In this document: positions 1-56,588 of the stretch, one piece after another
Layout: each line of letters opens with the position of its first letter
Position numbering within the stretch: position 1 is the first letter of the stretch
Assembly (NCBI GenBank): GCA_030425505.1
Contig: JAUIAB010000020.1
Span: forward strand, 1-56,588
Direction of reading: 5' to 3'
Source: Bacteroidia bacterium
Lineage (GTDB): Bacteria > Bacteroidota > Bacteroidia > Cytophagales > Flammeovirgaceae
DNA: 56,588 bases
Made by a program: the position numbers and the translations under genes
The notes under the pieces: generated by a model
Databases searched by the model: none
What the model saw: only the letters and a program-made list of their open reading frames with translations
What the model was told of the DNA's origin: nothing

Positions 1-1
1 C

Positions 2-361
2 TACCGTTACTCTTCCTACATTACCAACCAGAAGTACAGTGCAACCGATGTGTGGAGAAACTATCGGGGGAGAGCCGATTGTGAAAACAGAATCAAAGAA
101 CTCAAACAAGACTTTGGTGCAGATAATTTTTGCTTAAAAGACTTTTGGGCTACGGAAGCAAGCTTAATTTTTGTCATGATTGCCTACAATCTAATGAGTG
201 TATTTAGACTTTTTGTCTTACAAGAAAAGGCACAGAAAACACTATCTACATTGCGCTACAAAGTCTTTGCTATTGGTGCTTACTTCCAAAAATCTAAAAA
301 CACTATAAAACTAAATGTAGCTCTACATAAAAAACGAAGAAAATGGTTTATGGGTATATGA
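2..361 (+). CDS. IS1380-family transposase, 3' part (cut by window edge)
   Basis: The frame is open from the first bases of the window to a TGA at 359-361, so only the C-terminal ~119 residues of the transposase are visible. The segment YRGRADCENRIKELKQDFG, followed by a hydrophobic stretch (IFVMIAYNLMSVFRLFVL) and a basic tail, is typical of the C terminus of IS1380-type DDE transposases. The Glu of the ENRIKELK segment is the expected third catalytic acid. The first GTG lies at position 50 and is an internal codon, not a start. Whether the element is intact cannot be judged, because its left end is outside the window. The right terminal repeat should lie within about 60-70 bp of the stop but was not identified. 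Confidence 0.85.
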   Translation, partial: YRYSSYITNQKYSATDVWRNYRGRADCENRIKELKQDFGADNFCLKDFWATEASLIFVMIAYNLMSVFRLFVLQEKAQKTLSTLRYKVFAIGAYFQKSKNTIKLNVALHKKRRKWFMGI

Positions 362-431
362 GATTACCCGATAGATTTAACCCTTCAAATCCCTAATGCG
401 TAATTTGGGTTAAAAGAATTTTCTGTAAAAG

Positions 432-507
432 ATCAGAGGGGACTTTGAGGGCTAGCTCTAGCCTTAGCAGCTGGGACAGGCCTAGTGCAGGGCTGCCCAG
501 TTTTTTT
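432..507 (+). repeat. Dispersed structured repeat, copy A
   Basis: This is one of four related intergenic elements (others at 24844-24952, 51919-52003 and 56279-56383). Copy A covers only the 3' two thirds of the longest version. It shares the block GGGCTAGnTCTnGCnTTnGnAGC followed by TGGGAC, and the ending CCCAG plus a T run, with copies B and C. Local pairing is visible: GGCTAG 450-455 with CTAGCC 458-463, and CTGGG 471-475 with CCCAG 496-500 followed by seven T. This could act as a terminator for the transposase transcript, but other copies lie in orientations where that role is impossible. It sits between the IS end and the 3' end of hslU. Confidence 0.6.
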
Positions 508-508
508 C

Positions 509-1873
509 TTATAGAATATAATGGCTCAAATCTTTGTTTTTTACTAGCCCAGATAGTTTTTCCTGAACCATTTCTTTTGTAATCAGTATTTTGGAGTTTG
601 CACCGATTTTGTCAGGGATATCAAATAAGAACTCATTTAATAGATGACTCATAACGGTATGCAGCCTTCTAGCACCTATGTTTTCAATCTCTTCGTTCAC
701 CTTGAAGGCGGTAGCAGCTATTTCTTTCAGAGCATTTTCTGCAAAGGTTAGTTCTACATGCTCAGCTTCTAAAAGAGCATGATACTGTTTGGTAAGTGCA
801 TTTTTAGGCTCTCGCAAAATGTGGAAGAAGTCATCCTCAGTTAGGTTTTCCAACTCCACTCGTATTGGGAATCTACCTTGAAGCTCAGGAATTAAGTCTG
901 AGGGCTTGGATATATGGAATGCACCTGCCGAAACAAATAAGATATGATCTGTATGGACTATTCCATATTTAGTATTGATAGCACTTCCTTCTACTATTGG
1001 TAAAAGGTCTCTTTGTACACCCTCTCTACTTACATCTGGACCACTTTTGGACGAGTTCCCAGCTATTTTATCTATTTCGTCGATGAATACAATTCCTGTA
1101 TTTTCTGCTTTTTGTATGGCTAGCTCTTTTACATCATCCATATCAATAAGCTTTGCACTTTCTTCTTCTATTAGGAGCTTTCTGGCTTCTTCTATGGTTA
1201 CTTTTCTCTTTTTACTTTTTTTAGGCATCATCCCACTTATCATATCCTGAATATTCATCATGGATACTTCATCAACTGCTCCTCCAACAACTCCAATGTT
1301 TGGATTTTTTTGCTCTATTGAGATTTCAATTTTTCTATCTTCTAGTTCTTTGTTTCTTATCTTTTCCCTGAACTTTTCTCTGGTTTTTTCATTAAGTTCT
1401 TGCTCTTCAGATGTTTGTGTGGTCTTGATGCCTAAGCTAACGTCTTTTTTTATTGGTGGAATTAGTGCATCCAAAATTCTGTCTTCTACTATTTCTTCTG
1501 CTCTGGCTTTTACTTCTTCTTTTTTATCCTCTTTTATCATGTTGACAGATTGCTCTACCAGATCTCTGATCATGCTTTCGACATCTCTTCCTACATAACC
1601 AACTTCTGTGAACTTAGACGCTTCTACTTTTGTGAAAGGAGCATTAGCAAGTTTAGCCAACCTTCTTGCGATTTCTGTTTTACCAACTCCTGTCGACCCA
1701 ATCATTAAAATGTTATTAGGAACAATCTCTTTTTGCATCTCTTTTCTAGCATTTAACCTTCTCCATCTGTTCCTCAACGATATTGCTACGTTCTTTTTTG
1801 CTTCTTTTTGTCCTATTATGTATTTGTCGAGCTCTTCTACTATTTGTTTTGGGGTATAATAGTTTTCCATCAA
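509..1873 (-). CDS. hslU: HslU, ATPase subunit of the HslUV (ClpYQ) protease
   Basis: AAA+ unfoldase that feeds substrates to the HslV peptidase in the cytoplasm. Visible features: the N-terminal TPKQIVEELDKYIIGQ segment; Walker A GSTGVGKT (residues 59-66); pore-loop GYVG (92-95); a charged I-domain (about 110-240); Walker B VFIDEIDK (262-269); the arginine-bearing LQGRFPIRVEL (331-341); sensor-2 GARRLHTVM (400-408); and a C terminus ending SHYIL, the tail that docks into HslV. Length (454 residues) is normal for the family. It lies 18 bp downstream of porQ on the same strand and is probably co-transcribed with it. hslV is not in the window. Two consecutive ATG codons open the frame; the first is used here. 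Confidence 0.97.
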   Translation of the reverse strand: MMENYYTPKQIVEELDKYIIGQKEAKKNVAISLRNRWRRLNARKEMQKEIVPNNILMIGSTGVGKTEIARRLAKLANAPFTKVEASKFTEVGYVGRDVESMIRDLVEQSVNMIKEDKKEEVKARAEEIVEDRILDALIPPIKKDVSLGIKTTQTSEEQELNEKTREKFREKIRNKELEDRKIEISIEQKNPNIGVVGGAVDEVSMMNIQDMISGMMPKKSKKRKVTIEEARKLLIEEESAKLIDMDDVKELAIQKAENTGIVFIDEIDKIAGNSSKSGPDVSREGVQRDLLPIVEGSAINTKYGIVHTDHILFVSAGAFHISKPSDLIPELQGRFPIRVELENLTEDDFFHILREPKNALTKQYHALLEAEHVELTFAENALKEIAATAFKVNEEIENIGARRLHTVMSHLLNEFLFDIPDKIGANSKILITKEMVQEKLSGLVKNKDLSHYIL

Positions 1874-1891
1874 AATGTCTTTTTAATTTTT

Positions 1892-2944
1892 TTATAAAAT
1901 TGAATTGTTTTTTGTGATCAAATCTTTTGGGTTTAGATGCAAAGTAAGCTGATTTGTTTTACCTGCAATGTGCTGAATTTTATATGCATAAGTCAGATCC
2001 AGTTTTTTTAAATGCAAAGCCAAACCAAGAGAAAACCCTGTTAGCCTTGATGCATTCTCTAGTTTAAGTTCTATTCTATTTTTAACATCGTAACCTACCA
2101 AAAAACCTATGTTTTTACCTGCTACAAGCTCAATGCCAAGGTTGAAATGACCTAGAAGATGATCTACCCAGGTTATTTGGTTATTTTCTTCCCACTCTCC
2201 AAATAGGTTTAGTTCTGCTTCGGAAGAAGCACTGTTGATTATTTTGAATGTATGCAGTTGCTGTGCAACGACATTAAACCTCACTGGCATATTGGCAGGC
2301 TTAAAGGTTGTTCCCAGTAATATATTGACAGGCATTGTAAATTTTTCTGTAGAGCTTTTTGCTAGAGGAAACCCAATGTTTCTAAAAGTTATCCCTACAG
2401 ATAGTTCTTTGATAGGGTGAACAAATAATCCTCCAAAGTCAAAGAATAAAGCTGAAGATTTATAACCAGCTATGTTTTGAAGAGTATATTTTAAGCTACT
2501 ACCTATAGAAAAGGTATCGTTTCCCCATCCCCAACTTATTATGGAAGCAAAGCTGTTAGATCTAAAGTTTCCTGTGTGTTTTCCTGTTTCATCGTATCCT
2601 TCTACTTCTCCGTAGTTTACGTAGTAGAGACCGATGCCTATGTTTCCAATTTTGTTATAATTTGTAGTATACCCTATGTATGAGGCTTTTACTCTTGGAG
2701 AAAGAAACTGGTAGCTAATACTGATGTCATTAGAGTTTGATGAACTAAGTAAGGCTGGGTTTGCATAGAAGTATCTACTTACTTCATGTTTTTTTGTATA
2801 TGAAATTAGCTCTCCTCCTAGTGCTTGCTGTTTTGAGGTATATGGTGTGTTTAAAAATGAAAAGCTTCTTGAGGTTCTAAGTTGAGTAAATCCTTTAAAA
2901 GTAAAGGATACTGTTAAGGCTATGGCGATGAGTATTTTTTGCAT
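1892..2944 (-). CDS. porQ: PorQ-family type IX secretion system protein
   Basis: Outer-membrane beta-barrel protein of the Bacteroidota type IX secretion system, part of the PorV/PorU/PorQ/PorZ group linked to cargo attachment at the cell surface. A signal peptide is visible (MQKILIAIALTVSFTFKGFTQ). The mature part has the family pattern: FLNTPYTSKQQALGG, then NPALLSSSNSNDISISY, then a repeated alternation of aromatic and Gly residues typical of FadL/PorV-like barrels, and the DETGKHTGNFRSNSFA segment seen in PorQ. The length of 350 residues fits. It precedes hslU by 18 bp. The 47124-48074 protein in this window carries a T9SS sorting domain, consistent with an active system. The PorQ assignment rests on pattern recognition; a general PorV-like barrel is the alternative. 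Confidence 0.85.
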   Translation of the reverse strand: MQKILIAIALTVSFTFKGFTQLRTSRSFSFLNTPYTSKQQALGGELISYTKKHEVSRYFYANPALLSSSNSNDISISYQFLSPRVKASYIGYTTNYNKIGNIGIGLYYVNYGEVEGYDETGKHTGNFRSNSFASIISWGWGNDTFSIGSSLKYTLQNIAGYKSSALFFDFGGLFVHPIKELSVGITFRNIGFPLAKSSTEKFTMPVNILLGTTFKPANMPVRFNVVAQQLHTFKIINSASSEAELNLFGEWEENNQITWVDHLLGHFNLGIELVAGKNIGFLVGYDVKNRIELKLENASRLTGFSLGLALHLKKLDLTYAYKIQHIAGKTNQLTLHLNPKDLITKNNSIL

Positions 2945-2962
2945 CTATGAGATGTGATTATC

Positions 2963-2970
2963 CAAATTTA
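2963..2970 (-). promoter_or_regulatory. Candidate -7 promoter element for porQ-hslU
   Basis: On the minus strand the sequence reads TAAATTTG, an exact match to the Bacteroidota -7 consensus TAnnTTTG, 18 bases upstream of the porQ ATG. No TTG stands at the ideal -33 spacing, so this is a plausible but incomplete promoter. Confidence 0.4.
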
Positions 2971-3081
2971 CTACAATTTGATTTTTAAAGAAGTATATGG
3001 TGTGTTTGGTTGTTGTGTAGAAAGGGTTTTTGTTATTATTTATGTGTTGTTTTTTATGTTCATTTCTTTTTAGAGATTAAA

Positions 3082-3108
3082 ATGAAACGAACCAAAGAAA
3101 AATCTTAA
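3082..3108 (+). other. Possible 8-codon leader peptide
   Basis: ATG at 3082 begins an eight-residue frame MKRTKEKS ending in TAA at 3106-3108. It lies 45 bases before the terminator hairpin at 3154. A chance mini-ORF of this size is common in such sequence. It is listed only because a 7-base segment just after it (CGCTCTA 3118-3124) is complementary to TAGAGCG 3153-3159 in the terminator's 5' arm, the layout expected of an attenuator. No translation signal supports it. Confidence 0.25.
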
Positions 3109-3153
3109 AAATTTGAACGCTCTACAACTTTTCATAATAACATCTTCTCTTCT

Positions 3154-3181
3154 AGAGCGCCAAATTTTTGGCGCTCTTTTT
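3154..3181 (+). terminator. Strong intrinsic terminator upstream of the double ligase
   Basis: An 11-bp perfect stem is formed by AGAGCGCCAAA (3154-3164) and TTTGGCGCTCT (3167-3177), followed by T residues to 3181. It is GC-rich for this genome. It lies about 140 bases before the ligase start and in the same direction, so it either ends a short RNA made from 2990-3150 or acts as an attenuator. Confidence 0.75.
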
Positions 3182-3320
3182 ATACAAATAGTTGGCAAGA
3201 ATTTAATACTAATTATCTAATAATTAATAATGTATTAGGTACTTGGATTTATATTAATTGCTGGATAAGTAGTTTTATGGGATTAATTACAGAACTTTAT
3301 CTGAATTTATTTTGAGTAAA

Positions 3321-6008
3321 ATGAAGATCGGTATTTTTTTTGGTGGTAGGTCTCGTGAAAGGGAAGTTTCTTTCGCTGGAGGAAGAACTATATTCGATAA
3401 TCTGGATAAGTCTATTTTTACTCCAGTTCCTGTTTTCGTTGATTCCTTAGGAAATTTTATACTTCTTGATTGGCAGTTTTTATACAAAGGAACAATAAGG
3501 GATTTTTATCCTCCTTCTGAGTTTACTTCAGACTTAGATGATAATTATCAGTATTATATTGAGTCATTAAAGGACTTGGGTGATAACTCTTTTGAGGATT
3601 TAGTTTCAAAGGTCGGTAAGAAAATTGAACCTCATCAGTTTAAACAGTTTTTTGATTTTGCATTTCTGACTCTGCACGGTTCGTATGGAGAAGAGGGTAC
3701 TTTGCAAGGGCTTTTAGATTGGTATGAGATCCCTTATTCGGGAGCTGGTATTTTTTCAAGTGCTTTTTCATCTGATAAGGCTTTGCAAAAAGGTTTATTT
3801 CAGAAGATGGGAATTTCAACCCCCAATTTTGAAGAGGTATCTCTACGTTCTTGGTCGAATCAGAGCTGTAGGGAAGATTTGTTTAATGGATTAAAAGAAA
3901 AGATATCTTTCCCATTAGTTATTAAATCTACTCTGCAGGGATCTTCTATAGGTGTTAATATTTTATTTGAAGATGATTTTGCTCTTTTTGAAAGGTATTG
4001 CAATAAGGCTTTTTTTCTTGAGGAGATAAGTAAGAGCCATTGGAGCTGTTTAGATAAAGATCAAAAGAAAAAGTTTATCCATAGAGTTGGAGATATAAAG
4101 GCGGGTTTGGGATTCCCCATTATTATTTCAGAAAAAGAGATAGAGGTTTTTCATCATAATGAGCTTTTTCAAACTATTGAAGACCTTTTCCAAAACAGTA
4201 CTTTGGAAAAGGTCACGTTAAGTGCGATTGACCAATCTGCCAGTGTTTTAATAGAAGAGTTTGTTGAAGGTAGAGAGTTTTCGTGTATTGTTTTACAAGA
4301 TCCTCTTGGTAAGCCAGTAGCTCTTCCTCCAACGGGTATTAATAAGCATAAAAATGTGTTTGATTATCGAGCTAAGTATCTTCCTGGGATAGTAAGGAAG
4401 CAAACTCCTATTGATGTTTCTTCGGATTCTATTCTAAAAATACAAACGGCTTGTGAAGAGATGTTTGAAGCTCTTTCTATGCAGGTGTACGCAAGAATAG
4501 ATGGTTTTTTGACAGAGAAAGGGGCTGTTTATTTGAATGACCCGAATACTACTTCGGGTATGATGCCTTCTTCTTTTTTCTTTCATCAGGCAGCAGAAGT
4601 TGGTCTAAACCCTTCTCAGATTATTTCTTATATTATTGAGGCGTCTTTAAGGGAACGATCTAAGGAAGGAAAAAACTATTTTAAGAATACCAAACTGCTC
4701 CGTTCGCTACAAAAAAGCTTAGAAGAAAAGAAAGATAGTGAAAATAGGCGAATAAAAGTGGGAGTAATCATGGGAGGATATTCTTCTGAAAGGCATATTT
4801 CTATGGAGAGTGGAAGAAATATTTATGAGAAGCTTGCGTCTTCTACTAAGTATAAACCCCTTCCTATATTCTTATGTAAGGAAGCTGAACAGTTAAAGCT
4901 TTTCTCTATTCCGATAAATTTGCTTTTAAAGGATAATGCTGATGATATTAAAGATCAATTAATATCTAATACCAACAAGGTAAATTATTTGGATTCTTCT
5001 CAATACCAATCTATTGTTGAGAAGTATGTTGAGGGCTCTCAATTGTCATCAAAAGAAATTTCTTTTGGTGAGCTTTCTGATAGTATTGACTTTGCTTTTA
5101 TTGCACTACATGGCAGGCCTGGTGAAGATGGAGAGCTTCAAAAGGAGTTAGCTAAGAAAGGTATTCCATTTAATGGTTCTAATGTAGCCTCTGCTCAAAT
5201 AACGATTGATAAATATACGACGAAAGAAATTCTTCAAAAGAATGGTTTAAAAACAGCTAAAGGAAGGTTGATTAATAAATTAGAGTGGAGTGAAGGAGAT
5301 AATTCTGCGTTAATTTCAAGTATTGAAAGTGAGTTTAGTTACCCCTTGATTTTAAAACCTTCGGATGATGGGTGCAGTTCTGCAGTCAAAAAAGTAGAGA
5401 GCAGGGAAGGCTTAGAAAGCTTTATGATTGCTATTTTTAGAGATTCTGATGAGCTTAGTGACAAGCTAGTTGAACAATTGCAGTTATCTGAAAATGAGGA
5501 GTTTCCCAAGAAAGAGTTTTTTTTATTAGAAGAGTATATTACTAAAGAAGATGTTGGTCATTTTTTAGAAGTTACTTGCGGTTTACTGACTAATCTGAGA
5601 GATGGGATTATTGATTATACTATTTTCGAACCTTCAGAAGCAGTTGCAGCTAAGGGTATTCTTTCTATTGAAGAGAAGTTTTTGGCAGGAGAAGGGCAAA
5701 ATATAACTCCTGCTAGATTTGATAATGATACTCAAAGAAATGCTCAGATTTCACAGATAGTGAAAAGGGAAATAGAGAAAGCGGCTAAAGTACTCAATAT
5801 AGAAGGTTATGCTCGGGTTGATGCTTTTGTAAGAATTAAAGAAGAAAATGTTGAGGTAGTATTCATTGAAGTTAATTCGTTACCTGGAATGACTCCTGCT
5901 ACCTGCATTTTTCATCAAGCTGCTCTGGAAAACCTAACGCCCTACGATTTTATTGACAGAATAATTGCTTATGGGATGGAATCAAAAAAGCAGTTACAGA
6001 CAGTGTGA
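3321..6008 (+). CDS. Tandem-fused D-alanine--D-alanine ligase (two ATP-grasp modules)
   Basis: Cytoplasmic ATP-grasp enzyme of peptidoglycan precursor synthesis, present here as two complete Ddl-like modules in one chain (~895 residues, versus ~310-370 for a usual Ddl). Module 1 (about 1-440) has GGRSREREVS, LHGSYGEEG, VIKSTLQGSSIGV, ARIDGF and LNDPNTTSGMM. Module 2 (about 475-895) has GGYSSERHIS, LHGRPGEDG, ILKPSDDGCSSAV, ARVDAF and IEVNSLPGMTPAT. Module 2 keeps the standard E-x-N metal-binding pair. Module 1 has D-P-N in its place, which conserves an acid. Both look catalytically competent. The ATG at 3321 (MKIGIFFGG) is preferred over the TTG at 3312. The stop is 11 bp from the converging ccmE stop. 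One module may make D-Ala-D-Ala and the other a different dipeptide or ester, but this is not shown. Confidence 0.85.
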   Translation: MKIGIFFGGRSREREVSFAGGRTIFDNLDKSIFTPVPVFVDSLGNFILLDWQFLYKGTIRDFYPPSEFTSDLDDNYQYYIESLKDLGDNSFEDLVSKVGKKIEPHQFKQFFDFAFLTLHGSYGEEGTLQGLLDWYEIPYSGAGIFSSAFSSDKALQKGLFQKMGISTPNFEEVSLRSWSNQSCREDLFNGLKEKISFPLVIKSTLQGSSIGVNILFEDDFALFERYCNKAFFLEEISKSHWSCLDKDQKKKFIHRVGDIKAGLGFPIIISEKEIEVFHHNELFQTIEDLFQNSTLEKVTLSAIDQSASVLIEEFVEGREFSCIVLQDPLGKPVALPPTGINKHKNVFDYRAKYLPGIVRKQTPIDVSSDSILKIQTACEEMFEALSMQVYARIDGFLTEKGAVYLNDPNTTSGMMPSSFFFHQAAEVGLNPSQIISYIIEASLRERSKEGKNYFKNTKLLRSLQKSLEEKKDSENRRIKVGVIMGGYSSERHISMESGRNIYEKLASSTKYKPLPIFLCKEAEQLKLFSIPINLLLKDNADDIKDQLISNTNKVNYLDSSQYQSIVEKYVEGSQLSSKEISFGELSDSIDFAFIALHGRPGEDGELQKELAKKGIPFNGSNVASAQITIDKYTTKEILQKNGLKTAKGRLINKLEWSEGDNSALISSIESEFSYPLILKPSDDGCSSAVKKVESREGLESFMIAIFRDSDELSDKLVEQLQLSENEEFPKKEFFLLEEYITKEDVGHFLEVTCGLLTNLRDGIIDYTIFEPSEAVAAKGILSIEEKFLAGEGQNITPARFDNDTQRNAQISQIVKREIEKAAKVLNIEGYARVDAFVRIKEENVEVVFIEVNSLPGMTPATCIFHQAALENLTPYDFIDRIIAYGMESKKQLQTV

Positions 6009-6019
6009 TTATCTTTCTT

Positions 6020-6442
6020 TTATCTTTCCATTTCAACCTGATTGTCTTCGTATTTAGAAGGGCACTTCATTAGGATTTGGTCGGCTAGAAAGTAGTCCTC
6101 TTTTATTTTACCTATTACTACTATTTTTTCTGATTTCAAGAAGTCTTGTATAGATACAGGTGGCTTGTAGCAGACTACTTTACATTCTCTATTGTTCTCA
6201 TCTTTGATAAAAAAAGACATGTAGTTTGGGTCAACACTTGGTTGATAGTTTAGTCCTATTACTTCTTTTTTGTCATCTCTTTTAAGTTCTCCAATCAAAT
6301 GTACTTTATCACTATTGCCTTCTTTTGCTAAGTCAAATGCCTGACCAACGTTTACATATTGGCTTGCGTCACCTGCAGTAGCTATTATTATGCCCACCAT
6401 AGCTGCTATTATGGCAATAAGTATTATATGTGTTGTTTTCAT
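6020..6442 (-). CDS. ccmE: CcmE-like cytochrome c maturation heme chaperone
   Basis: Periplasmic heme chaperone anchored by one N-terminal membrane helix (residues 4-23), followed by the OB-fold beta-barrel domain of CcmE. The heme-binding motif near the C terminus is C127-P-S-K-Y131, i.e. CxxxY rather than the HxxxY of E. coli. This Cys variant is known from some other bacteria. Length (140) is normal for Bacteroidota. The start overlaps the upstream ccmD-like gene by four bases (ATGA), so the two are translationally coupled. No ccmB, ccmC or ccmF is adjacent here, so the rest of the pathway must lie elsewhere. Confidence 0.85.
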   Translation of the reverse strand: MKTTHIILIAIIAAMVGIIIATAGDASQYVNVGQAFDLAKEGNSDKVHLIGELKRDDKKEVIGLNYQPSVDPNYMSFFIKDENNRECKVVCYKPPVSIQDFLKSEKIVVIGKIKEDYFLADQILMKCPSKYEDNQVEMER

Positions 6443-6639
6443 TTTGAAATATCCTTTATTCTTTTTTCCAACTTCTTAATTTTTCTATCTAAGCTTATGA
6501 TATAAAAGAAAAAACCAAGAAATAGTATTAAAACTGTTCCAACTACTACATATATTTTTCCATTTTGACGAAATATATCCGCCATTTCTATTGCATCGTT
6601 TGTTTTTTGCAAAAAAATAAACAGTAATGTTTTTAACAT
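6439..6639 (-). CDS. CcmD-family small membrane protein
   Basis: A 66-residue protein with one clear membrane helix (IYVVVGTVLILFLGFFFYI, about 29-48), then a charged segment LDRKIKKLEKRIKD that looks like a short coiled coil. The stretch RQNGKIYVVVGT plus SLDRKIKKLEK matches the CcmD family of Bacteroidota, which stabilises heme handling by CcmC/CcmE. It directly precedes and overlaps ccmE. A second start at M19 (MADIFRQNGK, at 6585) is possible and would give a more standard CcmD. The longer form adds a hydrophobic MLKTLLFIFLQ that could be a signal segment. Confidence 0.75.
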   Translation of the reverse strand: MLKTLLFIFLQKTNDAIEMADIFRQNGKIYVVVGTVLILFLGFFFYIISLDRKIKKLEKRIKDISK

Positions 6640-6660
6640 TTTTCTTCTTTGAAGTAAAGT

Positions 6661-6700
6661 TAAGAATCAAAAAACAAAGTAGTTTGTTTTTTGATTCTTA
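6661..6700. repeat. Perfect 18-bp inverted repeat
   Basis: TAAGAATCAAAAAACAAA (6661-6678) and its exact reverse complement (6683-6700) surround a four-base loop GTAG. It occupies the gap between the divergent ccmD-ccmE and cruF genes. It has only three G:C pairs and no following T tract in either direction, so it is a poor terminator. It could be an operator shared by the two transcription units, or a stabilising structure. Confidence 0.7.
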
Positions 6701-6739
6701 ATAGCAGCATTATGGAGCCAAGATCAGTTATATAATTTT

Positions 6740-7450
6740 ATGAGTGTACACAAATCAATGCTTTCAAAAGATAAGATCTTACTTTTCTTCAAAGTTATCC
6801 TCTTTTTATCGTACTTAACTGGTGTTTTAAGTCTCCATTTTAGTTTCCCAAATCAAGTTTTAGTTATAATTACCCCCTTTTCTTCTTTTTTAGAGTTAAC
6901 TCCATTTAATTTACTGCTAACTCTTTTTACCCTATTACTGGGTGTAAGGAAGTGGAGTAAGTGGTTGTTAAGTTATTTATTAGCTACTTTTTTTATTGGG
7001 TGGTTTTGCGAATGGGTTGGAGTCAATACAAGTTTATTATTCGGAAACTATGAGTATGGAAGAGTTTTGGGGTGGAAGGTTTTTGGGGTTCCAATAATCA
7101 TTGGTGTCAACTGGATTATTTTGCACTATTCTTTGTCAGAAGTAATATCTAGGTTTTTATCTAAAAAAGCTTGTATCATTTTTTTTAGTAGTATTGGTAT
7201 GGTAGCGGTTGACTTTTTGATTGAACCAGTAGCTATTGAGTATTCTTTTTGGACATGGGAAGGCTCTTTTATTCCAGTGAGCAATTACATTGGTTGGCTA
7301 ATTGTATCTTTCTTGTTATCATTGATTTATGTTTTTCTTCCTTTTGAAAAAGGGAAAAACAGTTTTGCTTCTCTCGTCCTACTATTACAAATAAGTTTTT
7401 TTGTAATCAATTTATTTGTGATCTTGTACTTTGGTCAATGCTATTTCTAA
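6740..7450 (+). CDS. cruF: CruF-family carotenoid 1',2'-hydratase / carotenoid biosynthesis protein
   Basis: Integral membrane enzyme predicted to hydrate the end of an acyclic or monocyclic carotenoid, a step towards saproxanthin- or flexixanthin-type pigments common in Cytophagales. The 236 residues contain about seven membrane helices and the family signature FIGWFCEWVGVNTSLLFGNY followed by YGRVLGWKVFGVPIIIG (about 92-128), then a later IEPVAIEYSFWTWEG. Length is typical. No other carotenoid gene is nearby. The 3' end overlaps rnpA on the other strand by 39 bases. The perfect inverted repeat at 6661-6700 lies just upstream. Substrate cannot be read from the sequence. Confidence 0.8.
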   Translation: MSVHKSMLSKDKILLFFKVILFLSYLTGVLSLHFSFPNQVLVIITPFSSFLELTPFNLLLTLFTLLLGVRKWSKWLLSYLLATFFIGWFCEWVGVNTSLLFGNYEYGRVLGWKVFGVPIIIGVNWIILHYSLSEVISRFLSKKACIIFFSSIGMVAVDFLIEPVAIEYSFWTWEGSFIPVSNYIGWLIVSFLLSLIYVFLPFEKGKNSFASLVLLLQISFFVINLFVILYFGQCYF

Positions 7451-7762
7451 GGCATTATTAATTTTTAACTGTGAGCAAATCTCATTCCCACAGTAAATTA
7501 TTGCCATTTCTGAAATTTTTTGAAGTTTAGGGTCAGTCAGCTTAAGTCTGTATTTCGATTTTCGAAAAGCTTCTTTTACTCTTCGTTTTATTTTATTACG
7601 ATCTACGGCTTTCCTAAACCTCTTTTTTGAAGCAGATACTATTATCTGTAAGTTTTCAGAGGGGTTTATATTCTGGTTTTTATCAACCTCATGATAGATT
7701 AGCTTAATTATTATTGGATAATAAAAACCAGATATAGAGGACTCAAAAAGCTGTTTTATCAA
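7412..7762 (-). CDS. rnpA: RnpA, protein subunit of ribonuclease P (start uncertain)
   Basis: Basic protein that binds the RNase P RNA and helps it process tRNA 5' ends. The family motif is visible as SKKRFRKAVDRNKIKRRVKEAFRK. The only canonical start, TTG at 7760-7762, gives MIKQLFESS. However, family-like sequence continues upstream in the same frame (GFQKLPKKERLKSRK, matching the usual FxKxERLxSxKLI N terminus) as far as an in-frame TAA at 7817-7819. There is no ATG, GTG or TTG in that extension; the only near-cognate candidate at the right place is ATC (7811-7813). Translation probably begins there by coupling to the small frame upstream. The gene follows rpmH, as in most bacteria. Confidence 0.9.
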   Translation of the reverse strand: MIKQLFESSISGFYYPIIIKLIYHEVDKNQNINPSENLQIIVSASKKRFRKAVDRNKIKRRVKEAFRKSKYRLKLTDPKLQKISEMAIIYCGNEICSQLKINNALEIALTKVQDHK

Positions 7763-7816
7763 CTTTCTTGATTTAAGTCGTTCTTTTTTAGGAAGTTTTT
7801 GAAATCCTTTGATGGA

Positions 7817-7927
7817 TTATTTTTTTTCAGTTCTCTTAACCTGTTGCTCAGCTCTTTTTACCTGATCTTCAGTATAGTTAAGGTTCTCTTTATTTTTCAC
7901 TATTTTTTTCGCTACTCTAGTCTTCAT
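7817..7927 (-). CDS. Small basic protein between rpmH and rnpA (36 residues)
   Basis: ATG at 7925-7927 opens a 36-codon frame, MKTRVAKKIVKNKENLNYTE then a charged QVKRAEQQVKRTEKK tail, ending TAA at 7817-7819. It starts 10 bp after the rpmH stop and is in the same frame as rnpA, separated from the conserved rnpA N terminus by only two codons after its stop. It is Lys-rich and helical in appearance. I do not recognise a named family. Either it is a real microprotein of the rpmH-rnpA operon or it is a translated leader that delivers ribosomes to rnpA. The codon pattern looks coding. Confidence 0.55.
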   Translation of the reverse strand: MKTRVAKKIVKNKENLNYTEDQVKRAEQQVKRTEKK

Positions 7928-7937
7928 TATTTTTGGC

Positions 7938-8093
7938 TTATTTGTGTGTTTTCTCGTCTGAAACCGTTAGTTTTTTTCTTCCTTTTGCTCTTCTTCTAGC
8001 TAGAACTGCTCTACCATTTTTTGTTTGCATTCTGCTTTTGAACCCGTGCTTATTTTTTCTCTTCCTCTTTGAAGGTTGATACGTCCTTTTCAT
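7938..8093 (-). CDS. rpmH: 50S ribosomal protein L34
   Basis: A 51-residue, highly basic protein of the large ribosomal subunit. The sequence [18 protein letters not shown], then [20 protein letters not shown] and KKLTVSD, matches L34 of Bacteroidota end to end. It is the first gene of the usual rpmH-rnpA pair. ATG at 8091-8093 is the only reasonable start. The upstream gap of 22 bp to the PpiD-like gene stop suggests read-through from that gene or a promoter inside it. Confidence 0.97.
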
Positions 8094-8115
8094 TATTAAA
8101 ATCCTTTAAATTATT

Positions 8116-10209
8116 CTAAAAAAACTTGTATCTATAATCTTTAACATCTGCTTCTTTTTCAATTGCTTGCCCTACTTTGAACATAGAGCTTTTATTTTTT
8201 GAAGCAAGGTTTTTCTTATAGGTGTTATAATCAGCTATTTCTTCAGGCTTATTGACTTTTTCTGCTTTCAAAATCACTACTGCATTTTCATCGATGATAG
8301 GCTTTGAAACTTCCCCCTCTTCAAGTGCTAATGCAACTCCTATTGCTTTCGGAGATAAACCTACCCCAGAAAGTGTAGATTTTGTGATTTTTACGTTTTT
8401 CTCTTTGTCAATATTTGCTCTTCTTCCATATTTTTCTTTTATCTCTTCAAGAGAACCACTGAGGTCTTTAAGTTTATTGTAAACTACTTTTTTCTTTTCT
8501 TCTTTTAAGTAGTCTTGTTTTACTTTCTCTTGAACTGCTGAAAACTCTGCTGAACCTTCTTCTTTTTTGTCTTTCAGCATCGCTATTACGTATTTATCTT
8601 CTAATTCAAAGATGTCAGACACACTTCCTACCTCTGTGTTGTCATTATATGCCCACCTTACTATTTGTCTTACATTAGATCCCGTTAGATTGCTGATATC
8701 TCTAGCATCTTTACGTATTGTATATGCTTTGTATCTAACAATAGCAGAATCTTCATCCGTAGCCTTTACAAACTCGTCTGCTGTTTTGTATCTGGTATAT
8801 TTTGAAGCGTTTCTAAAGGCATCATTTATTGTCTCATCACTTGGTATAACTTCTGTTTCTAATATACCTACAATGTATTTTTTATTTGTCTTTGTCTCCG
8901 TTACTTTAATGATATGGTACCCATAGGTAGATTTAATTAGTTTTCTGATTAGCCCTTTCTTCTTAGCACTCATCACTGCTTTATTAAAGCTATCTACCAT
9001 TTCCCCATCTTGAAACCACCCTAAATCACCTCCTTTAGACTTAGAACCATCTTCACTGTGTTCTCTTGCCATTGTTGCAAAGTCTGCGCCACCTCTAATT
9101 TGTTGCAAGATTCTACTCGCTTTTTGCTTGGCTAGTGCATCACTTGTTTCATTGCCTGTTTTAATCAATATATGGCTAGCTCGAGCAAAAGATAAAGAGT
9201 CTTCTGTTATACCAACTACTTTGTAGCTTTTATATGTATCGTTTAGCAACGCTGGTCCATAAACTTTTCCTATCTCAATATTTTCTTGGTCTATAGTTCC
9301 TGGCAAATCTTTTGGGCTATATTTAATAAAGGTATCTAGTCCTTCCGTATTTGCTTCAATAAAAAACGTATCGTTTGCAGCTTTAGCAAATTGCTCTGCT
9401 AACCTTTGAGCTTCTTGTCGTATTATTTTTTTATCTGCTGCTGTTGGCTTTAAAGAAAATGTGACATATTCTATACTTCTATTTGACTCTTCTTTGTATC
9501 TGTCTTTATTGTTATTGTAATACGACTTTAAATCAGCTTCGGTAAACTTTACCAGAGAATCTGGAACAGTAGAATAGCGTACATAAAGATATTGAACATC
9601 TGCTGATCTTTTATCTTTTTGGTACTCTTTCTTAGCTTGTCCTTTGTTTATAAATTCTGTTTTAGAAACAAGTTTTTCAAGTTTTTCTTTTTTTCTTGCT
9701 TGCGCTAACTGATCTTCGAAGCGAATGAAGTTTGCAGTTCCAGCGGGTGAGTTTTTCAAGTTTTGAAGATAGTTTTGGATAGCAGCTCTATCAACATTAC
9801 CTAGTGAATCTTTGAAAGATTGAGAGATTTGCGGGCTTATGTTATTCCCTTGAACCATGTCAAATAACTCTGCGTTCGAAACACTCAAACCTAAATCTTT
9901 ATATACTTTTTCATAAGCAATATCGCTAAGCATTTTCTGCCAGACATTTTGCTGCAAGCTTTTCATTACCATATCATTGGGTGCAGCACCTCCTGTTTGC
10001 CTAGTATAGTTATCTTTTGCCATTGCAAGTAACCTATTAAACTCAGCGAGGTTTACCTCTTTTCCTGCTATCTCTCCTACTATTTGTTTATCCTCAGAAA
10101 CAAAGTTGTTTCTGGAAAATAAATCTCCAAAGATAAATGATAGCATAGCTACTGCTATTACTACTAGCATTAGCCAACTTTTCTTTTGTATTTGTTGAAT
10201 TAAAGACAT
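8116..10209 (-). CDS. PpiD/SurA-like peptidylprolyl isomerase, membrane-anchored
   Basis: Envelope foldase. One N-terminal membrane helix (about residues 13-29) anchors a long periplasmic part: a SurA_N-like alpha-helical chaperone region (about 40-240) and a parvulin (rotamase) domain at about 340-440, with ASHILI, FATMAREHSEDGSKSKGGDLGW and YGYHIIKV. A C-terminal helical region (about 450-697) follows. The 697-residue length agrees with the Bacteroidota PpiD family. It may assist maturation of outer-membrane proteins such as the TonB receptor and PorQ. A -7 element TACTTTTG lies 37 bases upstream of the ATG. The next gene, rpmH, follows 22 bp after its stop. Confidence 0.9.
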   Translation of the reverse strand: MSLIQQIQKKSWLMLVVIAVAMLSFIFGDLFSRNNFVSEDKQIVGEIAGKEVNLAEFNRLLAMAKDNYTRQTGGAAPNDMVMKSLQQNVWQKMLSDIAYEKVYKDLGLSVSNAELFDMVQGNNISPQISQSFKDSLGNVDRAAIQNYLQNLKNSPAGTANFIRFEDQLAQARKKEKLEKLVSKTEFINKGQAKKEYQKDKRSADVQYLYVRYSTVPDSLVKFTEADLKSYYNNNKDRYKEESNRSIEYVTFSLKPTAADKKIIRQEAQRLAEQFAKAANDTFFIEANTEGLDTFIKYSPKDLPGTIDQENIEIGKVYGPALLNDTYKSYKVVGITEDSLSFARASHILIKTGNETSDALAKQKASRILQQIRGGADFATMAREHSEDGSKSKGGDLGWFQDGEMVDSFNKAVMSAKKKGLIRKLIKSTYGYHIIKVTETKTNKKYIVGILETEVIPSDETINDAFRNASKYTRYKTADEFVKATDEDSAIVRYKAYTIRKDARDISNLTGSNVRQIVRWAYNDNTEVGSVSDIFELEDKYVIAMLKDKKEEGSAEFSAVQEKVKQDYLKEEKKKVVYNKLKDLSGSLEEIKEKYGRRANIDKEKNVKITKSTLSGVGLSPKAIGVALALEEGEVSKPIIDENAVVILKAEKVNKPEEIADYNTYKKNLASKNKSSMFKVGQAIEKEADVKDYRYKFF

Positions 10210-10245
10210 TTAGTTTTCTGTTTTTTGGAAAATTCAGAAAGAGTG

Positions 10246-10253
10246 CAAAAGTA
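10246..10253 (-). promoter_or_regulatory. Candidate -7 promoter element for the PpiD-like gene
   Basis: The minus strand reads TACTTTTG, an exact TAnnTTTG match, with the coding start 37 bases downstream. A proper -33 TTG is not at the standard distance. The same octamer precedes the PTPS/QueD gene. Confidence 0.45.
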
Positions 10254-10309
10254 GAAAAAACTTGGCAATAAAACACTATTTTCTCCTCTTCAAAACCGAA
10301 ATTGTAGTG

Positions 10310-13300
10310 CTATGTGTTTTGCAAGTCATGAAAAACAGTTAACTCTACAAAGAAAGAGGTGCCTTGGGGGCTAGTTTCAAACCAGATATTCCCTTTGAAA
10401 TGCTCTATTCCTCTTTTAGCCATTGCAAGACCAATTCCTGATCCTTGCGTTTTTGTACTGAAGTTAGGAGCAAAAATTTTGTGCTGTATTTCTTTGGGTA
10501 TTCCTGCTCCATTGTCTTTTATTTCTGCTAAAGCTCTATCTGGGAATATGGAAACCAGTGATATTTCAATTATTTTCTCTCTATTTTCTGGTATTGCTTG
10601 AATAGCATTAAGGATTAGGTTAGAAAATATTCTAGCAAATAAGTTATTATCTCCTTTGATGAAGATATTATCTTCTGTGTAGTCGAGTTTTATTTTGACA
10701 TCTTGGGAAATATGAAGATTTAATACTTCCTGAAGCAAAGCTTTAATATCTACTTTTTCCTCTTTTGGTAGCGGCATTGTTGCAAAAGAAGAAAATGAGT
10801 CTGCTATATCGCTTATGATATCTAATTGATCTATTATAACCTGAAGTTTTTGATCTTCTGATAAAAACTTTCTTTGAAGCTGTTGAAGATTGAGCCGAAT
10901 GGGTGTGAGCGGATTTTTTATCTCGTGAGCAACTTGCTTTGCGAGTTCTCTCCAGGCTGTTTCTTTTTCAGACTGTTTTAGTGCCTCTCTACTTTCTTCT
11001 AAGTTTAATATCATTTTATTGTATGCAGCTATCAGTGAACCAAACTCATCTTTTACATTGTATTGTATGGGTCTATTATTTCCTCCTAAGGCTGTTTGTT
11101 TAATTTTTTGTGTTAGTATTTTAATGGGATAGGTAATAGCATAGAAAGATAAGTAACCTAGTATCAAAAGAATTAAAAATACTACTGTAAAAGAATTAAG
11201 TATAGGTGTTATCAATGATGCATTTTGGTTTTCTATTGTGTTTTCTGGTTTAAACCTTGGTGTTATTTCAATTACTTTGGCAACTTCAGCATGTTGTATT
11301 GATTTTATTCCAACATAAGCAAAGTCATAAAACTCTCTGGTGCTTTTCTCTGAGGTGAAAAAGTAATTTTGTGCTTTTTTATCAATGATATTTAGATAAG
11401 CTAATGGATTAATAAGGTTTTTTTCTTGCTTAATACTTTGTTCACCCTGGTTTGTATCTGTGATTAGATACCCTTCTTTATTGTATATTGAAATTTTGAT
11501 GTGTAGTAACCTTGCTAATTCCTCTAGCTCTCTCTTAAACTCTTCATCATTATAAAATTTATCATTGGCTAAGTAAAAATCACTTTTAAGACTATTTGAT
11601 ACAATTTCACTTTTTTCTAAGAGTATTCTCTCTCTCTCTGCTCTACTTGAAGATGTTAGTACTGCTACAGATACTACACTTGCTATTATTAATGGTAAGA
11701 ACACAGTAATATTAAGATAAAACTGGACTCTGGTAGAGAAGTTTAAGTTTCTAAGTTTTCTTTTATTGATTAGATACTCTCTTATTGGTACGATTGAGAA
11801 TATTAAAAATGCCATTAGAAGGAAAATAAGAGAGAAGTTTGAAAAAGTATCTACGAATGAGGGCTTTATAGATGTGACTATTATATGTCGTGTGAGATCG
11901 ATAGGAACTCTCAAGTGTTCATAGTTTTTATCTTCTAGTTTTCTGTTATAGAAACCTTTGGAGTTCCAAAAACTTTTAATATAATGTTTGGGGTATGAAA
12001 AGCTACCAAAGCTAAAAGCTAAATTTTCATTTTTAAATATTGCATAGCTATAATCTTCATGGTTAATTAGTTCATCTGAAATCCAGGTGCTGTTAGCATA
12101 GTATATATTATCTAGAGGTTCTCTGTAGGACGCATCAGCTATTATTTTTCCTAATGTATCCTGGTTGCTTATCACAGGCAAAGTGCATATATATCTTTTG
12201 TTTCCTGACTCTAATTCATTGATAAAGAAAATGCTTTCATTTTCTGTTCTATGCTCAGGTCTTTTTAGTTTTTCTAAAAATTCTTTGTAAATGCTATTTG
12301 TGCTATCTTCTTTAGAGATTACATGGAATGCAATTACAAACTTTGTTAGCTTTTGACCACTTTGCTTATTAACTATTCGGTAAAACTCTTTTGTATCCTC
12401 TTTTAAAAAATTATTTACTGTAGATGTATCCTTTTTAAGGGTATTCATCATTTCAGCAAGTTTCTTTTCGTCATTAGGATTGCTTTCAGTTAAAAGTTGA
12501 ATGAAGTTACTTTTCCCTAATGCATTATCATATCTCTTTTTTTCTACGATTACTATTGTGCCTATAACAGCAGTTAAGGAAGCTATTATTAGAAAGTTGA
12601 AAACATTAGAAAAGCTTAGTTTGCTTAGTTTTCTATGTGAGTTGCTGATAATAAGTATTACTATAACTATTGTAGATATGTTGAATAGTGTAACAGATTT
12701 ATACCCAATGAACTGTAATGTAAGATAGAATGAGGATGCTCCTATAAGCATAGAAAATGCTACATCCCTAATGTTGGTACATGTTTTAGCAATTATTTTG
12801 CACAGCACATTAATTGTAAAGAAAAGTAGTAGCCCTAATAATATGAGTAAGCTAAAAGCTAAAGATATTTCTAGGTTTACAGAAAGCGACTTTGATACAT
12901 CTATTGTTAAGTTCTCCAGAAAAAAAACCTGGCGATACATAAAAAAAGTAATGTAAGTGATTCCATAGCAAATAAAGACTAGCAAGGATGTTTGTAAAAT
13001 CTTATCAAAAAGAGTGTTTTGAAAGATGTTTTTGAAAAACGATATTTTTCGGTTCTCTCTTAAGACAAGAAAAAGAAATAAGTTTAATATTAGAGCATCG
13101 TAAATGAAGTATAGTATTTTTCCTGGACTCTTTTCCAGGAAGAGTAAAGTGCTTTTTTCTATAAAGATTTGGTAAATAAAAGGTACTAGCTTGATTAAAA
13201 GTGCTATTAAGAAAAAGTAGATGTATTTGTATATTCTTCTTTTCGTGTCCTTCTTAAAAAATATAATTATACTAATAATTAAGAATATTACTCCTAGTAT

Positions 13301-13918
13301 GATTAGTATAGTTGAAGCAGTTGATGGTTTTGTGTTATTATCACCTAATTTCACATAAAACAACTCTTTATCTTGCTTTGATCGGATCTGAATTGCTGCA
13401 GAAAGTTTATTTGCAGTGATCAATAAGGGTTTTAGATTACCAAAAACAGCTTCATTAAAACCAGAATTTTTTCTTTTGAAGGCATCTTTTTTTTCTAGTA
13501 GGATAAGATATAGAGCACTATATCCCAAAGTTTTATCTGCGATGCTTTTTTTAACGGCTAGAAACTTTTCTTTATTGTTTTTATAAAAAAAAAGGCTATC
13601 CTCAATATTAACTAGCCCATTACTAACAGTTACTGGTTTGTTCCAAAAAACCAAACTGTCATGCTTGTAAATTAAAACGGGGTTTCTTTCTTCGATCTCT
13701 AGAAGCTCTGAAAATACAATTTTTTGCTTGTTCTTAGCATAGTCCTCAAAAAACTCCAACTTTTGTATTGCTCTAGAAATTTGGTCTGATACATTTCTTT
13801 CTATTTCTTTTTTTATAGAAAGGTTGTGATTTCTATTTGATAGGTAACTTTCAGTTAGTAATGAAATAATGAAAAGAAAAACACCTAGTCCTAAATAGAG
13901 ATATTTGTTGCTTTTCAT
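10310..13918 (-). CDS. Very large multi-pass sensor histidine kinase (NtrY-like)
   Basis: Membrane sensor kinase of about 1,202 residues. Order: a membrane helix at about 5-21; an extracytoplasmic segment; a block of about eight helices (about 205-462); a second extracytoplasmic segment (465-690); two more helices (about 690-758); a third such segment; a last helix (about 928-950); HAMP (about 950-1000); then the kinase core with H-box HEIKNPLTPIRLNLQQLQRK near 997, N-box NLILNAIQAIP near 1098, DNGAGIP, and the ATP-lid GSGIGLAMAKRGIEHF near 1159. The HEIKNPLTPI H-box is typical of NtrY-like kinases. No cognate regulator is adjacent; the single-domain receiver at 14458 is 540 bp away and divergent. 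ATG at 13918 is preferred over TTG at 13933. Confidence 0.88.
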   Translation of the reverse strand: MKSNKYLYLGLGVFLFIISLLTESYLSNRNHNLSIKKEIERNVSDQISRAIQKLEFFEDYAKNKQKIVFSELLEIEERNPVLIYKHDSLVFWNKPVTVSNGLVNIEDSLFFYKNNKEKFLAVKKSIADKTLGYSALYLILLEKKDAFKRKNSGFNEAVFGNLKPLLITANKLSAAIQIRSKQDKELFYVKLGDNNTKPSTASTILIILGVIFLIISIIIFFKKDTKRRIYKYIYFFLIALLIKLVPFIYQIFIEKSTLLFLEKSPGKILYFIYDALILNLFLFLVLRENRKISFFKNIFQNTLFDKILQTSLLVFICYGITYITFFMYRQVFFLENLTIDVSKSLSVNLEISLAFSLLILLGLLLFFTINVLCKIIAKTCTNIRDVAFSMLIGASSFYLTLQFIGYKSVTLFNISTIVIVILIISNSHRKLSKLSFSNVFNFLIIASLTAVIGTIVIVEKKRYDNALGKSNFIQLLTESNPNDEKKLAEMMNTLKKDTSTVNNFLKEDTKEFYRIVNKQSGQKLTKFVIAFHVISKEDSTNSIYKEFLEKLKRPEHRTENESIFFINELESGNKRYICTLPVISNQDTLGKIIADASYREPLDNIYYANSTWISDELINHEDYSYAIFKNENLAFSFGSFSYPKHYIKSFWNSKGFYNRKLEDKNYEHLRVPIDLTRHIIVTSIKPSFVDTFSNFSLIFLLMAFLIFSIVPIREYLINKRKLRNLNFSTRVQFYLNITVFLPLIIASVVSVAVLTSSSRAERERILLEKSEIVSNSLKSDFYLANDKFYNDEEFKRELEELARLLHIKISIYNKEGYLITDTNQGEQSIKQEKNLINPLAYLNIIDKKAQNYFFTSEKSTREFYDFAYVGIKSIQHAEVAKVIEITPRFKPENTIENQNASLITPILNSFTVVFLILLILGYLSFYAITYPIKILTQKIKQTALGGNNRPIQYNVKDEFGSLIAAYNKMILNLEESREALKQSEKETAWRELAKQVAHEIKNPLTPIRLNLQQLQRKFLSEDQKLQVIIDQLDIISDIADSFSSFATMPLPKEEKVDIKALLQEVLNLHISQDVKIKLDYTEDNIFIKGDNNLFARIFSNLILNAIQAIPENREKIIEISLVSIFPDRALAEIKDNGAGIPKEIQHKIFAPNFSTKTQGSGIGLAMAKRGIEHFKGNIWFETSPQGTSFFVELTVFHDLQNT

Positions 13919-14031
13919 TTTACACTTAATCAAAGAGATAGTTTCTTAAGAAACATTAGTAAGAATATGATTATCAGCATCAAAAAACATCTTTCATGAA
14001 GTTAATTAATAGATGCTACATAAGAAAGTTG

Positions 14032-14274
14032 TTAGGATATATTACCTATCTTTATTTTTTTTCTTACTTTACTTTGCTTATACCAAAAGAAGCCAATGAT
14101 TGCAAAAACAATATAGGGTATTGCCATAAGATATAGTATTCCAGTATTGAGTCCAGCACCAATTGTTTCAGCTCCCTCAGCAATGTTTTTTTCAACAGTT
14201 GCTTTACACATTGCACACTGACCAAATGTAGATTGAGTTATGAGAAGAAATGATAAGAAAACTAAATATTTCAT
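14032..14274 (-). CDS. Small secreted/membrane protein with CAMC motif
   Basis: Starting at the ATG at 14272-14274 the protein has 80 residues: a signal peptide (MKYLVFLSFLLITQSTFG), then QCAMCKATVEKNIAEG at the start of the mature part, one membrane helix (about ILYLMAIPYIVFAIIGFFWY) and a basic tail. The C-x-x-C pair exposed to the periplasm could bind metal or heme, or act in thiol exchange. I have seen similar small proteins in Bacteroidota but know no assigned function. A longer frame begins at 14337, but its extra N terminus lacks coding character. Confidence 0.65.
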   Translation of the reverse strand: MKYLVFLSFLLITQSTFGQCAMCKATVEKNIAEGAETIGAGLNTGILYLMAIPYIVFAIIGFFWYKQSKVRKKIKIGNIS

Positions 14275-14457
14275 ATTACAAAATATTTTTATTATGCTAA
14301 AAACAACATTTATATGAAAAAGTAAAGTTATACACAAAAAGTCAAATGCTTTTTCTATATACTTGTCAAATAAATAACTGTTACTTATTTACTTCTTGTT
14401 TACTATATTAGTTTACTTTTTACTAGAACTATTATACCTTTTTAACAGCTTTTTGGA

Positions 14458-14859
14458 ATGCCACATAGTTTAAAAAAGATTTTACTTATTGATGATGACG
14501 AAGTAAATAACTTTGTAGTCAAGCAGTTTATCAAGCGATTGGGCGTTGATAGGTATATAGTTACTGAAACAAATAATGGCTCACAGGCACTAGCTTATCT
14601 ACAGTCTTGCAAAGAGGAAAGTAAATTTCCTTCTTACATATTAGTTGATTTAAGTATGCCTGTAATGGACGGTGAGGAGTTTCTTCAGAATTATCAGAAA
14701 CATTTTTATGGGTTAAATAAAGATGCTAGAGTTGCAGTTATTACTGCTTCTATTAGAGACTCAGACAAGAGTTTAGTTGACAAATATGATTTTATTTATG
14801 GCTTTATAAGTAAGCCTATAGGAGAAGAGTTCTTAAAAAAGTTTTTTGAATTATCTTAG
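14458..14859 (+). CDS. Single-domain response regulator (CheY-like)
   Basis: Cytoplasmic phospho-receiver domain with no output domain. Acidic pocket IDDDE (11-15), phospho-acceptor D64 in ILVDLSMPVMDG, switch T96 in AVITAS and K119 in ISKPI are all present. The 133-residue length equals one receiver domain. It has its own ATG and is divergent from the CAMC protein. The rhodanese gene begins 18 bp downstream in the same direction. A partner kinase cannot be named from context, although the NtrY-like kinase at 10310-13918 is close. Confidence 0.92.
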   Translation: MPHSLKKILLIDDDEVNNFVVKQFIKRLGVDRYIVTETNNGSQALAYLQSCKEESKFPSYILVDLSMPVMDGEEFLQNYQKHFYGLNKDARVAVITASIRDSDKSLVDKYDFIYGFISKPIGEEFLKKFFELS

Positions 14860-14877
14860 CTTAAACCTTTGCTAAGA

Positions 14878-15195
14878 ATGAAAGAAATTACAGTAGAAGA
14901 GTTAAAATTTTTGATAGATTCTAATGAGGATTTTCAACTTATTGATGTAAGGGATCAAGAAGAGTACAATATTGCTAATATTAAAGGAGAACTAATTCCT
15001 TTAAATACTATCCTAAAAAACTCAGATCAGGTAGATGAAAATAAAAAGGTTGTGGTTCACTGTAGAAGTGGTCAGAGAAGTGCTCTTGCAATTATGCAAC
15101 TAGAGTCTCAATATGGCTTTGATAATTTATATAACTTAAAGGGAGGAATAATAGAATACGCTAGAAAAATTGATCCTTCTCTAAACGTATATTAG
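14878..15195 (+). CDS. Rhodanese-like domain protein
   Basis: A 105-residue, single-domain sulfurtransferase-type protein. Visible parts: the N-terminal ITVEELKFLID, LIDVRDQEEYNIANIKGELIP, and the active-site loop HCRSGQRS with catalytic C62, followed by NLKGGIIEYA. It probably handles persulfide sulfur in the cytoplasm; the acceptor is unknown. ATG at 14878 is chosen over the in-frame TTG at 14869. It follows the response regulator gene closely and converges on ung, the stops being 5 bp apart. Confidence 0.92.
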   Translation: MKEITVEELKFLIDSNEDFQLIDVRDQEEYNIANIKGELIPLNTILKNSDQVDENKKVVVHCRSGQRSALAIMQLESQYGFDNLYNLKGGIIEYARKIDPSLNVY

Positions 15196-15200
15196 AAAGC

Positions 15201-15863
15201 TTACCATTTTATTGCTTCTTTTCCTTTCTCCACTAAGTAGTCGTTTGTTTTACTAAAATGCTTATTGCCAAAAAAGCCTCTATCGGCAGAAAAAGGTGAT
15301 GGATGTGCCGATTTTAAAATAAGGTGTTTATGAGGGTTTATTAGCTCTGCTTTTTTTTGTGCAAATGCTCCCCACAGAATAAATACTACCGATTCTTTTT
15401 CTCTGGAAACTACTCTTATTGTTTCATCTGTAAACTCCTCCCAACCTTTATTTTGGTGTGACCCTGCCTGATGAGCTCTTACAGTTAAGGTAGCATTAAG
15501 CAAAAGAACTCCCTGCTCAGCCCACCTTTCTAAATTTCCTGACTTGGGTATCTCTGTGTTAAGGTCACTTTTTATCTCTTTAAAAATATTCTTAAGTGAT
15601 GGTGGGAAAGGTATCCCATCGCTTACTGAAAAGCATAAACCGTTGGCCTGACCTATGCCATGATATGGATCCTGACCTATTATTACTACTTTTAATTTTG
15701 AAAGAGGACATTTGTTAAATGCATTGAATATCAAACCTCCAGGTGGGAAAACTCTTTGAGTTGTATATTCTTCTTTAACAAATTCAACTAAACTTTTGAA
15801 ATATTCTTTTTCAAACTCTTGTGATAAGTGCTTTTTCCAGGAGTCGTCTATTTTAACGTTCAT
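15201..15863 (-). CDS. ung: Uracil-DNA glycosylase
   Basis: Family-1 enzyme that removes uracil from DNA at the first step of base excision repair. Key features are all present: GQDPYHG (63-69) with catalytic D65, LLNATLTV (121-128) with the uracil-binding N, and [13 protein letters not shown] with catalytic H187 and the minor-groove loop. The 220-residue length is normal. It starts 10 bp after miaE, so the two form an operon read leftward. Confidence 0.97.
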
Positions 15864-15873
15864 GATTATTCTT

Positions 15874-16461
15874 CTAGTGTAATGCAGGTTTTAGAGGTAG
15901 GTTTTTAAGTATTTCAGCTTCTTTACTTATTATTTCTTCCAGTCTGTTATATACCTCACTTTCATTAAAATACTTTAATGCCATTTTTACATAAATATCT
16001 CCGTGCTTTGCCTCAGAAACCCAGAGTATTTTGTAAAATTTTTTCATTTCTTCTTCTTGTATTGCTTCGCTAATTAGCCTGAACCTTTCACAACCTCTAC
16101 ATTCTACTACAGAAGCAACAAGTAGGCGATCTCTAAATCGTGTTTGCGGTGTTCCACCATGTGTCAACGATAGTAATTCTATTACATAGTTATCTTTTTC
16201 AATTTCTTTGGCCAAGCTTATTCCTCTTGATCTCATCAAATCATATACTTGTTTGAAATGATCCAATTCTTCTATAGAAGTTTCAATTAGCTGAGGAATG
16301 ATATCGTTTTTATCAGGGTATTTTGCAACTAAGCTTAAGGCCATTGCCGATGCTTTTCTTTCACAGTCTGCGTGATCTTGAAGGAATGCATCGAAGTCAT
16401 TTATAACTGTTTCTACCCATTCTTTTGACGAAGGTTCTATAAGATCTAATGAGTTTCTCAT
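15874..16461 (-). CDS. miaE: tRNA 2-methylthio-isopentenyladenosine hydroxylase-like protein (MiaE)
   Basis: Di-iron, ferritin-like enzyme that hydroxylates ms2i6A at position 37 of tRNAs. The helix motifs carrying iron ligands are visible: [53 protein letters not shown] and [12 protein letters not shown]. The length of 195 residues fits. It is followed 10 bp later by ung. Its ATG lies three bases after the end of a repeat (16465-16549) that has a second copy placed in the same way upstream of the lipoprotein gene at 24213. Confidence 0.9.
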
Positions 16462-16464
16462 CTA

Positions 16465-16549
16465 TTTAAAATTTGTGACTTGTCTAGTTTTTTGGCACAC
16501 AGCTTAATCATCTTTCTCTGTGTCTCCATTTTAGATCAGACACGGTCTG
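16465..16549 (-). repeat. Start-codon-proximal repeat, copy 1
   Basis: An 85-bp element with a close relative at 24217-24304 in the same orientation. Shared blocks on the minus strand: CAGAnCGnGTCTGAT at the distal end, TAAAATnGAG, GATTAAGnTGTGTGC, and GTCACAAATTTTAAA next to the downstream ATG. Inner arms can pair (GCACACAG with CTGTGTCT). It contains a 23-codon frame (from METQRKMIKLCAKK) that ends on the TGA overlapping the miaE ATG. Its far end supplies the stop and last codons of xseA. Confidence 0.7.
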
Positions 16550-17786
16550 TTTCTAGCTTGTCTATTATTTCTATTTTACTTGATATTTTAAATTTATCAC
16601 TTATTGTTATAAGTTTTTCATGGATACTTATACTATCAAGCTCGCTTATTGGGATGTTTTGAATAGTAGAATAGGTATACCCTTTCTCTAATAAGTTTTT
16701 TGGATCAAGTGTTTTAATAGTTTTTGATAAATAGTCAATTCTATTTTTTTCTTTATCAACTAACCTCAAAGCTAAACTCTTTGATTGAGTTAACTTATCG
16801 AAGATGTCTTTTTTTGAATTAGAAATGAAAACTTTAGATAAAATCAATATTTCATTCAGCTTTTGGGATATAGCTAACTTTTCCTTCACTAATTTTTGAC
16901 TTACCATATCTAATGCTTTGTCTAGTACGTTTTTACAGTTTGATTCAAAAAATAGTACTTTTTCTATTAGCCACTCCGCTACAGCTGTTGGTGTTTTCAA
17001 CGATTTAAAGGAAACTATATCAGATACGCTTTCATCTTTTAAATGACCTATTCCTGTAATTACTGGTAGCTCACAAAGAGCTATGGTTTTACTAAGTTCA
17101 TAATCATTAAATACATCTAGTTCAAATCTGGATCCACCTCCTCTTAGTATTACGATACAGTCGTAGTTATTATAATTTAGAGAGTTTATTTTGTGAATGA
17201 TGCTTTTTGCAGCTCTTTCTCCTTGCACAAAAACTGGATAAAGTTTTGTTGAGAAAGCATATCCGTAAATATTGCTATGGAGCTGATCCATAAAGTCTTC
17301 AAGCCCAGCAGCTGTTGGAGAAGATATGATTGCTATTCTCTGGAATACTAGTTTGGGGGTTAACTCTAACTGCTTTTTTAATAACCTTTCTTTTTCTAAT
17401 TTCTCTAGAGTCTCCTGCTTTTTTTTCTCTAGCTCGCCTAATGTGTATCTTATGTCTAGATCTCTTATTACTAAGGAAAGGCCATAAACTTCGTGAAATT
17501 GAATTGTTATTTTTATGAGTACTTTGCTGCCTACTTTTAGCACTTCATAAAATGCTTTTTCTAGCTTTTTCAGTAACTGTTCTGCTATATCATTCCAAAG
17601 TACAGCCTTAACTCTTGCCACTACAATATCTTCATCTCTTTGTACCAACTCCAGGTAATAATGATACCTATCTTGTAGATCCGCTATTTCTGCAGTTACC
17701 CAAATCTCTTTGTTAATCTTATCAAGATGGTTTTTTATGCTTTTCGTTAAACTATGTAAGGAATAGTACTTCATATATAATGTCAT
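16536..17786 (-). CDS. xseA: Exodeoxyribonuclease VII large subunit
   Basis: Catalytic large subunit of exonuclease VII, which degrades single-stranded DNA. N-terminal OB-fold (about 1-95, with NKEIWVTAEIADLQ), then the catalytic domain with RIAIISSPTAAGLEDF, CIVILRGGGSRFELDVFND, PVITGIGHLKDESVSDIVS and LKTPTAVAEWL, then a long coiled-coil region. About 416 residues from the ATG at 17786; ATG at 17774 (MKYYSLHS) is also possible, and a TTG at 17816 is less likely. The last residues (ETDRV) and stop lie inside the repeat at 16465-16549. The small-subunit gene xseB, often just downstream, is absent here. Confidence 0.92.
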   Translation of the reverse strand: MTLYMKYYSLHSLTKSIKNHLDKINKEIWVTAEIADLQDRYHYYLELVQRDEDIVVARVKAVLWNDIAEQLLKKLEKAFYEVLKVGSKVLIKITIQFHEVYGLSLVIRDLDIRYTLGELEKKKQETLEKLEKERLLKKQLELTPKLVFQRIAIISSPTAAGLEDFMDQLHSNIYGYAFSTKLYPVFVQGERAAKSIIHKINSLNYNNYDCIVILRGGGSRFELDVFNDYELSKTIALCELPVITGIGHLKDESVSDIVSFKSLKTPTAVAEWLIEKVLFFESNCKNVLDKALDMVSQKLVKEKLAISQKLNEILILSKVFISNSKKDIFDKLTQSKSLALRLVDKEKNRIDYLSKTIKTLDPKNLLEKGYTYSTIQNIPISELDSISIHEKLITISDKFKISSKIEIIDKLETDRV

Positions 17787-17960
17787 GTCGACCCCATATA
17801 AGAAACAGTTAGCCAACAGTTATGTGAAGTTACATAGAATCTATGATATGATTACATGAAAAATATAAGTAAGTATCTGGTTATCAGAGGAAAATGTGTT
17901 TTTTGTGAAATTAAATTAAAAGACTTAATATAATTATCTGGGTTAATTCATAATTGCTTT

Positions 17961-18476
17961 TTATGCTTGTTTTAGGTTTAAGTAGCTATTCCAGTTTTCA
18001 TCTGTTGTTCCTGAAAAGTCACGTAAAAACATGACAAAGGAAGGTTTGAATGGTTTTTTTGATAGTTTCATTCCGGCTTCTTCTAGTGTTTTACTTCCTT
18101 TAGAGGTATTACACCTTCTGCAAGCAGTTACTAAGTTTTCCCATGTAGATTTTCCGCCTCTAGATTTTGGGATCACATGATCTATGGTTAGGTTTTTTTT
18201 CGATTTGCAGTACTGGCATTCGTTTCCATCTCTTTTAAAAATATTTTGTCTTGTCATCATAATACCTTTATATGGTATGTGGACATATTTATTCAGTCTA
18301 ATTACTGAGGGTACATCATAAGATTTAGAGACAGTGCGAAGCTTTATTTTTTTTTTTGTATCTGTTATTTCTGCTTTCTGCATATAAACCAATAGAAAAG
18401 CTTTATATACGTTACATACTGCTAGAGCTCTGTAATCTGCATTTAAAACTAAAACTTTCTTATTTGCTAACTGCAT
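17961..18476 (-). CDS. HNH endonuclease-domain protein
   Basis: 171-residue protein with a C-terminal HNH nuclease domain: C87-x2-C90, DH at 99-100 in IDHVIPKSRGG, N114 in WENLVTACRRCN, and a second pair C119/C122, giving a zinc-bound beta-beta-alpha metal site. The N-terminal part (KVLVLNADYRALAVCNVYKA) is typical of the widespread chromosomal HNH proteins of Bacteroidota and Cyanobacteria. It stands alone with no toxin, phage or restriction neighbours, so a housekeeping role in DNA metabolism is more likely than a mobile one. Function is not established. Confidence 0.9.
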   Translation of the reverse strand: MQLANKKVLVLNADYRALAVCNVYKAFLLVYMQKAEITDTKKKIKLRTVSKSYDVPSVIRLNKYVHIPYKGIMMTRQNIFKRDGNECQYCKSKKNLTIDHVIPKSRGGKSTWENLVTACRRCNTSKGSKTLEEAGMKLSKKPFKPSFVMFLRDFSGTTDENWNSYLNLKQA

Positions 18477-18553
18477 TACTAGAAGATCGTGTTTTTATTT
18501 TGTTAATTGTTCTATTATAAATGGTTTTTTTATGAATAAGGTTTCAAGGTTTG

Positions 18554-19324
18554 CTAAATATAGCCTCTGATTTTATATACTAAAAACCCTACTATCTCTC
18601 TTATTAACTTGGTATTCTTCTCAAGAGCACCTACATCAGGCAGTAAAAAAGACTTTAAGTTATAGCTATTGTCAGACGTGTAGAAATCAACAGAAAAGGC
18701 TTTTACTTTTATGTTTTGCTTCTCAAAGCAAGCAATTGCTCTTCTCATATGAAATGCGGATGTTACTAATAAAACCTCTCCTTCTAAGGATTTTTCTTGT
18801 ATTATCTGTTTAGCTTTCACAGCATTTTCATACGTATTGCGAGATTCTGACTCAGTCCAAATATCTTCTTTATTTACTCCACAAACAGTAAGTAAATTTT
18901 TTAATTTGTCTGCTTCTTTTTTAGTTATTCCATCATAGGTTGTATAACCACCTACTATTATTATTTTCTCTATTACCCCTTCTGAATATAACTGCAATGG
19001 ATGCAATACCCGGTCAGCTCCTCTGCTAATATGTACTCTATCTTCTGGTTTTTTGAAATTGTTTACAATACCTGTTAGAACAACTGCTGTTTGAGGTTTT
19101 TCTTCTTGAATAGATGCAATAGTTACTGGGGGTATTTCCCACCAGAGCATTAACTCGTTTGCAATGAATTGATTAGAAGAGAGATAAATAATAGCTAAGG
19201 TGAAAAATAGTATCCTCTTTCTTTTAGTCTTATTTTTTACCAGTAGACTAATGATAAGTAATAGTAAAAACCATGTAACTGGTTTTATAAAAACATCTAT
19301 TGTTTTGGATAAGAAGTAGAACAT
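18554..19324 (-). CDS. DUF218 (YdcF/ElyC/SanA-type) membrane protein
   Basis: Two N-terminal membrane helices (about 13-30 and 37-55), then a periplasmic DUF218 domain: TAVVLTGIV, RGADRVLHPLQLYSEG, IIIVGGYTT, SRNTYENAVKAKQII and LLVTSAFHMRRAIACFEKQ. This layout matches ElyC/YdcF proteins, which affect cell-envelope polysaccharide or peptidoglycan precursors in enterics. The 256 residues are usual. It starts 14 bp after the antiporter stop and is probably co-transcribed with it. Confidence 0.88.
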   Translation of the reverse strand: MFYFLSKTIDVFIKPVTWFLLLLIISLLVKNKTKRKRILFFTLAIIYLSSNQFIANELMLWWEIPPVTIASIQEEKPQTAVVLTGIVNNFKKPEDRVHISRGADRVLHPLQLYSEGVIEKIIIVGGYTTYDGITKKEADKLKNLLTVCGVNKEDIWTESESRNTYENAVKAKQIIQEKSLEGEVLLVTSAFHMRRAIACFEKQNIKVKAFSVDFYTSDNSYNLKSFLLPDVGALEKNTKLIREIVGFLVYKIRGYI

Positions 19325-19338
19325 AGTTTAAACTGGAA

Positions 19339-20886
19339 TTACCCAGCAAAAGCAAAAAACACTAACCAAATTACTAACAATACTGGTAAAAGTATTGGTA
19401 TGGAGTATTTTATTATGTAGGCAAAAAAGGAGGGCATTTCTATACCTATTTGCTCTGCAATAGATTTCACCATAAAGTTGGGGCCATTTCCTATGTAGGT
19501 CATTGCCCCAAAAAATACTGCAGATACTGAGATAGCAACTAGTTGCAGGACGGAGTCTAAGTATATTGGGGATCCATAAGCAAAATCTACTACATTGCTA
19601 ACTTTATTAATATCACCACCTTGTGAAGAAATGGCTGCGGTAAAAAAGTTTAAATAGGTAGGAGCATTATCTAAAAAACCAGAGAGAAGACCAGTACCCC
19701 AATACAATGTATCATGATTTATTAAGCTTTTTCCTGTAGGAGAGGCTGCAAAAGCTGCAACCAGTTCTAATGCGGGCATCATTGTTCCAAAAATACCTAT
19801 GAAGATGAAAGCAACTTCTTTAATGGGAGCAAAGTTGAATTCATTTCCTCTTAATGCTGTTTGATTTGCTGTTTTGTAAGAAAGAATAGCGATTGTAAGC
19901 ATTATTATTTCTCTTATAAAGGAAAAGACTGTTGCTCCTTCTTTTTCAATACTTGTTAGCCCGTTGAGGGTATTTATTGAGAAGTTACCATCAGCTGTTT
20001 GTATAATAGCTGGAAACCATGATATTTTGCCAGGATCAAGAAATACTGCTAGAATTACAATAAATAGCCACAAGAAATTCTTGCCCCCTTTCATGCTTAC
20101 TCTATTTGTTCTCTCCCTATACTCTTCCATAAAAAGAGGGTTGAGTTTGCCCATCTTTTTATCGTAGAAGTAAAATATGATACAAAATAAGCCAATTGCT
20201 AATAGCCATGGAAAAAAGTTGTGTGTAATTGTCCAAGTAAATGGAACTCCTTTCAAAAAGCCAAGAAACAATGGTGGGTCTCCTATTGGTGTTAAACAAC
20301 CACCGATATTACTTACCATCATTATGAAAAAGACAATATGATAAGGTTGGATTCTCTTTTTATTCAGCCTAATAAATGGTCTGATCAATAGCATTGATGC
20401 TCCAGTAGTTCCAATGATGTTGGCAATTATTGCTCCTGCAAATAGTAGTATTGTATTGAGTAAAGGTTTTCCATCTTTATCAATATCTATCATTATACCT
20501 CCTGAAGCAACGTAAAGTGCTGTTAGTAAGGAAATAAACTGGAGGTACTCAAAAAAAGCATGTATAGGACTGTGTGTGTTATCTAGGAAAAAGATGTAGT
20601 ACAGAATAACTATTGTAGCAAGCGATATGGCTATTTTGGGATAGTTTTTATGCCAGAAGTGCTCGTAAAATAGCGGCCCAGAAGCAATCATTATCAATAA
20701 TAAAAAGAAAGGGATTACAGAATAGGGAGATGCTGCATGCCCATGTTCTGAGTGTTCTTCATCAATAGGCTCTGTGTAGGCCACTTCTTGTTTATTGTCT
20801 TCAATGTTATTGTTGCTTGCAAGACTTGTAATGCTAGTTAAGGCTATTATTAGCGGTATGATTAAAAGCTTGACTTGTCGAAGCAT
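19339..20886 (-). CDS. Sodium:proton antiporter / ion transporter-superfamily permease
   Basis: About 515 residues with an N-terminal hydrophobic segment and roughly eleven membrane helices. A His-rich stretch (EEHSEHGHA) follows the first helix. Signature loops MMVSNIGGCLTPIGDPPLFLGF and SGFLDNAPTYLNFF resemble the paired P-loop/Asn motifs of the NhaD/CitMHS (ion transporter) superfamily, and Bacteroidota homologues are usually annotated as sodium:proton antiporters. ATG at 20886 is preferred; a TTG lies at 20904. Substrate is inferred only. It pairs with the DUF218 gene 14 bp downstream. A true NhaD is encoded at 24950-26221. Confidence 0.82.
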   Translation of the reverse strand: MLRQVKLLIIPLIIALTSITSLASNNNIEDNKQEVAYTEPIDEEHSEHGHAASPYSVIPFFLLLIMIASGPLFYEHFWHKNYPKIAISLATIVILYYIFFLDNTHSPIHAFFEYLQFISLLTALYVASGGIMIDIDKDGKPLLNTILLFAGAIIANIIGTTGASMLLIRPFIRLNKKRIQPYHIVFFIMMVSNIGGCLTPIGDPPLFLGFLKGVPFTWTITHNFFPWLLAIGLFCIIFYFYDKKMGKLNPLFMEEYRERTNRVSMKGGKNFLWLFIVILAVFLDPGKISWFPAIIQTADGNFSINTLNGLTSIEKEGATVFSFIREIIMLTIAILSYKTANQTALRGNEFNFAPIKEVAFIFIGIFGTMMPALELVAAFAASPTGKSLINHDTLYWGTGLLSGFLDNAPTYLNFFTAAISSQGGDINKVSNVVDFAYGSPIYLDSVLQLVAISVSAVFFGAMTYIGNGPNFMVKSIAEQIGIEMPSFFAYIIKYSIPILLPVLLVIWLVFFAFAG

Positions 20887-21000
20887 GGTACTGTTTTCTA
20901 TCAAGCAATTCTTTTGTTTGCATTGAAGAAAAACTAAGATAAAAATAAGTTTTGATTTTATGGTTTTGTTCTAAAGCTTAATTCAAATTTTTGTTTTAAA

Positions 21001-21040
21001 AAGACCCCACTTCCAAGTGAATGATGGAGGTGGGGTTTCT
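21001..21040 (-). terminator. Intrinsic terminator after the 60-residue membrane protein gene
   Basis: ACCCCACTTCC (21004-21014) pairs with GGAGGTGGGGT (21026-21036) through 11 pairs including one G-T. On the minus strand the stem is followed by CTTTTTAAAA. It ends the leftward unit that includes the small membrane protein (21058-21240) and probably the dehydrogenase, and it shields the antiporter gene beyond. Confidence 0.75.
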
Positions 21041-21057
21041 GTTTATTTTTCTAAATT

Positions 21058-21240
21058 TTAAAATAGGTCTTTCTTATTTCTATTGATGTAAACCATAATA
21101 GCAACTGGAATTGGCCAAATAAATAAGGGTGAAAGAACTTTTCGTATGGTCAAATGCTCAGTTATGAAAAAAAGAGAGTAGCTCAGGAAAACAAAAAACA
21201 AGTAGTAGATTAAAAATCTTTTTAAATTTTTGCTATTCAT
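21058..21240 (-). CDS. Small two-helix membrane protein, unknown
   Basis: 60 residues with two predicted membrane helices (about FLIYYLFFVFLSYSLFFI and VLSPLFIWPIPVAIMVYI) and short charged ends (MNSKNLKRF, NRNKKDLF). It begins 20 bp after the dehydrogenase stop on the same strand and is followed by a good terminator, so it looks like the last gene of that operon. No family is recognised. Confidence 0.6.
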   Translation of the reverse strand: MNSKNLKRFLIYYLFFVFLSYSLFFITEHLTIRKVLSPLFIWPIPVAIMVYINRNKKDLF

Positions 21241-21260
21241 TTTTAACTATTAAGTTGCTA

Positions 21261-22490
21261 CTACACCAGCTTCTCTAGTGCAATTTCTAAAGATGCTGCA
21301 GCCAGGTTCTTTTTCTCATTTCCTACTTTACTTTTTGTTTTTTCTAAGGCCACCCTAATTGTTTTTGAGGTATCGTCAAAAATTGCTTTGTCTGTCAGCT
21401 CTACTTCATGACCCATTAGGTAAGCAAAAACTCTAGCCATACCACAGTTGGCAATAAAATCTGGAATGATAGAAAAGTTTTTATCTGCATACTCAAAGTT
21501 TGATCCGTAAAATATTTCTTTATCGTCAAAAGGAACGTTTGCTCCACAAGATATTACTTCAACCCCTGCTTCTTTCATTCTTTTCAAATGATCGGGCTTA
21601 ACCAGTCTCGATCCCGCAGCAGGAATGAATATATCCGCTTCTATATCCCATATTTTCTTATCTACTTCTTCAAAGGAGATTAATTGGTCAGAAACTAGCT
21701 GGTTTCCTTTTTTATCATAAAACAACTGTTTTACCTCATCGAGATTTAAGCCTTCTTCTTTTATTATTCCTCCAACTCTATCTATGATGCCAGCCACTTT
21801 TACTCCGTCTTTAGCTAAAAAAAGTGCTGCAGCAGAGGCTACATTTCCCCAACCTTGAATTAGGGCTTTTTTACCAGAAATTTCTCCTCCCCATAGTTCA
21901 TAGTAATGTCTCACCGACTCAGCAACTCCGAAACCTGTTATCAGGTCTGCTATAGTATACTTTCTGGGAGATGTAGGAGTATAATCTGGGTCTTCTATTA
22001 CTTTGGAAACGCCCTGTCGTAGCTGACCTATTTTGTTGATTTTATCTTTGTCTTTTGGGTCGTAATGCCCTTTTACAACCCCTTCTTGTGGATGCCAAAG
22101 TCCGTAATCTTCTGTTATTGGTATTACTTCTTCTATTTCGTCTACATTCATATCTCCTCCGGTACCATAGTAGTTTTTAAGTAATGGTATTACAGCTTTA
22201 TACCATCTGTTTAATACTTCTTTTTTTCTGGGATCGGACGGGTCGAAGTTTATTCCCGATTTCGCACCTCCTATTTGAGGCCCTGATACGGTAAACTTCA
22301 CTTCCATGGTTTTGGCAAGAGCTTTAACCTCATCTTTATCCAACCCTTTCCTCATTCTTGTACCACCGCCAGCTGCTCCACCTCGTAAGGAGTTTATTAC
22401 TACCCACCCTTTGGCATCTGTTTCAATATCGTTCCACTCAAATATTATTTCTGGCTTTTGAGATTCAAATTTTTTTAATAATTCTTTCAT
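21261..22490 (-). CDS. Glu/Leu/Phe/Val-type amino-acid dehydrogenase
   Basis: Cytoplasmic NAD(P)-dependent oxidative deaminase. Visible features: GGAAGGGTRM (substrate loop), PQIGGAKSGINFDP with the catalytic Lys, GTGGDMNVDE, and the nucleotide-binding IQGWGNVASAAALFLA, followed by PAAGSRLV and NCGMARVFAYLM. About 409 residues from the ATG at 22490 (MKELLKKFES). A frame extending to 22583 has no family-like sequence before that Met. Whether it is specific for glutamate or leucine cannot be decided by eye. It lies 89 bp downstream of lpxB. Confidence 0.9.
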   Translation of the reverse strand: MKELLKKFESQKPEIIFEWNDIETDAKGWVVINSLRGGAAGGGTRMRKGLDKDEVKALAKTMEVKFTVSGPQIGGAKSGINFDPSDPRKKEVLNRWYKAVIPLLKNYYGTGGDMNVDEIEEVIPITEDYGLWHPQEGVVKGHYDPKDKDKINKIGQLRQGVSKVIEDPDYTPTSPRKYTIADLITGFGVAESVRHYYELWGGEISGKKALIQGWGNVASAAALFLAKDGVKVAGIIDRVGGIIKEEGLNLDEVKQLFYDKKGNQLVSDQLISFEEVDKKIWDIEADIFIPAAGSRLVKPDHLKRMKEAGVEVISCGANVPFDDKEIFYGSNFEYADKNFSIIPDFIANCGMARVFAYLMGHEVELTDKAIFDDTSKTIRVALEKTKSKVGNEKKNLAAASLEIALEKLV

Positions 22491-22579
22491 ACTTGTGTTT
22501 CTTAATGTGTTAGTTAAAAATGTATAAGCATATAGTCCATGCGAAGATATAATCTTCTTTTTTGAAAATTGTTGTGGAC

Positions 22580-23689
22580 TCACATCTTCGCTTTACCTCT
22601 AAGATGCGATATCACTAACTCTGCTACTTTGTCTGATGTGCTTTCTTCTGTTTCTATTTGTTTTCTCATTTCCTGATAATCCAGTTTTATTTGCTCTTTT
22701 CTATCTATTACTCTTGCAAGAGTTTTTTGTATTTGGTTAGGATTACATTGAGCTTGTATTAACTCTGGCACAATTTCATTTTGAGCAATCAAGTTAACTA
22801 AAGAAATGTATTTTACTTTTATTAGCATTTTGGCAATAGCATAACTCAATTTGCTTGTTTTGTAGCAAACTACTTGTGGTATATTAAATAATGCTGTTTC
22901 AAGAGTAGCTGTCCCCGATGTTACAATTGCAACTGTAGAGTTGTTTAGTAAGTCGTAGGTTTGGTCATACACTATTTTAACATCATTCTCTAAAGCCGAT
23001 GTATAAATAGATTTATCCATTTGTGATATTCCTGCGACTACGATCTGATACTCCGTAAACTTGTCTTTTATTTTTACTAATTCAGGAAGAACTCTTGATA
23101 TTTCCTGCTTCCTACTACCAGGAAGAATAGCAATAATTTCTTTTGAAGAAAGTGAATTGTCTTTTCGGAAGTTATGATTTGGTTGAAAGAACTTTATTTC
23201 GTCAAATAGCGGGTTACCAACATAATCTGCTTGGTAATTGTGTTTTTGGTAGAATTCTTTTTCGAATGGTAAGATAACGAACATTTTATCTACCCATTTT
23301 TTGATTTTATTTACTCTTTTTTCATTCCAAGCCCAAATTTTAGGAGAAATATAATATAGGACTGGTATATTGTTTTGTTTAGCAAATTTTGCTATCCGCA
23401 GATTAAAACCTGCAAAGTCAATAAGTATAATAGCATCAGGGTTAAACTTTTTGATATCTTTTTTGGTGGCTCTTAGTATTTTTTTGATTTTGCTAAGTTT
23501 AGTGATTACTTCCCAAAAACCCATGAGAGCTAGCTCTTTATAATGGATAAATAAGTGAAGCCCTTCGTTTTGAGATTTTTCTCCACCGATTCCTCTTAGT
23601 TGAACATCTTTTTTTTGTTTTAGTGCTTTAGCTAAATTGGAGGCATGTAAATCGCCAGATTTTTCTCCAGCAATAAGATATAGCTTCAT
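22580..23689 (-). CDS. lpxB: Lipid-A-disaccharide synthase
   Basis: GT19 enzyme that joins UDP-2,3-diacylglucosamine and lipid X to make the lipid A disaccharide at the inner face of the cytoplasmic membrane. The family pattern is complete: MKLYLIAGEKSGDLHAS, LALMGFWEV, DAIILIDFAGFNLR, PVLYYISPKIWAWNEKRV, FEKEFYQKH, YVGNPL, AILPGSRKQEISR and the donor-site TSGTATLETALF. 369 residues is standard. No other lpx gene is adjacent. Confidence 0.96.
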   Translation of the reverse strand: MKLYLIAGEKSGDLHASNLAKALKQKKDVQLRGIGGEKSQNEGLHLFIHYKELALMGFWEVITKLSKIKKILRATKKDIKKFNPDAIILIDFAGFNLRIAKFAKQNNIPVLYYISPKIWAWNEKRVNKIKKWVDKMFVILPFEKEFYQKHNYQADYVGNPLFDEIKFFQPNHNFRKDNSLSSKEIIAILPGSRKQEISRVLPELVKIKDKFTEYQIVVAGISQMDKSIYTSALENDVKIVYDQTYDLLNNSTVAIVTSGTATLETALFNIPQVVCYKTSKLSYAIAKMLIKVKYISLVNLIAQNEIVPELIQAQCNPNQIQKTLARVIDRKEQIKLDYQEMRKQIETEESTSDKVAELVISHLRGKAKM

Positions 23690-23748
23690 TAACTTTTATT
23701 TTTAGAGTAGTAACCTAAGCAGTAAAATGCTTTTAGTTCTGGTTAAAG

Positions 23749-24213
23749 TTACTCTTTAAAAAAATCATGCGATAATCTTTTTTCTATTGTTCTACCTCTA
23801 AGGTCTATTTCAATATCTATCATTATACTCCAAGTAGAAGAATCTATTTTTGTGCCTTTTACTACTCCTTTATCCACTTGGATACTCTGTGTGTTTTCAC
23901 AATAGCAAATTTGTCTGTATAGGCAGTTTGTCTCGTTTATTTTATCATCTTTTACCTCAAACTCAGATAAACTAGGGTCTATCTCAAATAAAATTTTTTC
24001 TGTAAACCCTGAGTCATCGACATCAGGTTCTGAAGGTATTTTAAATACGTATTCAAATACTAGGTTATCTCCGCTTTCAATTTTTATTTCTGTGGAATTA
24101 TTTTGAATCCTGGAATCAGAATAAATCTTAAAGCTAGATGAATGCTTTTCTACAGGACTATTGTTGTCCGAGCAGCTAGAAAAAAGGATTAGAAGTAAAA
24201 ACAGATTTCTCAT
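23749..24213 (-). CDS. Putative lipoprotein, unknown function
   Basis: From the ATG at 24211-24213 the protein has 154 residues. A short lipoprotein signal (MRNLFLLLILFSSCS) ends in a Cys suited to lipidation. The mature part is beta-rich, acidic, with four further Cys (NCLYRQICYC region) that may form disulfides. No family is recognised. The upstream frame to 24264 runs in phase through the repeat at 24217-24304 and is not part of the protein. The gene lies 60 bp upstream of lpxB. Confidence 0.7.
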   Translation of the reverse strand: MRNLFLLLILFSSCSDNNSPVEKHSSSFKIYSDSRIQNNSTEIKIESGDNLVFEYVFKIPSEPDVDDSGFTEKILFEIDPSLSEFEVKDDKINETNCLYRQICYCENTQSIQVDKGVVKGTKIDSSTWSIMIDIEIDLRGRTIEKRLSHDFFKE

Positions 24214-24216
24214 GTG

Positions 24217-24304
24217 TTTAAAATTTGTGACCAACTTAATTTGTTTAGCACACATCTTAATCATTGCTATATGTGTGCCTCAATTTTAAATCAGACTCGA
24301 TCTG
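24217..24304 (-). repeat. Start-codon-proximal repeat, copy 2
   Basis: Relative of the element at 16465-16549, in the same orientation and again ending three bases before an ATG (lipoprotein gene at 24213). Its inner arms are perfectly complementary: GCACACAT 24248-24255 and ATGTGTGC 24271-24278. Here the internal frame (MIKMCAKQIKL...) runs in phase into the lipoprotein, whereas copy 1 ends on a stop that overlaps the miaE ATG. Confidence 0.7.
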
Positions 24305-24333
24305 CTTCATAACACTATTTACAATGCGTAAGT

Positions 24334-24777
24334 TTAAATGATAGTGTTATTGTTTTTACCATAGTACCTTACAAAGTTATTTTTTGTCTCATGAAGTTCG
24401 ATGCAGTGAAGCTTTGCTCTTGGGCATTTATTCTGAATTTCTCTTTCTAATATTTCCCAAAATGCTATAACTATATTTTCGCAGCTAGGCATTACGCCTT
24501 CAAGAAAGTCTACATCCAGGTTTAGGTTTTTATGGTCTACTTTTTCTGTAATTTCTTCTTGTATTATTTTGCTAAGAAGCTTTAAGTCTATCACAAATCC
24601 TGTATCGGGATTAGGCGTTCCTTTTACTGTTACTATCAGGTCAAAGTTATGCCCATGCCAGTTTTCATTAGCACAAGAACCAAATACCTCCTCGTTTTTC
24701 TCTTTTGACCAAGCTGGATTATATAGTTTATGTGCAGCATTAAAATGTTCTTTTCTACAAACATATACTGTACTCAC
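24334..24777 (-). CDS. 6-pyruvoyl-tetrahydropterin / 6-carboxytetrahydropterin synthase family protein
   Basis: T-fold enzyme acting on dihydroneopterin triphosphate: either QueD (queuosine) or PTPS (tetrahydrobiopterin). From GTG at 24777 the 147 residues read STVYVCRKEHFNAAHKLYNP; zinc ligands are H16, H41 and H43, with catalytic C35 in SCANENWHGH. The spacing C-x5-HGH equals that of PTPS; E. coli QueD has C-x3-HGH. Bacteroidota homologues are usually called QueD. DPTGFVIDL-like NPDTGFVIDL and CIELHETKNNF are also present. The TTG at 24798 cannot be the start because it lies inside the predicted -7 promoter box (24796-24803). Confidence 0.88.
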   Translation of the reverse strand: MSTVYVCRKEHFNAAHKLYNPAWSKEKNEEVFGSCANENWHGHNFDLIVTVKGTPNPDTGFVIDLKLLSKIIQEEITEKVDHKNLNLDVDFLEGVMPSCENIVIAFWEILEREIQNKCPRAKLHCIELHETKNNFVRYYGKNNNTII

Positions 24778-24795
24778 GACCTTTCTTTTTTTATG

Positions 24796-24803
24796 CAAAA
24801 GTA
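24796..24803 (-). promoter_or_regulatory. Candidate -7 promoter element for the PTPS/QueD gene
   Basis: The minus strand reads TACTTTTG followed by CA, the same as at the PpiD-like gene, 19 bases upstream of the GTG at 24777. It decides the start: transcription would begin at about 24790, past the TTG at 24798. No ideal -33 TTG is seen. Confidence 0.45.
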
Positions 24804-24843
24804 ATTATTTTTTGCTTGTTGGGATAGACTAATCAAGCTGTAA

Positions 24844-24952
24844 GCATGATCGGCACCCTTTGCTAAGAGACTAAGCCAAAGACCGAAGGTATTGTAGGGC
24901 TAGGTCTGGCTTTGGTAGCTGGGACGAGCTTTGAGAAGGATGCCCTATTTTA
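24844..24952 (+). repeat. Dispersed structured repeat, copy B (full length)
   Basis: A roughly 109-bp element in the gap between the two leftward genes queD-like and nhaD, written on the opposite strand to both. It begins GCATGATCGGCACCCTT and ends AAGGATGCCCTATTTT. The outer arms GGCACCCTT 24852-24860 and AAGGATGCC 24936-24944 pair with one mismatch. Inner arms GCCAAAGACC 24875-24884 and GGTCT-GG-CTTTGG 24903-24915 also pair. It shares start, middle and end with copy D (56279-56383) and the 3' ~75 bases with A and C. Its last bases overlap the nhaD stop. Confidence 0.7.
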
Positions 24953-26221
24953 AAAAATAAATAGAAAGTACCAGGATGCAATGGCTCCAATATAGCCAAG
25001 CAAAGCTGCTAATGATCCTTTTTTGAAATACTCCATGAAGGTGAGTTCTTTCACTTGCCCCATGGCAGCAACCCCAGCAGCAGATCCTACTACCATAATG
25101 CTTCCTCCAGTACCTGCTGTTATTGCAAGAAGTACCCAATAAATAAAGTTGATTCCACTTGGAAGCATTTTTATTACTGCAGCTGTCAAGGGTACGTTAT
25201 CCAATACAGAAGAGATTAAGCCTAGTAATGAGTGTCCTATTATTATTCTTGTTTCATCTGCGCCTGGTGTTTCCCCAAATATAACCTTAGCTATTTCTCC
25301 AAGTATCCCCTGAAGTTTTAATGCATCTACAGCTAGTAATATCCCTATAAAAAAGGTTAGAGTAGCCATGTCAATTGTTCGGATAATGTTTACGATATGA
25401 CCCGCTTTTTTCTTTAGGCTACCAATTTTGAGTCGTATATCTATTACTATCGCTACTACTCCCAAGCCAAAAAGTATTCCAAAGAAAGGAGGAAGGTGCA
25501 ATGCATTGACTGTTATTGCAAATCCAAATGTGGATAAGCCTATTATTATTATTTCCCATTGTAGTGGTAATATTTCTAGAGATTCCCTTCCTTTTCTATC
25601 CTCTGATTCTATCTTAGAAGTAAGTATAGCCTGAGGGATTATCCATGCAACTAAAGAAGGTACTATCCCATAAAACAAAATTTGTAGAGCAGTGAATTTT
25701 TCTGCTAACCAAAGCATGATGGTGGTTACATCTCCTACAGGAGACATTGCACCACCCGCATTTGCTGCTATTACCGTGTTTATTGCAAATACGGTAAAAT
25801 TCTTTTTTTGAATGTACAAGTGCCTTCCTATCTGAATCATGACAAGGGTACTTGTGAGGTTATCTAAAAGAGCAGAGGAAAGAAAAGTGATTAGCCCTAG
25901 AATCCAGAATAAACCTTTATTTGATATATTAAACTTCAATAGTTTGGCTTCTATCCAGGAAAAAAACCGGAAATGCCCCATCATTTCTACTATGGTCATT
26001 GCTCCCATGAGGAAAATGACCAACTCAAAAATTTCAGCTGAGCTGTGTCGTATTGCTATATGTAGTGCTTCTGGCGTTTTTCCAAAAGCTACTATCATCC
26101 ACATTACAGAACCTGTTGCAAGAGCAACCCAGCTTTTATTTACCTTTAGAGAATGTTCGAAAATTATTCCTACAAACCCAGCAGCAAATACTATTACTAA
26201 TAGTAATGATTGTAAATCCAT
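24950..26221 (-). CDS. nhaD: Na+/H+ antiporter NhaD
   Basis: Inner-membrane sodium/proton exchanger of 423 residues with about eleven or twelve membrane helices. The conserved loops are clear: LSSALLDNLTSTLVMIQIG, NAGGAMSPVGDVTTIMLW, SSVLDNVPLTAAVI and TAGTGGSIMVVGSAAGVA. It has its own full-consensus Bacteroidota promoter (26272-26301). The stop overlaps the end of repeat copy B. Together with the antiporter at 19339-20886 it suggests sodium stress handling. Confidence 0.95.
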   Translation of the reverse strand: MDLQSLLLVIVFAAGFVGIIFEHSLKVNKSWVALATGSVMWMIVAFGKTPEALHIAIRHSSAEIFELVIFLMGAMTIVEMMGHFRFFSWIEAKLLKFNISNKGLFWILGLITFLSSALLDNLTSTLVMIQIGRHLYIQKKNFTVFAINTVIAANAGGAMSPVGDVTTIMLWLAEKFTALQILFYGIVPSLVAWIIPQAILTSKIESEDRKGRESLEILPLQWEIIIIGLSTFGFAITVNALHLPPFFGILFGLGVVAIVIDIRLKIGSLKKKAGHIVNIIRTIDMATLTFFIGILLAVDALKLQGILGEIAKVIFGETPGADETRIIIGHSLLGLISSVLDNVPLTAAVIKMLPSGINFIYWVLLAITAGTGGSIMVVGSAAGVAAMGQVKELTFMEYFKKGSLAALLGYIGAIASWYFLFIF

Positions 26222-26271
26222 TATGAACGGTTAATTGCTTTGCTTAAATTTTAACTCTTTCTTAAAAGGTG

Positions 26272-26301
26272 CAAACCTATTCTGTTTAATATTATTATCA
26301 A
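26272..26301 (-). promoter_or_regulatory. Consensus Bacteroidota promoter of nhaD
   Basis: On the minus strand TTG (26299-26301), exactly 19 bases, then TAGGTTTG (26272-26279): a complete match to the -33/-7 promoter used by the Bacteroidota primary sigma factor. The nhaD ATG is 51 bases downstream of the -7 box, giving a leader of about 44 bases. Confidence 0.75.
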
Positions 26302-26493
26302 TACCTTTTTTATAATTTTTTATCTTACTTTGAACTCTATTAAAAAGAACCTCATTCTATAACTTGCTGTCGCTTTTTTTGTTTATATGAGGAGTGTATG
26401 AGATAATTTGCTGAGTTGCATTTTGTGCTTTAGTCAGAGATATAAATGCTATAACCTTGGAGTTTATCAAAAACATATTGAGTCTTTAAAAAA

Positions 26494-27249
26494 TTGAATT
26501 TTAGGTATTTAATAGAAATAAGTTATAAGGGAACTAATTTTCATGGATGGCAAATTCAGCCAAACGCTACTACTATACAAGAGACCTTGGAAAAGTGTTT
26601 AAGTATACTTCTTAAAGAAAATGTATGTATCACTGGTAGTGGACGAACGGATACGGGTGTTCATTGTAAGCAGCAGTTTGCACATTTTGATTCTGATATT
26701 GATATTGATTCTCTTGTCTTTTTGAAAAAAATCAATGCTCTTCTTCCTCAAGATATTGCTGTAAATGATATTTTGAAAGTAAGTAAAGAGTGTCATGCTC
26801 GCTTTTCTGCTTTGAAAAGAACGTACCATTATGTCATTTCTACAAGAAAAGATCCTTTTAATAAAGGTCTGGCTTGGGTTTTATACCAAAAGCCTGATTT
26901 TGAAACCTTACAGGAAGCTGCAAAAGCATTATTGAAGTTTACAGATTTTGAAGCTTTTTGTAAGTACCACTCTGATGTTAATACGTTTGAGTGCTCATTA
27001 TATGAATCTAATTGGACATGTAATGATCATTTTTTGATTTATACTATTTCTGCTAATCGTTTTTTAAGAGGAATGGTAAGGATTATTGTCGGCAATTTGA
27101 TTAAAGTAGGCTTAGGAAAGCTCACTATTGAAGAATTAGAAGAGGCTCTTTCCTCTAAGAATCACTCTTTAACTAGGAACTCTGCTCCATCAGATGGTTT
27201 ATATTTAGCGAAGGTTGAGTATCCTGAGCATCTCCTGAAAGGTGATTGA
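26494..27249 (+). CDS. truA: tRNA pseudouridine(38-40) synthase
   Basis: Cytoplasmic enzyme that isomerises uridines 38-40 in the tRNA anticodon stem. GSGRTDTGVHCKQQFAHFD holds catalytic D53; the later KRTYHYVIS, FEAFCKY and RFLRGMVRIIVGNLIKVG segments are characteristic. 251 residues. The frame starts at TTG (NFRYLIEISYKG); no ATG is available at the N terminus, and the family's Rxxxxixy-GtxfxGwQ pattern begins right after it. It converges on the GAF-SpoIIE gene with 7 bp between stops. Confidence 0.95.
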   Translation: MNFRYLIEISYKGTNFHGWQIQPNATTIQETLEKCLSILLKENVCITGSGRTDTGVHCKQQFAHFDSDIDIDSLVFLKKINALLPQDIAVNDILKVSKECHARFSALKRTYHYVISTRKDPFNKGLAWVLYQKPDFETLQEAAKALLKFTDFEAFCKYHSDVNTFECSLYESNWTCNDHFLIYTISANRFLRGMVRIIVGNLIKVGLGKLTIEELEEALSSKNHSLTRNSAPSDGLYLAKVEYPEHLLKGD

Positions 27250-27256
27250 GACCATA

Positions 27257-30200
27257 TTATCCTCCCAGCCTAAATCCCATTACAAGTATATCATCGGTTT
27301 GCATGGATTGGTTTTTCATCCAAGCCTGTAGCTCTTTTCTTAATTCTTTCCTCTGATCTTCCACTGGCTGATTATTTATTTTTAATAACAGATCTTTAAA
27401 TCTTTTTAGCATAAACTTACTGTTATCTTCTCCTCCAAACTGATCAATATATCCATCAGAAAAAAGGTAGTACATGCCAGGTTCTGATATGTCTAAAGTA
27501 TGTTTTCTATAGTCTCTTGGTTTATCTAGCTGTATTCCTCCAATAGGTAATTTATCTCCTTTTATGAGATGAAGATCATCATGTTTTATAACAATTAATG
27601 GGTTTTTAGCACCAGCAAATTCCAGTTTTTGTTCTTCATCGTCAATTACACATAGCGATAGATCCATTCCGTCTTTATTGTCTGTTTCCCCTTGCCGTAA
27701 TAAATACGTGATTTTCTCATGTAATTCGTTTAAGATCTTATCTGGAGACTCTATATGAGAAGAAACAACTATTTCATTTAAGAGGTTGTTACCAATCATA
27801 CTCATAAATGCACCTGGTACTCCGTGCCCTGTACAATCTACTGCTGCTACGAATGTTTTATTCTTTATTTTTTTAAACCAAAAAAAGTCTCCACTCACAA
27901 TATCTCTTGGTTTAAAGAATACAAAAGACTCTGGAAGAATTTCTTTAATCAGCGTCCTAACAGGAAGCATCGCACTTTGTATTCTCTTAGCGTATTTAAT
28001 ACTTGAGGTAACTTTTTCGCTGTTTTTTTCCAGCTCTTCTTTTTGTATTTCCATCTGCTTAAAAGAGCTAGCGTTAATTAATGCTATAGTTGTATATATC
28101 GCTATGTTTCTAACTATTCCTAAGTGAGCAGCAGTGTAGGCTTTTGTATGGGGGCTCTGTAATGTTAATACCCCTATTACATGTTTTTTTGAGATTAATG
28201 GTATGTGTATCACAGAACCATCAACAGGTATTACTAGCTTGCTTGCATCACTAATGTATTTTTCAAGTTCTTCAGGGTTAGAAATAAATACTTCTTTACT
28301 GTGCATTGCACTCCAACCTGATAGTGACTGGTCTTTAAGTAAGGGTTCTTTAAACTCAGGTACAACCTCTCCATTTTTAATAAAACCTGTATAGGTTATT
28401 TCTTTTTTAAGATAATCGCACAAGCCTATTCCAAAACTTTGTGCCTCCATCAGTGTGTTTATTTCTTCATATACCGCAGAAATTATTTTTTCTACAGAGA
28501 GATGCTTAATAATGTTTTGCCCTATTTCACTTAGGAGTTTTACATTTCTATAAGCTTTTGCCAGCTCATCTCTTTGACTGCTAATTTTCTCTTCTTTTTT
28601 GCTTACTTCTTGGGATGTACTAACTACTTCTCCTTTTAGCTTCTCATATTGTACTGCATTTTCCATTGCGATACCTACATAAAGGGCTAAGTTTTTCATG
28701 AAGTTCAAATTAGCTTCATCAAACGCACCTTTATATGCACTTTGTGCAGTTATTACCCCTAATTTATCTTTCTTTCCAAATAGCGGAATATAGATGTATG
28801 AGTTATTGTTTATTTGCTTAGGAAACTGCTCTACATCTGGAAGGTAGTTTTTAAGCTCTGCTTCTTTATCATTTATTAAAATGGTTTTTTCGTTTTCGAA
28901 ACACCATGTTGAAAGTAAGTTTTTGCTATTTAGTGAGTCAGATCCCTGATTTATTTCGTTTATATTTTTATTATCAATTCCATAAAAATTAAGGCGCTGC
29001 ATTTTTTGGTCGTGTAGACCAACAGCAAAAGTTGGTGCGTCAATAAAGTTGCTGATATTTTGATAAACCGTTTTAAGCACCCCACTAACATCAAGATTTG
29101 CAGTAATATTTTGCCCTATTTCTGTTACGGTTTTGATATTTTCATATGCTTTTTCTAGCTCTCCTTCATGCTCTTTAGTAATAGTGAGCAACTCTTCCGT
29201 TTTTCCTTTTTCCTCACCGTAGACCATTGCACTATCTAATGCTATGGAAATATATCCTGAGAGGTTTTTGAGAATATTTAAGTGGTAGGTAGTATACTGG
29301 GCTTCTTTAAAGCTCTGCACTGTCATTAACCCAACTTTTTTGCCTTTTATCGTTAGTGGGAGATATATAACCGATTTGGTTAGAGCTCCAGAAGTAGGTT
29401 TTGGTGGTTTAACAAGCTCTGGGAAATATTTATTGTATTCTTTTGTGAAGTTGTGAATTAGAACTTCTTTTTCATACTTGAAGGATAACACTCCAATTTT
29501 AGAGTTATCATTTAGGTCTATATAGTTAAATGAAAGCTTTTTACCCCTTTCTATTGAGTTAGGAAACTCTATTCTGTTTTCTTTTTCATTGTAAACTCCG
29601 ATATCAAATACTGTAGCATCCATCAACTTGTTGACGTTGTCATAAACAGCATTAATAATCCCTTCTATGGTGTGATGAGCTCCAATATCTTTACCTATCT
29701 CTCCTAATATTTTTAGGTTTTCAAAGTATTTTTCTGCTTTTTCTTTTTCTGCATCTAAGTCTGTGGAAGATTGTTCTATGTCTTTATTTAAATTTTCATA
29801 AATAGTTACATTTCGAAAGCTGATGGCAATGTAAGGCATTAGCTTTTCAATAAATGAAAGCTCTTCAACTGAAATATCATGATCCTCTTTATCATTTTCC
29901 AAATAGAGATACCCTAGCTTTTGGTTATTGCTGATAATAGGAATAAAATAAACGACAAAAGGTTTAATCGTTTTAATGTATTCATCTCCGCTAGTATGAA
30001 TCGAGTTTTCGTCAAAATGTAACGAAAAAGTATTAGCACTTTTTTTAGCTATCTCAAATATTGTTACAGGAAAGCTTCTCTCAGATAGTGCTGCTTGCTG
30101 ATCAATAGTTTTCATAAAACCTGAACGATCAGCTAATCCTCTAATACAATAGTTTTCTCCAGATCTTATTAGAATTTGTATTTTTTCTATGGTTGTATTG

Positions 30201-30295
30201 TCTAAAACAACAGATAGAAGCTTGCTACAGAGCTTACTTAAACTTGTTTCCTGAAGAAGACCCTGAGAAGTCGAGATTACCTTTTCTAAATACAT
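27257..30295 (-). CDS. Four-GAF-domain protein with C-terminal SpoIIE/PP2C phosphatase
   Basis: Cytoplasmic 1,012-residue signalling protein with no membrane helix. Four GAF-like sensor domains lie at about 20-165, 195-365, 390-545 and 585-745. Three recur as EIGQNI...VYxxxNxxxDAxxFxIGxxD, joined by Glu/Lys-rich coiled coils (such as KTEELLTITKEHEGELEKAY). The C-terminal domain (about 790-1012) is a PP2C/SpoIIE phosphatase: SGDFFWFKKI, VDCTGHGVPGAFMSMIG and YLFSDGYIDQFGG carry the metal-binding Asp residues. Such proteins usually dephosphorylate anti-sigma antagonists in a partner-switching cascade. No anti-sigma or STAS gene is adjacent. Ligands of the GAF domains are unknown. Confidence 0.92.
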   Translation of the reverse strand: MYLEKVISTSQGLLQETSLSKLCSKLLSVVLDNTTIEKIQILIRSGENYCIRGLADRSGFMKTIDQQAALSERSFPVTIFEIAKKSANTFSLHFDENSIHTSGDEYIKTIKPFVVYFIPIISNNQKLGYLYLENDKEDHDISVEELSFIEKLMPYIAISFRNVTIYENLNKDIEQSSTDLDAEKEKAEKYFENLKILGEIGKDIGAHHTIEGIINAVYDNVNKLMDATVFDIGVYNEKENRIEFPNSIERGKKLSFNYIDLNDNSKIGVLSFKYEKEVLIHNFTKEYNKYFPELVKPPKPTSGALTKSVIYLPLTIKGKKVGLMTVQSFKEAQYTTYHLNILKNLSGYISIALDSAMVYGEEKGKTEELLTITKEHEGELEKAYENIKTVTEIGQNITANLDVSGVLKTVYQNISNFIDAPTFAVGLHDQKMQRLNFYGIDNKNINEINQGSDSLNSKNLLSTWCFENEKTILINDKEAELKNYLPDVEQFPKQINNNSYIYIPLFGKKDKLGVITAQSAYKGAFDEANLNFMKNLALYVGIAMENAVQYEKLKGEVVSTSQEVSKKEEKISSQRDELAKAYRNVKLLSEIGQNIIKHLSVEKIISAVYEEINTLMEAQSFGIGLCDYLKKEITYTGFIKNGEVVPEFKEPLLKDQSLSGWSAMHSKEVFISNPEELEKYISDASKLVIPVDGSVIHIPLISKKHVIGVLTLQSPHTKAYTAAHLGIVRNIAIYTTIALINASSFKQMEIQKEELEKNSEKVTSSIKYAKRIQSAMLPVRTLIKEILPESFVFFKPRDIVSGDFFWFKKIKNKTFVAAVDCTGHGVPGAFMSMIGNNLLNEIVVSSHIESPDKILNELHEKITYLLRQGETDNKDGMDLSLCVIDDEEQKLEFAGAKNPLIVIKHDDLHLIKGDKLPIGGIQLDKPRDYRKHTLDISEPGMYYLFSDGYIDQFGGEDNSKFMLKRFKDLLLKINNQPVEDQRKELRKELQAWMKNQSMQTDDILVMGFRLGG

Positions 30296-30431
30296 TTTAC
30301 TAACCTACTTTTTAGGTTTTGTATTAATTACACAACGTATTTGTAATTTAACGAAATGATTTGTTTATAGATTTATTTTACATGAAACCGACTCTTTTAC
30401 GAGGCTATTTTTTATCTAAAAAGTAATGTCA

Positions 30432-31868
30432 TTAACCTTGGTCATATTTTTCATACCACTCTTGATCATATTTTCGCATTAATTTATTTAGACCTACATA
30501 AAGCTGATCAAAAGATCCATCAATGTATCTTCTTAACCAAAATCCAATAGCAACCTGGCTGGTCATGCCGTAATATTCATCATAGGTAGAAACACTTTCA
30601 TCAAAAGGTCTTCCTGGACCATATTTAGTATTGAGATAGCTAATAGCATCAAAGTATGGCTCTGATTCCATTTTGTTTTTATACTCTTCGGCTTCATTTT
30701 CAATGTTTTTTTGAACGGTCAGGTAGGAGTAACTCTGAACCATGAGGCGAGCAAACCTTTTGAACATTTTATTATAAATGGTTTTGCACTTCACTCCAAA
30801 AATATAAGACTCAGGGTCAGGAATCATATTATTATATCCCCATTTTACTACTTCAGGATTAATATATTTGAACTTCAATCCAGCATCTGAAGGGTCATAC
30901 TTGTTTTGAAGTGCATCTATCCCAGTATAGTTTTTTATTGCTTCAATCATACTATAGCTTCCCTCATACCTGCTATTAGAGCCTTTAGTTATGCAGTATA
31001 GTAACCCCTGTTGACCATAGTAATCTAAAATCCCATTAGTCCCTTCTTGGAACATATGGAATTTTTTATCTGCAATGGATAAGTATCCTTTTGGGTTTGA
31101 CTCATCAATTAAATCGGATTCTTTTTGTTGAAACCAGCATTCATACAAATCATTAATAGAAGTTTCCTGTTTAGTTACTTTTTCAGCTTTTTGATCTGAA
31201 AAAAAGATAGACTCTCTAAGTGCAGGGTTTTGTTTTAGTTTTTGTATTTCTTCTTCTCTTTTTTTATCGTCTTTTTCGGTCATTGCTCTTTGCCACATAG
31301 CAGCATAAGCTATATCAGGCTTAAAAGTGCTTATATTTTTTTTCTCTATCCACCCTTCTTCAAACCAAGTTCCTCCCAATGGTTTACCCTTAACTTTTAT
31401 CCATTCTTTGCTTTCATCAAGTACAGCCACAAAATTACCCCAAGAGAATTGTCTGCCCGTAGCTGTAAGTAAATCAGGTCTTTTATGTATGGTACTTTCT
31501 TCTATCACTGCAGCTCCATATGCATTTTTAGCCATAAAAGTATCCTGAATCCACCCTTCAGTATTATCTTGAAGTTTAACCTTGCTATAACTTCTTTTTT
31601 TGTTATCACTTTCATCCACTTTTTCTTCACCTAGTAGGTAAATTTCTTCTCCAAGGAAAACATTAGTCAAATACTTGCCTTTTGAACTAGCTGCATCTCT
31701 GATAGAAATTTTTTCCCAAAGACAAATGGCTGTTTTCTGCTCTTCTTTTTCTGCATTATCGACTTTTTGATCATTTTCGCCTGATGTTTTTTCATCCTCT
31801 TTTTTAGTTGAGCATGAAGAAAGAGCTATTACTAGTGTACATACAAGGACCTTTAAGGCTCTTTTCAT
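30432..31868 (-). CDS. SH3-domain lipoprotein
   Basis: 478 residues. A lipoprotein signal (MKRALKVLVCTLVIALSSCS) is followed by an acidic linker. Two bacterial SH3-like modules come next: ICLWEKISIRDAASSKGKYL with GWIQDTFMAK, then HKRPDLLTATGRQFSWGNF with FEEGWIEKKNIS. A large C-terminal region without recognised domain ends in FWLRRYIDGSFDQLYVGL. Envelope-facing; SH3 modules often bind peptidoglycan or proteins. Own transcription unit, upstream gap 128 bp to the hisS region. Confidence 0.8.
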   Translation of the reverse strand: MKRALKVLVCTLVIALSSCSTKKEDEKTSGENDQKVDNAEKEEQKTAICLWEKISIRDAASSKGKYLTNVFLGEEIYLLGEEKVDESDNKKRSYSKVKLQDNTEGWIQDTFMAKNAYGAAVIEESTIHKRPDLLTATGRQFSWGNFVAVLDESKEWIKVKGKPLGGTWFEEGWIEKKNISTFKPDIAYAAMWQRAMTEKDDKKREEEIQKLKQNPALRESIFFSDQKAEKVTKQETSINDLYECWFQQKESDLIDESNPKGYLSIADKKFHMFQEGTNGILDYYGQQGLLYCITKGSNSRYEGSYSMIEAIKNYTGIDALQNKYDPSDAGLKFKYINPEVVKWGYNNMIPDPESYIFGVKCKTIYNKMFKRFARLMVQSYSYLTVQKNIENEAEEYKNKMESEPYFDAISYLNTKYGPGRPFDESVSTYDEYYGMTSQVAIGFWLRRYIDGSFDQLYVGLNKLMRKYDQEWYEKYDQG

Positions 31869-32017
31869 TATAAAGTACTCTTTTGTTTTGATACGATACG
31901 AATTTACTTAAGATATGCTAAAATGACTTATACTTTGTTTAATATCCTTTTTTTGTGTGAATTATTTTTATGCTGATCTAAGTTTTACCCTTTATTTTGC
32001 ATAAACTACTAAATGCA

Positions 32018-33397
32018 ATGGCGGATAAAAATTTAGGCACTCCAAGTGGAACCAGAGACTTTTCTCCTGTAGAAGTTATTAGGCGTCAATTTATATTAGA
32101 AACTTTAAAAAACACATTTGAGCGTTTTGGTTTTCAACCTTTAGAAACACCTGCTCTTGAAAATATATCTACTCTTACGGGCAAATACGGAGATGAGGGT
32201 GATAAATTGTTATTTCGAGTTCTTAACTCAGGAGATTATTTAAGTAAATCTTCTTCCGACGATTATGAGAAAGGATATCAGCATTTATCTAGCATTATTT
32301 CAAAACGAGGACTAAGGTATGATCTTACAGTTCCTTTGGCTCGCTTTGTAGCCAAAAATAGAGGAAATCTTGTTTTCCCATTTAAGAGATATCAGATTCA
32401 ACCAGTTTGGAGGGCAGACAGGCCTCAAAAAGGAAGATATAGAGAGTTTTTTCAATGCGATATTGACGTGATTGGCAGTAGTTCTCTGCTCTGTGAAGCA
32501 GAACTGATCTACATTTTGGTTAATTCTTTTACGACCTTAAACCTTCCATTTAAAGTTTATATTAATAATAGAAAAATCCTGTCTTCTGTTGCTGAAAAAT
32601 TCAGCGTAAAAGAAAAAGAGAACGAGCTATGCGTAGCTTTAGATAAGTTAGATAAGAAAGGTTGGGATGGTGTTCAGCTAGAATTAGAGAAAAGTAATTT
32701 TTCCAAACAGACTATTGATTCTATCACTGGTTTTTTGGATAAAGACTTTGATGATAACAAGAGCTGGTTTGAGTTTTTAAAAGGTGAGCTTTCCAGTACC
32801 TCCATTGGCGCAGAAGGTGTAGAGGAGTTAGAAAGTGTTTATAACTACTTAGATGCTTTGGAAGTGAGTACAGAAAGAGTTGTTTTCAACCCTGTTTTGG
32901 CAAGGGGGCTGTCTTATTATACTGGTGTCATTTTGGAGACTATTTGCGAGGAAGGACATGTGGGAAGTATCAGTGGAGGAGGTAGATATGAAAATCTGAC
33001 AGAGGTGTTTGGAGTTAGTAATTTACCTGGTGTTGGAGTGTCTTTTGGTATTGATAGGATTTATGATTTAATGGAATCTCTAGACTTGTTTCCAAAAGAC
33101 TTAACCTCTACTTCAAAGTTATTATTAACTGGTTTAGATGAAAGTAGTTTAGAGTTTGCTTTAAAAACTTCAAATTCATTTAGGGGTAGTGGCATTAATA
33201 CTGAGGTATATTTTGAGCCATGTAAGTTGAAAAAAGCTATGACTTATGCCAATAATAAAAGTATTCCTTTTGTTGGTATTATTGGTGGAGACGAGCTAAG
33301 TCAGCAAAAGATCAATCTCAAGAATATGGTTTCTGGGGAACAAAGTCTATTGAGTGTGGATGAAGCAATTCAGAGTATAAGATCTACAGGTGCATGA
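32018..33397 (+). CDS. hisS: Histidyl-tRNA synthetase
   Basis: Class II aminoacyl-tRNA synthetase charging tRNA-His. Seen: GTPSGTRDFSP at the N terminus, LRYDLTVPLARFVA, motif 2 RPQKGRYREFFQCDIDVIG, the histidine-binding ARGLSYYTGVILE, SGGGRYENL, motif 3 GVGVSFGIDRIYDLM and a C-terminal anticodon-binding domain. 459 residues from the ATG at 32018 (MADKNLG); the TTG at 31997 adds seven unsupported residues. The stop overlaps the next gene by four bases. Confidence 0.97.
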   Translation: MADKNLGTPSGTRDFSPVEVIRRQFILETLKNTFERFGFQPLETPALENISTLTGKYGDEGDKLLFRVLNSGDYLSKSSSDDYEKGYQHLSSIISKRGLRYDLTVPLARFVAKNRGNLVFPFKRYQIQPVWRADRPQKGRYREFFQCDIDVIGSSSLLCEAELIYILVNSFTTLNLPFKVYINNRKILSSVAEKFSVKEKENELCVALDKLDKKGWDGVQLELEKSNFSKQTIDSITGFLDKDFDDNKSWFEFLKGELSSTSIGAEGVEELESVYNYLDALEVSTERVVFNPVLARGLSYYTGVILETICEEGHVGSISGGGRYENLTEVFGVSNLPGVGVSFGIDRIYDLMESLDLFPKDLTSTSKLLLTGLDESSLEFALKTSNSFRGSGINTEVYFEPCKLKKAMTYANNKSIPFVGIIGGDELSQQKINLKNMVSGEQSLLSVDEAIQSIRSTGA

Positions 33398-34308
33398 AGT
33401 TTGGTAGGCTAAATGATATTTCAGAAGTTGATTTTAAGCTAAAGGAAGATCATTTTTTTACTAAAAAAGTATGGGATAAAAGGGAAAGACCTCCTAAAAA
33501 AGATTTTTCTATTCACTATGGGTGTCCCTCTTGGGGATGCCCCGACTGGAAGGGAAAAATTTATCCAGAAAAATGTAGTCCTAAAGACTATCTAAAGTAT
33601 TACTCTCAGGCTTTTAATGCTATAGAACTCAACACTACATTTTATCAAATACCGCAAAAAAGCACTGTTGAAAATTGGAAGAAAAATGCTTCTCCAGGTT
33701 TTATTTTTTGTCCTAAAGTTTCTAGGTCTATTAGTCATTCTTCCAATGCACATTTAAAAAATAACCTTGTAAAATTGTTTTTTGATAGTGTCTCTTTATT
33801 TGAAGATAAACTGGGACATACATTTATTCAGTTTCCTGAGTATTTTAATACCAGTTATTTTTCTGATCTGAAAAGATTAGTTGAGTTTTTCCCACAGGGT
33901 TTTCCTTTGGCAGTAGAGTTAAGACATGAAAGTTGGTTTGAAGAAGATACTGTGTTTTGGGAGTTGTGCGAGTGGCTATTTTTAAAAAACATAAGTTTAG
34001 TTATTACCGATGTAAGTGGTCGAAGAGATGTTTTACATCAGGCATTAACTTCAGATACTGCTTTCATTCGGTTTACTGGCAATAGTCTACACAAAACTGA
34101 CTATTCTAGAGTGGTAGATTGGATAGGAAGAATATCATTATGGAAAGAGCAAGGCTTAGAAAAAGTGTATTTTTTTATTCATCAACCAGGAGAGGTTTTA
34201 TGCCCTGAGCTTACAGAGTTTTTTATTGATGAATTAGATAAAAGAATAGGGTGCAAAATTACAAACAGCATTTCATCTAGCTATAAACAAAAAAGTTTGT
34301 TTGAGTAG
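33394..34308 (+). CDS. DUF72 (YecE-like) protein
   Basis: 304-residue member of the DUF72 TIM-barrel family. Typical elements: IHYGCPSWGCPDWKGKIYP, AFNAIELNTTFYQIP, WKKNASPGFIFCPKVSRSISH, FIQFPEYF, LAVELRHESWF and AFIRFTGNSLH. The biochemical role of the family is unresolved. Translational coupling to hisS (ATGA overlap) is the only contextual clue and could hint at a link to tRNA or translation. Confidence 0.9.
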   Translation: MKFGRLNDISEVDFKLKEDHFFTKKVWDKRERPPKKDFSIHYGCPSWGCPDWKGKIYPEKCSPKDYLKYYSQAFNAIELNTTFYQIPQKSTVENWKKNASPGFIFCPKVSRSISHSSNAHLKNNLVKLFFDSVSLFEDKLGHTFIQFPEYFNTSYFSDLKRLVEFFPQGFPLAVELRHESWFEEDTVFWELCEWLFLKNISLVITDVSGRRDVLHQALTSDTAFIRFTGNSLHKTDYSRVVDWIGRISLWKEQGLEKVYFFIHQPGEVLCPELTEFFIDELDKRIGCKITNSISSSYKQKSLFE

Positions 34309-34340
34309 ATACACTATTATTAATTGAACCTAAAAATAAA

Positions 34341-34784
34341 ATGGAAAAATCAATTTTACTTGAGCGACGAAGTCGAATACTTTGGATACTAATAGCTGTA
34401 ATATTTAGTAGCAACGGAGTTATATATTTGACTAGCAAAGAACTTCAAATTCATCAAATGATATTAGGAGTATTGATGCTTTTGGTAGGTGTATTTTATG
34501 CAGTATATTCATTTCTGGGTTTCTCAGTTAACTCAAAGTATGCTGCTAAAGCTAAAATATCAGATCAATTTATTGAGTTAAAAACTAGTTTTTGGAAGTC
34601 TTTGATAAAACTAAACTGGCAAGATGTTAATAGTATTCTATTAGGTAACTACAAAGTTGAGTTCAAACTAGCTAATGGCACGAAATCTATTACATATAAT
34701 ACAAGCGCAAAACGATCAAAACTACTTAAGCAGCTATTAAGAGAGTCAGCTGAGCAACGCAAAATTCAAGTAATTGAAAGTTAA
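34341..34784 (+). CDS. Membrane protein with two helices and PH-like C-terminal domain
   Basis: 147 residues with two membrane helices (about 13-30 and 40-60), then a cytoplasmic beta-rich segment (SDQFIELKTSFWKSLIKLNWQ onward) that resembles small bacterial PH-like domains. No named family recognised. It follows the DUF72 gene by 32 bp and is ended by a good terminator, so it may be the third gene of the hisS operon. Confidence 0.7.
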   Translation: MEKSILLERRSRILWILIAVIFSSNGVIYLTSKELQIHQMILGVLMLLVGVFYAVYSFLGFSVNSKYAAKAKISDQFIELKTSFWKSLIKLNWQDVNSILLGNYKVEFKLANGTKSITYNTSAKRSKLLKQLLRESAEQRKIQVIES

Positions 34785-34785
34785 C

Positions 34786-34813
34786 GAATATGCTTAAAGC
34801 ATATTCTTCTTTT
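34786..34813 (+). terminator. Intrinsic terminator after the hisS-DUF72 unit
   Basis: GAATATGCT 34786-34794 pairs perfectly with AGCATATTC 34798-34806 around loop TAA, followed by TTCTTTTT. It begins immediately after the stop codon of the membrane protein gene. Confidence 0.7.
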
Positions 34814-34982
34814 TGGAATAATAGTTGGTTTCCTTCCTCTTAGCGACATACATGTGTTAGGGTAAAATATATCTTAAATTTTCTTAATTTTTATATTTTC
34901 CTTATTTAAAAAAGAGTCTAATATACTTATATTAGCATTCAGATCAACAAAAAATCAAATTTAACTCTAAAGCCAGCTACTT

Positions 34983-36026
34983 ATGGAGAATACTGTTATT
35001 ATTTCAAATGAGCTTTTCAAAAATTTAATTGGTGCTGCCTCGCTAGCAGCTTCCGCTGATAATATGCAGCCATGGGAGTTTAAGAAACATAATCATTCTA
35101 TTGAAGTTTTTATGTCTAATTCAAGAAAACTTCCTACAGATGTCAGTGATATGTTTTCATGGGTAAGCATAGGTGCTGCAATTCAAAATATAATTGAGAA
35201 AGCTTCATTAGAAGGTCTAGCTACTAATGTAAAGTATCAAGAGTCTAGCGCAACTATTACATTTTCTGATGGCATAGATAAGGATAGTTTGAGTCCATGG
35301 ATTGATAAACGAACAACTAACCGAAGTGACTACGATGATAAACCTCTGGATGAGAGTACTTTATCAGAGTTAAGCAGTAGTGTTCATGATATGCATGCAG
35401 GAGTTCATTGGGTTGCAGGGAAAGAGAACTTAAAAGCTATTACTGAAATGGACGCCAGTTTATCATTTATACGCTTAGACCATGAACCTTTCCACAAAGA
35501 GCTATTTGATATTATAAGGCTTTCAGAGGAAGAGCTTGAAGAAAAAAGATTTGGTTTAAGTCCGAAAGTCTTAGGTATGCCTCCTGAGGCTGCACCTCTT
35601 TTGCAGCTGCTTAAGAGTAGAGCTTTCGACGAGAATATTAATCCTTTGGCAATGGCTAATGGTTTGGCTTCAAAACTGCAGGAAGCAGGAGCAATATGTA
35701 TTATATCCTCAAAAAACTCAAACCCTGCTGGGTATATGGAAGCTGGTAGAGCTATGGAAAAACTATGGCTTTTTGCTACTTCAAAAGGGCTCTCCTTACA
35801 CCCTTATGGAGCTTTACCACAGTACTTGACAAAGTTTGAGAAAGAACCTCATACATTTCCAGAAAAATATCACGAAATTTTACGTGAACAAAAAAGCAAG
35901 TTTTATACTCTTTTTTCTGAATTAAAAGAGGAGTATCCAGCTATACTTCTTCGAGTTGGAAAACCTAAAGATCAAACACCGAAAAATGATATTAGAATAG
36001 GCTTGAAAAAAATAATTCGAGAGTAG
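34983..36026 (+). CDS. Nitroreductase-family (Acg-like) flavoprotein
   Basis: 347 residues resembling the long, degenerate nitroreductases (Acg/Rv2032 group). FMN-site sequences AASADNMQPWEFK near the N terminus, a middle IDKRTTNRSDYDDKPL, and AGRAMEKLWLFATSKGLSLHPYGAL near the C terminus fit this group. Cytoplasmic redox enzyme or FMN-storage protein; substrate unknown. Alone between two ~200-bp gaps, so it is monocistronic or near the SDR gene only by chance. Confidence 0.8.
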   Translation: MENTVIISNELFKNLIGAASLAASADNMQPWEFKKHNHSIEVFMSNSRKLPTDVSDMFSWVSIGAAIQNIIEKASLEGLATNVKYQESSATITFSDGIDKDSLSPWIDKRTTNRSDYDDKPLDESTLSELSSSVHDMHAGVHWVAGKENLKAITEMDASLSFIRLDHEPFHKELFDIIRLSEEELEEKRFGLSPKVLGMPPEAAPLLQLLKSRAFDENINPLAMANGLASKLQEAGAICIISSKNSNPAGYMEAGRAMEKLWLFATSKGLSLHPYGALPQYLTKFEKEPHTFPEKYHEILREQKSKFYTLFSELKEEYPAILLRVGKPKDQTPKNDIRIGLKKIIRE

Positions 36027-36232
36027 TTATTGACAGTAATCCCATTCAATATTTAATTTATAAAGCTTTTTTATTAGACTCGCAAAAAGCTATAGGCGTA
36101 CAGTTTATAAGACAAGTTAATGCTAATAATGAAATCATTTGATAGGTTTCTTATGGTTCGATATAATAGGTCGAGCTTTTAAAAAATCCCCTATATTCAC
36201 AATTCATAAACTACGATACCTAAAAACTCATT

Positions 36233-37294
36233 ATGGCACAAATTGATAAAACAAAACCTGTTTTAGTTACTGGAGCTACAGGATATGTAGCAGGTTGGTT
36301 AGTTAAAAAACTTTTGGAAGAGGGCTTAACAGTACACGCTGCAGTAAGAGACCCTGAAAATAAAACTAAAACTGCTCATCTTGATAAAATTGCAGCACAA
36401 ACTAGTGGCTCAATTCAATACTTTAAATCTGACTTATTAGCAGAAGGATCTTATACCGAAGCAATGAAAGACTGTGAGCTTGTTTTTCATACCGCTTCAC
36501 CATTTGTAACAGATGTAAAAGATCCACAAAAAGATCTAATCGATCCCGCTGTAAAAGGCACGCAAAATGTTTTGGAAACAGCTAATAAAACCTCCTCTGT
36601 GAGAAGAGTAGTTGTTACAAGTAGCTGTGCAGCTATTTATACGGATGCAATTGATTGCCAAAAAGCTCCTGGAGGAATATTAACAGAAGAGGTTTGGAAT
36701 ACTACAGCATCTCTTAAGCATCAACCTTATTCTTACTCAAAGACTTTGGCTGAAAAAAAGGCTTGGCAAATTTTTGAAGATCAATCTCAATGGGATTTGG
36801 TTACTATAAACCCCAGCCTTGTGATGGGTCCTCCCTTGAACTTAAAAGCAACAACTTCTGAGAGTTTTAGTATTTTGAAGCAATTAGGAGACGGAACTAT
36901 GAAAATGGGTGCACCCAAAATAGGTCTAGGGCTTGTTGATGTAAGAGATGTAGCAGAAGCCCATTTCAAAGCAGGGTTTACCCCTACTGCAAAAGGTCGC
37001 TATATTACTTCAGGGCATGACACTGACTTTGTAGAAATGGGTAAAGTATTGTTGCCTAAGTTTGGCAACAAATTTCCACTCCCCAAAAAAGCATTGCCTA
37101 AGTGGTTATTGATGATTATTGGACCAATTACAAATAAACTTTTTACAAGAAAGTTCGTTCGTAATAACGTTAATATTCCTTGGAAAGCAGATCACTCTAA
37201 AATTAAAAAAGAATTGGGGGTTACCTTTAGACCTATGAAAGAAACTATGGAAGAATCTTTTCAATGCTTAGTTGACGAAAAGGTTCTAGGATAG
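36233..37294 (+). CDS. Extended SDR, dihydroflavonol-4-reductase-like NAD(P)-dependent oxidoreductase
   Basis: 353-residue Rossmann-fold enzyme. Cofactor motif VTGATGYVAGWLVKKL, substrate-pocket VVTSSCAAIY, catalytic YSYSKTLAEKKAW (Tyr-x3-Lys) and NPSLVMGPPL. This is the DFR/cinnamoyl-CoA-reductase-like subgroup, which in bacteria reduces varied carbonyls. The following small membrane protein begins 21 bp after its stop. Natural substrate unknown. Confidence 0.88.
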   Translation: MAQIDKTKPVLVTGATGYVAGWLVKKLLEEGLTVHAAVRDPENKTKTAHLDKIAAQTSGSIQYFKSDLLAEGSYTEAMKDCELVFHTASPFVTDVKDPQKDLIDPAVKGTQNVLETANKTSSVRRVVVTSSCAAIYTDAIDCQKAPGGILTEEVWNTTASLKHQPYSYSKTLAEKKAWQIFEDQSQWDLVTINPSLVMGPPLNLKATTSESFSILKQLGDGTMKMGAPKIGLGLVDVRDVAEAHFKAGFTPTAKGRYITSGHDTDFVEMGKVLLPKFGNKFPLPKKALPKWLLMIIGPITNKLFTRKFVRNNVNIPWKADHSKIKKELGVTFRPMKETMEESFQCLVDEKVLG

Positions 37295-37315
37295 AAATTT
37301 TTTAAAATTATTTGT

Positions 37316-37846
37316 ATGAATAGTAAAGAACTGACATCTAAAGAATACTTTAAAAGTTTAACTGTGATCCATGCTGCACTTTTATTTGGGCAGATACTTT
37401 TTGGTGGAGTAGCTTTTGGTCTAAACACATCGGGTCAGCTACAACTTGGTGAAGAGCTTAAAGACTTAACCTCTATTTTTAATATCTTAATCCCTTTTCT
37501 GGTAATTGGTGGAGTTTTTGGAAGTACACTGCTTTCAAAAAATAGGCTAAAAACAATAAGAGAAAAAAAAGACTTAAAGGAAAAGCTTGGGGACTACCGT
37601 ACTTTGCAAGTACTGAAATTAGCACTGTTAGAAGTTCCCTCTTTCTTTGCTCTGGTATGTTATTTAGTGACAGGAAACTTCATGTTTCTTGCTTTTTCAG
37701 CTATTATTATTGTTGTGTTTTTTATCAACAGACCTTCTAAAGCTAGAGCTATTTATGAGCTAGAACTAAACTCAGAAGAGAAAGCACTAATTGATGAAGA
37801 TGATGCTGTAATAGCGAAAGTGAAAAATAGAAACCAGTCCTACTAG
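37316..37846 (+). CDS. Four-helix membrane protein, unknown
   Basis: 176 residues with about four membrane helices in two pairs (LTVIHAALLFGQILFGGVAF, IFNILIPFLVIGGVFGSTLL, LALLEVPSFFALVCYLV, FMFLAFSAIIIVVFFIN) separated by a charged loop, and an acidic C terminus. I know this pattern from many Bacteroidota genomes but no function. It follows the SDR gene by 21 bp. Its stop overlaps the converging copper-ATPase gene by four bases. Confidence 0.7.
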   Translation: MNSKELTSKEYFKSLTVIHAALLFGQILFGGVAFGLNTSGQLQLGEELKDLTSIFNILIPFLVIGGVFGSTLLSKNRLKTIREKKDLKEKLGDYRTLQVLKLALLEVPSFFALVCYLVTGNFMFLAFSAIIIVVFFINRPSKARAIYELELNSEEKALIDEDDAVIAKVKNRNQSY

Positions 37847-40251
37847 CCACCATAGTTTATTTTATTAAAAGCTCTTCTACTGAACAAATTTGTAGCGCCC
37901 ACAGTAAATACAACAACAGTAACAGAGCTTATCGGCATTAAAATAGCGCAAAAAACAGGAGTGAGTAAGCCTTGAACGGCAAAAAACAAACCAATAAGAT
38001 TATATAAAAAGGAAATAGCAAAACTTACTTTTACAACACCAACGGACTTCTTGGCATAACTTATGAAGCTAGGGATAAGTGAAAAAGAACTATCCCTTAA
38101 AGCACCTGAACATGCGGGAAAATATCCATACTCATCGTTTACAATAGAAACCCCTAAGTCACTTTGCTTCAATCCTCCAGCATCGTTCAAACCATCTCCA
38201 AACATCATTACTTTCTTACCTTGCTTTTGCAGGGTTTTGATATAGTTTAACTTATCTATAGGCTTTTGATAAAAATTAAGAGCTGCTTTGTCTGAAAAAG
38301 CTTCCTGGAGTCTTTCTTTTTCAGCATCGTTATCTCCAGACAAAACATGAAGTTCATGGTCTTGGCTTATCAGGCTGTTGATAGTACTTTTCAAACCTTT
38401 GCGGAGTGCAAACTCAAACTCAAATCTACCTTTATAGTATTCATCTATTTTCAAGTAAGCAACAGAGCGAATAGATCTTTCAACCGCAACTTCACCAATA
38501 AGCTGTAGGCTTCCAAGCTTAATGGCATAACCTTCTACGCTTCCACTCAACCCTTTGCCAACCTCTTCTTTGAAAGAGTTTACTTTCTTTTCTTCATTAC
38601 TAATTTTTATTTCTTTTCTTAGAAACTTGTAAATCGATTTGCTCAAAGGATGTGTTGAGCTTTTGGTTAAACTTACTAAAGCCTCTTTCTCACCTATAGT
38701 CAAATCATCGCCTATATAGCTAATATGGTTTTCGTTTAGATCAGTTATTGTTCCTGTTTTATCGAAAACAATGGTATCTATCGTAGATAAGCGCTCCATT
38801 AGATCTGCTTTCTTTAAAAAAAAGCCCTTTCTACCTAAACAACGCATAGAGTTTCCAAACGTAAACGGAACACTCAAAGCAAGCGCACAAGGGCAAGCTA
38901 TAATAAGTACAGATGTTACAGTATAAAAAACCAGGTTTTTATCAAAAAAAGCCCAATAAAAACCTGTAAATAAGGCAATTAAAACTATTATAATAGAAAA
39001 ATACTTACTAATTCTATCTGCTATATTCTTAAGAAAAAAATCACCCTTTGATTGGAAAGCTTCTTGTTCCCAAAGAGATACTAGGTCTGAGTTTTCAACC
39101 TCATTAGTTACTTCTAAAAGAATACTATCTCCTACTTGTCTTCCTCCAGCATAGATTATATCACCCTTCTTCTTTAATACTGGCATAGACTCTCCAGTAA
39201 CAAAACTGTAATCGATGTTTGCAGACCCACTTTTTAAAACTGAATCAACAGGAATTAATTCTTGATTTCTAACCCTTAATGTATCTCCTTTAGTAAGGTC
39301 TTTTACTAGGGTATTACTTTCAACCTCTCTTTCAACTCTTGTGATTGTTAATGGAAAATAAGATTTATAATCTCTGTCAAAGGATAAGTTTCCATAAATT
39401 TTACTCTGATACCACTTTCCAATAAGTAAAAAGAAGACTAAACCTGTCAACGAATCGAAATATCCATCTTCCGATAAAAAGCTTATTTCGTAAACACTTC
39501 TTATAAATAATACAACTATCCCTATTGCAATAGGGACATCAATATTTATTGACTTTATGGATAGAGCTTTCCATGCAGAAGTAAAATAATCTATGGAACA
39601 GTAAACTAAAACGGGGAGAGATAATAAAACTTTAAAAAGAACAAAAAAGCGACTAAAAGAAAGATCAATATTACCTAAAGTATCAAAGTATTCTGGCAAA
39701 CTGATAAGCATAATATTCCCAAAGCAAAACCCAGATATGGCAATTTTATACAACAGGCTTTTATCGGATTTTGCTCCCTTCTTTTTATCTATTCTGGTTA
39801 TCTCAGGGGTGTATCCGATCTTTGCAAGAGTAATAGCTACCTCTTTTAAAGATATTTTTTGCTGATCAAATGTGATCGTACATCTCTTTGCTGAAAAATC
39901 TACCCGAGAGTTTATAAACCCTGACTTTAACTTGTCCAGATTTTCTAGTAGCCATATACAGGAGCTACAATGTATTGCTGGAAGAAAAAAAGTAACCCTG
40001 CCAATATTATTTTCATTAAACGTAAGGAAGTCTTCTTTTACTTTTTCATTGTCAAAAGCATCGAACCTATGAGAAGAAATCTTTTTTACCTTACTTTTAG
40101 ACCTTTCAAGGTTATCATAATATCCTTCAAGACCACTTTCATTCAGTATCTCATATACTAGCTGACATCCTTCGCAGCAGAAGTTCTTACCACCCGACTT
40201 AATAGCTAAGTTTTCACAGTCCTCACTACAGTGAAAGCAACTTATACTCAT
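37843..40251 (-). CDS. ccoI: Copper-type P1B ATPase, CcoI/FixI-like
   Basis: 802-residue inner-membrane metal pump. An N-terminal Cys-rich module (ISCFHCSEDCENLA...NFCCEGCQLVYE) and an HMA domain with PAIHCSSCIWLLENL precede eight membrane helices. Transport site ACPCALALSVPF lies near residue 450, phosphorylation site FDKTGTITD near 495 and hinge MFGDGLNDAGGL near 684. This architecture is that of CcoI, which supplies copper to cbb3 oxidase. In Bacteroidota ccoI normally leads a ccoNOP cluster, but here it is isolated. It is the only cation P-type ATPase in the window. Confidence 0.88.
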   Translation of the reverse strand: MSISCFHCSEDCENLAIKSGGKNFCCEGCQLVYEILNESGLEGYYDNLERSKSKVKKISSHRFDAFDNEKVKEDFLTFNENNIGRVTFFLPAIHCSSCIWLLENLDKLKSGFINSRVDFSAKRCTITFDQQKISLKEVAITLAKIGYTPEITRIDKKKGAKSDKSLLYKIAISGFCFGNIMLISLPEYFDTLGNIDLSFSRFFVLFKVLLSLPVLVYCSIDYFTSAWKALSIKSINIDVPIAIGIVVLFIRSVYEISFLSEDGYFDSLTGLVFFLLIGKWYQSKIYGNLSFDRDYKSYFPLTITRVEREVESNTLVKDLTKGDTLRVRNQELIPVDSVLKSGSANIDYSFVTGESMPVLKKKGDIIYAGGRQVGDSILLEVTNEVENSDLVSLWEQEAFQSKGDFFLKNIADRISKYFSIIIVLIALFTGFYWAFFDKNLVFYTVTSVLIIACPCALALSVPFTFGNSMRCLGRKGFFLKKADLMERLSTIDTIVFDKTGTITDLNENHISYIGDDLTIGEKEALVSLTKSSTHPLSKSIYKFLRKEIKISNEEKKVNSFKEEVGKGLSGSVEGYAIKLGSLQLIGEVAVERSIRSVAYLKIDEYYKGRFEFEFALRKGLKSTINSLISQDHELHVLSGDNDAEKERLQEAFSDKAALNFYQKPIDKLNYIKTLQKQGKKVMMFGDGLNDAGGLKQSDLGVSIVNDEYGYFPACSGALRDSSFSLIPSFISYAKKSVGVVKVSFAISFLYNLIGLFFAVQGLLTPVFCAILMPISSVTVVVFTVGATNLFSRRAFNKINYGG

Positions 40252-40405
40252 CTTTATATATAACCTACAAAGATACTTGGAAAGAAAAAAACACTATAAA
40301 TACCTGAAAATGAACACAAAAAGCATAACTCTATTAACAAAATATATGCTTCATACTTTGTATATTCATATACTTGTAAAAGTAGAAAAAAAGGAATGAA
40401 AGCAA

Positions 40406-41146
40406 ATGGATAAATCTCTACAAAACCCTAAATGCTCTATTTGCAATACGGATCTGATTGGTTCATTTTGCTATAACTGCGGACAAAAAGCCACTTTCAA
40501 AAAAGTTACAGTAAAAGATGCGCTCAAGGCACTACTTTCTGGTATTTTTTCTATAGAAAGGGGGATTCTTGGCACTTTGAAAAGTTTAACTGTTAAGCCA
40601 AAGTTTATAATAGAAAATTACCTAGCTGGAAATAGGCTTTATTATTTCAGTCCGGGTCAAATGATCTTCTATGCGATTTTCATTATAGGCTTACATTTAG
40701 CTTTTGTAAGTAATAGAATTTTAGGGTTTAATGTATCTCTCCAAGGTCTTAGTGGAGGGATAAAAACTATTTTAACTCCTCAATTTTTATTTATAATTCT
40801 AATACTTCCTCTTTACACTCTAACAACTTATTTAAGCTATATTAAAATTAAAAAATCACTCATTGAACATTTTGCAGCAAATGTTTATCTGTTTTCTTAT
40901 AGCATAATAGTTTGTACTGTAATCGGTGACCTGGCTTATTTGGTAATAGGGCTTTCTCTTAACTATACTACCCCTCTTTTTCTCGCATTTCTATTTATTT
41001 GGAGTAGTAGAGTTTATACAAAAAGCAGAAAGTGGAATATCTTTTTACTCTCAACTTTTACTCAAATAGTTATGTTTATAGCCATTATAGGTTTATTAGT
41101 TTTGGTTGCCTATCTAATAGACCCGGAAACAATAAAAGTAAAATAG
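40406..41146 (+). CDS. DUF3667 membrane protein
   Basis: 246 residues. An N-terminal zinc-finger-like pair CSICNTDLIGSFCYNCGQ is followed by the DUF3667 amphipathic region (VKDALKALLSGIFSIERGIL...TVKPKFIIENYLAGNR) and about four to five membrane helices. Common in Bacteroidota; role unknown. It is divergent from the ccoI-like gene, with about 150 bp between starts. Confidence 0.82.
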   Translation: MDKSLQNPKCSICNTDLIGSFCYNCGQKATFKKVTVKDALKALLSGIFSIERGILGTLKSLTVKPKFIIENYLAGNRLYYFSPGQMIFYAIFIIGLHLAFVSNRILGFNVSLQGLSGGIKTILTPQFLFIILILPLYTLTTYLSYIKIKKSLIEHFAANVYLFSYSIIVCTVIGDLAYLVIGLSLNYTTPLFLAFLFIWSSRVYTKSRKWNIFLLSTFTQIVMFIAIIGLLVLVAYLIDPETIKVK

Positions 41147-41213
41147 CTACTTGTGGAAAAGTGAACTTATTATGTGGTTTATTGATTAGATAAAGTCTTA
41201 AGATACCCATGCA

Positions 41214-41771
41214 ATGTGTCGATATGCAACACCATATAAGCAGCATTATACTTGTTTTTCGTGTAGGAAAACGTTTAAACGAAGACTTCTGGTAGATATT
41301 GATAGAGATATGGCATATGGTAAAACGAAAGATACCATTCCAGCCAAATGCCCTGAATGTGGCAATCTTATGGCTAATATGGGCTTAGATTTTGAGTCAC
41401 CAAAGAAAAAAGACGAGAAGGCGTGGAGTCATATGAAAAACTTATACACGTCAGGGGTAACATATCATTCTTGTGGATGTACCGGACCAGGCTATATCCC
41501 GAAAGACAAAGAAGCTCTAATACAGTTTTTAATTAACAAACAGAACGATTTCATCAAACAGAAAAAGTTTTGGCTTTCAAAAGCTTCTCCTGAAAGCAAA
41601 AGTGAACAGTTAAAAGACTATAATAAAAACTTTAACTTCTATTATCGTATACCCAGAGTTCTAAGAAAAGGGAAAAAGAAAAGATTGGTAGAAAAAGAGG
41701 AGGCTATAAAATACTGGGAAGAAAAAATCGTAGATATTGGGTTAAAAATTGAAAGGCTTAAGAGTTATTAG
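41214..41771 (+). CDS. Zinc-ribbon protein, unknown
   Basis: 185 residues with several Cys pairs: CFSCRKTFKRRL, CPECGNLMANMGLDFE and SCGCTGPGYIP, suggesting one or two zinc ribbons, followed by a Lys-rich helical half. Known only as a conserved hypothetical in Bacteroidota. The C terminus reads IERLKSY; its last 17 coding bases are part of a direct repeat whose second copy lies just before aroK (44583-44599). It converges on the TonB receptor gene. Confidence 0.7.
   Translation: MCRYATPYKQHYTCFSCRKTFKRRLLVDIDRDMAYGKTKDTIPAKCPECGNLMANMGLDFESPKKKDEKAWSHMKNLYTSGVTYHSCGCTGPGYIPKDKEALIQFLINKQNDFIKQKKFWLSKASPESKSEQLKDYNKNFNFYYRIPRVLRKGKKKRLVEKEEAIKYWEEKIVDIGLKIERLKSY
41751..41767 (+). repeat. 17-bp direct repeat, left copy (flanks TonB receptor)
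   Basis: GAAAGGCTTAAGAGTTA at the end of the zinc-ribbon gene is repeated exactly at 44583-44599, directly upstream of aroK. The 2.8 kb between the copies holds only the inverted TonB receptor gene and its terminator. Confidence 0.75.
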
Positions 41772-41814
41772 AAATCAAATTCTCTGTTCAGTTTTTAAAT
41801 ATTTTCAGTATAGA

Positions 41815-41850
41815 AAAACCTCTCCACAATTTCTTTCATGAAGAGGTTTT
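41815..41850. terminator. Bidirectional terminator between zinc-ribbon and TonB receptor genes
   Basis: AAAACCTCT 41815-41823 pairs with AGAGGTTTT 41842-41850. The stem ends in A/T runs on both sides, so it can stop transcripts of the two convergent genes. Confidence 0.65.
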
Positions 41851-41872
41851 AAGTAGTTAGAGATAAAAGTTT

Positions 41873-44518
41873 TTAAAACCTTATATTCAACTTACCTTGA
41901 ATCATAGTTCCATTGAAACCAAACTGATTAACTTCCCAAGGGTACTTGAACCTGCCTCCAAGATTAGTCAATGCATCTCCTTTAGTATCAATTTCATCAG
42001 GGTAAATATCAAGTAAGTTATTTACGTACAGGCCTAAACCTATGGTATCACTAAACCTGTAATGAAGGTTAAGATCTGTAATTATTTTAGCAGAAAAAGT
42101 TTGGTCTCCATCAATAACTGTTCCTGCATTAAACCCATTTTCTGGAGCTCTAATTACCTGAGCTGGATGCCTCCAAGTAACCTCTCCAAACCTAGTGTTA
42201 TTAATTACCGCTTTAAACTTTCCAATTTCATAAGCAAGCCCAAGTATAATCTTGCTGTTTGGTCTAGCTGTTTCTAGTCTTGACTGCTCCAACCTATCAA
42301 AAATCTCAATACCTGTAGCACGAATTGGTGCAGGAGTATCAACAGCACCATCTATTTCCGTTTTATTAAAGTTAGCAGCTAGAGATACAGATAAACTTCC
42401 TGTTCCAAGGTCAGCATCATAACTACCAACAAAATCAACACCAGATGTTTTGGTATTTACTGCATTAGCAAAGAACTTCAAACTTGTAACACTATACCTA
42501 TCTAAAACTCGCCCAACTGGAGTGTCCACATCATCAGTAGCGATACTACTGGAGTAAACAACCCTATCATCAACAACTATGTTGTAGTAGTCTAATGAAA
42601 AATAGAGGCTAGAAGTTGGTTTTACAGCTACACCAGCAGTGAAGTTAAAAGAGTTTTCTTCTTTAAGAGAAGGTACTTCAAGAGCTCTAATAGCAGGGTT
42701 TTCATTATTGAAAGTACCTTGGTTAGAAACACTATTACCTGAAACTAAAGTTTGAATAATACTTAAGTATCTTTGATGTAGAGAGGGAGCTCTAAACCCC
42801 GTAGAAGCAGATGCTCTAAGTGAAAGCTTATCTTCCAAGAACTTATATCTGGCATTTGCTTTCCAGGTAAAGTTATTTCCAAAGTCACTATAGTTTTCAA
42901 ATCGAGCAGCAGCACCTAAGAGAAAATCGTCTGTAATATCAAAAACTATATCTGTATAAGCTCCGATATTATATCTAAAAGCATTCACTTCATTTCTAGG
43001 CTGAATTCCAGGGAAAGATTGTGTGCCGCCACCTATATAAGATGCTTCTTCTCCAGAGTTAGCTATAAAATTTTCATTCCTGAACTCTGTACCAAAAGAC
43101 CATGTCAGTTTATCAAAAAAAGTCTTAGCAATATCTATGTTAGTCACTACATGTTTAAACTCATAACCTCCTGGTCTAAAACTGGTAGGGCTTTCTGCTC
43201 CCATATCTGGGTTAATAGAGTTGTTGACAGTATAGTCTACTTTATTTCCTCCAAGGCTGGCACTTACATCGTATTTCCAATTATTCTTTTCTCCTCTAAC
43301 ACCAAAGGCAAGTGTATTATCTAAAATATCTGTCTCAAAAGTGGGCTGAAAGCCTTCATAGTTACTTCCTTCAGAATGAATTAGGTTAAAAGGATCAGGC
43401 ACCCAATATGGAGTTCTGTATAAAGCATAACTTTTTCCTTTCCTTACGGTCAAACCCCCAAAGCCATAAAATTCAGCTTTTCCTTCTGCTATTGGCACAC
43501 TTCCATTAAAAAAAACATCTGCCATAGTCATATTAGGCAAACCTACCCGCATTCCAAGAGAAGGGTTATTTTGTATCCAAGCATTGTCAGAACCAACACC
43601 AAGCAGGTCATCTCTTCCAGGCTCTCCAGCTCTATTTGTTTCTTTCTGATCTAAAAAAGAAGTGCTTATATTCAAAAAGCCTCCTTTACCAACTTTAAAA
43701 CCTGTATTAATATCATAACCAATATTAAACCCATCTCCCTCCAAAGCTCCACCTGAAAACAAATTAATGTCTGTATAATCATAAGAATCTTTTAAAATGA
43801 CATTGATAACACCAGCAATTGCATCAGATCCGTACATTGCAGAGGCTCCGTCTCTTAACACTTCTATTCTCTTAATTGCAGCTGCAGGAATGCTTTTCAT
43901 ATCTACACCAACCTCTCCTTTACCAGGAGTATCATTAATAAATACTAACGAGCTTGGGTTTTTTCTTTTACCATTGATCAAGACTAGTGTTCTACTTGGT
44001 CCTAAACCTCTCAAGTCTGCTGGGTCAAAGTGGGCTGTTGCATCCGAAATAGTTTGCTGAGTAGAGTTAAAAGAAGGGACTTTATACATTAGCATTTTAT
44101 CCATCGTAATTCTACCTGATAGGGTTAATTCCTCAGCAGAGATATTATCTATTGGTACAGGACTGGTAATGGAAGTCCTAGGAACAAACCGTGAACCAAC
44201 CACTGTAACTTCTGAAAGCTCTGTCCAAGAGCTCAACATTATTTCTAAAAAATCTTCGTTTTCTACTTGTACTTCTTTTGTTTGATAGCCAACATAGCTA
44301 ATAGATAAGGTTGTAGGTAACTCATCTACTAAAAAATTAAAAGAGCCTTCTAAATCGGTACTAGTCCCTTTTTGAGTTCCTTTTACAACTATAGAAGCAT
44401 TTACCAAAGGTGAACTACCACTAGCATCTTTAACCTTCCCTTTGATACTAATATCTTGGGAGTTTGCCTGTTGAAAAAACAAAAAGCAAACAGTTAACAA
44501 CAAGTAAATCTTTTTCAT
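41873..44518 (-). CDS. TonB-dependent outer-membrane receptor
   Basis: 881 residues. Signal peptide MKKIYLLLTVCFLFFQQANS; a carboxypeptidase-regulatory-like domain (about 22-105: ISIKGKVKDASGSSPLVNAS, LSISYVGYQTKEVQV); plug domain (about 110-235: DLRGLGPSRTLVLINGKR, AIKRIEVLRDGASAMYGSDA, IAGVINVILK); then a 22-strand-type barrel ending in the C-terminal Phe (GKLNIRF). This is the single-gene receptor type without a SusD partner, so iron chelators, peptides or small sugars are more likely ligands than polysaccharide. It lies between 17-bp direct repeats and opposite in direction to both neighbours, which suggests later insertion. Confidence 0.93.
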   Translation of the reverse strand: MKKIYLLLTVCFLFFQQANSQDISIKGKVKDASGSSPLVNASIVVKGTQKGTSTDLEGSFNFLVDELPTTLSISYVGYQTKEVQVENEDFLEIMLSSWTELSEVTVVGSRFVPRTSITSPVPIDNISAEELTLSGRITMDKMLMYKVPSFNSTQQTISDATAHFDPADLRGLGPSRTLVLINGKRKNPSSLVFINDTPGKGEVGVDMKSIPAAAIKRIEVLRDGASAMYGSDAIAGVINVILKDSYDYTDINLFSGGALEGDGFNIGYDINTGFKVGKGGFLNISTSFLDQKETNRAGEPGRDDLLGVGSDNAWIQNNPSLGMRVGLPNMTMADVFFNGSVPIAEGKAEFYGFGGLTVRKGKSYALYRTPYWVPDPFNLIHSEGSNYEGFQPTFETDILDNTLAFGVRGEKNNWKYDVSASLGGNKVDYTVNNSINPDMGAESPTSFRPGGYEFKHVVTNIDIAKTFFDKLTWSFGTEFRNENFIANSGEEASYIGGGTQSFPGIQPRNEVNAFRYNIGAYTDIVFDITDDFLLGAAARFENYSDFGNNFTWKANARYKFLEDKLSLRASASTGFRAPSLHQRYLSIIQTLVSGNSVSNQGTFNNENPAIRALEVPSLKEENSFNFTAGVAVKPTSSLYFSLDYYNIVVDDRVVYSSSIATDDVDTPVGRVLDRYSVTSLKFFANAVNTKTSGVDFVGSYDADLGTGSLSVSLAANFNKTEIDGAVDTPAPIRATGIEIFDRLEQSRLETARPNSKIILGLAYEIGKFKAVINNTRFGEVTWRHPAQVIRAPENGFNAGTVIDGDQTFSAKIITDLNLHYRFSDTIGLGLYVNNLLDIYPDEIDTKGDALTNLGGRFKYPWEVNQFGFNGTMIQGKLNIRF

Positions 44519-44582
44519 ATATTCTATTTATTAAAAAATTAAAAGTTAAAGTTAAAGAAATTAATTTACACATAGTTATATA

Positions 44583-44599
44583 GAAAGGCTTAAGAGTTA
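44583..44599 (+). repeat. 17-bp direct repeat, right copy (flanks TonB receptor)
   Basis: Exact copy of 41751-41767. Read in the frame of the zinc-ribbon gene it continues to a TAA (AGT TAA), two bases before the aroK ATG at 44602, so this side looks like the original gene junction. Confidence 0.75.
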
Positions 44600-44601
44600 A
44601 A

Positions 44602-45108
44602 ATGAAAAAACCAATCTACTTTGTAGGAATGCCCGGGTCAGGAAAAACAACCATTGGAAAAAAGTTATCACAAGAACTAGGCTGGGAGTTTATAGATACA
44701 GATATCTTAATAGAAGAAAGAGAGCAAAAGTCAATTAACACTATTTTTTTAGAATCGGGAGAAAGTACTTTTAGAGATATAGAAAAAGAAGTGTTGAGGA
44801 GCTTACCAAAGAAAGCATGTGTCATTTCTACTGGGGGAGGGATGCCATGTTTTTTTGACAATATGAAATATATGAATAGCTCTGGGGTAACTATATACTT
44901 GAAAGCAAGCCTCGACATGCTATATGAGAGAGTTAAATCAGATGAAAATAGACCTTTATTAAAAAATATTTCATTAAATAATTTAAGAGCGCTAGCGAAA
45001 GAAAGAGAAGTATATTACAGCCAATCGCATATAAAACTAGCGGCTGGAGATACAGTTGAAGCTACAGTTCATTCAATCTTAGAAAAACTAAAAAAGTGTC
45101 ATGAATAA
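44602..45108 (+). CDS. aroK: Shikimate kinase
   Basis: Phosphorylates shikimate in the aromatic amino-acid pathway. Walker A GMPGSGKTT (9-17), shikimate-binding D34 in FIDTDILIEE, R58 in STFRDIEKEVL, GGG (78-80) in ISTGGGMP, and lid SDENRPLL are present. 168 residues. No other aro gene is adjacent. The start is two bases beyond the right 17-bp repeat. Confidence 0.95.
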   Translation: MKKPIYFVGMPGSGKTTIGKKLSQELGWEFIDTDILIEEREQKSINTIFLESGESTFRDIEKEVLRSLPKKACVISTGGGMPCFFDNMKYMNSSGVTIYLKASLDMLYERVKSDENRPLLKNISLNNLRALAKEREVYYSQSHIKLAAGDTVEATVHSILEKLKKCHE

Positions 45109-45174
45109 AACTTAAGGAACAATGAATTCTATCTAAACTTATGTAATATCGCCTAAAATCATTTTGATCTAGTT

Positions 45175-47073
45175 ATGTGTGGTATAGCAGGCATATATGC
45201 TTTCAATGAAATAGGAAGGATCTTTTTAGTTAACTTATCAAACGCCACAAGAGCATTAGAGCATAGAGGTCCTGATGCTCAAGGGCTATATGATGACTAC
45301 AAAATTGGCTTAGGGCATAGAAGGTTATCCATACTAGACCTTTCGCCTGATGCTAATCAGCCATTTACAGATAGCTCAGGCAGGTATACAGTCATTTTCA
45401 ATGGTGAAATATATAATTACAAGGAACTAAGAGAAGAATTAATAAATAGAGGTTATGCTTTTAGAACGAATTGTGATACGGAGGTTTTACTAAACCTATA
45501 TATTGAAGAAGGAGAAAGCTGTTTGAAAAAACTCAATGGCTTTTTTTCTTTTTCCATTTATGATAAAGAGGAAGAAAGCTTAATTGTAGCAAGAGACCGA
45601 TATGGAATCAAACCCTTAGTCTATTACCAAGATGAGGATAAGCTAATTTTTTCCTCAGAAATAACATCATTATTAGGTTTTAATATTCCTAAAGAAATAA
45701 ACTACAATGCTCTATTATTTTATTTTCAACTAAGCTACATTCCAGCGCCTATTTCTATTTTCAAAAACGTACATAAACTTCAACCAGGACACTACCTAAA
45801 GATATCAGCATTTAATAAAGAAGTACAGGTAAAAAAGTACTACGAAGTCAAAATAGAACCCTCATACTTTTCTGTTCTCAGAGATTATGACTCTGTAAAA
45901 GGCAAACTTTTAGATTTAATAGAGAATGCTGTTAGAGACCGCTTAATTTCTGATGTGCCTCTTGGAGCTTTTTTAAGTGGAGGAATAGACTCTTCAACAG
46001 TAGTTGCTTTAGCGTCAAGATATACGGATCACCTCAACACATTCTCTATTTCTTATAAGGATGAGCCAATGTTTGACGAGTCAAAATATGCTTCCTTAGT
46101 TGCGAAAAAATACAATACTAACCACACTAGGTTTGAGCTTACAAACCAAGATATTTTTGACAACATTTTTGAACTGTTAGATTTTTACGGGGAGCCTTTT
46201 GCTGATGCATCCGCTATTCCTTTTTACATTTTAAGTAAAAGAACCCGAAAAAAAATTACTGTAGCTTTATCTGGTGATGGAGCTGATGAAGTTTTTGCAG
46301 GATATAATAAATACTTAGGAGAGTATAAAGCTAGAGAAAGAGGCATAAAAGCTCAGGTTTTAGCTGGTTTGCTTCCTTTATGGAATGTTTTACCAAAAAA
46401 CAGAAACTCTTTTTTAGGTAATAAGATTAGGCAGTTTCATCGCTTTTCTTCTGGGGTAAAGCAATCTCCACAGGACAGATATTGGTTTCTATCTACCTGG
46501 AGGACAGAAAAAGAAACGCTTAAAATGTTTCATAATGACATTTTAGCTAAACTGGAGATAGACAATTATAACGAGCTAAGAAAAGAATTTCTTTCTCCCA
46601 TTAAGACAGATGACTTTAACGAATTTTTAAAAGCAGACATAGAACTTTTATTACCTAATGACATGCTTCACAAAGTTGACTCAATGTCAATGGCAAACAG
46701 CTTAGAGGTAAGAGTTCCTTTTCTTGATCACCGGGTAGTTGATTTTGCCTTTACCCTGTCTTCAAAATTTAAAATAGATAATAAAATGAAGAAGAAGGTA
46801 TTGCAAGATGCTGTCAGAGATATACTACCTCCCGAATTGTACAAAAGACCAAAACATGGATTTGATGTTCCTTTAGCAAAAGGATACAAAAGAGAATTAA
46901 AGTCTTGGATTCAAAATGATCTTTTGAAAGATTCTTTTATAGAAGAGCAACAAATCTTTAAGCCAGAATATATAAAAAACTTAAAAAAGAAAGTTTTCTC
47001 TTCTACTAACTTTGACCAAAACCAAGTATGGGCAGTTTTAGCCTTTCAGTATTGGTGGAAAAAATATTTCTAG
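45175..47073 (+). CDS. asnB: Glutamine-hydrolysing asparagine synthetase
   Basis: 632-residue cytoplasmic enzyme. The N-terminal glutaminase starts MCGIAGIYAF with nucleophile Cys2, and has ALEHRGPDAQG, LGHRRLSILDLS and FNGEIYNYKELREEL. The synthetase half has the PP-loop FLSGGIDSSTVVALAS near residue 265, SGDGADEVFAGYNKY, and the MLHKVDSMSMANSLEVRVPF segment. Besides asparagine synthesis, related enzymes work in surface polysaccharide loci, but no such cluster is here. It follows aroK by 66 bp and precedes the sorting-domain protein by 50 bp. Confidence 0.94.
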   Translation: MCGIAGIYAFNEIGRIFLVNLSNATRALEHRGPDAQGLYDDYKIGLGHRRLSILDLSPDANQPFTDSSGRYTVIFNGEIYNYKELREELINRGYAFRTNCDTEVLLNLYIEEGESCLKKLNGFFSFSIYDKEEESLIVARDRYGIKPLVYYQDEDKLIFSSEITSLLGFNIPKEINYNALLFYFQLSYIPAPISIFKNVHKLQPGHYLKISAFNKEVQVKKYYEVKIEPSYFSVLRDYDSVKGKLLDLIENAVRDRLISDVPLGAFLSGGIDSSTVVALASRYTDHLNTFSISYKDEPMFDESKYASLVAKKYNTNHTRFELTNQDIFDNIFELLDFYGEPFADASAIPFYILSKRTRKKITVALSGDGADEVFAGYNKYLGEYKARERGIKAQVLAGLLPLWNVLPKNRNSFLGNKIRQFHRFSSGVKQSPQDRYWFLSTWRTEKETLKMFHNDILAKLEIDNYNELRKEFLSPIKTDDFNEFLKADIELLLPNDMLHKVDSMSMANSLEVRVPFLDHRVVDFAFTLSSKFKIDNKMKKKVLQDAVRDILPPELYKRPKHGFDVPLAKGYKRELKSWIQNDLLKDSFIEEQQIFKPEYIKNLKKKVFSSTNFDQNQVWAVLAFQYWWKKYF

Positions 47074-47123
47074 CTTGTTTCTTTGTAAAATACAAAACAC
47101 ATTATCATCTAACTCCTTATGTT

Positions 47124-48074
47124 ATGCTAAAGCTCTTTAAAAATATCTTTTTATTTTGTTACATACTGACATTAAACCCATTACTAGCCCAACAAATAGA
47201 CTCACCAGAGCTTCAAAATATATTATTAAGCAAAAGAACAGTCTCTGAAACAAATAGACCCTTTGCGCTCATTGGAACAGTTTATGCAAATATTGATTCA
47301 GGAGACCTGGTTTTCTCCATTATCAATGGAGAAGGAGGAGAGGATAGCAACAACTTCTTAATTTGGGAAAATAAACTATACCTAATAAACTTTGAAGAGG
47401 GAGAAATTAGTTATGAAACTAAGTCAGTGTATCATGTATTGATTCAATGCCAACAAACAGATGGTAGAAATATCATTATTGAAAAGTCTTTTGACATTTT
47501 AGTAAAAAACATTAACGAAGCACCTATCGATATAGAACTTGAGGAGGAAGAGATATCTTTAGGTGCTGGTTTTGGAGATGAAATCACCGTAATAAAAGCT
47601 ATTGATGAAGATGAAAATGACTTTCACAGTTTTAGATTAGTACCAGGTGAGGGAAGTGATGATAACGCATCGTTTAGAATCATTGAAGATAGATTGTTAA
47701 GTGCGAGGTTTGGTTTTAGACGACCCAACTTTAATATTAGAATCCGTTGTGAAGACAGAAGAGGCTTAGCCTATGAAAAAGCATTTGTTCTTACCACAAA
47801 TATAGGTTTAGAGCGATTGAGTCAGTTTTCAGACGAAAAAACGCAAGTTAATGTATACCCCAACCCTGCTACTGATATGCTTTATGTAGAAAAGGAAGGA
47901 GTATCTAATCTAGAAGTATATGATATAAATGGCAGAAAATTGCTTTCAAAAAAGTTAAATCAAAATAATAAACATTCTTTAGATATCAGCTCACTTCAAA
48001 ATGGTAATTACTTTTTAAACCTTAAGCCAAAAACTAATAAGCCTGATCAGAGAGTTCAAATAATGAAAAGATAG
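47124..48074 (+). CDS. Secreted cadherin-like protein with T9SS C-terminal sorting domain
   Basis: About 316 residues from the ATG at 47124. Signal peptide (MLKLFKNIFLFCYILTLNPLLAQ), two cadherin-like domains (about 25-125 and 130-225; the second starts NEAPIDIELEEEEISLGAG and has AIDEDENDFHSFRLV, DDNASFRIIEDRLLSA), and a type A T9SS sorting domain in the last ~75 residues (VYPNPATDMLYVE, LEVYDINGRKLLSKK, LDISSLQNGNYFLNL). It should cross the outer membrane by the type IX system, to which PorQ in this window belongs, and be anchored to lipid or released. Ca-binding DEDEND-type residues are visible. Partner unknown. Confidence 0.88.
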   Translation: MLKLFKNIFLFCYILTLNPLLAQQIDSPELQNILLSKRTVSETNRPFALIGTVYANIDSGDLVFSIINGEGGEDSNNFLIWENKLYLINFEEGEISYETKSVYHVLIQCQQTDGRNIIIEKSFDILVKNINEAPIDIELEEEEISLGAGFGDEITVIKAIDEDENDFHSFRLVPGEGSDDNASFRIIEDRLLSARFGFRRPNFNIRIRCEDRRGLAYEKAFVLTTNIGLERLSQFSDEKTQVNVYPNPATDMLYVEKEGVSNLEVYDINGRKLLSKKLNQNNKHSLDISSLQNGNYFLNLKPKTNKPDQRVQIMKR

Positions 48075-48093
48075 TATTAATCTTATAGTTTAA

Positions 48094-49104
48094 TTAAGGC
48101 AAGTAGAAGTCAAAATTTATCTTATTCATACATAAAAAGTGTCCTTTGGGGCACTTTTTATGACCTATCTTAGAGCAAGGTCGACAACTAAGTCCTTTTT
48201 TCTCAAAAATAGTAAATGAAGTCCTATACGGGTACATTCCAAACTCTGGAATAGTATTACCCCAAATAGAGAAAATATTTTTCTTGAATGCCGCAGCGAT
48301 ATGCATTAAACCAGTATCGTGAGTAAATACAGCATTGGCTTGTTTAATAATAGAAGCAGACTGGTTAATACTTAATTTACCGCAGGCATTAAAGATTATG
48401 GTTTTTTTGTTTAACTCAAGTAGAGACTCTTCTGTATTTCGATCATCTGTTTTATGGAAAAATTCCTCAATTAGATCTCCTACAACCTTGTCATTACTAT
48501 CGCCCAGTAAAACAACTGGCTTGTTTATCTTATCACAAAGTTCAATCAATCGCTTTAAAGGAAGCTTTTTAGTACTGTGTTGAGCACCAATAGCTACTGC
48601 AACAAAACCATTTCTATGCGTTTCTGGTAACCATTTTCTTTCAACTTCATCTTTTTCTGGTATAAAATAATCCAAGCCCAAAGCATCATTTTTAATGCCC
48701 AAAGGTTTTACAGCTTCTAAATATCGATCTACAATATGCACATTAGGAAGCAGATTAATTTTGAGATTAACCATCAGCCACTTTTTCCAATTCAGCTTAT
48801 TGAAAGTATACGACTTTACCCTTAGCCTTTTTTTAATGTAAAAAGTCCTTAAGTTATTGTGCAGGTCAACTACATAATCAAACTTTTCTTTTTGGAGGCG
48901 TAGGATAAGATCCTTAATACCTATTTCTTTTAATAGGTGAACTTTATCAAGATAGACATTTTCTTCTAACAGTGATGCATACTTCTCTTTTGTACAGTAG
49001 TGTACTTCAACATCTTGCATTTGAGTTTTTATTGTCCTTATCACTGGTGTAGTGAGAACAATATCACCAATAGATGAAAACCGAAGTATAAGTATTTTCT
49101 TCAA
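48094..49104 (-). CDS. Glycosyltransferase family 9 (heptosyltransferase-like)
   Basis: 336-residue, cytoplasmic GT-B enzyme for lipopolysaccharide core or surface glycan. MKKILILRFSSIGDIVLTTPVIRTIK at the N terminus, DYVVDLHNNLRT, VAVAIGAQHSTKKLPLKRLIELC, VLLGDSNDK, FTHDTGLMHIAAAF and SIWGNTIPEFGMYPY are characteristic of GT9. The C terminus is Cys-rich (CRPCSKIGHKKCPKGHFLC). The last codons coincide with a hairpin (48134-48159) that can end the opposite-strand transcript. Confidence 0.92.
   Translation of the reverse strand: MKKILILRFSSIGDIVLTTPVIRTIKTQMQDVEVHYCTKEKYASLLEENVYLDKVHLLKEIGIKDLILRLQKEKFDYVVDLHNNLRTFYIKKRLRVKSYTFNKLNWKKWLMVNLKINLLPNVHIVDRYLEAVKPLGIKNDALGLDYFIPEKDEVERKWLPETHRNGFVAVAIGAQHSTKKLPLKRLIELCDKINKPVVLLGDSNDKVVGDLIEEFFHKTDDRNTEESLLELNKKTIIFNACGKLSINQSASIIKQANAVFTHDTGLMHIAAAFKKNIFSIWGNTIPEFGMYPYRTSFTIFEKKGLSCRPCSKIGHKKCPKGHFLCMNKINFDFYLP
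48134..48159 (+). terminator. Terminator hairpin inside the 3' end of the GT9 gene
   Basis: AAAAAGTG 48134-48141 pairs with CACTTTTT 48152-48159, with inner CC/GG pairing. It is the first good stop signal after the sorting-domain gene (ends 48074), yet lies within the opposing GT9 coding region, encoding part of its Cys-rich tail. Confidence 0.5.
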
Positions 49105-49168
49105 ATCACTTTTCTTGTTAAGCTGCTATGTTGTAATTTGATGATCTTATAACTAAACTGTTTAAATA

Positions 49169-49648
49169 GTGAGTTTAGATTTAAATAAAGAAGACCTCAA
49201 TTCTATTTGGACTAAAGTAACTAGGTTTTGCTCATATAGAGAAAGGTGTGAAAAAGAAATTAGGGAAAAACTAAATGCTTTGGGACTGGAAGCGGCAAAA
49301 CAAGATAAGTTTGTCAATAAACTTTATGAGGAAAATTATATTAACTCCAAAAGGTTTATTTCTTCTTACGTAAGAGGTAAACTCTTGTATAACTTTTGGG
49401 GTAAAACTAAAATTAGGTATGCACTTTTAAACAAAGGATTAGAAAAAAAAGTGATTGAAGAAGAGCTTAATAAAGTCAATGGATCTGACTACAAAGCAAT
49501 GGTAGAAAAGCTAATAGTAAAAAAGAAAATTAGTATAAACAAGAAAGAAAACATATACCAAAAAAAGTATAAAATTTCCAATTATCTATTTCAAAAAGGG
49601 TTTGAGCCAGAGTTTTTCAATGAGCTAATCGAAAAATTAGTTTCTTAA
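49169..49648 (+). CDS. recX: RecX-family regulator of RecA
   Basis: 159 residues made of three-helix repeats: YRERCEKEIREKLNALGL, FVNKLYEENYINSKRFISSYVRGK, KTKIRYALLNKGLEKKVIEEEL, and a third repeat to the C terminus. RecX binds RecA filaments and limits recombination. It begins at GTG; the gene is divergent from the GT9 gene. recA is not in the window. Confidence 0.9.
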   Translation: MSLDLNKEDLNSIWTKVTRFCSYRERCEKEIREKLNALGLEAAKQDKFVNKLYEENYINSKRFISSYVRGKLLYNFWGKTKIRYALLNKGLEKKVIEEELNKVNGSDYKAMVEKLIVKKKISINKKENIYQKKYKISNYLFQKGFEPEFFNELIEKLVS

Positions 49649-49895
49649 ACTGTCTACTTGTTACTATTTTTTTATTAAAACTTATTGGGTGCTTAGGATA
49701 CAATAGGATAATAAAAGAGTCTCTCATTTTCAAATGCTCTATTTTATATAAAGTCCATTAATTAACTTCATAAAAAATATATTTTTTTTCTGATAATCAG
49801 TTTTTTACAAATATATCTCACTTAATTATTTCATGGATTCCATGTAAATAATAACTTAGCAACGAATACAGGCTGTATAATAAACATTAGACAAT

Positions 49896-51251
49896 ATGGA
49901 ATTTAAGAGCATTAACCCTTATAGTGATAAAGTAATTGATACGCACAAAGGCATGTCTGACAAAGACATTGAAAAGTCAATAGAAAAATCGTATAGAGCT
50001 TATAAGAGTTGGAAAAGAAAAGGCATAGAAGAAAGAGTAAAGCTATTAACTTCTTTGTCAGAAAATTTAAAAGAAAATGTAGATAACTATGCCCAGATTA
50101 TAACTCAGGAGATGGGAAAAGTATTAACTGAAAGTAGGGCAGAGGTTAATAAGTGTGCCAGCCTATGCGATTACTATGCATCTTATGCAGAGGAGCATCT
50201 GGCAGATGAGGGAGTATCAACAGAAGCGAGCTATAGTGCCGTACAGTATCAGCCATTGGGAATAATACTTGGAGTAATGCCCTGGAACTATCCATTTTGG
50301 CAGGTAATGCGGTTTGCTATACCTGCATTAGCAGCTGGAAACTCTGTATTGATAAAACATGCTTCCAATGTTTTTAGTTGTGCTAAAGCGATAGAAAGTT
50401 TGTTTGTTTTATCAGATGCTCCAGAGGGTTTGTTTCAATCATTGACTATAGATGGCAAAACTGTAGAAAAGGTTATTGCTTCCCCAATGGTAGAGGCAGT
50501 ATCCTTCACAGGTAGCACTCAGGTTGGCTCTAAAATAGCTACACTAGCAGGAAAATACATAAAAAAATCAGTACTAGAGCTTGGAGGAAGTGACCCATTT
50601 ATAGTATTATCAGATGCAGATATTGAAAAAGCAGTAGAAGTTGGTGTGAGGGCAAGAATGCAAAATGCAGGGCAAAGTTGCATTGCAGCTAAGAGGTTTA
50701 TAATCATGGCAGATGTAGCAGATGATTTTATGGATGCTGCAAGAGCTAAGGTGGCAAGCCTTAAAATAGGTAATCCAATGGAGGAAGGGGTGCAAATGGG
50801 ACCAATGGCTCGCCAAGATTTGGTTTATTCTTTAAATGAACAGTTGTCTGAATCTTTAATGAAAGGAGCGGGTTTGATAGCAGGTGGAAAAATAGAAGGA
50901 AATATATTTCATCCAACACTGTTGAAGTCTATAACTCCAGAAATGCCAGTTTTTTATGAAGAAACATTTGGTCCAATGATGTCAGTATGTACAGTTGAGA
51001 GTGAAAAAGAGGCTATAGATTTTGCTAATATGTCAGACTTTGGTTTGGGAGCATCTATTTGGACATCAGACTTAGATAAAGCAAAGGCATTATCTAGAAA
51101 AATAGAGGCAGGAAATGTATTTGTAAATGCTAAGGTAACGTCACACCCTAAACTGCCATTTGGAGGAGTGAAAAGCTCGGGCTATGGAAGAGAGCTTTCA
51201 AGTTTTGGAATAAAAGAGTTTACAAACATTCAATCTCTTTGGATAGACTAA
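49896..51251 (+). CDS. NAD(P)-dependent succinate-semialdehyde dehydrogenase-like enzyme
   Basis: 451-residue aldehyde dehydrogenase. MPWNYPFWQVMR (catalytic Asn in the WN pair), IKHASNVFSCA, FTGSTQVGSKI, LELGGSDPFIV with general base Glu, and NAGQSCIAAKRFI with nucleophile Cys are all present. The short length and KHASNV motif fit the Sad/YneI subgroup, which oxidises succinate semialdehyde. A 247-bp gap precedes it, and the NUDIX gene follows 52 bp later. Confidence 0.92.
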   Translation: MEFKSINPYSDKVIDTHKGMSDKDIEKSIEKSYRAYKSWKRKGIEERVKLLTSLSENLKENVDNYAQIITQEMGKVLTESRAEVNKCASLCDYYASYAEEHLADEGVSTEASYSAVQYQPLGIILGVMPWNYPFWQVMRFAIPALAAGNSVLIKHASNVFSCAKAIESLFVLSDAPEGLFQSLTIDGKTVEKVIASPMVEAVSFTGSTQVGSKIATLAGKYIKKSVLELGGSDPFIVLSDADIEKAVEVGVRARMQNAGQSCIAAKRFIIMADVADDFMDAARAKVASLKIGNPMEEGVQMGPMARQDLVYSLNEQLSESLMKGAGLIAGGKIEGNIFHPTLLKSITPEMPVFYEETFGPMMSVCTVESEKEAIDFANMSDFGLGASIWTSDLDKAKALSRKIEAGNVFVNAKVTSHPKLPFGGVKSSGYGRELSSFGIKEFTNIQSLWID

Positions 51252-51303
51252 AGTAGTTTTATTTATCTAATTCAGACTTTTAGTCCATAGGGTTATACAA
51301 AAA

Positions 51304-51918
51304 ATGAAATTTTATAAGAATGATTCATTGATTGAGGTGAGAAGTAACCTTCATTTCAATGGTACTAGCAGCAGTGATGCTGAAGTGATACAAAACCCTT
51401 CTTTTGAGCGTTTTTTTGAAGTTTATAATTCGATTGAAATAGATGACTCAAATACTAGAAATTATTTTTTTGTAGTAGCTGACTATGAGTCCTTTGTAGC
51501 AAAAATCAACTCTGGTTTTAAAAAAGTACGAGCTGCTGGTGGTATTGTTGAGAAAGACAGTTCAGTTTTGGTTATTAAAAGGTTAGGAAAATTAGATCTT
51601 CCAAAAGGTAAAATGGAAAAAGGAGAAGAGGTAACAACAGCAGCAAAAAGAGAGGTTTTGGAAGAGGGTGGCGTTAAAGCATCAGTCATTTCAAAGCTTT
51701 GTACCTCTTTTCATTCATATAGCCTTAATGGAAAAGACTATCTTAAAGACACACACTGGTTTTGTATGAAATGCAATGACGATAGCCATATCAAGCCTCA
51801 GCTAGAAGAAAGTATTGAGGATGTTTTTTGGGTTGAAAGAGATCAGGTTAAGAATTTGGTTTATCCTAATACATATGCTACTATTAGAGATGTTTTCGAT
51901 ACCTATTTTCATCAATAG
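51304..51918 (+). CDS. NUDIX hydrolase
   Basis: 204 residues; N-terminal ~75 residues of unknown type, then a NUDIX domain. The 23-residue box starts at G102 and has E108, R116, E117, E120, E121 and G123, matching GX5EX7REUXEEXGU exactly. RAAGGIVEKDSSVLVIKRLGKLDLPKG precedes it. The substrate is a nucleoside-diphosphate derivative of unknown type; homologues in Bacteroidota have the same length. Repeat copy C starts directly at its stop codon. Confidence 0.92.
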   Translation: MKFYKNDSLIEVRSNLHFNGTSSSDAEVIQNPSFERFFEVYNSIEIDDSNTRNYFFVVADYESFVAKINSGFKKVRAAGGIVEKDSSVLVIKRLGKLDLPKGKMEKGEEVTTAAKREVLEEGGVKASVISKLCTSFHSYSLNGKDYLKDTHWFCMKCNDDSHIKPQLEESIEDVFWVERDQVKNLVYPNTYATIRDVFDTYFHQ

Positions 51919-52003
51919 ATCATGCCAAAGACTGAAGGGTATTGTAGGGTTAGGTCTGTCTTTGGCAGCCAGGACAAGCTTTGTGGAGGGTACCCAGTTT
52001 TTT
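51919..52003 (+). repeat. Dispersed structured repeat, copy C
   Basis: An ~85-bp element that begins at the NUDIX stop. Perfect 9-bp arms GCCAAAGAC 51924-51932 and GTCTTTGGC 51958-51966 surround ATTGTAGGGTTAGG-type sequence shared with copy B. It ends TACCCAG plus six T, like copy A. It lacks the outer left arm (GGCACCCTT) and following ~15 bases of B and D, so it is a shortened version. In this position it may double as the NUDIX terminator. Confidence 0.7.
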
Positions 52004-52023
52004 GATATGATTATACCGTTTAT

Positions 52024-52152
52024 ATGAAGAAAGTTAATCGTCAGTCAAATATTCCTTTGTTCAGGTCGTGGAAGGGCTGGTATTTTTTGCTTATAGCTAG
52101 TTTATCGCTCTGTGTTGGTGTTTTTTATTGGATAACCCGCTTTTTCTCATGA
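52024..52152 (+). CDS. Small single-helix membrane protein coupled to SSS symporter (42 residues)
   Basis: ATG at 52024 opens MKKVNRQSNIPLFRSWKG, then a membrane helix (WYFLLIASLSLCVGVFYWI) and TRFFS, ending in TGA at 52150-52152. The stop overlaps the symporter ATG as ATGA, a sign of translational coupling. A positively charged N terminus places it inside the cell, with the helix in the inner membrane. Not a family I can name, but small membrane partners are known next to some SSS transporters (YhdT with PanF, DUF4212 proteins). Too short for default gene finding. Confidence 0.6.
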   Translation: MKKVNRQSNIPLFRSWKGWYFLLIASLSLCVGVFYWITRFFS

Positions 52153-53876
52153 GTTTTTTGGATTGGGCAGTACTAGCAGGCACTCTACTTTTTATAGTGG
52201 CTTATGGTATTTGGAAGACCCGCAACACAAAGAGTTTGGAAGGATACCTGAAGGGAAATAGCGATACAAAATGGTGGGGAATTGGTATTTCTATAATGGC
52301 AACTCAGGCGAGTGCAATCACCTTTCTATCAACTCCTGGTCAAGCTTACAGTGATGGGATGCGATTTGTGCAATTTTATTTTGGGTTGCCAATTGCTATG
52401 ATCGTTCTTTCTGTGACATTCATTCCTATCTTTTATCGATTGAAAGTCTATACTGCGTATGAGTTTTTGGAAAGCAGATTTGATCTGAAGACACGGTCTT
52501 TGGCAGCTATTTTATTTTTAGTACAGAGAGGTTTGGCAGCGGGGATTACAATATACGCGCCTTCAATTATCTTGTCTGCCTTGCTTGGTTTAAACCTTAC
52601 GCTAACCAATATTATAATTGGTCTTCTGGTGATTGCTTACACAGTATCTGGAGGAACAAAAGCAGTTACTCAAACACAAAAACATCAAATGGCTGTGATG
52701 ATGGGTGGGATGGTAATAGCCGGAGCTATGGTTATTTCCATGCTTCCGAAGGAAGTCAATTTTATAGATGCACTTCATATTGCGGGTAAGATGGATCGGT
52801 TAAATATCGTGACCTTTGATTTTGATTTTGACGATCGATATAATTTTTGGTCAGGAATAACAGCTTCTTTTTTCCTTTTTATGTCATATTTCGGTACAGA
52901 CCAGTCTCAGGTACAGCGATATCTTACAGGAAAATCTATAGCTGAAAGTAGGCTAGGTCTGATAATGAATGGCCTTTTGAAGATTCCCATGCAATTTATT
53001 ATTCTACTGATCGGGGTGATGGTGTTTGTGTTTTATCAGTTTGTACAGCCACCAGTATTTTTCAACCAAGTGGCTCTAGATAATGCTAAAAATTCAGAGT
53101 ATAAGGAGGAAATCGGTCGGCTGGAAGGAAAATACACTCAACTTTTTGAAGAAAAAAAGGATGTATTGGTAGAAATGACACATGCCATTGAAAACAAAGA
53201 GGAAGATAAAGTTTCTGCTTTAAAGTCAAAGGCTCAAAATCTATTGCTCTCTTCTGAAAAAGTTAGAAATGATGTAAAAAAGATTGTAAAAAAATCAAAT
53301 CCAAATGCAGAGACAAATGACAAAGACTACGTTTTTATGTCGTATGTGATGGATCACCTGCCGGTAGGTCTAATTGGTTTGCTTTTCGCTGTTATGTTTT
53401 CTGCTGCTATGTCTTCCACTGCGTCAGAGTTAAATGCCCTTAGTTCTACCACTACTGTTGATCTATACAAGAGAGTTTTGAAAAAAAACAGCTCTGATAG
53501 ACACTACTTACTTTCCTCCAAGTGGTTTACTTTTTTATGGGGCGCTTTGGCTATTCTTTTTGCTACATATGCTTCTCTATTTGAAAACCTCATTCAGGCA
53601 GTCAACCTGCTAGGGTCTATTTTCTATGGCACCATTTTAGGGATTTTTGTTGTTGCTTTTTATGTAAAGTACATCAAAGGAAATGCTGTATTCCTTGCTG
53701 CAGTTCTTGCTGAAGCTTGTGTGGTTTATATTCACTTTGTAAACGCAAGTGATACAGCAGTGTGGTGGTTGAAAATGGGTTACTTGTGGTACAATGTTGT
53801 TGGCTGCGGTCTTGTTGTTTTATTTGGGTTAATTACTCAATGGCTCATAGATAAGTTCTTCTCTGAGAAAAGCTAG
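52149..53876 (+). CDS. Sodium:solute symporter (SSS family)
   Basis: 575 residues from ATG 52149 (MSFLDWAVLAG) with about thirteen membrane helices. GNSDTKWWGIGISIMATQASAITFLSTPG, the GYR-like YTVSGGTKAVTQTQ, FGTDQSQVQRYL and AMSSTASELNALSSTT are typical of the family; the last two hold sodium-site residues. A soluble Glu/Lys-rich insertion (about 325-410) between helices 8 and 9 looks like a coiled coil, unusual for the family in general though similar ones exist in Bacteroidota. Solute unknown. A TTG at 52128 lies inside the upstream small gene and is not used. Confidence 0.9.
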   Translation: MSFLDWAVLAGTLLFIVAYGIWKTRNTKSLEGYLKGNSDTKWWGIGISIMATQASAITFLSTPGQAYSDGMRFVQFYFGLPIAMIVLSVTFIPIFYRLKVYTAYEFLESRFDLKTRSLAAILFLVQRGLAAGITIYAPSIILSALLGLNLTLTNIIIGLLVIAYTVSGGTKAVTQTQKHQMAVMMGGMVIAGAMVISMLPKEVNFIDALHIAGKMDRLNIVTFDFDFDDRYNFWSGITASFFLFMSYFGTDQSQVQRYLTGKSIAESRLGLIMNGLLKIPMQFIILLIGVMVFVFYQFVQPPVFFNQVALDNAKNSEYKEEIGRLEGKYTQLFEEKKDVLVEMTHAIENKEEDKVSALKSKAQNLLLSSEKVRNDVKKIVKKSNPNAETNDKDYVFMSYVMDHLPVGLIGLLFAVMFSAAMSSTASELNALSSTTTVDLYKRVLKKNSSDRHYLLSSKWFTFLWGALAILFATYASLFENLIQAVNLLGSIFYGTILGIFVVAFYVKYIKGNAVFLAAVLAEACVVYIHFVNASDTAVWWLKMGYLWYNVVGCGLVVLFGLITQWLIDKFFSEKS

Positions 53877-53887
53877 ACTTTAAATAG

Positions 53888-56218
53888 CTATTTATTAACT
53901 CTCTGCAAACTTTTCTCATACCCTTCCTTTTTAACCTTGAAAAGAAATACACTATTCCCTCCTTTTACGGGAATGATTTCATCAAAAGAAGGAAGTTTAT
54001 ATGTAGTACCGTGAATATCATCTAAACCTTTAAGACCATTATTATAACTAACAACCCACCCATTCCCTAAATCCTCTACATCTTCATACTTAGGGTAAAT
54101 ACCCACCAAACCATCATTTGAGTAAACACCAACATCCAATTGGGTTTTTACCTTCCAATTATTAAACCTGTTTTTCTCAATAAAATCATATTTAAAAGAT
54201 AAGATTACTTCACCTTTTTTATCTATCACACCAAACTTCCCATTCTTTTTTACTATTGCCTTGCTATCTTTTCCAAAAAAGGAAGCACTTTCATACTTAG
54301 GTTGAATAACTATGCGATTAAACTCATTAATAATACCCCATAACCCTCCTAATTTCACAAAAGCACACCCTTCAGAAAAGACAACAGCACTATCATACCT
54401 TGGGGGAACTGTCCACCTTCCCAAATAGTCGACATAACCAAACTTACCACTTTGATCTTTTGCTACAGCCAAACCATTTTCCCCAAAGCCATAAACCATA
54501 CTCAAGTTATCAAATACGTCTGGTTTTGGAGAAGTTTTTTTGTCAAAGGGAGCAAAAAACTGATGATTACCTAAGTAACCTAATCCAATACTTTTGTCAA
54601 AATCTATAGAAACAGAGTCATAGATAGGTAGTAGCAAAAGATGTCCAAATGGGCTCAATAGACCTTTTTTTTCTGCTTTCAAAACTTCAAATAATCCATT
54701 TTCTGTTACAAAATATTCGTTTTCCTCATCTCGGTATAGCTCAAACCCTTTTTCATCAACCGTACCCCAATCGCCATCATTTTCAAATAAGAAAACATTA
54801 CTATTCAACAATATCACAGTATCTAAAACAGGGGATATTATCCACTCTAAGTCCTGATTTAGCACCCCAAAAAAACCTTCATATTTAGCTATAGCCCTTT
54901 TATTCTTAAAAGGAGTAGCCCATTGAAAATCAACCTCTTTTACTTTTTTAAATCGTTCATTCACAAAAAAATAGCCTTGCCCTTTTTCTGATAAAAGAGG
55001 AAACTCAAAACCCTTACTAGAATGTAAAGAAATATTATTCAATAGGTTGCCATCAAAATCATAAGCAAAAACCTCAGTTTTTAAGGCCTTAGCAAGAATA
55101 AAGTCGCCAACTAAAGAAATAGCAGAATATTTAGCTGGAATAACCACCTTGCCATCTAAGCGAGCCAATCCAAACTTGCCTTTCTCTTCAAATATTAAAC
55201 AATCATCATGAAAAAGCTCTAGATGAGTGACACCTTCAAAAAAACCAACCTGGCCTAATGAATCGACGACATAGATTCCCTTATCATCATAAATAGTAAA
55301 AAAACCAGGTTTAAGGAAGCTAACACTGTCACCCCAAAAAAAGCCCTTCGTGCCAGTAGTCAAATCTTCATAAGTCCATTTATCAAAAGGAGTCACCTCA
55401 ACGGATAACGCATTATCCAGAAGGCGAACACACTTATTTTCAAAAGGGATCACATCATCGCCATTTTCATCAATCAGACCTGATAAATAATGCTTAAAAG
55501 CTACAGCATAGCCTTCACTCGAAAAATTACGGATACTATCTAAGGTATGTGGATATACTTCCGAACCATCCGCTGAAAAAATAGCATAATTGCCCTTATG
55601 GTTTTTAACAGCAAACCTGTCTTGTCCTAAGTAAACAACCTCCTTATATAAGCAGGGGATTTTCTCTTCACCATTACTTTTTACTAACCCCCACTTCATA
55701 TTTTTTTGGACTAAAGCAAAGCTCTTTAACCCTGATGGCAAAATCTCATCATACATCTTTCCCCCAACTTTTCTACCTTTTGAGTTAATCAAAAACCAAC
55801 TTCGACCTTTTAAAACAGCAAAAGCCTCTTCATCTACAACTAAAGCAGAGTCATATAAGGGCTCAGTAACCTGTTTTCCCTTCAAAGATAAAACTCCCCA
55901 TTTAGAGCCTTTTCGGTAAAGAGTAAAACCCGATGATAAATTATTATCTAAAAAAGTTATTTCATCATAAAAAACTCCTTTTCTAAACTTCCCCTTTTCA
56001 TCAATAATAGAAAACCCTTTAGCTATTTCTACTACAGCATTTCCATTAAAGAATGGGTAGGCTTTACTAAAAATGGGTTTGATACTAAAACTTTCAGAAA
56101 GCTCTTTCTTGTATCCCCACATACCTGAAGCGGAATCCATGACAGGAGACAACCCTCCTTTTTGACTAAAAGCAGTAGAATAAAATAAAATAAAAAGTAG
56201 TAGTAGAGTAAACTTCAT
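53888..56218 (-). CDS. WG-repeat exported protein
   Basis: 776 residues. Signal peptide MKFTLLLLFILFYSTAFSQ, then about fifteen to twenty WG repeats of roughly 30-50 residues. Clear units are SKWGVLSLKGKQVTEPLYDS, MKWGLVKSNGEEKIPCLYKE, KFGLARLDGKVVIPAKYSA, GLWGIINEFNRIVIQPKYES and KFGVIDKKGEVILSFKYDF. The repeats form beta units of unknown role, found in cell-surface and toxin-associated proteins. No T9SS sorting domain is visible at the C terminus. A -7 box lies 37 bp upstream of its ATG, next to repeat copy D. Confidence 0.88.
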   Translation of the reverse strand: MKFTLLLLFILFYSTAFSQKGGLSPVMDSASGMWGYKKELSESFSIKPIFSKAYPFFNGNAVVEIAKGFSIIDEKGKFRKGVFYDEITFLDNNLSSGFTLYRKGSKWGVLSLKGKQVTEPLYDSALVVDEEAFAVLKGRSWFLINSKGRKVGGKMYDEILPSGLKSFALVQKNMKWGLVKSNGEEKIPCLYKEVVYLGQDRFAVKNHKGNYAIFSADGSEVYPHTLDSIRNFSSEGYAVAFKHYLSGLIDENGDDVIPFENKCVRLLDNALSVEVTPFDKWTYEDLTTGTKGFFWGDSVSFLKPGFFTIYDDKGIYVVDSLGQVGFFEGVTHLELFHDDCLIFEEKGKFGLARLDGKVVIPAKYSAISLVGDFILAKALKTEVFAYDFDGNLLNNISLHSSKGFEFPLLSEKGQGYFFVNERFKKVKEVDFQWATPFKNKRAIAKYEGFFGVLNQDLEWIISPVLDTVILLNSNVFLFENDGDWGTVDEKGFELYRDEENEYFVTENGLFEVLKAEKKGLLSPFGHLLLLPIYDSVSIDFDKSIGLGYLGNHQFFAPFDKKTSPKPDVFDNLSMVYGFGENGLAVAKDQSGKFGYVDYLGRWTVPPRYDSAVVFSEGCAFVKLGGLWGIINEFNRIVIQPKYESASFFGKDSKAIVKKNGKFGVIDKKGEVILSFKYDFIEKNRFNNWKVKTQLDVGVYSNDGLVGIYPKYEDVEDLGNGWVVSYNNGLKGLDDIHGTTYKLPSFDEIIPVKGGNSVFLFKVKKEGYEKSLQRVNK

Positions 56219-56254
56219 CGGTAAAAGAATGCAAAAATCTTTTCAGCATACAAA

Positions 56255-56262
56255 CAAAAATA
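56255..56262 (-). promoter_or_regulatory. Candidate -7 promoter element for the WG-repeat gene
   Basis: The minus strand reads TATTTTTG (TAnnTTTG), 37 bases before the WG-protein ATG. The -33 side falls at the end of repeat copy D and has no TTG at the ideal spacing. Confidence 0.4.
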
Positions 56263-56278
56263 GCAAGAAAGATAGGTT

Positions 56279-56383
56279 AAAGGGCACCCTTGCGCAAGGC
56301 TCATCTGGCGGGTCGAGCTATTCAGCCCACAAAATCCATTTCGATCTCGCCCAGCGCCTCCAATCCTAGGGTGCTGATCATGC
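56279..56383 (-). repeat. Dispersed structured repeat, copy D (full length)
   Basis: On the minus strand this ~105-bp element begins GCATGATCAGCACCCTA and ends AAGGGTGCCCT, like copy B with the same spacing. Outer arms AGGGTGC 56368-56374 and GCACCCT 56284-56290 pair perfectly (7 bp). Inner arms CTCGCCC 56346-56352 and GGGTCGAG 56310-56317 pair with one bulge; these bases differ completely from those in B/C, yet pairing is kept. More GC-rich than the surrounding DNA. It lies directly upstream of the WG-repeat promoter. Confidence 0.65.
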
Positions 56384-56417
56384 TCTAGAGGCATGATTAT
56401 ATTTAAAAGACTAGGAT

Positions 56418-56440
56418 AGCGCTCGTTTGAAACGAGTGCT
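56418..56440. repeat. REP-like palindrome
   Basis: AGCGCTCGTTT (56418-56428) and AAACGAGTGCT (56430-56440) form an 11-bp inverted repeat with one mismatch around a single central G. Sequences of the form GCnCTCGTTT-GAAACGAGnGC are often seen as dispersed palindromes in Bacteroidota genomes. No REP-associated transposase is in the window. Confidence 0.5.
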
Positions 56441-56588
56441 TACATTGGTAGATACTGCGACTGGTAAACTTTTTGTGTATAACCATTTGATTTTCAGTAT
56501 TGTATCTTATATATGTACAAATTTCAAAAAAAGTTATAAAAATATTGTGATATAGTTTGGAGAATATAGAAATAGTTGGCACTTTTGC

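Follow-up and report, generated by a model that had tools for sequence, protein, structure and literature searches.

The locus comprises three genes, coding for a zinc-ribbon-like protein, a TonB-dependent receptor and shikimate kinase (aroK), together with the 17-bp word GAAAGGCTTAAGAGTTA, which occurs as an exact direct repeat on the forward strand at the two edges of the receptor segment (Table 1). Throughout, the window is the whole stretch of DNA that was analysed, 56,588 nucleotides long. Both copies of the repeat were located where the first-pass annotation had put them, and open reading frames and domains confirmed its view that the receptor gene is the sole clear gene between them and lies on the opposite strand to both neighbours. 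With the segment boundaries as set by the repeat, and in this one strain, a direct repeat of at least 11 bp is present at both of them (17 of 17 positions) and is flush with the outer genes, the right copy falling within the 83-bp gap from the receptor start to aroK. Three further bases added leftward extend the repeat to a match of 19 in 20 (20 nt with one mismatch), and a search of the organism's own genome (2,951,408 bases, or 2.95 Mb) found no third copy of the 17-bp word with at most one mismatch.

Table 1. Genes and repeat copies at the zinc-ribbon/aroK locus (positions in the window).
Feature	Position	Strand	Details
Zinc-ribbon-like protein gene	41214..41771	+	185 aa; CxxC pairs; open reading frame, no Pfam family matched
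Left copy of the 17-bp repeat	41751..41767	+	final zinc-ribbon codons E-R-L-K-S and two bases of the next codon
TonB-dependent receptor gene	41873..44518	-	881 aa; CarboxypepD_reg-like, plug and beta-barrel domains
Right copy of the 17-bp repeat	44583..44599	+	ends 2 bp before the aroK ATG
aroK, shikimate kinase	44602..45108	+	168 aa; PF01202, E 3.4e-46

The zinc-ribbon protein ends in I-E-R-L-K-S-Y-stop, encoded through the left copy of the repeat, and has homologues in nine other genomes (38-57% identity over most of the length). Its C-terminal stretch can be aligned with these homologues, I-E-x-x-K being matched exactly in two of the nine and the end of the helix being similar in the rest. 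When the zinc-ribbon frame is joined across the repeat to the bases preceding aroK, it terminates in AGT TAA, as the first-pass annotation had stated; its placing of this stop two bases before the ATG did not hold, however, since by eye a single base separates the stop codon from the ATG, and the two-base gap is that of the repeat end. The joined end (...LKS-stop) would be a natural one for this protein, because three of the nine homologues stop directly after the K of I-E-x-x-K. As a test of which repeat copy is the original, the stop positions of the homologues proved uninformative: they end at the K, two residues later, or further. A terminator 3′ of the zinc-ribbon gene was also considered as a relic of an older arrangement and was discarded; the hairpin at 41815-41850 does not rise above shuffled sequences, the fold of 41800-41870 (z -1.28) being equalled by 23 of 200 shuffles.

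Content and composition of the segment

The receptor protein scores above cut-off with both PF07715 (plug) and PF00593 (beta-barrel), which identifies it as a TonB-dependent receptor. No NCBIfam model scored above its cut-off, SusC/RagA TIGR04056 reaching 117.7 vs. 368.25 bits (score and cut-off, respectively), and the best stretches of similarity to solved structures lie in the plug or N-terminal domain. Three antisense open reading frames inside the gene (71, 101 and 87 aa) were taken as spurious.

A domain scan of the receptor, zinc-ribbon and aroK proteins found no transposase, integrase or recombinase domain, and no tRNA lies within the window. The segment differs from a transposon or insertion sequence in that no transposase was found and the receptor is its only clear gene, and from an integrative element in that neither a site-specific recombinase nor a tRNA or similar target was found. 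No inverted pair links both ends of 41768-44582; the nearest one (14 nt, 41628-41641 and 44540-44553) reaches beyond the segment with its left arm, which lies inside the zinc-ribbon gene.

Composition was rejected as a mark of foreign origin, the receptor gene being typical of the genome. Among 368 genes of 900 bp or longer, its codon usage ranks at the 8th percentile for distance from the genome average, a measure on which long genes score low through smaller sampling noise. Its GC content is 0.366 vs. 0.341 for the gene sample, and its GC3 falls at the 25th percentile.

Chance by length and by placement

The repeat may be the trace of a past insertion or, alternatively, an AT-rich 17-base word common by chance to the 3′ end of one gene and the leader of the next gene but one, with no insertion and a gene order reached via ordinary rearrangement. 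By length, the 17-bp repeat is unremarkable and within chance. Of 100 windows simulated with an order-3 Markov model, 13 had one or more pairs of 17 bp or longer no more than 5 kb apart, and 52 had one when distance was disregarded; the first-pass annotation had put a chance 17-base match at a level of about 10 percent or more. In the real window, pairs of this length or longer number four, of which two lie within 5 kb; one, a 19-bp pair at 20480/23810, marks no cassette, as coincidence would have it. Over 993,597 bases (0.99 Mb) of the genome, 15 unique pairs of 16 bp or longer were counted at distances of 0.3-6 kb, after removal of simple words, multi-copy words, pairs with similar flanks and pairs within one gene, compared to 2-13 (mean 8.5) in 12 simulations; for pairs of at least 17 bp, the numbers were 8 vs. 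0-5 (mean 2.3) in the same bases, the Markov pair counts being unfiltered for simple and multi-copy words and the real pairs filtered.

Placement is what speaks against coincidence. Among the 15 pairs, 41751/44583 alone has a gene edge no more than 5 bp away at each copy and exactly one gene in between; another pair (113934/119777 on C33, belonging to a dispersed repeat) is likewise flush at its two ends, with seven genes between them. Random placement hit both edges in 588 of 400,000 trials, with one gene enclosed in 122 and with that gene inverted relative to both neighbours in 3. For 15 pairs, the expectation for both edges plus one gene is about 0.005. Uniform placement nevertheless understates chance, because the sharing of words between gene ends and starts is about 2-6 times the level in random DNA: exact words common to gene 3′ ends and 5′ leaders exceed those of random segments 2.2-fold at 8 bp and about 6-fold at 15 bp (counts of 6 and 1). 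A comparison of 760 ends with 760 starts (577,600 pairs, the genes having been called with a longest-ORF script rather than a trained gene finder) gave 34, 15, 6, 4 and 1 matches of at least 13, 14, 15, 16 and 17 bp, respectively, the sole match of at least 17 bp being that between the zinc-ribbon end and the aroK leader. One such 17-mer is about what the trend of the shorter words predicts; that it should land on genes one gene apart is not expected.

We also compared junctions between genes. Those flanking one gene (n = 750) share a unique word of 17 bp or more in 2 cases and of 14 bp or more in 5, vs. 0.066 and 0.73, respectively, predicted per 750 from junctions 8-119 genes apart (n = 45,528, unique words). 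Without the uniqueness filter, junctions 8-39 genes apart (n = 18,960) predict 0.63 matches of at least 17 bp. Among 4,353 pairs of junctions 2-7 genes apart, a unique word of 17 bp or more is shared in 3, or about 0.5 per 750; these words are 25-33 bp long and perhaps of a different origin. The excess at one-gene junctions (2 vs. 0.066) was rejected as the sign of a process specific to single genes, because the second of the two cases is a piece of a longer degenerate repeat and because matches also occur between junctions 2-7 genes apart. On the strictest junction measure, the chance is about 0.07 per sample and, by scaling, about 0.2 per genome.

The locus in related genomes

The relatives searched comprised 18 genomes of the family (our own included), 291 of the order and 395 drawn from the class; the genus is represented by the source genome only, and the rest are distant. 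The zinc-ribbon family occurs in 17 of the 291 order genomes (E <= 0.001) and in 4 of the 395 class genomes (E <= 1e-40), with the source genome counted in both. Within the 18 family genomes, the source genome included, the protein is full-length in one other, and aroK is present in all 17 others (38-49% identical).

The first-pass annotation had predicted that the zinc-ribbon gene and aroK would be adjacent in relatives lacking the receptor, and had named a lack of any such adjacency as evidence against its reading. Such adjacency was seen at none of nine zinc-ribbon loci, a result that says little, all of these genomes being distant and sharing few neighbours around aroK. In the flanks of these loci, which reach about 8 kb at most apart from one of 11 kb and in some cases stop at a contig end (0.5 kb on one side in L126, about 2 kb in L129), aroK was absent; the two genes lie about 21 kb apart on one contig in G257. 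Around aroK in the 17 other family genomes, where flanking sequence of about 5-9 kb was read for 13 loci and of 1.5 kb for the other 4, the neighbours included no zinc-ribbon or receptor gene, matches to the ORFs of the window being made by BLASTP and by best match only. A further aroK scan of genome contigs returned 15 loci, from distant relatives only and at most 45% identical. Absences at the relatives' loci are weak evidence, because few other neighbours are shared there either.

With two candidates per genome scored and matches of E <= 1e-150 counted, the closest receptor is 58% identical and belongs to G081, of another family of the order, where it lies on a different contig from the zinc ribbon and aroK. 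Receptors of the organism's own family reach about 41% at most among the matches listed, plus one split match at 43%. Neither outer gene was found at eleven receptor loci with flanks of about 3-9 kb. This patchy spread would fit acquisition of the receptor, and differential loss too. A receptor 2 kb from a zinc ribbon in G285 was taken as unrelated, because order and orientation differ and because a sigma/anti-sigma-like pair, from our reading of the ORFs, stands between the two. Viral contigs were searched as a source of host DNA and nothing was found.

Origin of the repeat pair

We tentatively read the repeat as the static footprint of a past short-homology insertion, to which we give close to an even chance and which we consider marginally likelier than coincidence. 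The zinc-ribbon gene and aroK would once have been near neighbours, with the last zinc-ribbon codons just 5′ of the aroK start. A 2.8-kb fragment with one receptor gene may have entered by illegitimate recombination (short-homology or break-repair), which would have left 17-20 bp of the target in two copies. No enzyme encoded by the segment would have taken part, and the locus would now behave as ordinary chromosome, with the receptor presumably in its usual role of TonB-driven import. Slippage between the copies, independent of RecA, might remove the segment at low frequency; an island that can be lost by recombination between its repeats, the other proposal of the first-pass annotation, is chemically conceivable for any such repeat pair.

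The placement of the repeat fits insertion with a duplication of 17-20 bp. Insertion is further supported by an exact pair that occurs nowhere else in the genome and alone among the 15 lies flush around one gene, by a left copy whose coding sequence can be aligned with homologues and whose joined end is natural, and by a receptor that is closer to one outside its family than to those within it (58% vs. about 41%), as would be the case for an acquired gene. The intact match over 17 of 17 bases implies a recent event, and a recent event is compatible with typical codon usage only if the donor had a like composition, such as another strain. The same codon usage counts against insertion and in favour of coincidence, as do a length within chance, the roughly expected single 17-mer among end-start pairs and the rate at junctions 2-7 genes apart. 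Insertion must also contend with the lack of adjacency at the nine zinc-ribbon loci, where no empty or alternative site was found, and with the failure of the searches described above to find a transposase, an integrase, a tRNA or a paired terminal inverted repeat.

We place coincidence somewhat below an even chance. In addition to the points just given, it accommodates the simulated windows, the 19-bp pair that marks no cassette, the surplus of words shared between gene ends and starts, and the junction controls, whose three predictions per 750 pairs depend on the choice of words and distances. Its difficulty is that the sole 17-mer match falls on genes one gene apart and is flush with both. 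Our judgement tips slightly to insertion because an insertion at a tight junction predicts this placement, because repeat-flanked segments are common enough in the species studied and because the rate under random placement is low. The weights given to the two readings are a judgement, as the rate of insertions leaving at least 17 bp duplicated is not established for this lineage. Either way the pattern is ordinary, being of an already described kind or a coincidence. A past insertion would add another example of single-gene gain by short-homology recombination with its scar at a tight gene junction, the gained gene encoding an outer-membrane receptor, a class of protein that decides which nutrients the cell takes up; a coincidence would be a warning to test placement as well as length when exact 17-base repeats are met in AT-rich genomes.

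Minimal mobile elements exchange through their flanking genes. Those of Neisseria resemble the present segment in that a whole gene lies between two genes and mobility functions are absent, but they are defined by differing whole-gene cassettes between two conserved genes across strains, whereas a single strain is considered here (PMC3898611). In E. coli, S. aureus and S. pyogenes, direct repeats of 5 bp or more, mostly shorter than 30 bp, border 10-18% of small variable segments (PMC2884548). Our segment is similarly short, sits between neighbours with a direct repeat of less than 30 bp and has no mobility gene; the segments of that study were defined by differences between strains of one species, in contrast to the one strain here (PMC2884548).

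Beyond a static footprint of insertion, one might imagine a mobile single-gene cassette, in which the repeats serve as attachment sites or short homologies and the receptor is gained and lost in a living population via host enzymes; we consider this very improbable. We are just as doubtful that exchange goes on at the zinc-ribbon/aroK junction in this lineage, with single receptor genes coming and going at a 17-20 bp word without an encoded recombinase and cells of one population differing in which receptor, if any, they have there. The nearest precedent is the H47 island of E. coli, which likewise has direct repeats and no recombinase of its own; its imperfect repeats contain perfect blocks of 11-20 bp (13, 11, 20 and 17 bp) and it excises without RecA (PMC5426353). 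H47, however, is 13 kb long with repeats of 144-148 bp, and its excision, too rare to be seen in vivo, was shown by PCR; our segment has 2.8 kb and one 17-bp block and is known from sequence alone (PMC5426353). Active mobility is unsupported here, the repeats of the precedent being far longer and its excision rare (PMC5426353). The 17-bp word also has no further copies in the genome, no similar cassette was found in 0.99 Mb, and a recombinase domain was found in none of the three proteins of the locus.

Least probable of all, and in our view scarcely credible, is a functional site shared by the two places and selected at both (e.g. a regulator or processing site), or an assembly join at the repeat: both copies do lie at gene edges, but assemblers are not known to join contigs at 17-base overlaps, no other copy with at most one mismatch exists in the genome, promoter-like matches are at background level (9 vs. 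a mean of 9.3), a terminator scan returned no terminator-like sites, and the left copy is coding sequence whose residues are accounted for by the protein.

A ~95-bp repeat dispersed through intergenic regions

The source genome carries, at many sites, an intergenic repeat of about 95 bp, which appears to be of greater interest than the 17-bp direct repeat bracketing the TonB receptor gene. With up to 3 mismatches allowed, its core, AGACAGGTCACAAATTTTAAA, had 83 matches in the genome, compared to 3 for a reversed control. Some copies are arranged in tandem, at a spacing of 95-97 bp. A search of the other 17 family genomes turned up no copy.

Among 32 copies in the sampled part of the genome, the start codon of the downstream gene lay within 3 bp of the repeat end, or was run into by it, in 18 cases; the sequence at this end reads ...TTTTAAACAnATGAAA. 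The repeat may be a shared regulatory leader or, alternatively, a MITE-like element acting as a source of leaders and start codons. At the RNA level, a fold examined across 13 copies showed changes on both sides in only 1 of 11 pairs, and Rfam gave no match in the window, where one copy of the repeat lies.

Other repeats in the window and the source genome

The window also contains an exact 19-bp direct repeat (copies 3.3 kb apart), longer than the reported 17-bp pair but not placed like the borders of a cassette. Elsewhere in the genome, two further repeats, with periods of about 369 bp and 798 bp (the latter at the extreme start of its contig), contain long identical stretches, and a CRISPR-like array has a period of about 76 bp and at least 17 copies of a 46-bp repeat (GTTGTG...CACAAC), the final copy being partial.

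Locations of repeats and of a receptor locus in another genome
Feature	Location	Contig or genome	Strand
~95-bp repeat	16455-16560	window	-
~95-bp repeat, further example	L174:10190-10330		
19-bp direct repeat	20480-20498 and 23810-23828	window	
~369-bp period array	L094:4894-6700	G000 contig C7	
798-bp period direct repeat	L110:1-1300	G000 contig C39	
CRISPR-like array	L100:15438-16682	G000 contig C19	
Zinc-ribbon homologue and TonB receptor	L124:2803-8534	G285	

A zinc-ribbon homologue near a receptor in another genome

In genome G285, about 2 kb separates a zinc-ribbon homologue from a TonB receptor of broadly the same type, and the interval holds an apparent sigma factor and an apparent anti-sigma factor. 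Gene order and orientation differ from those in the window.
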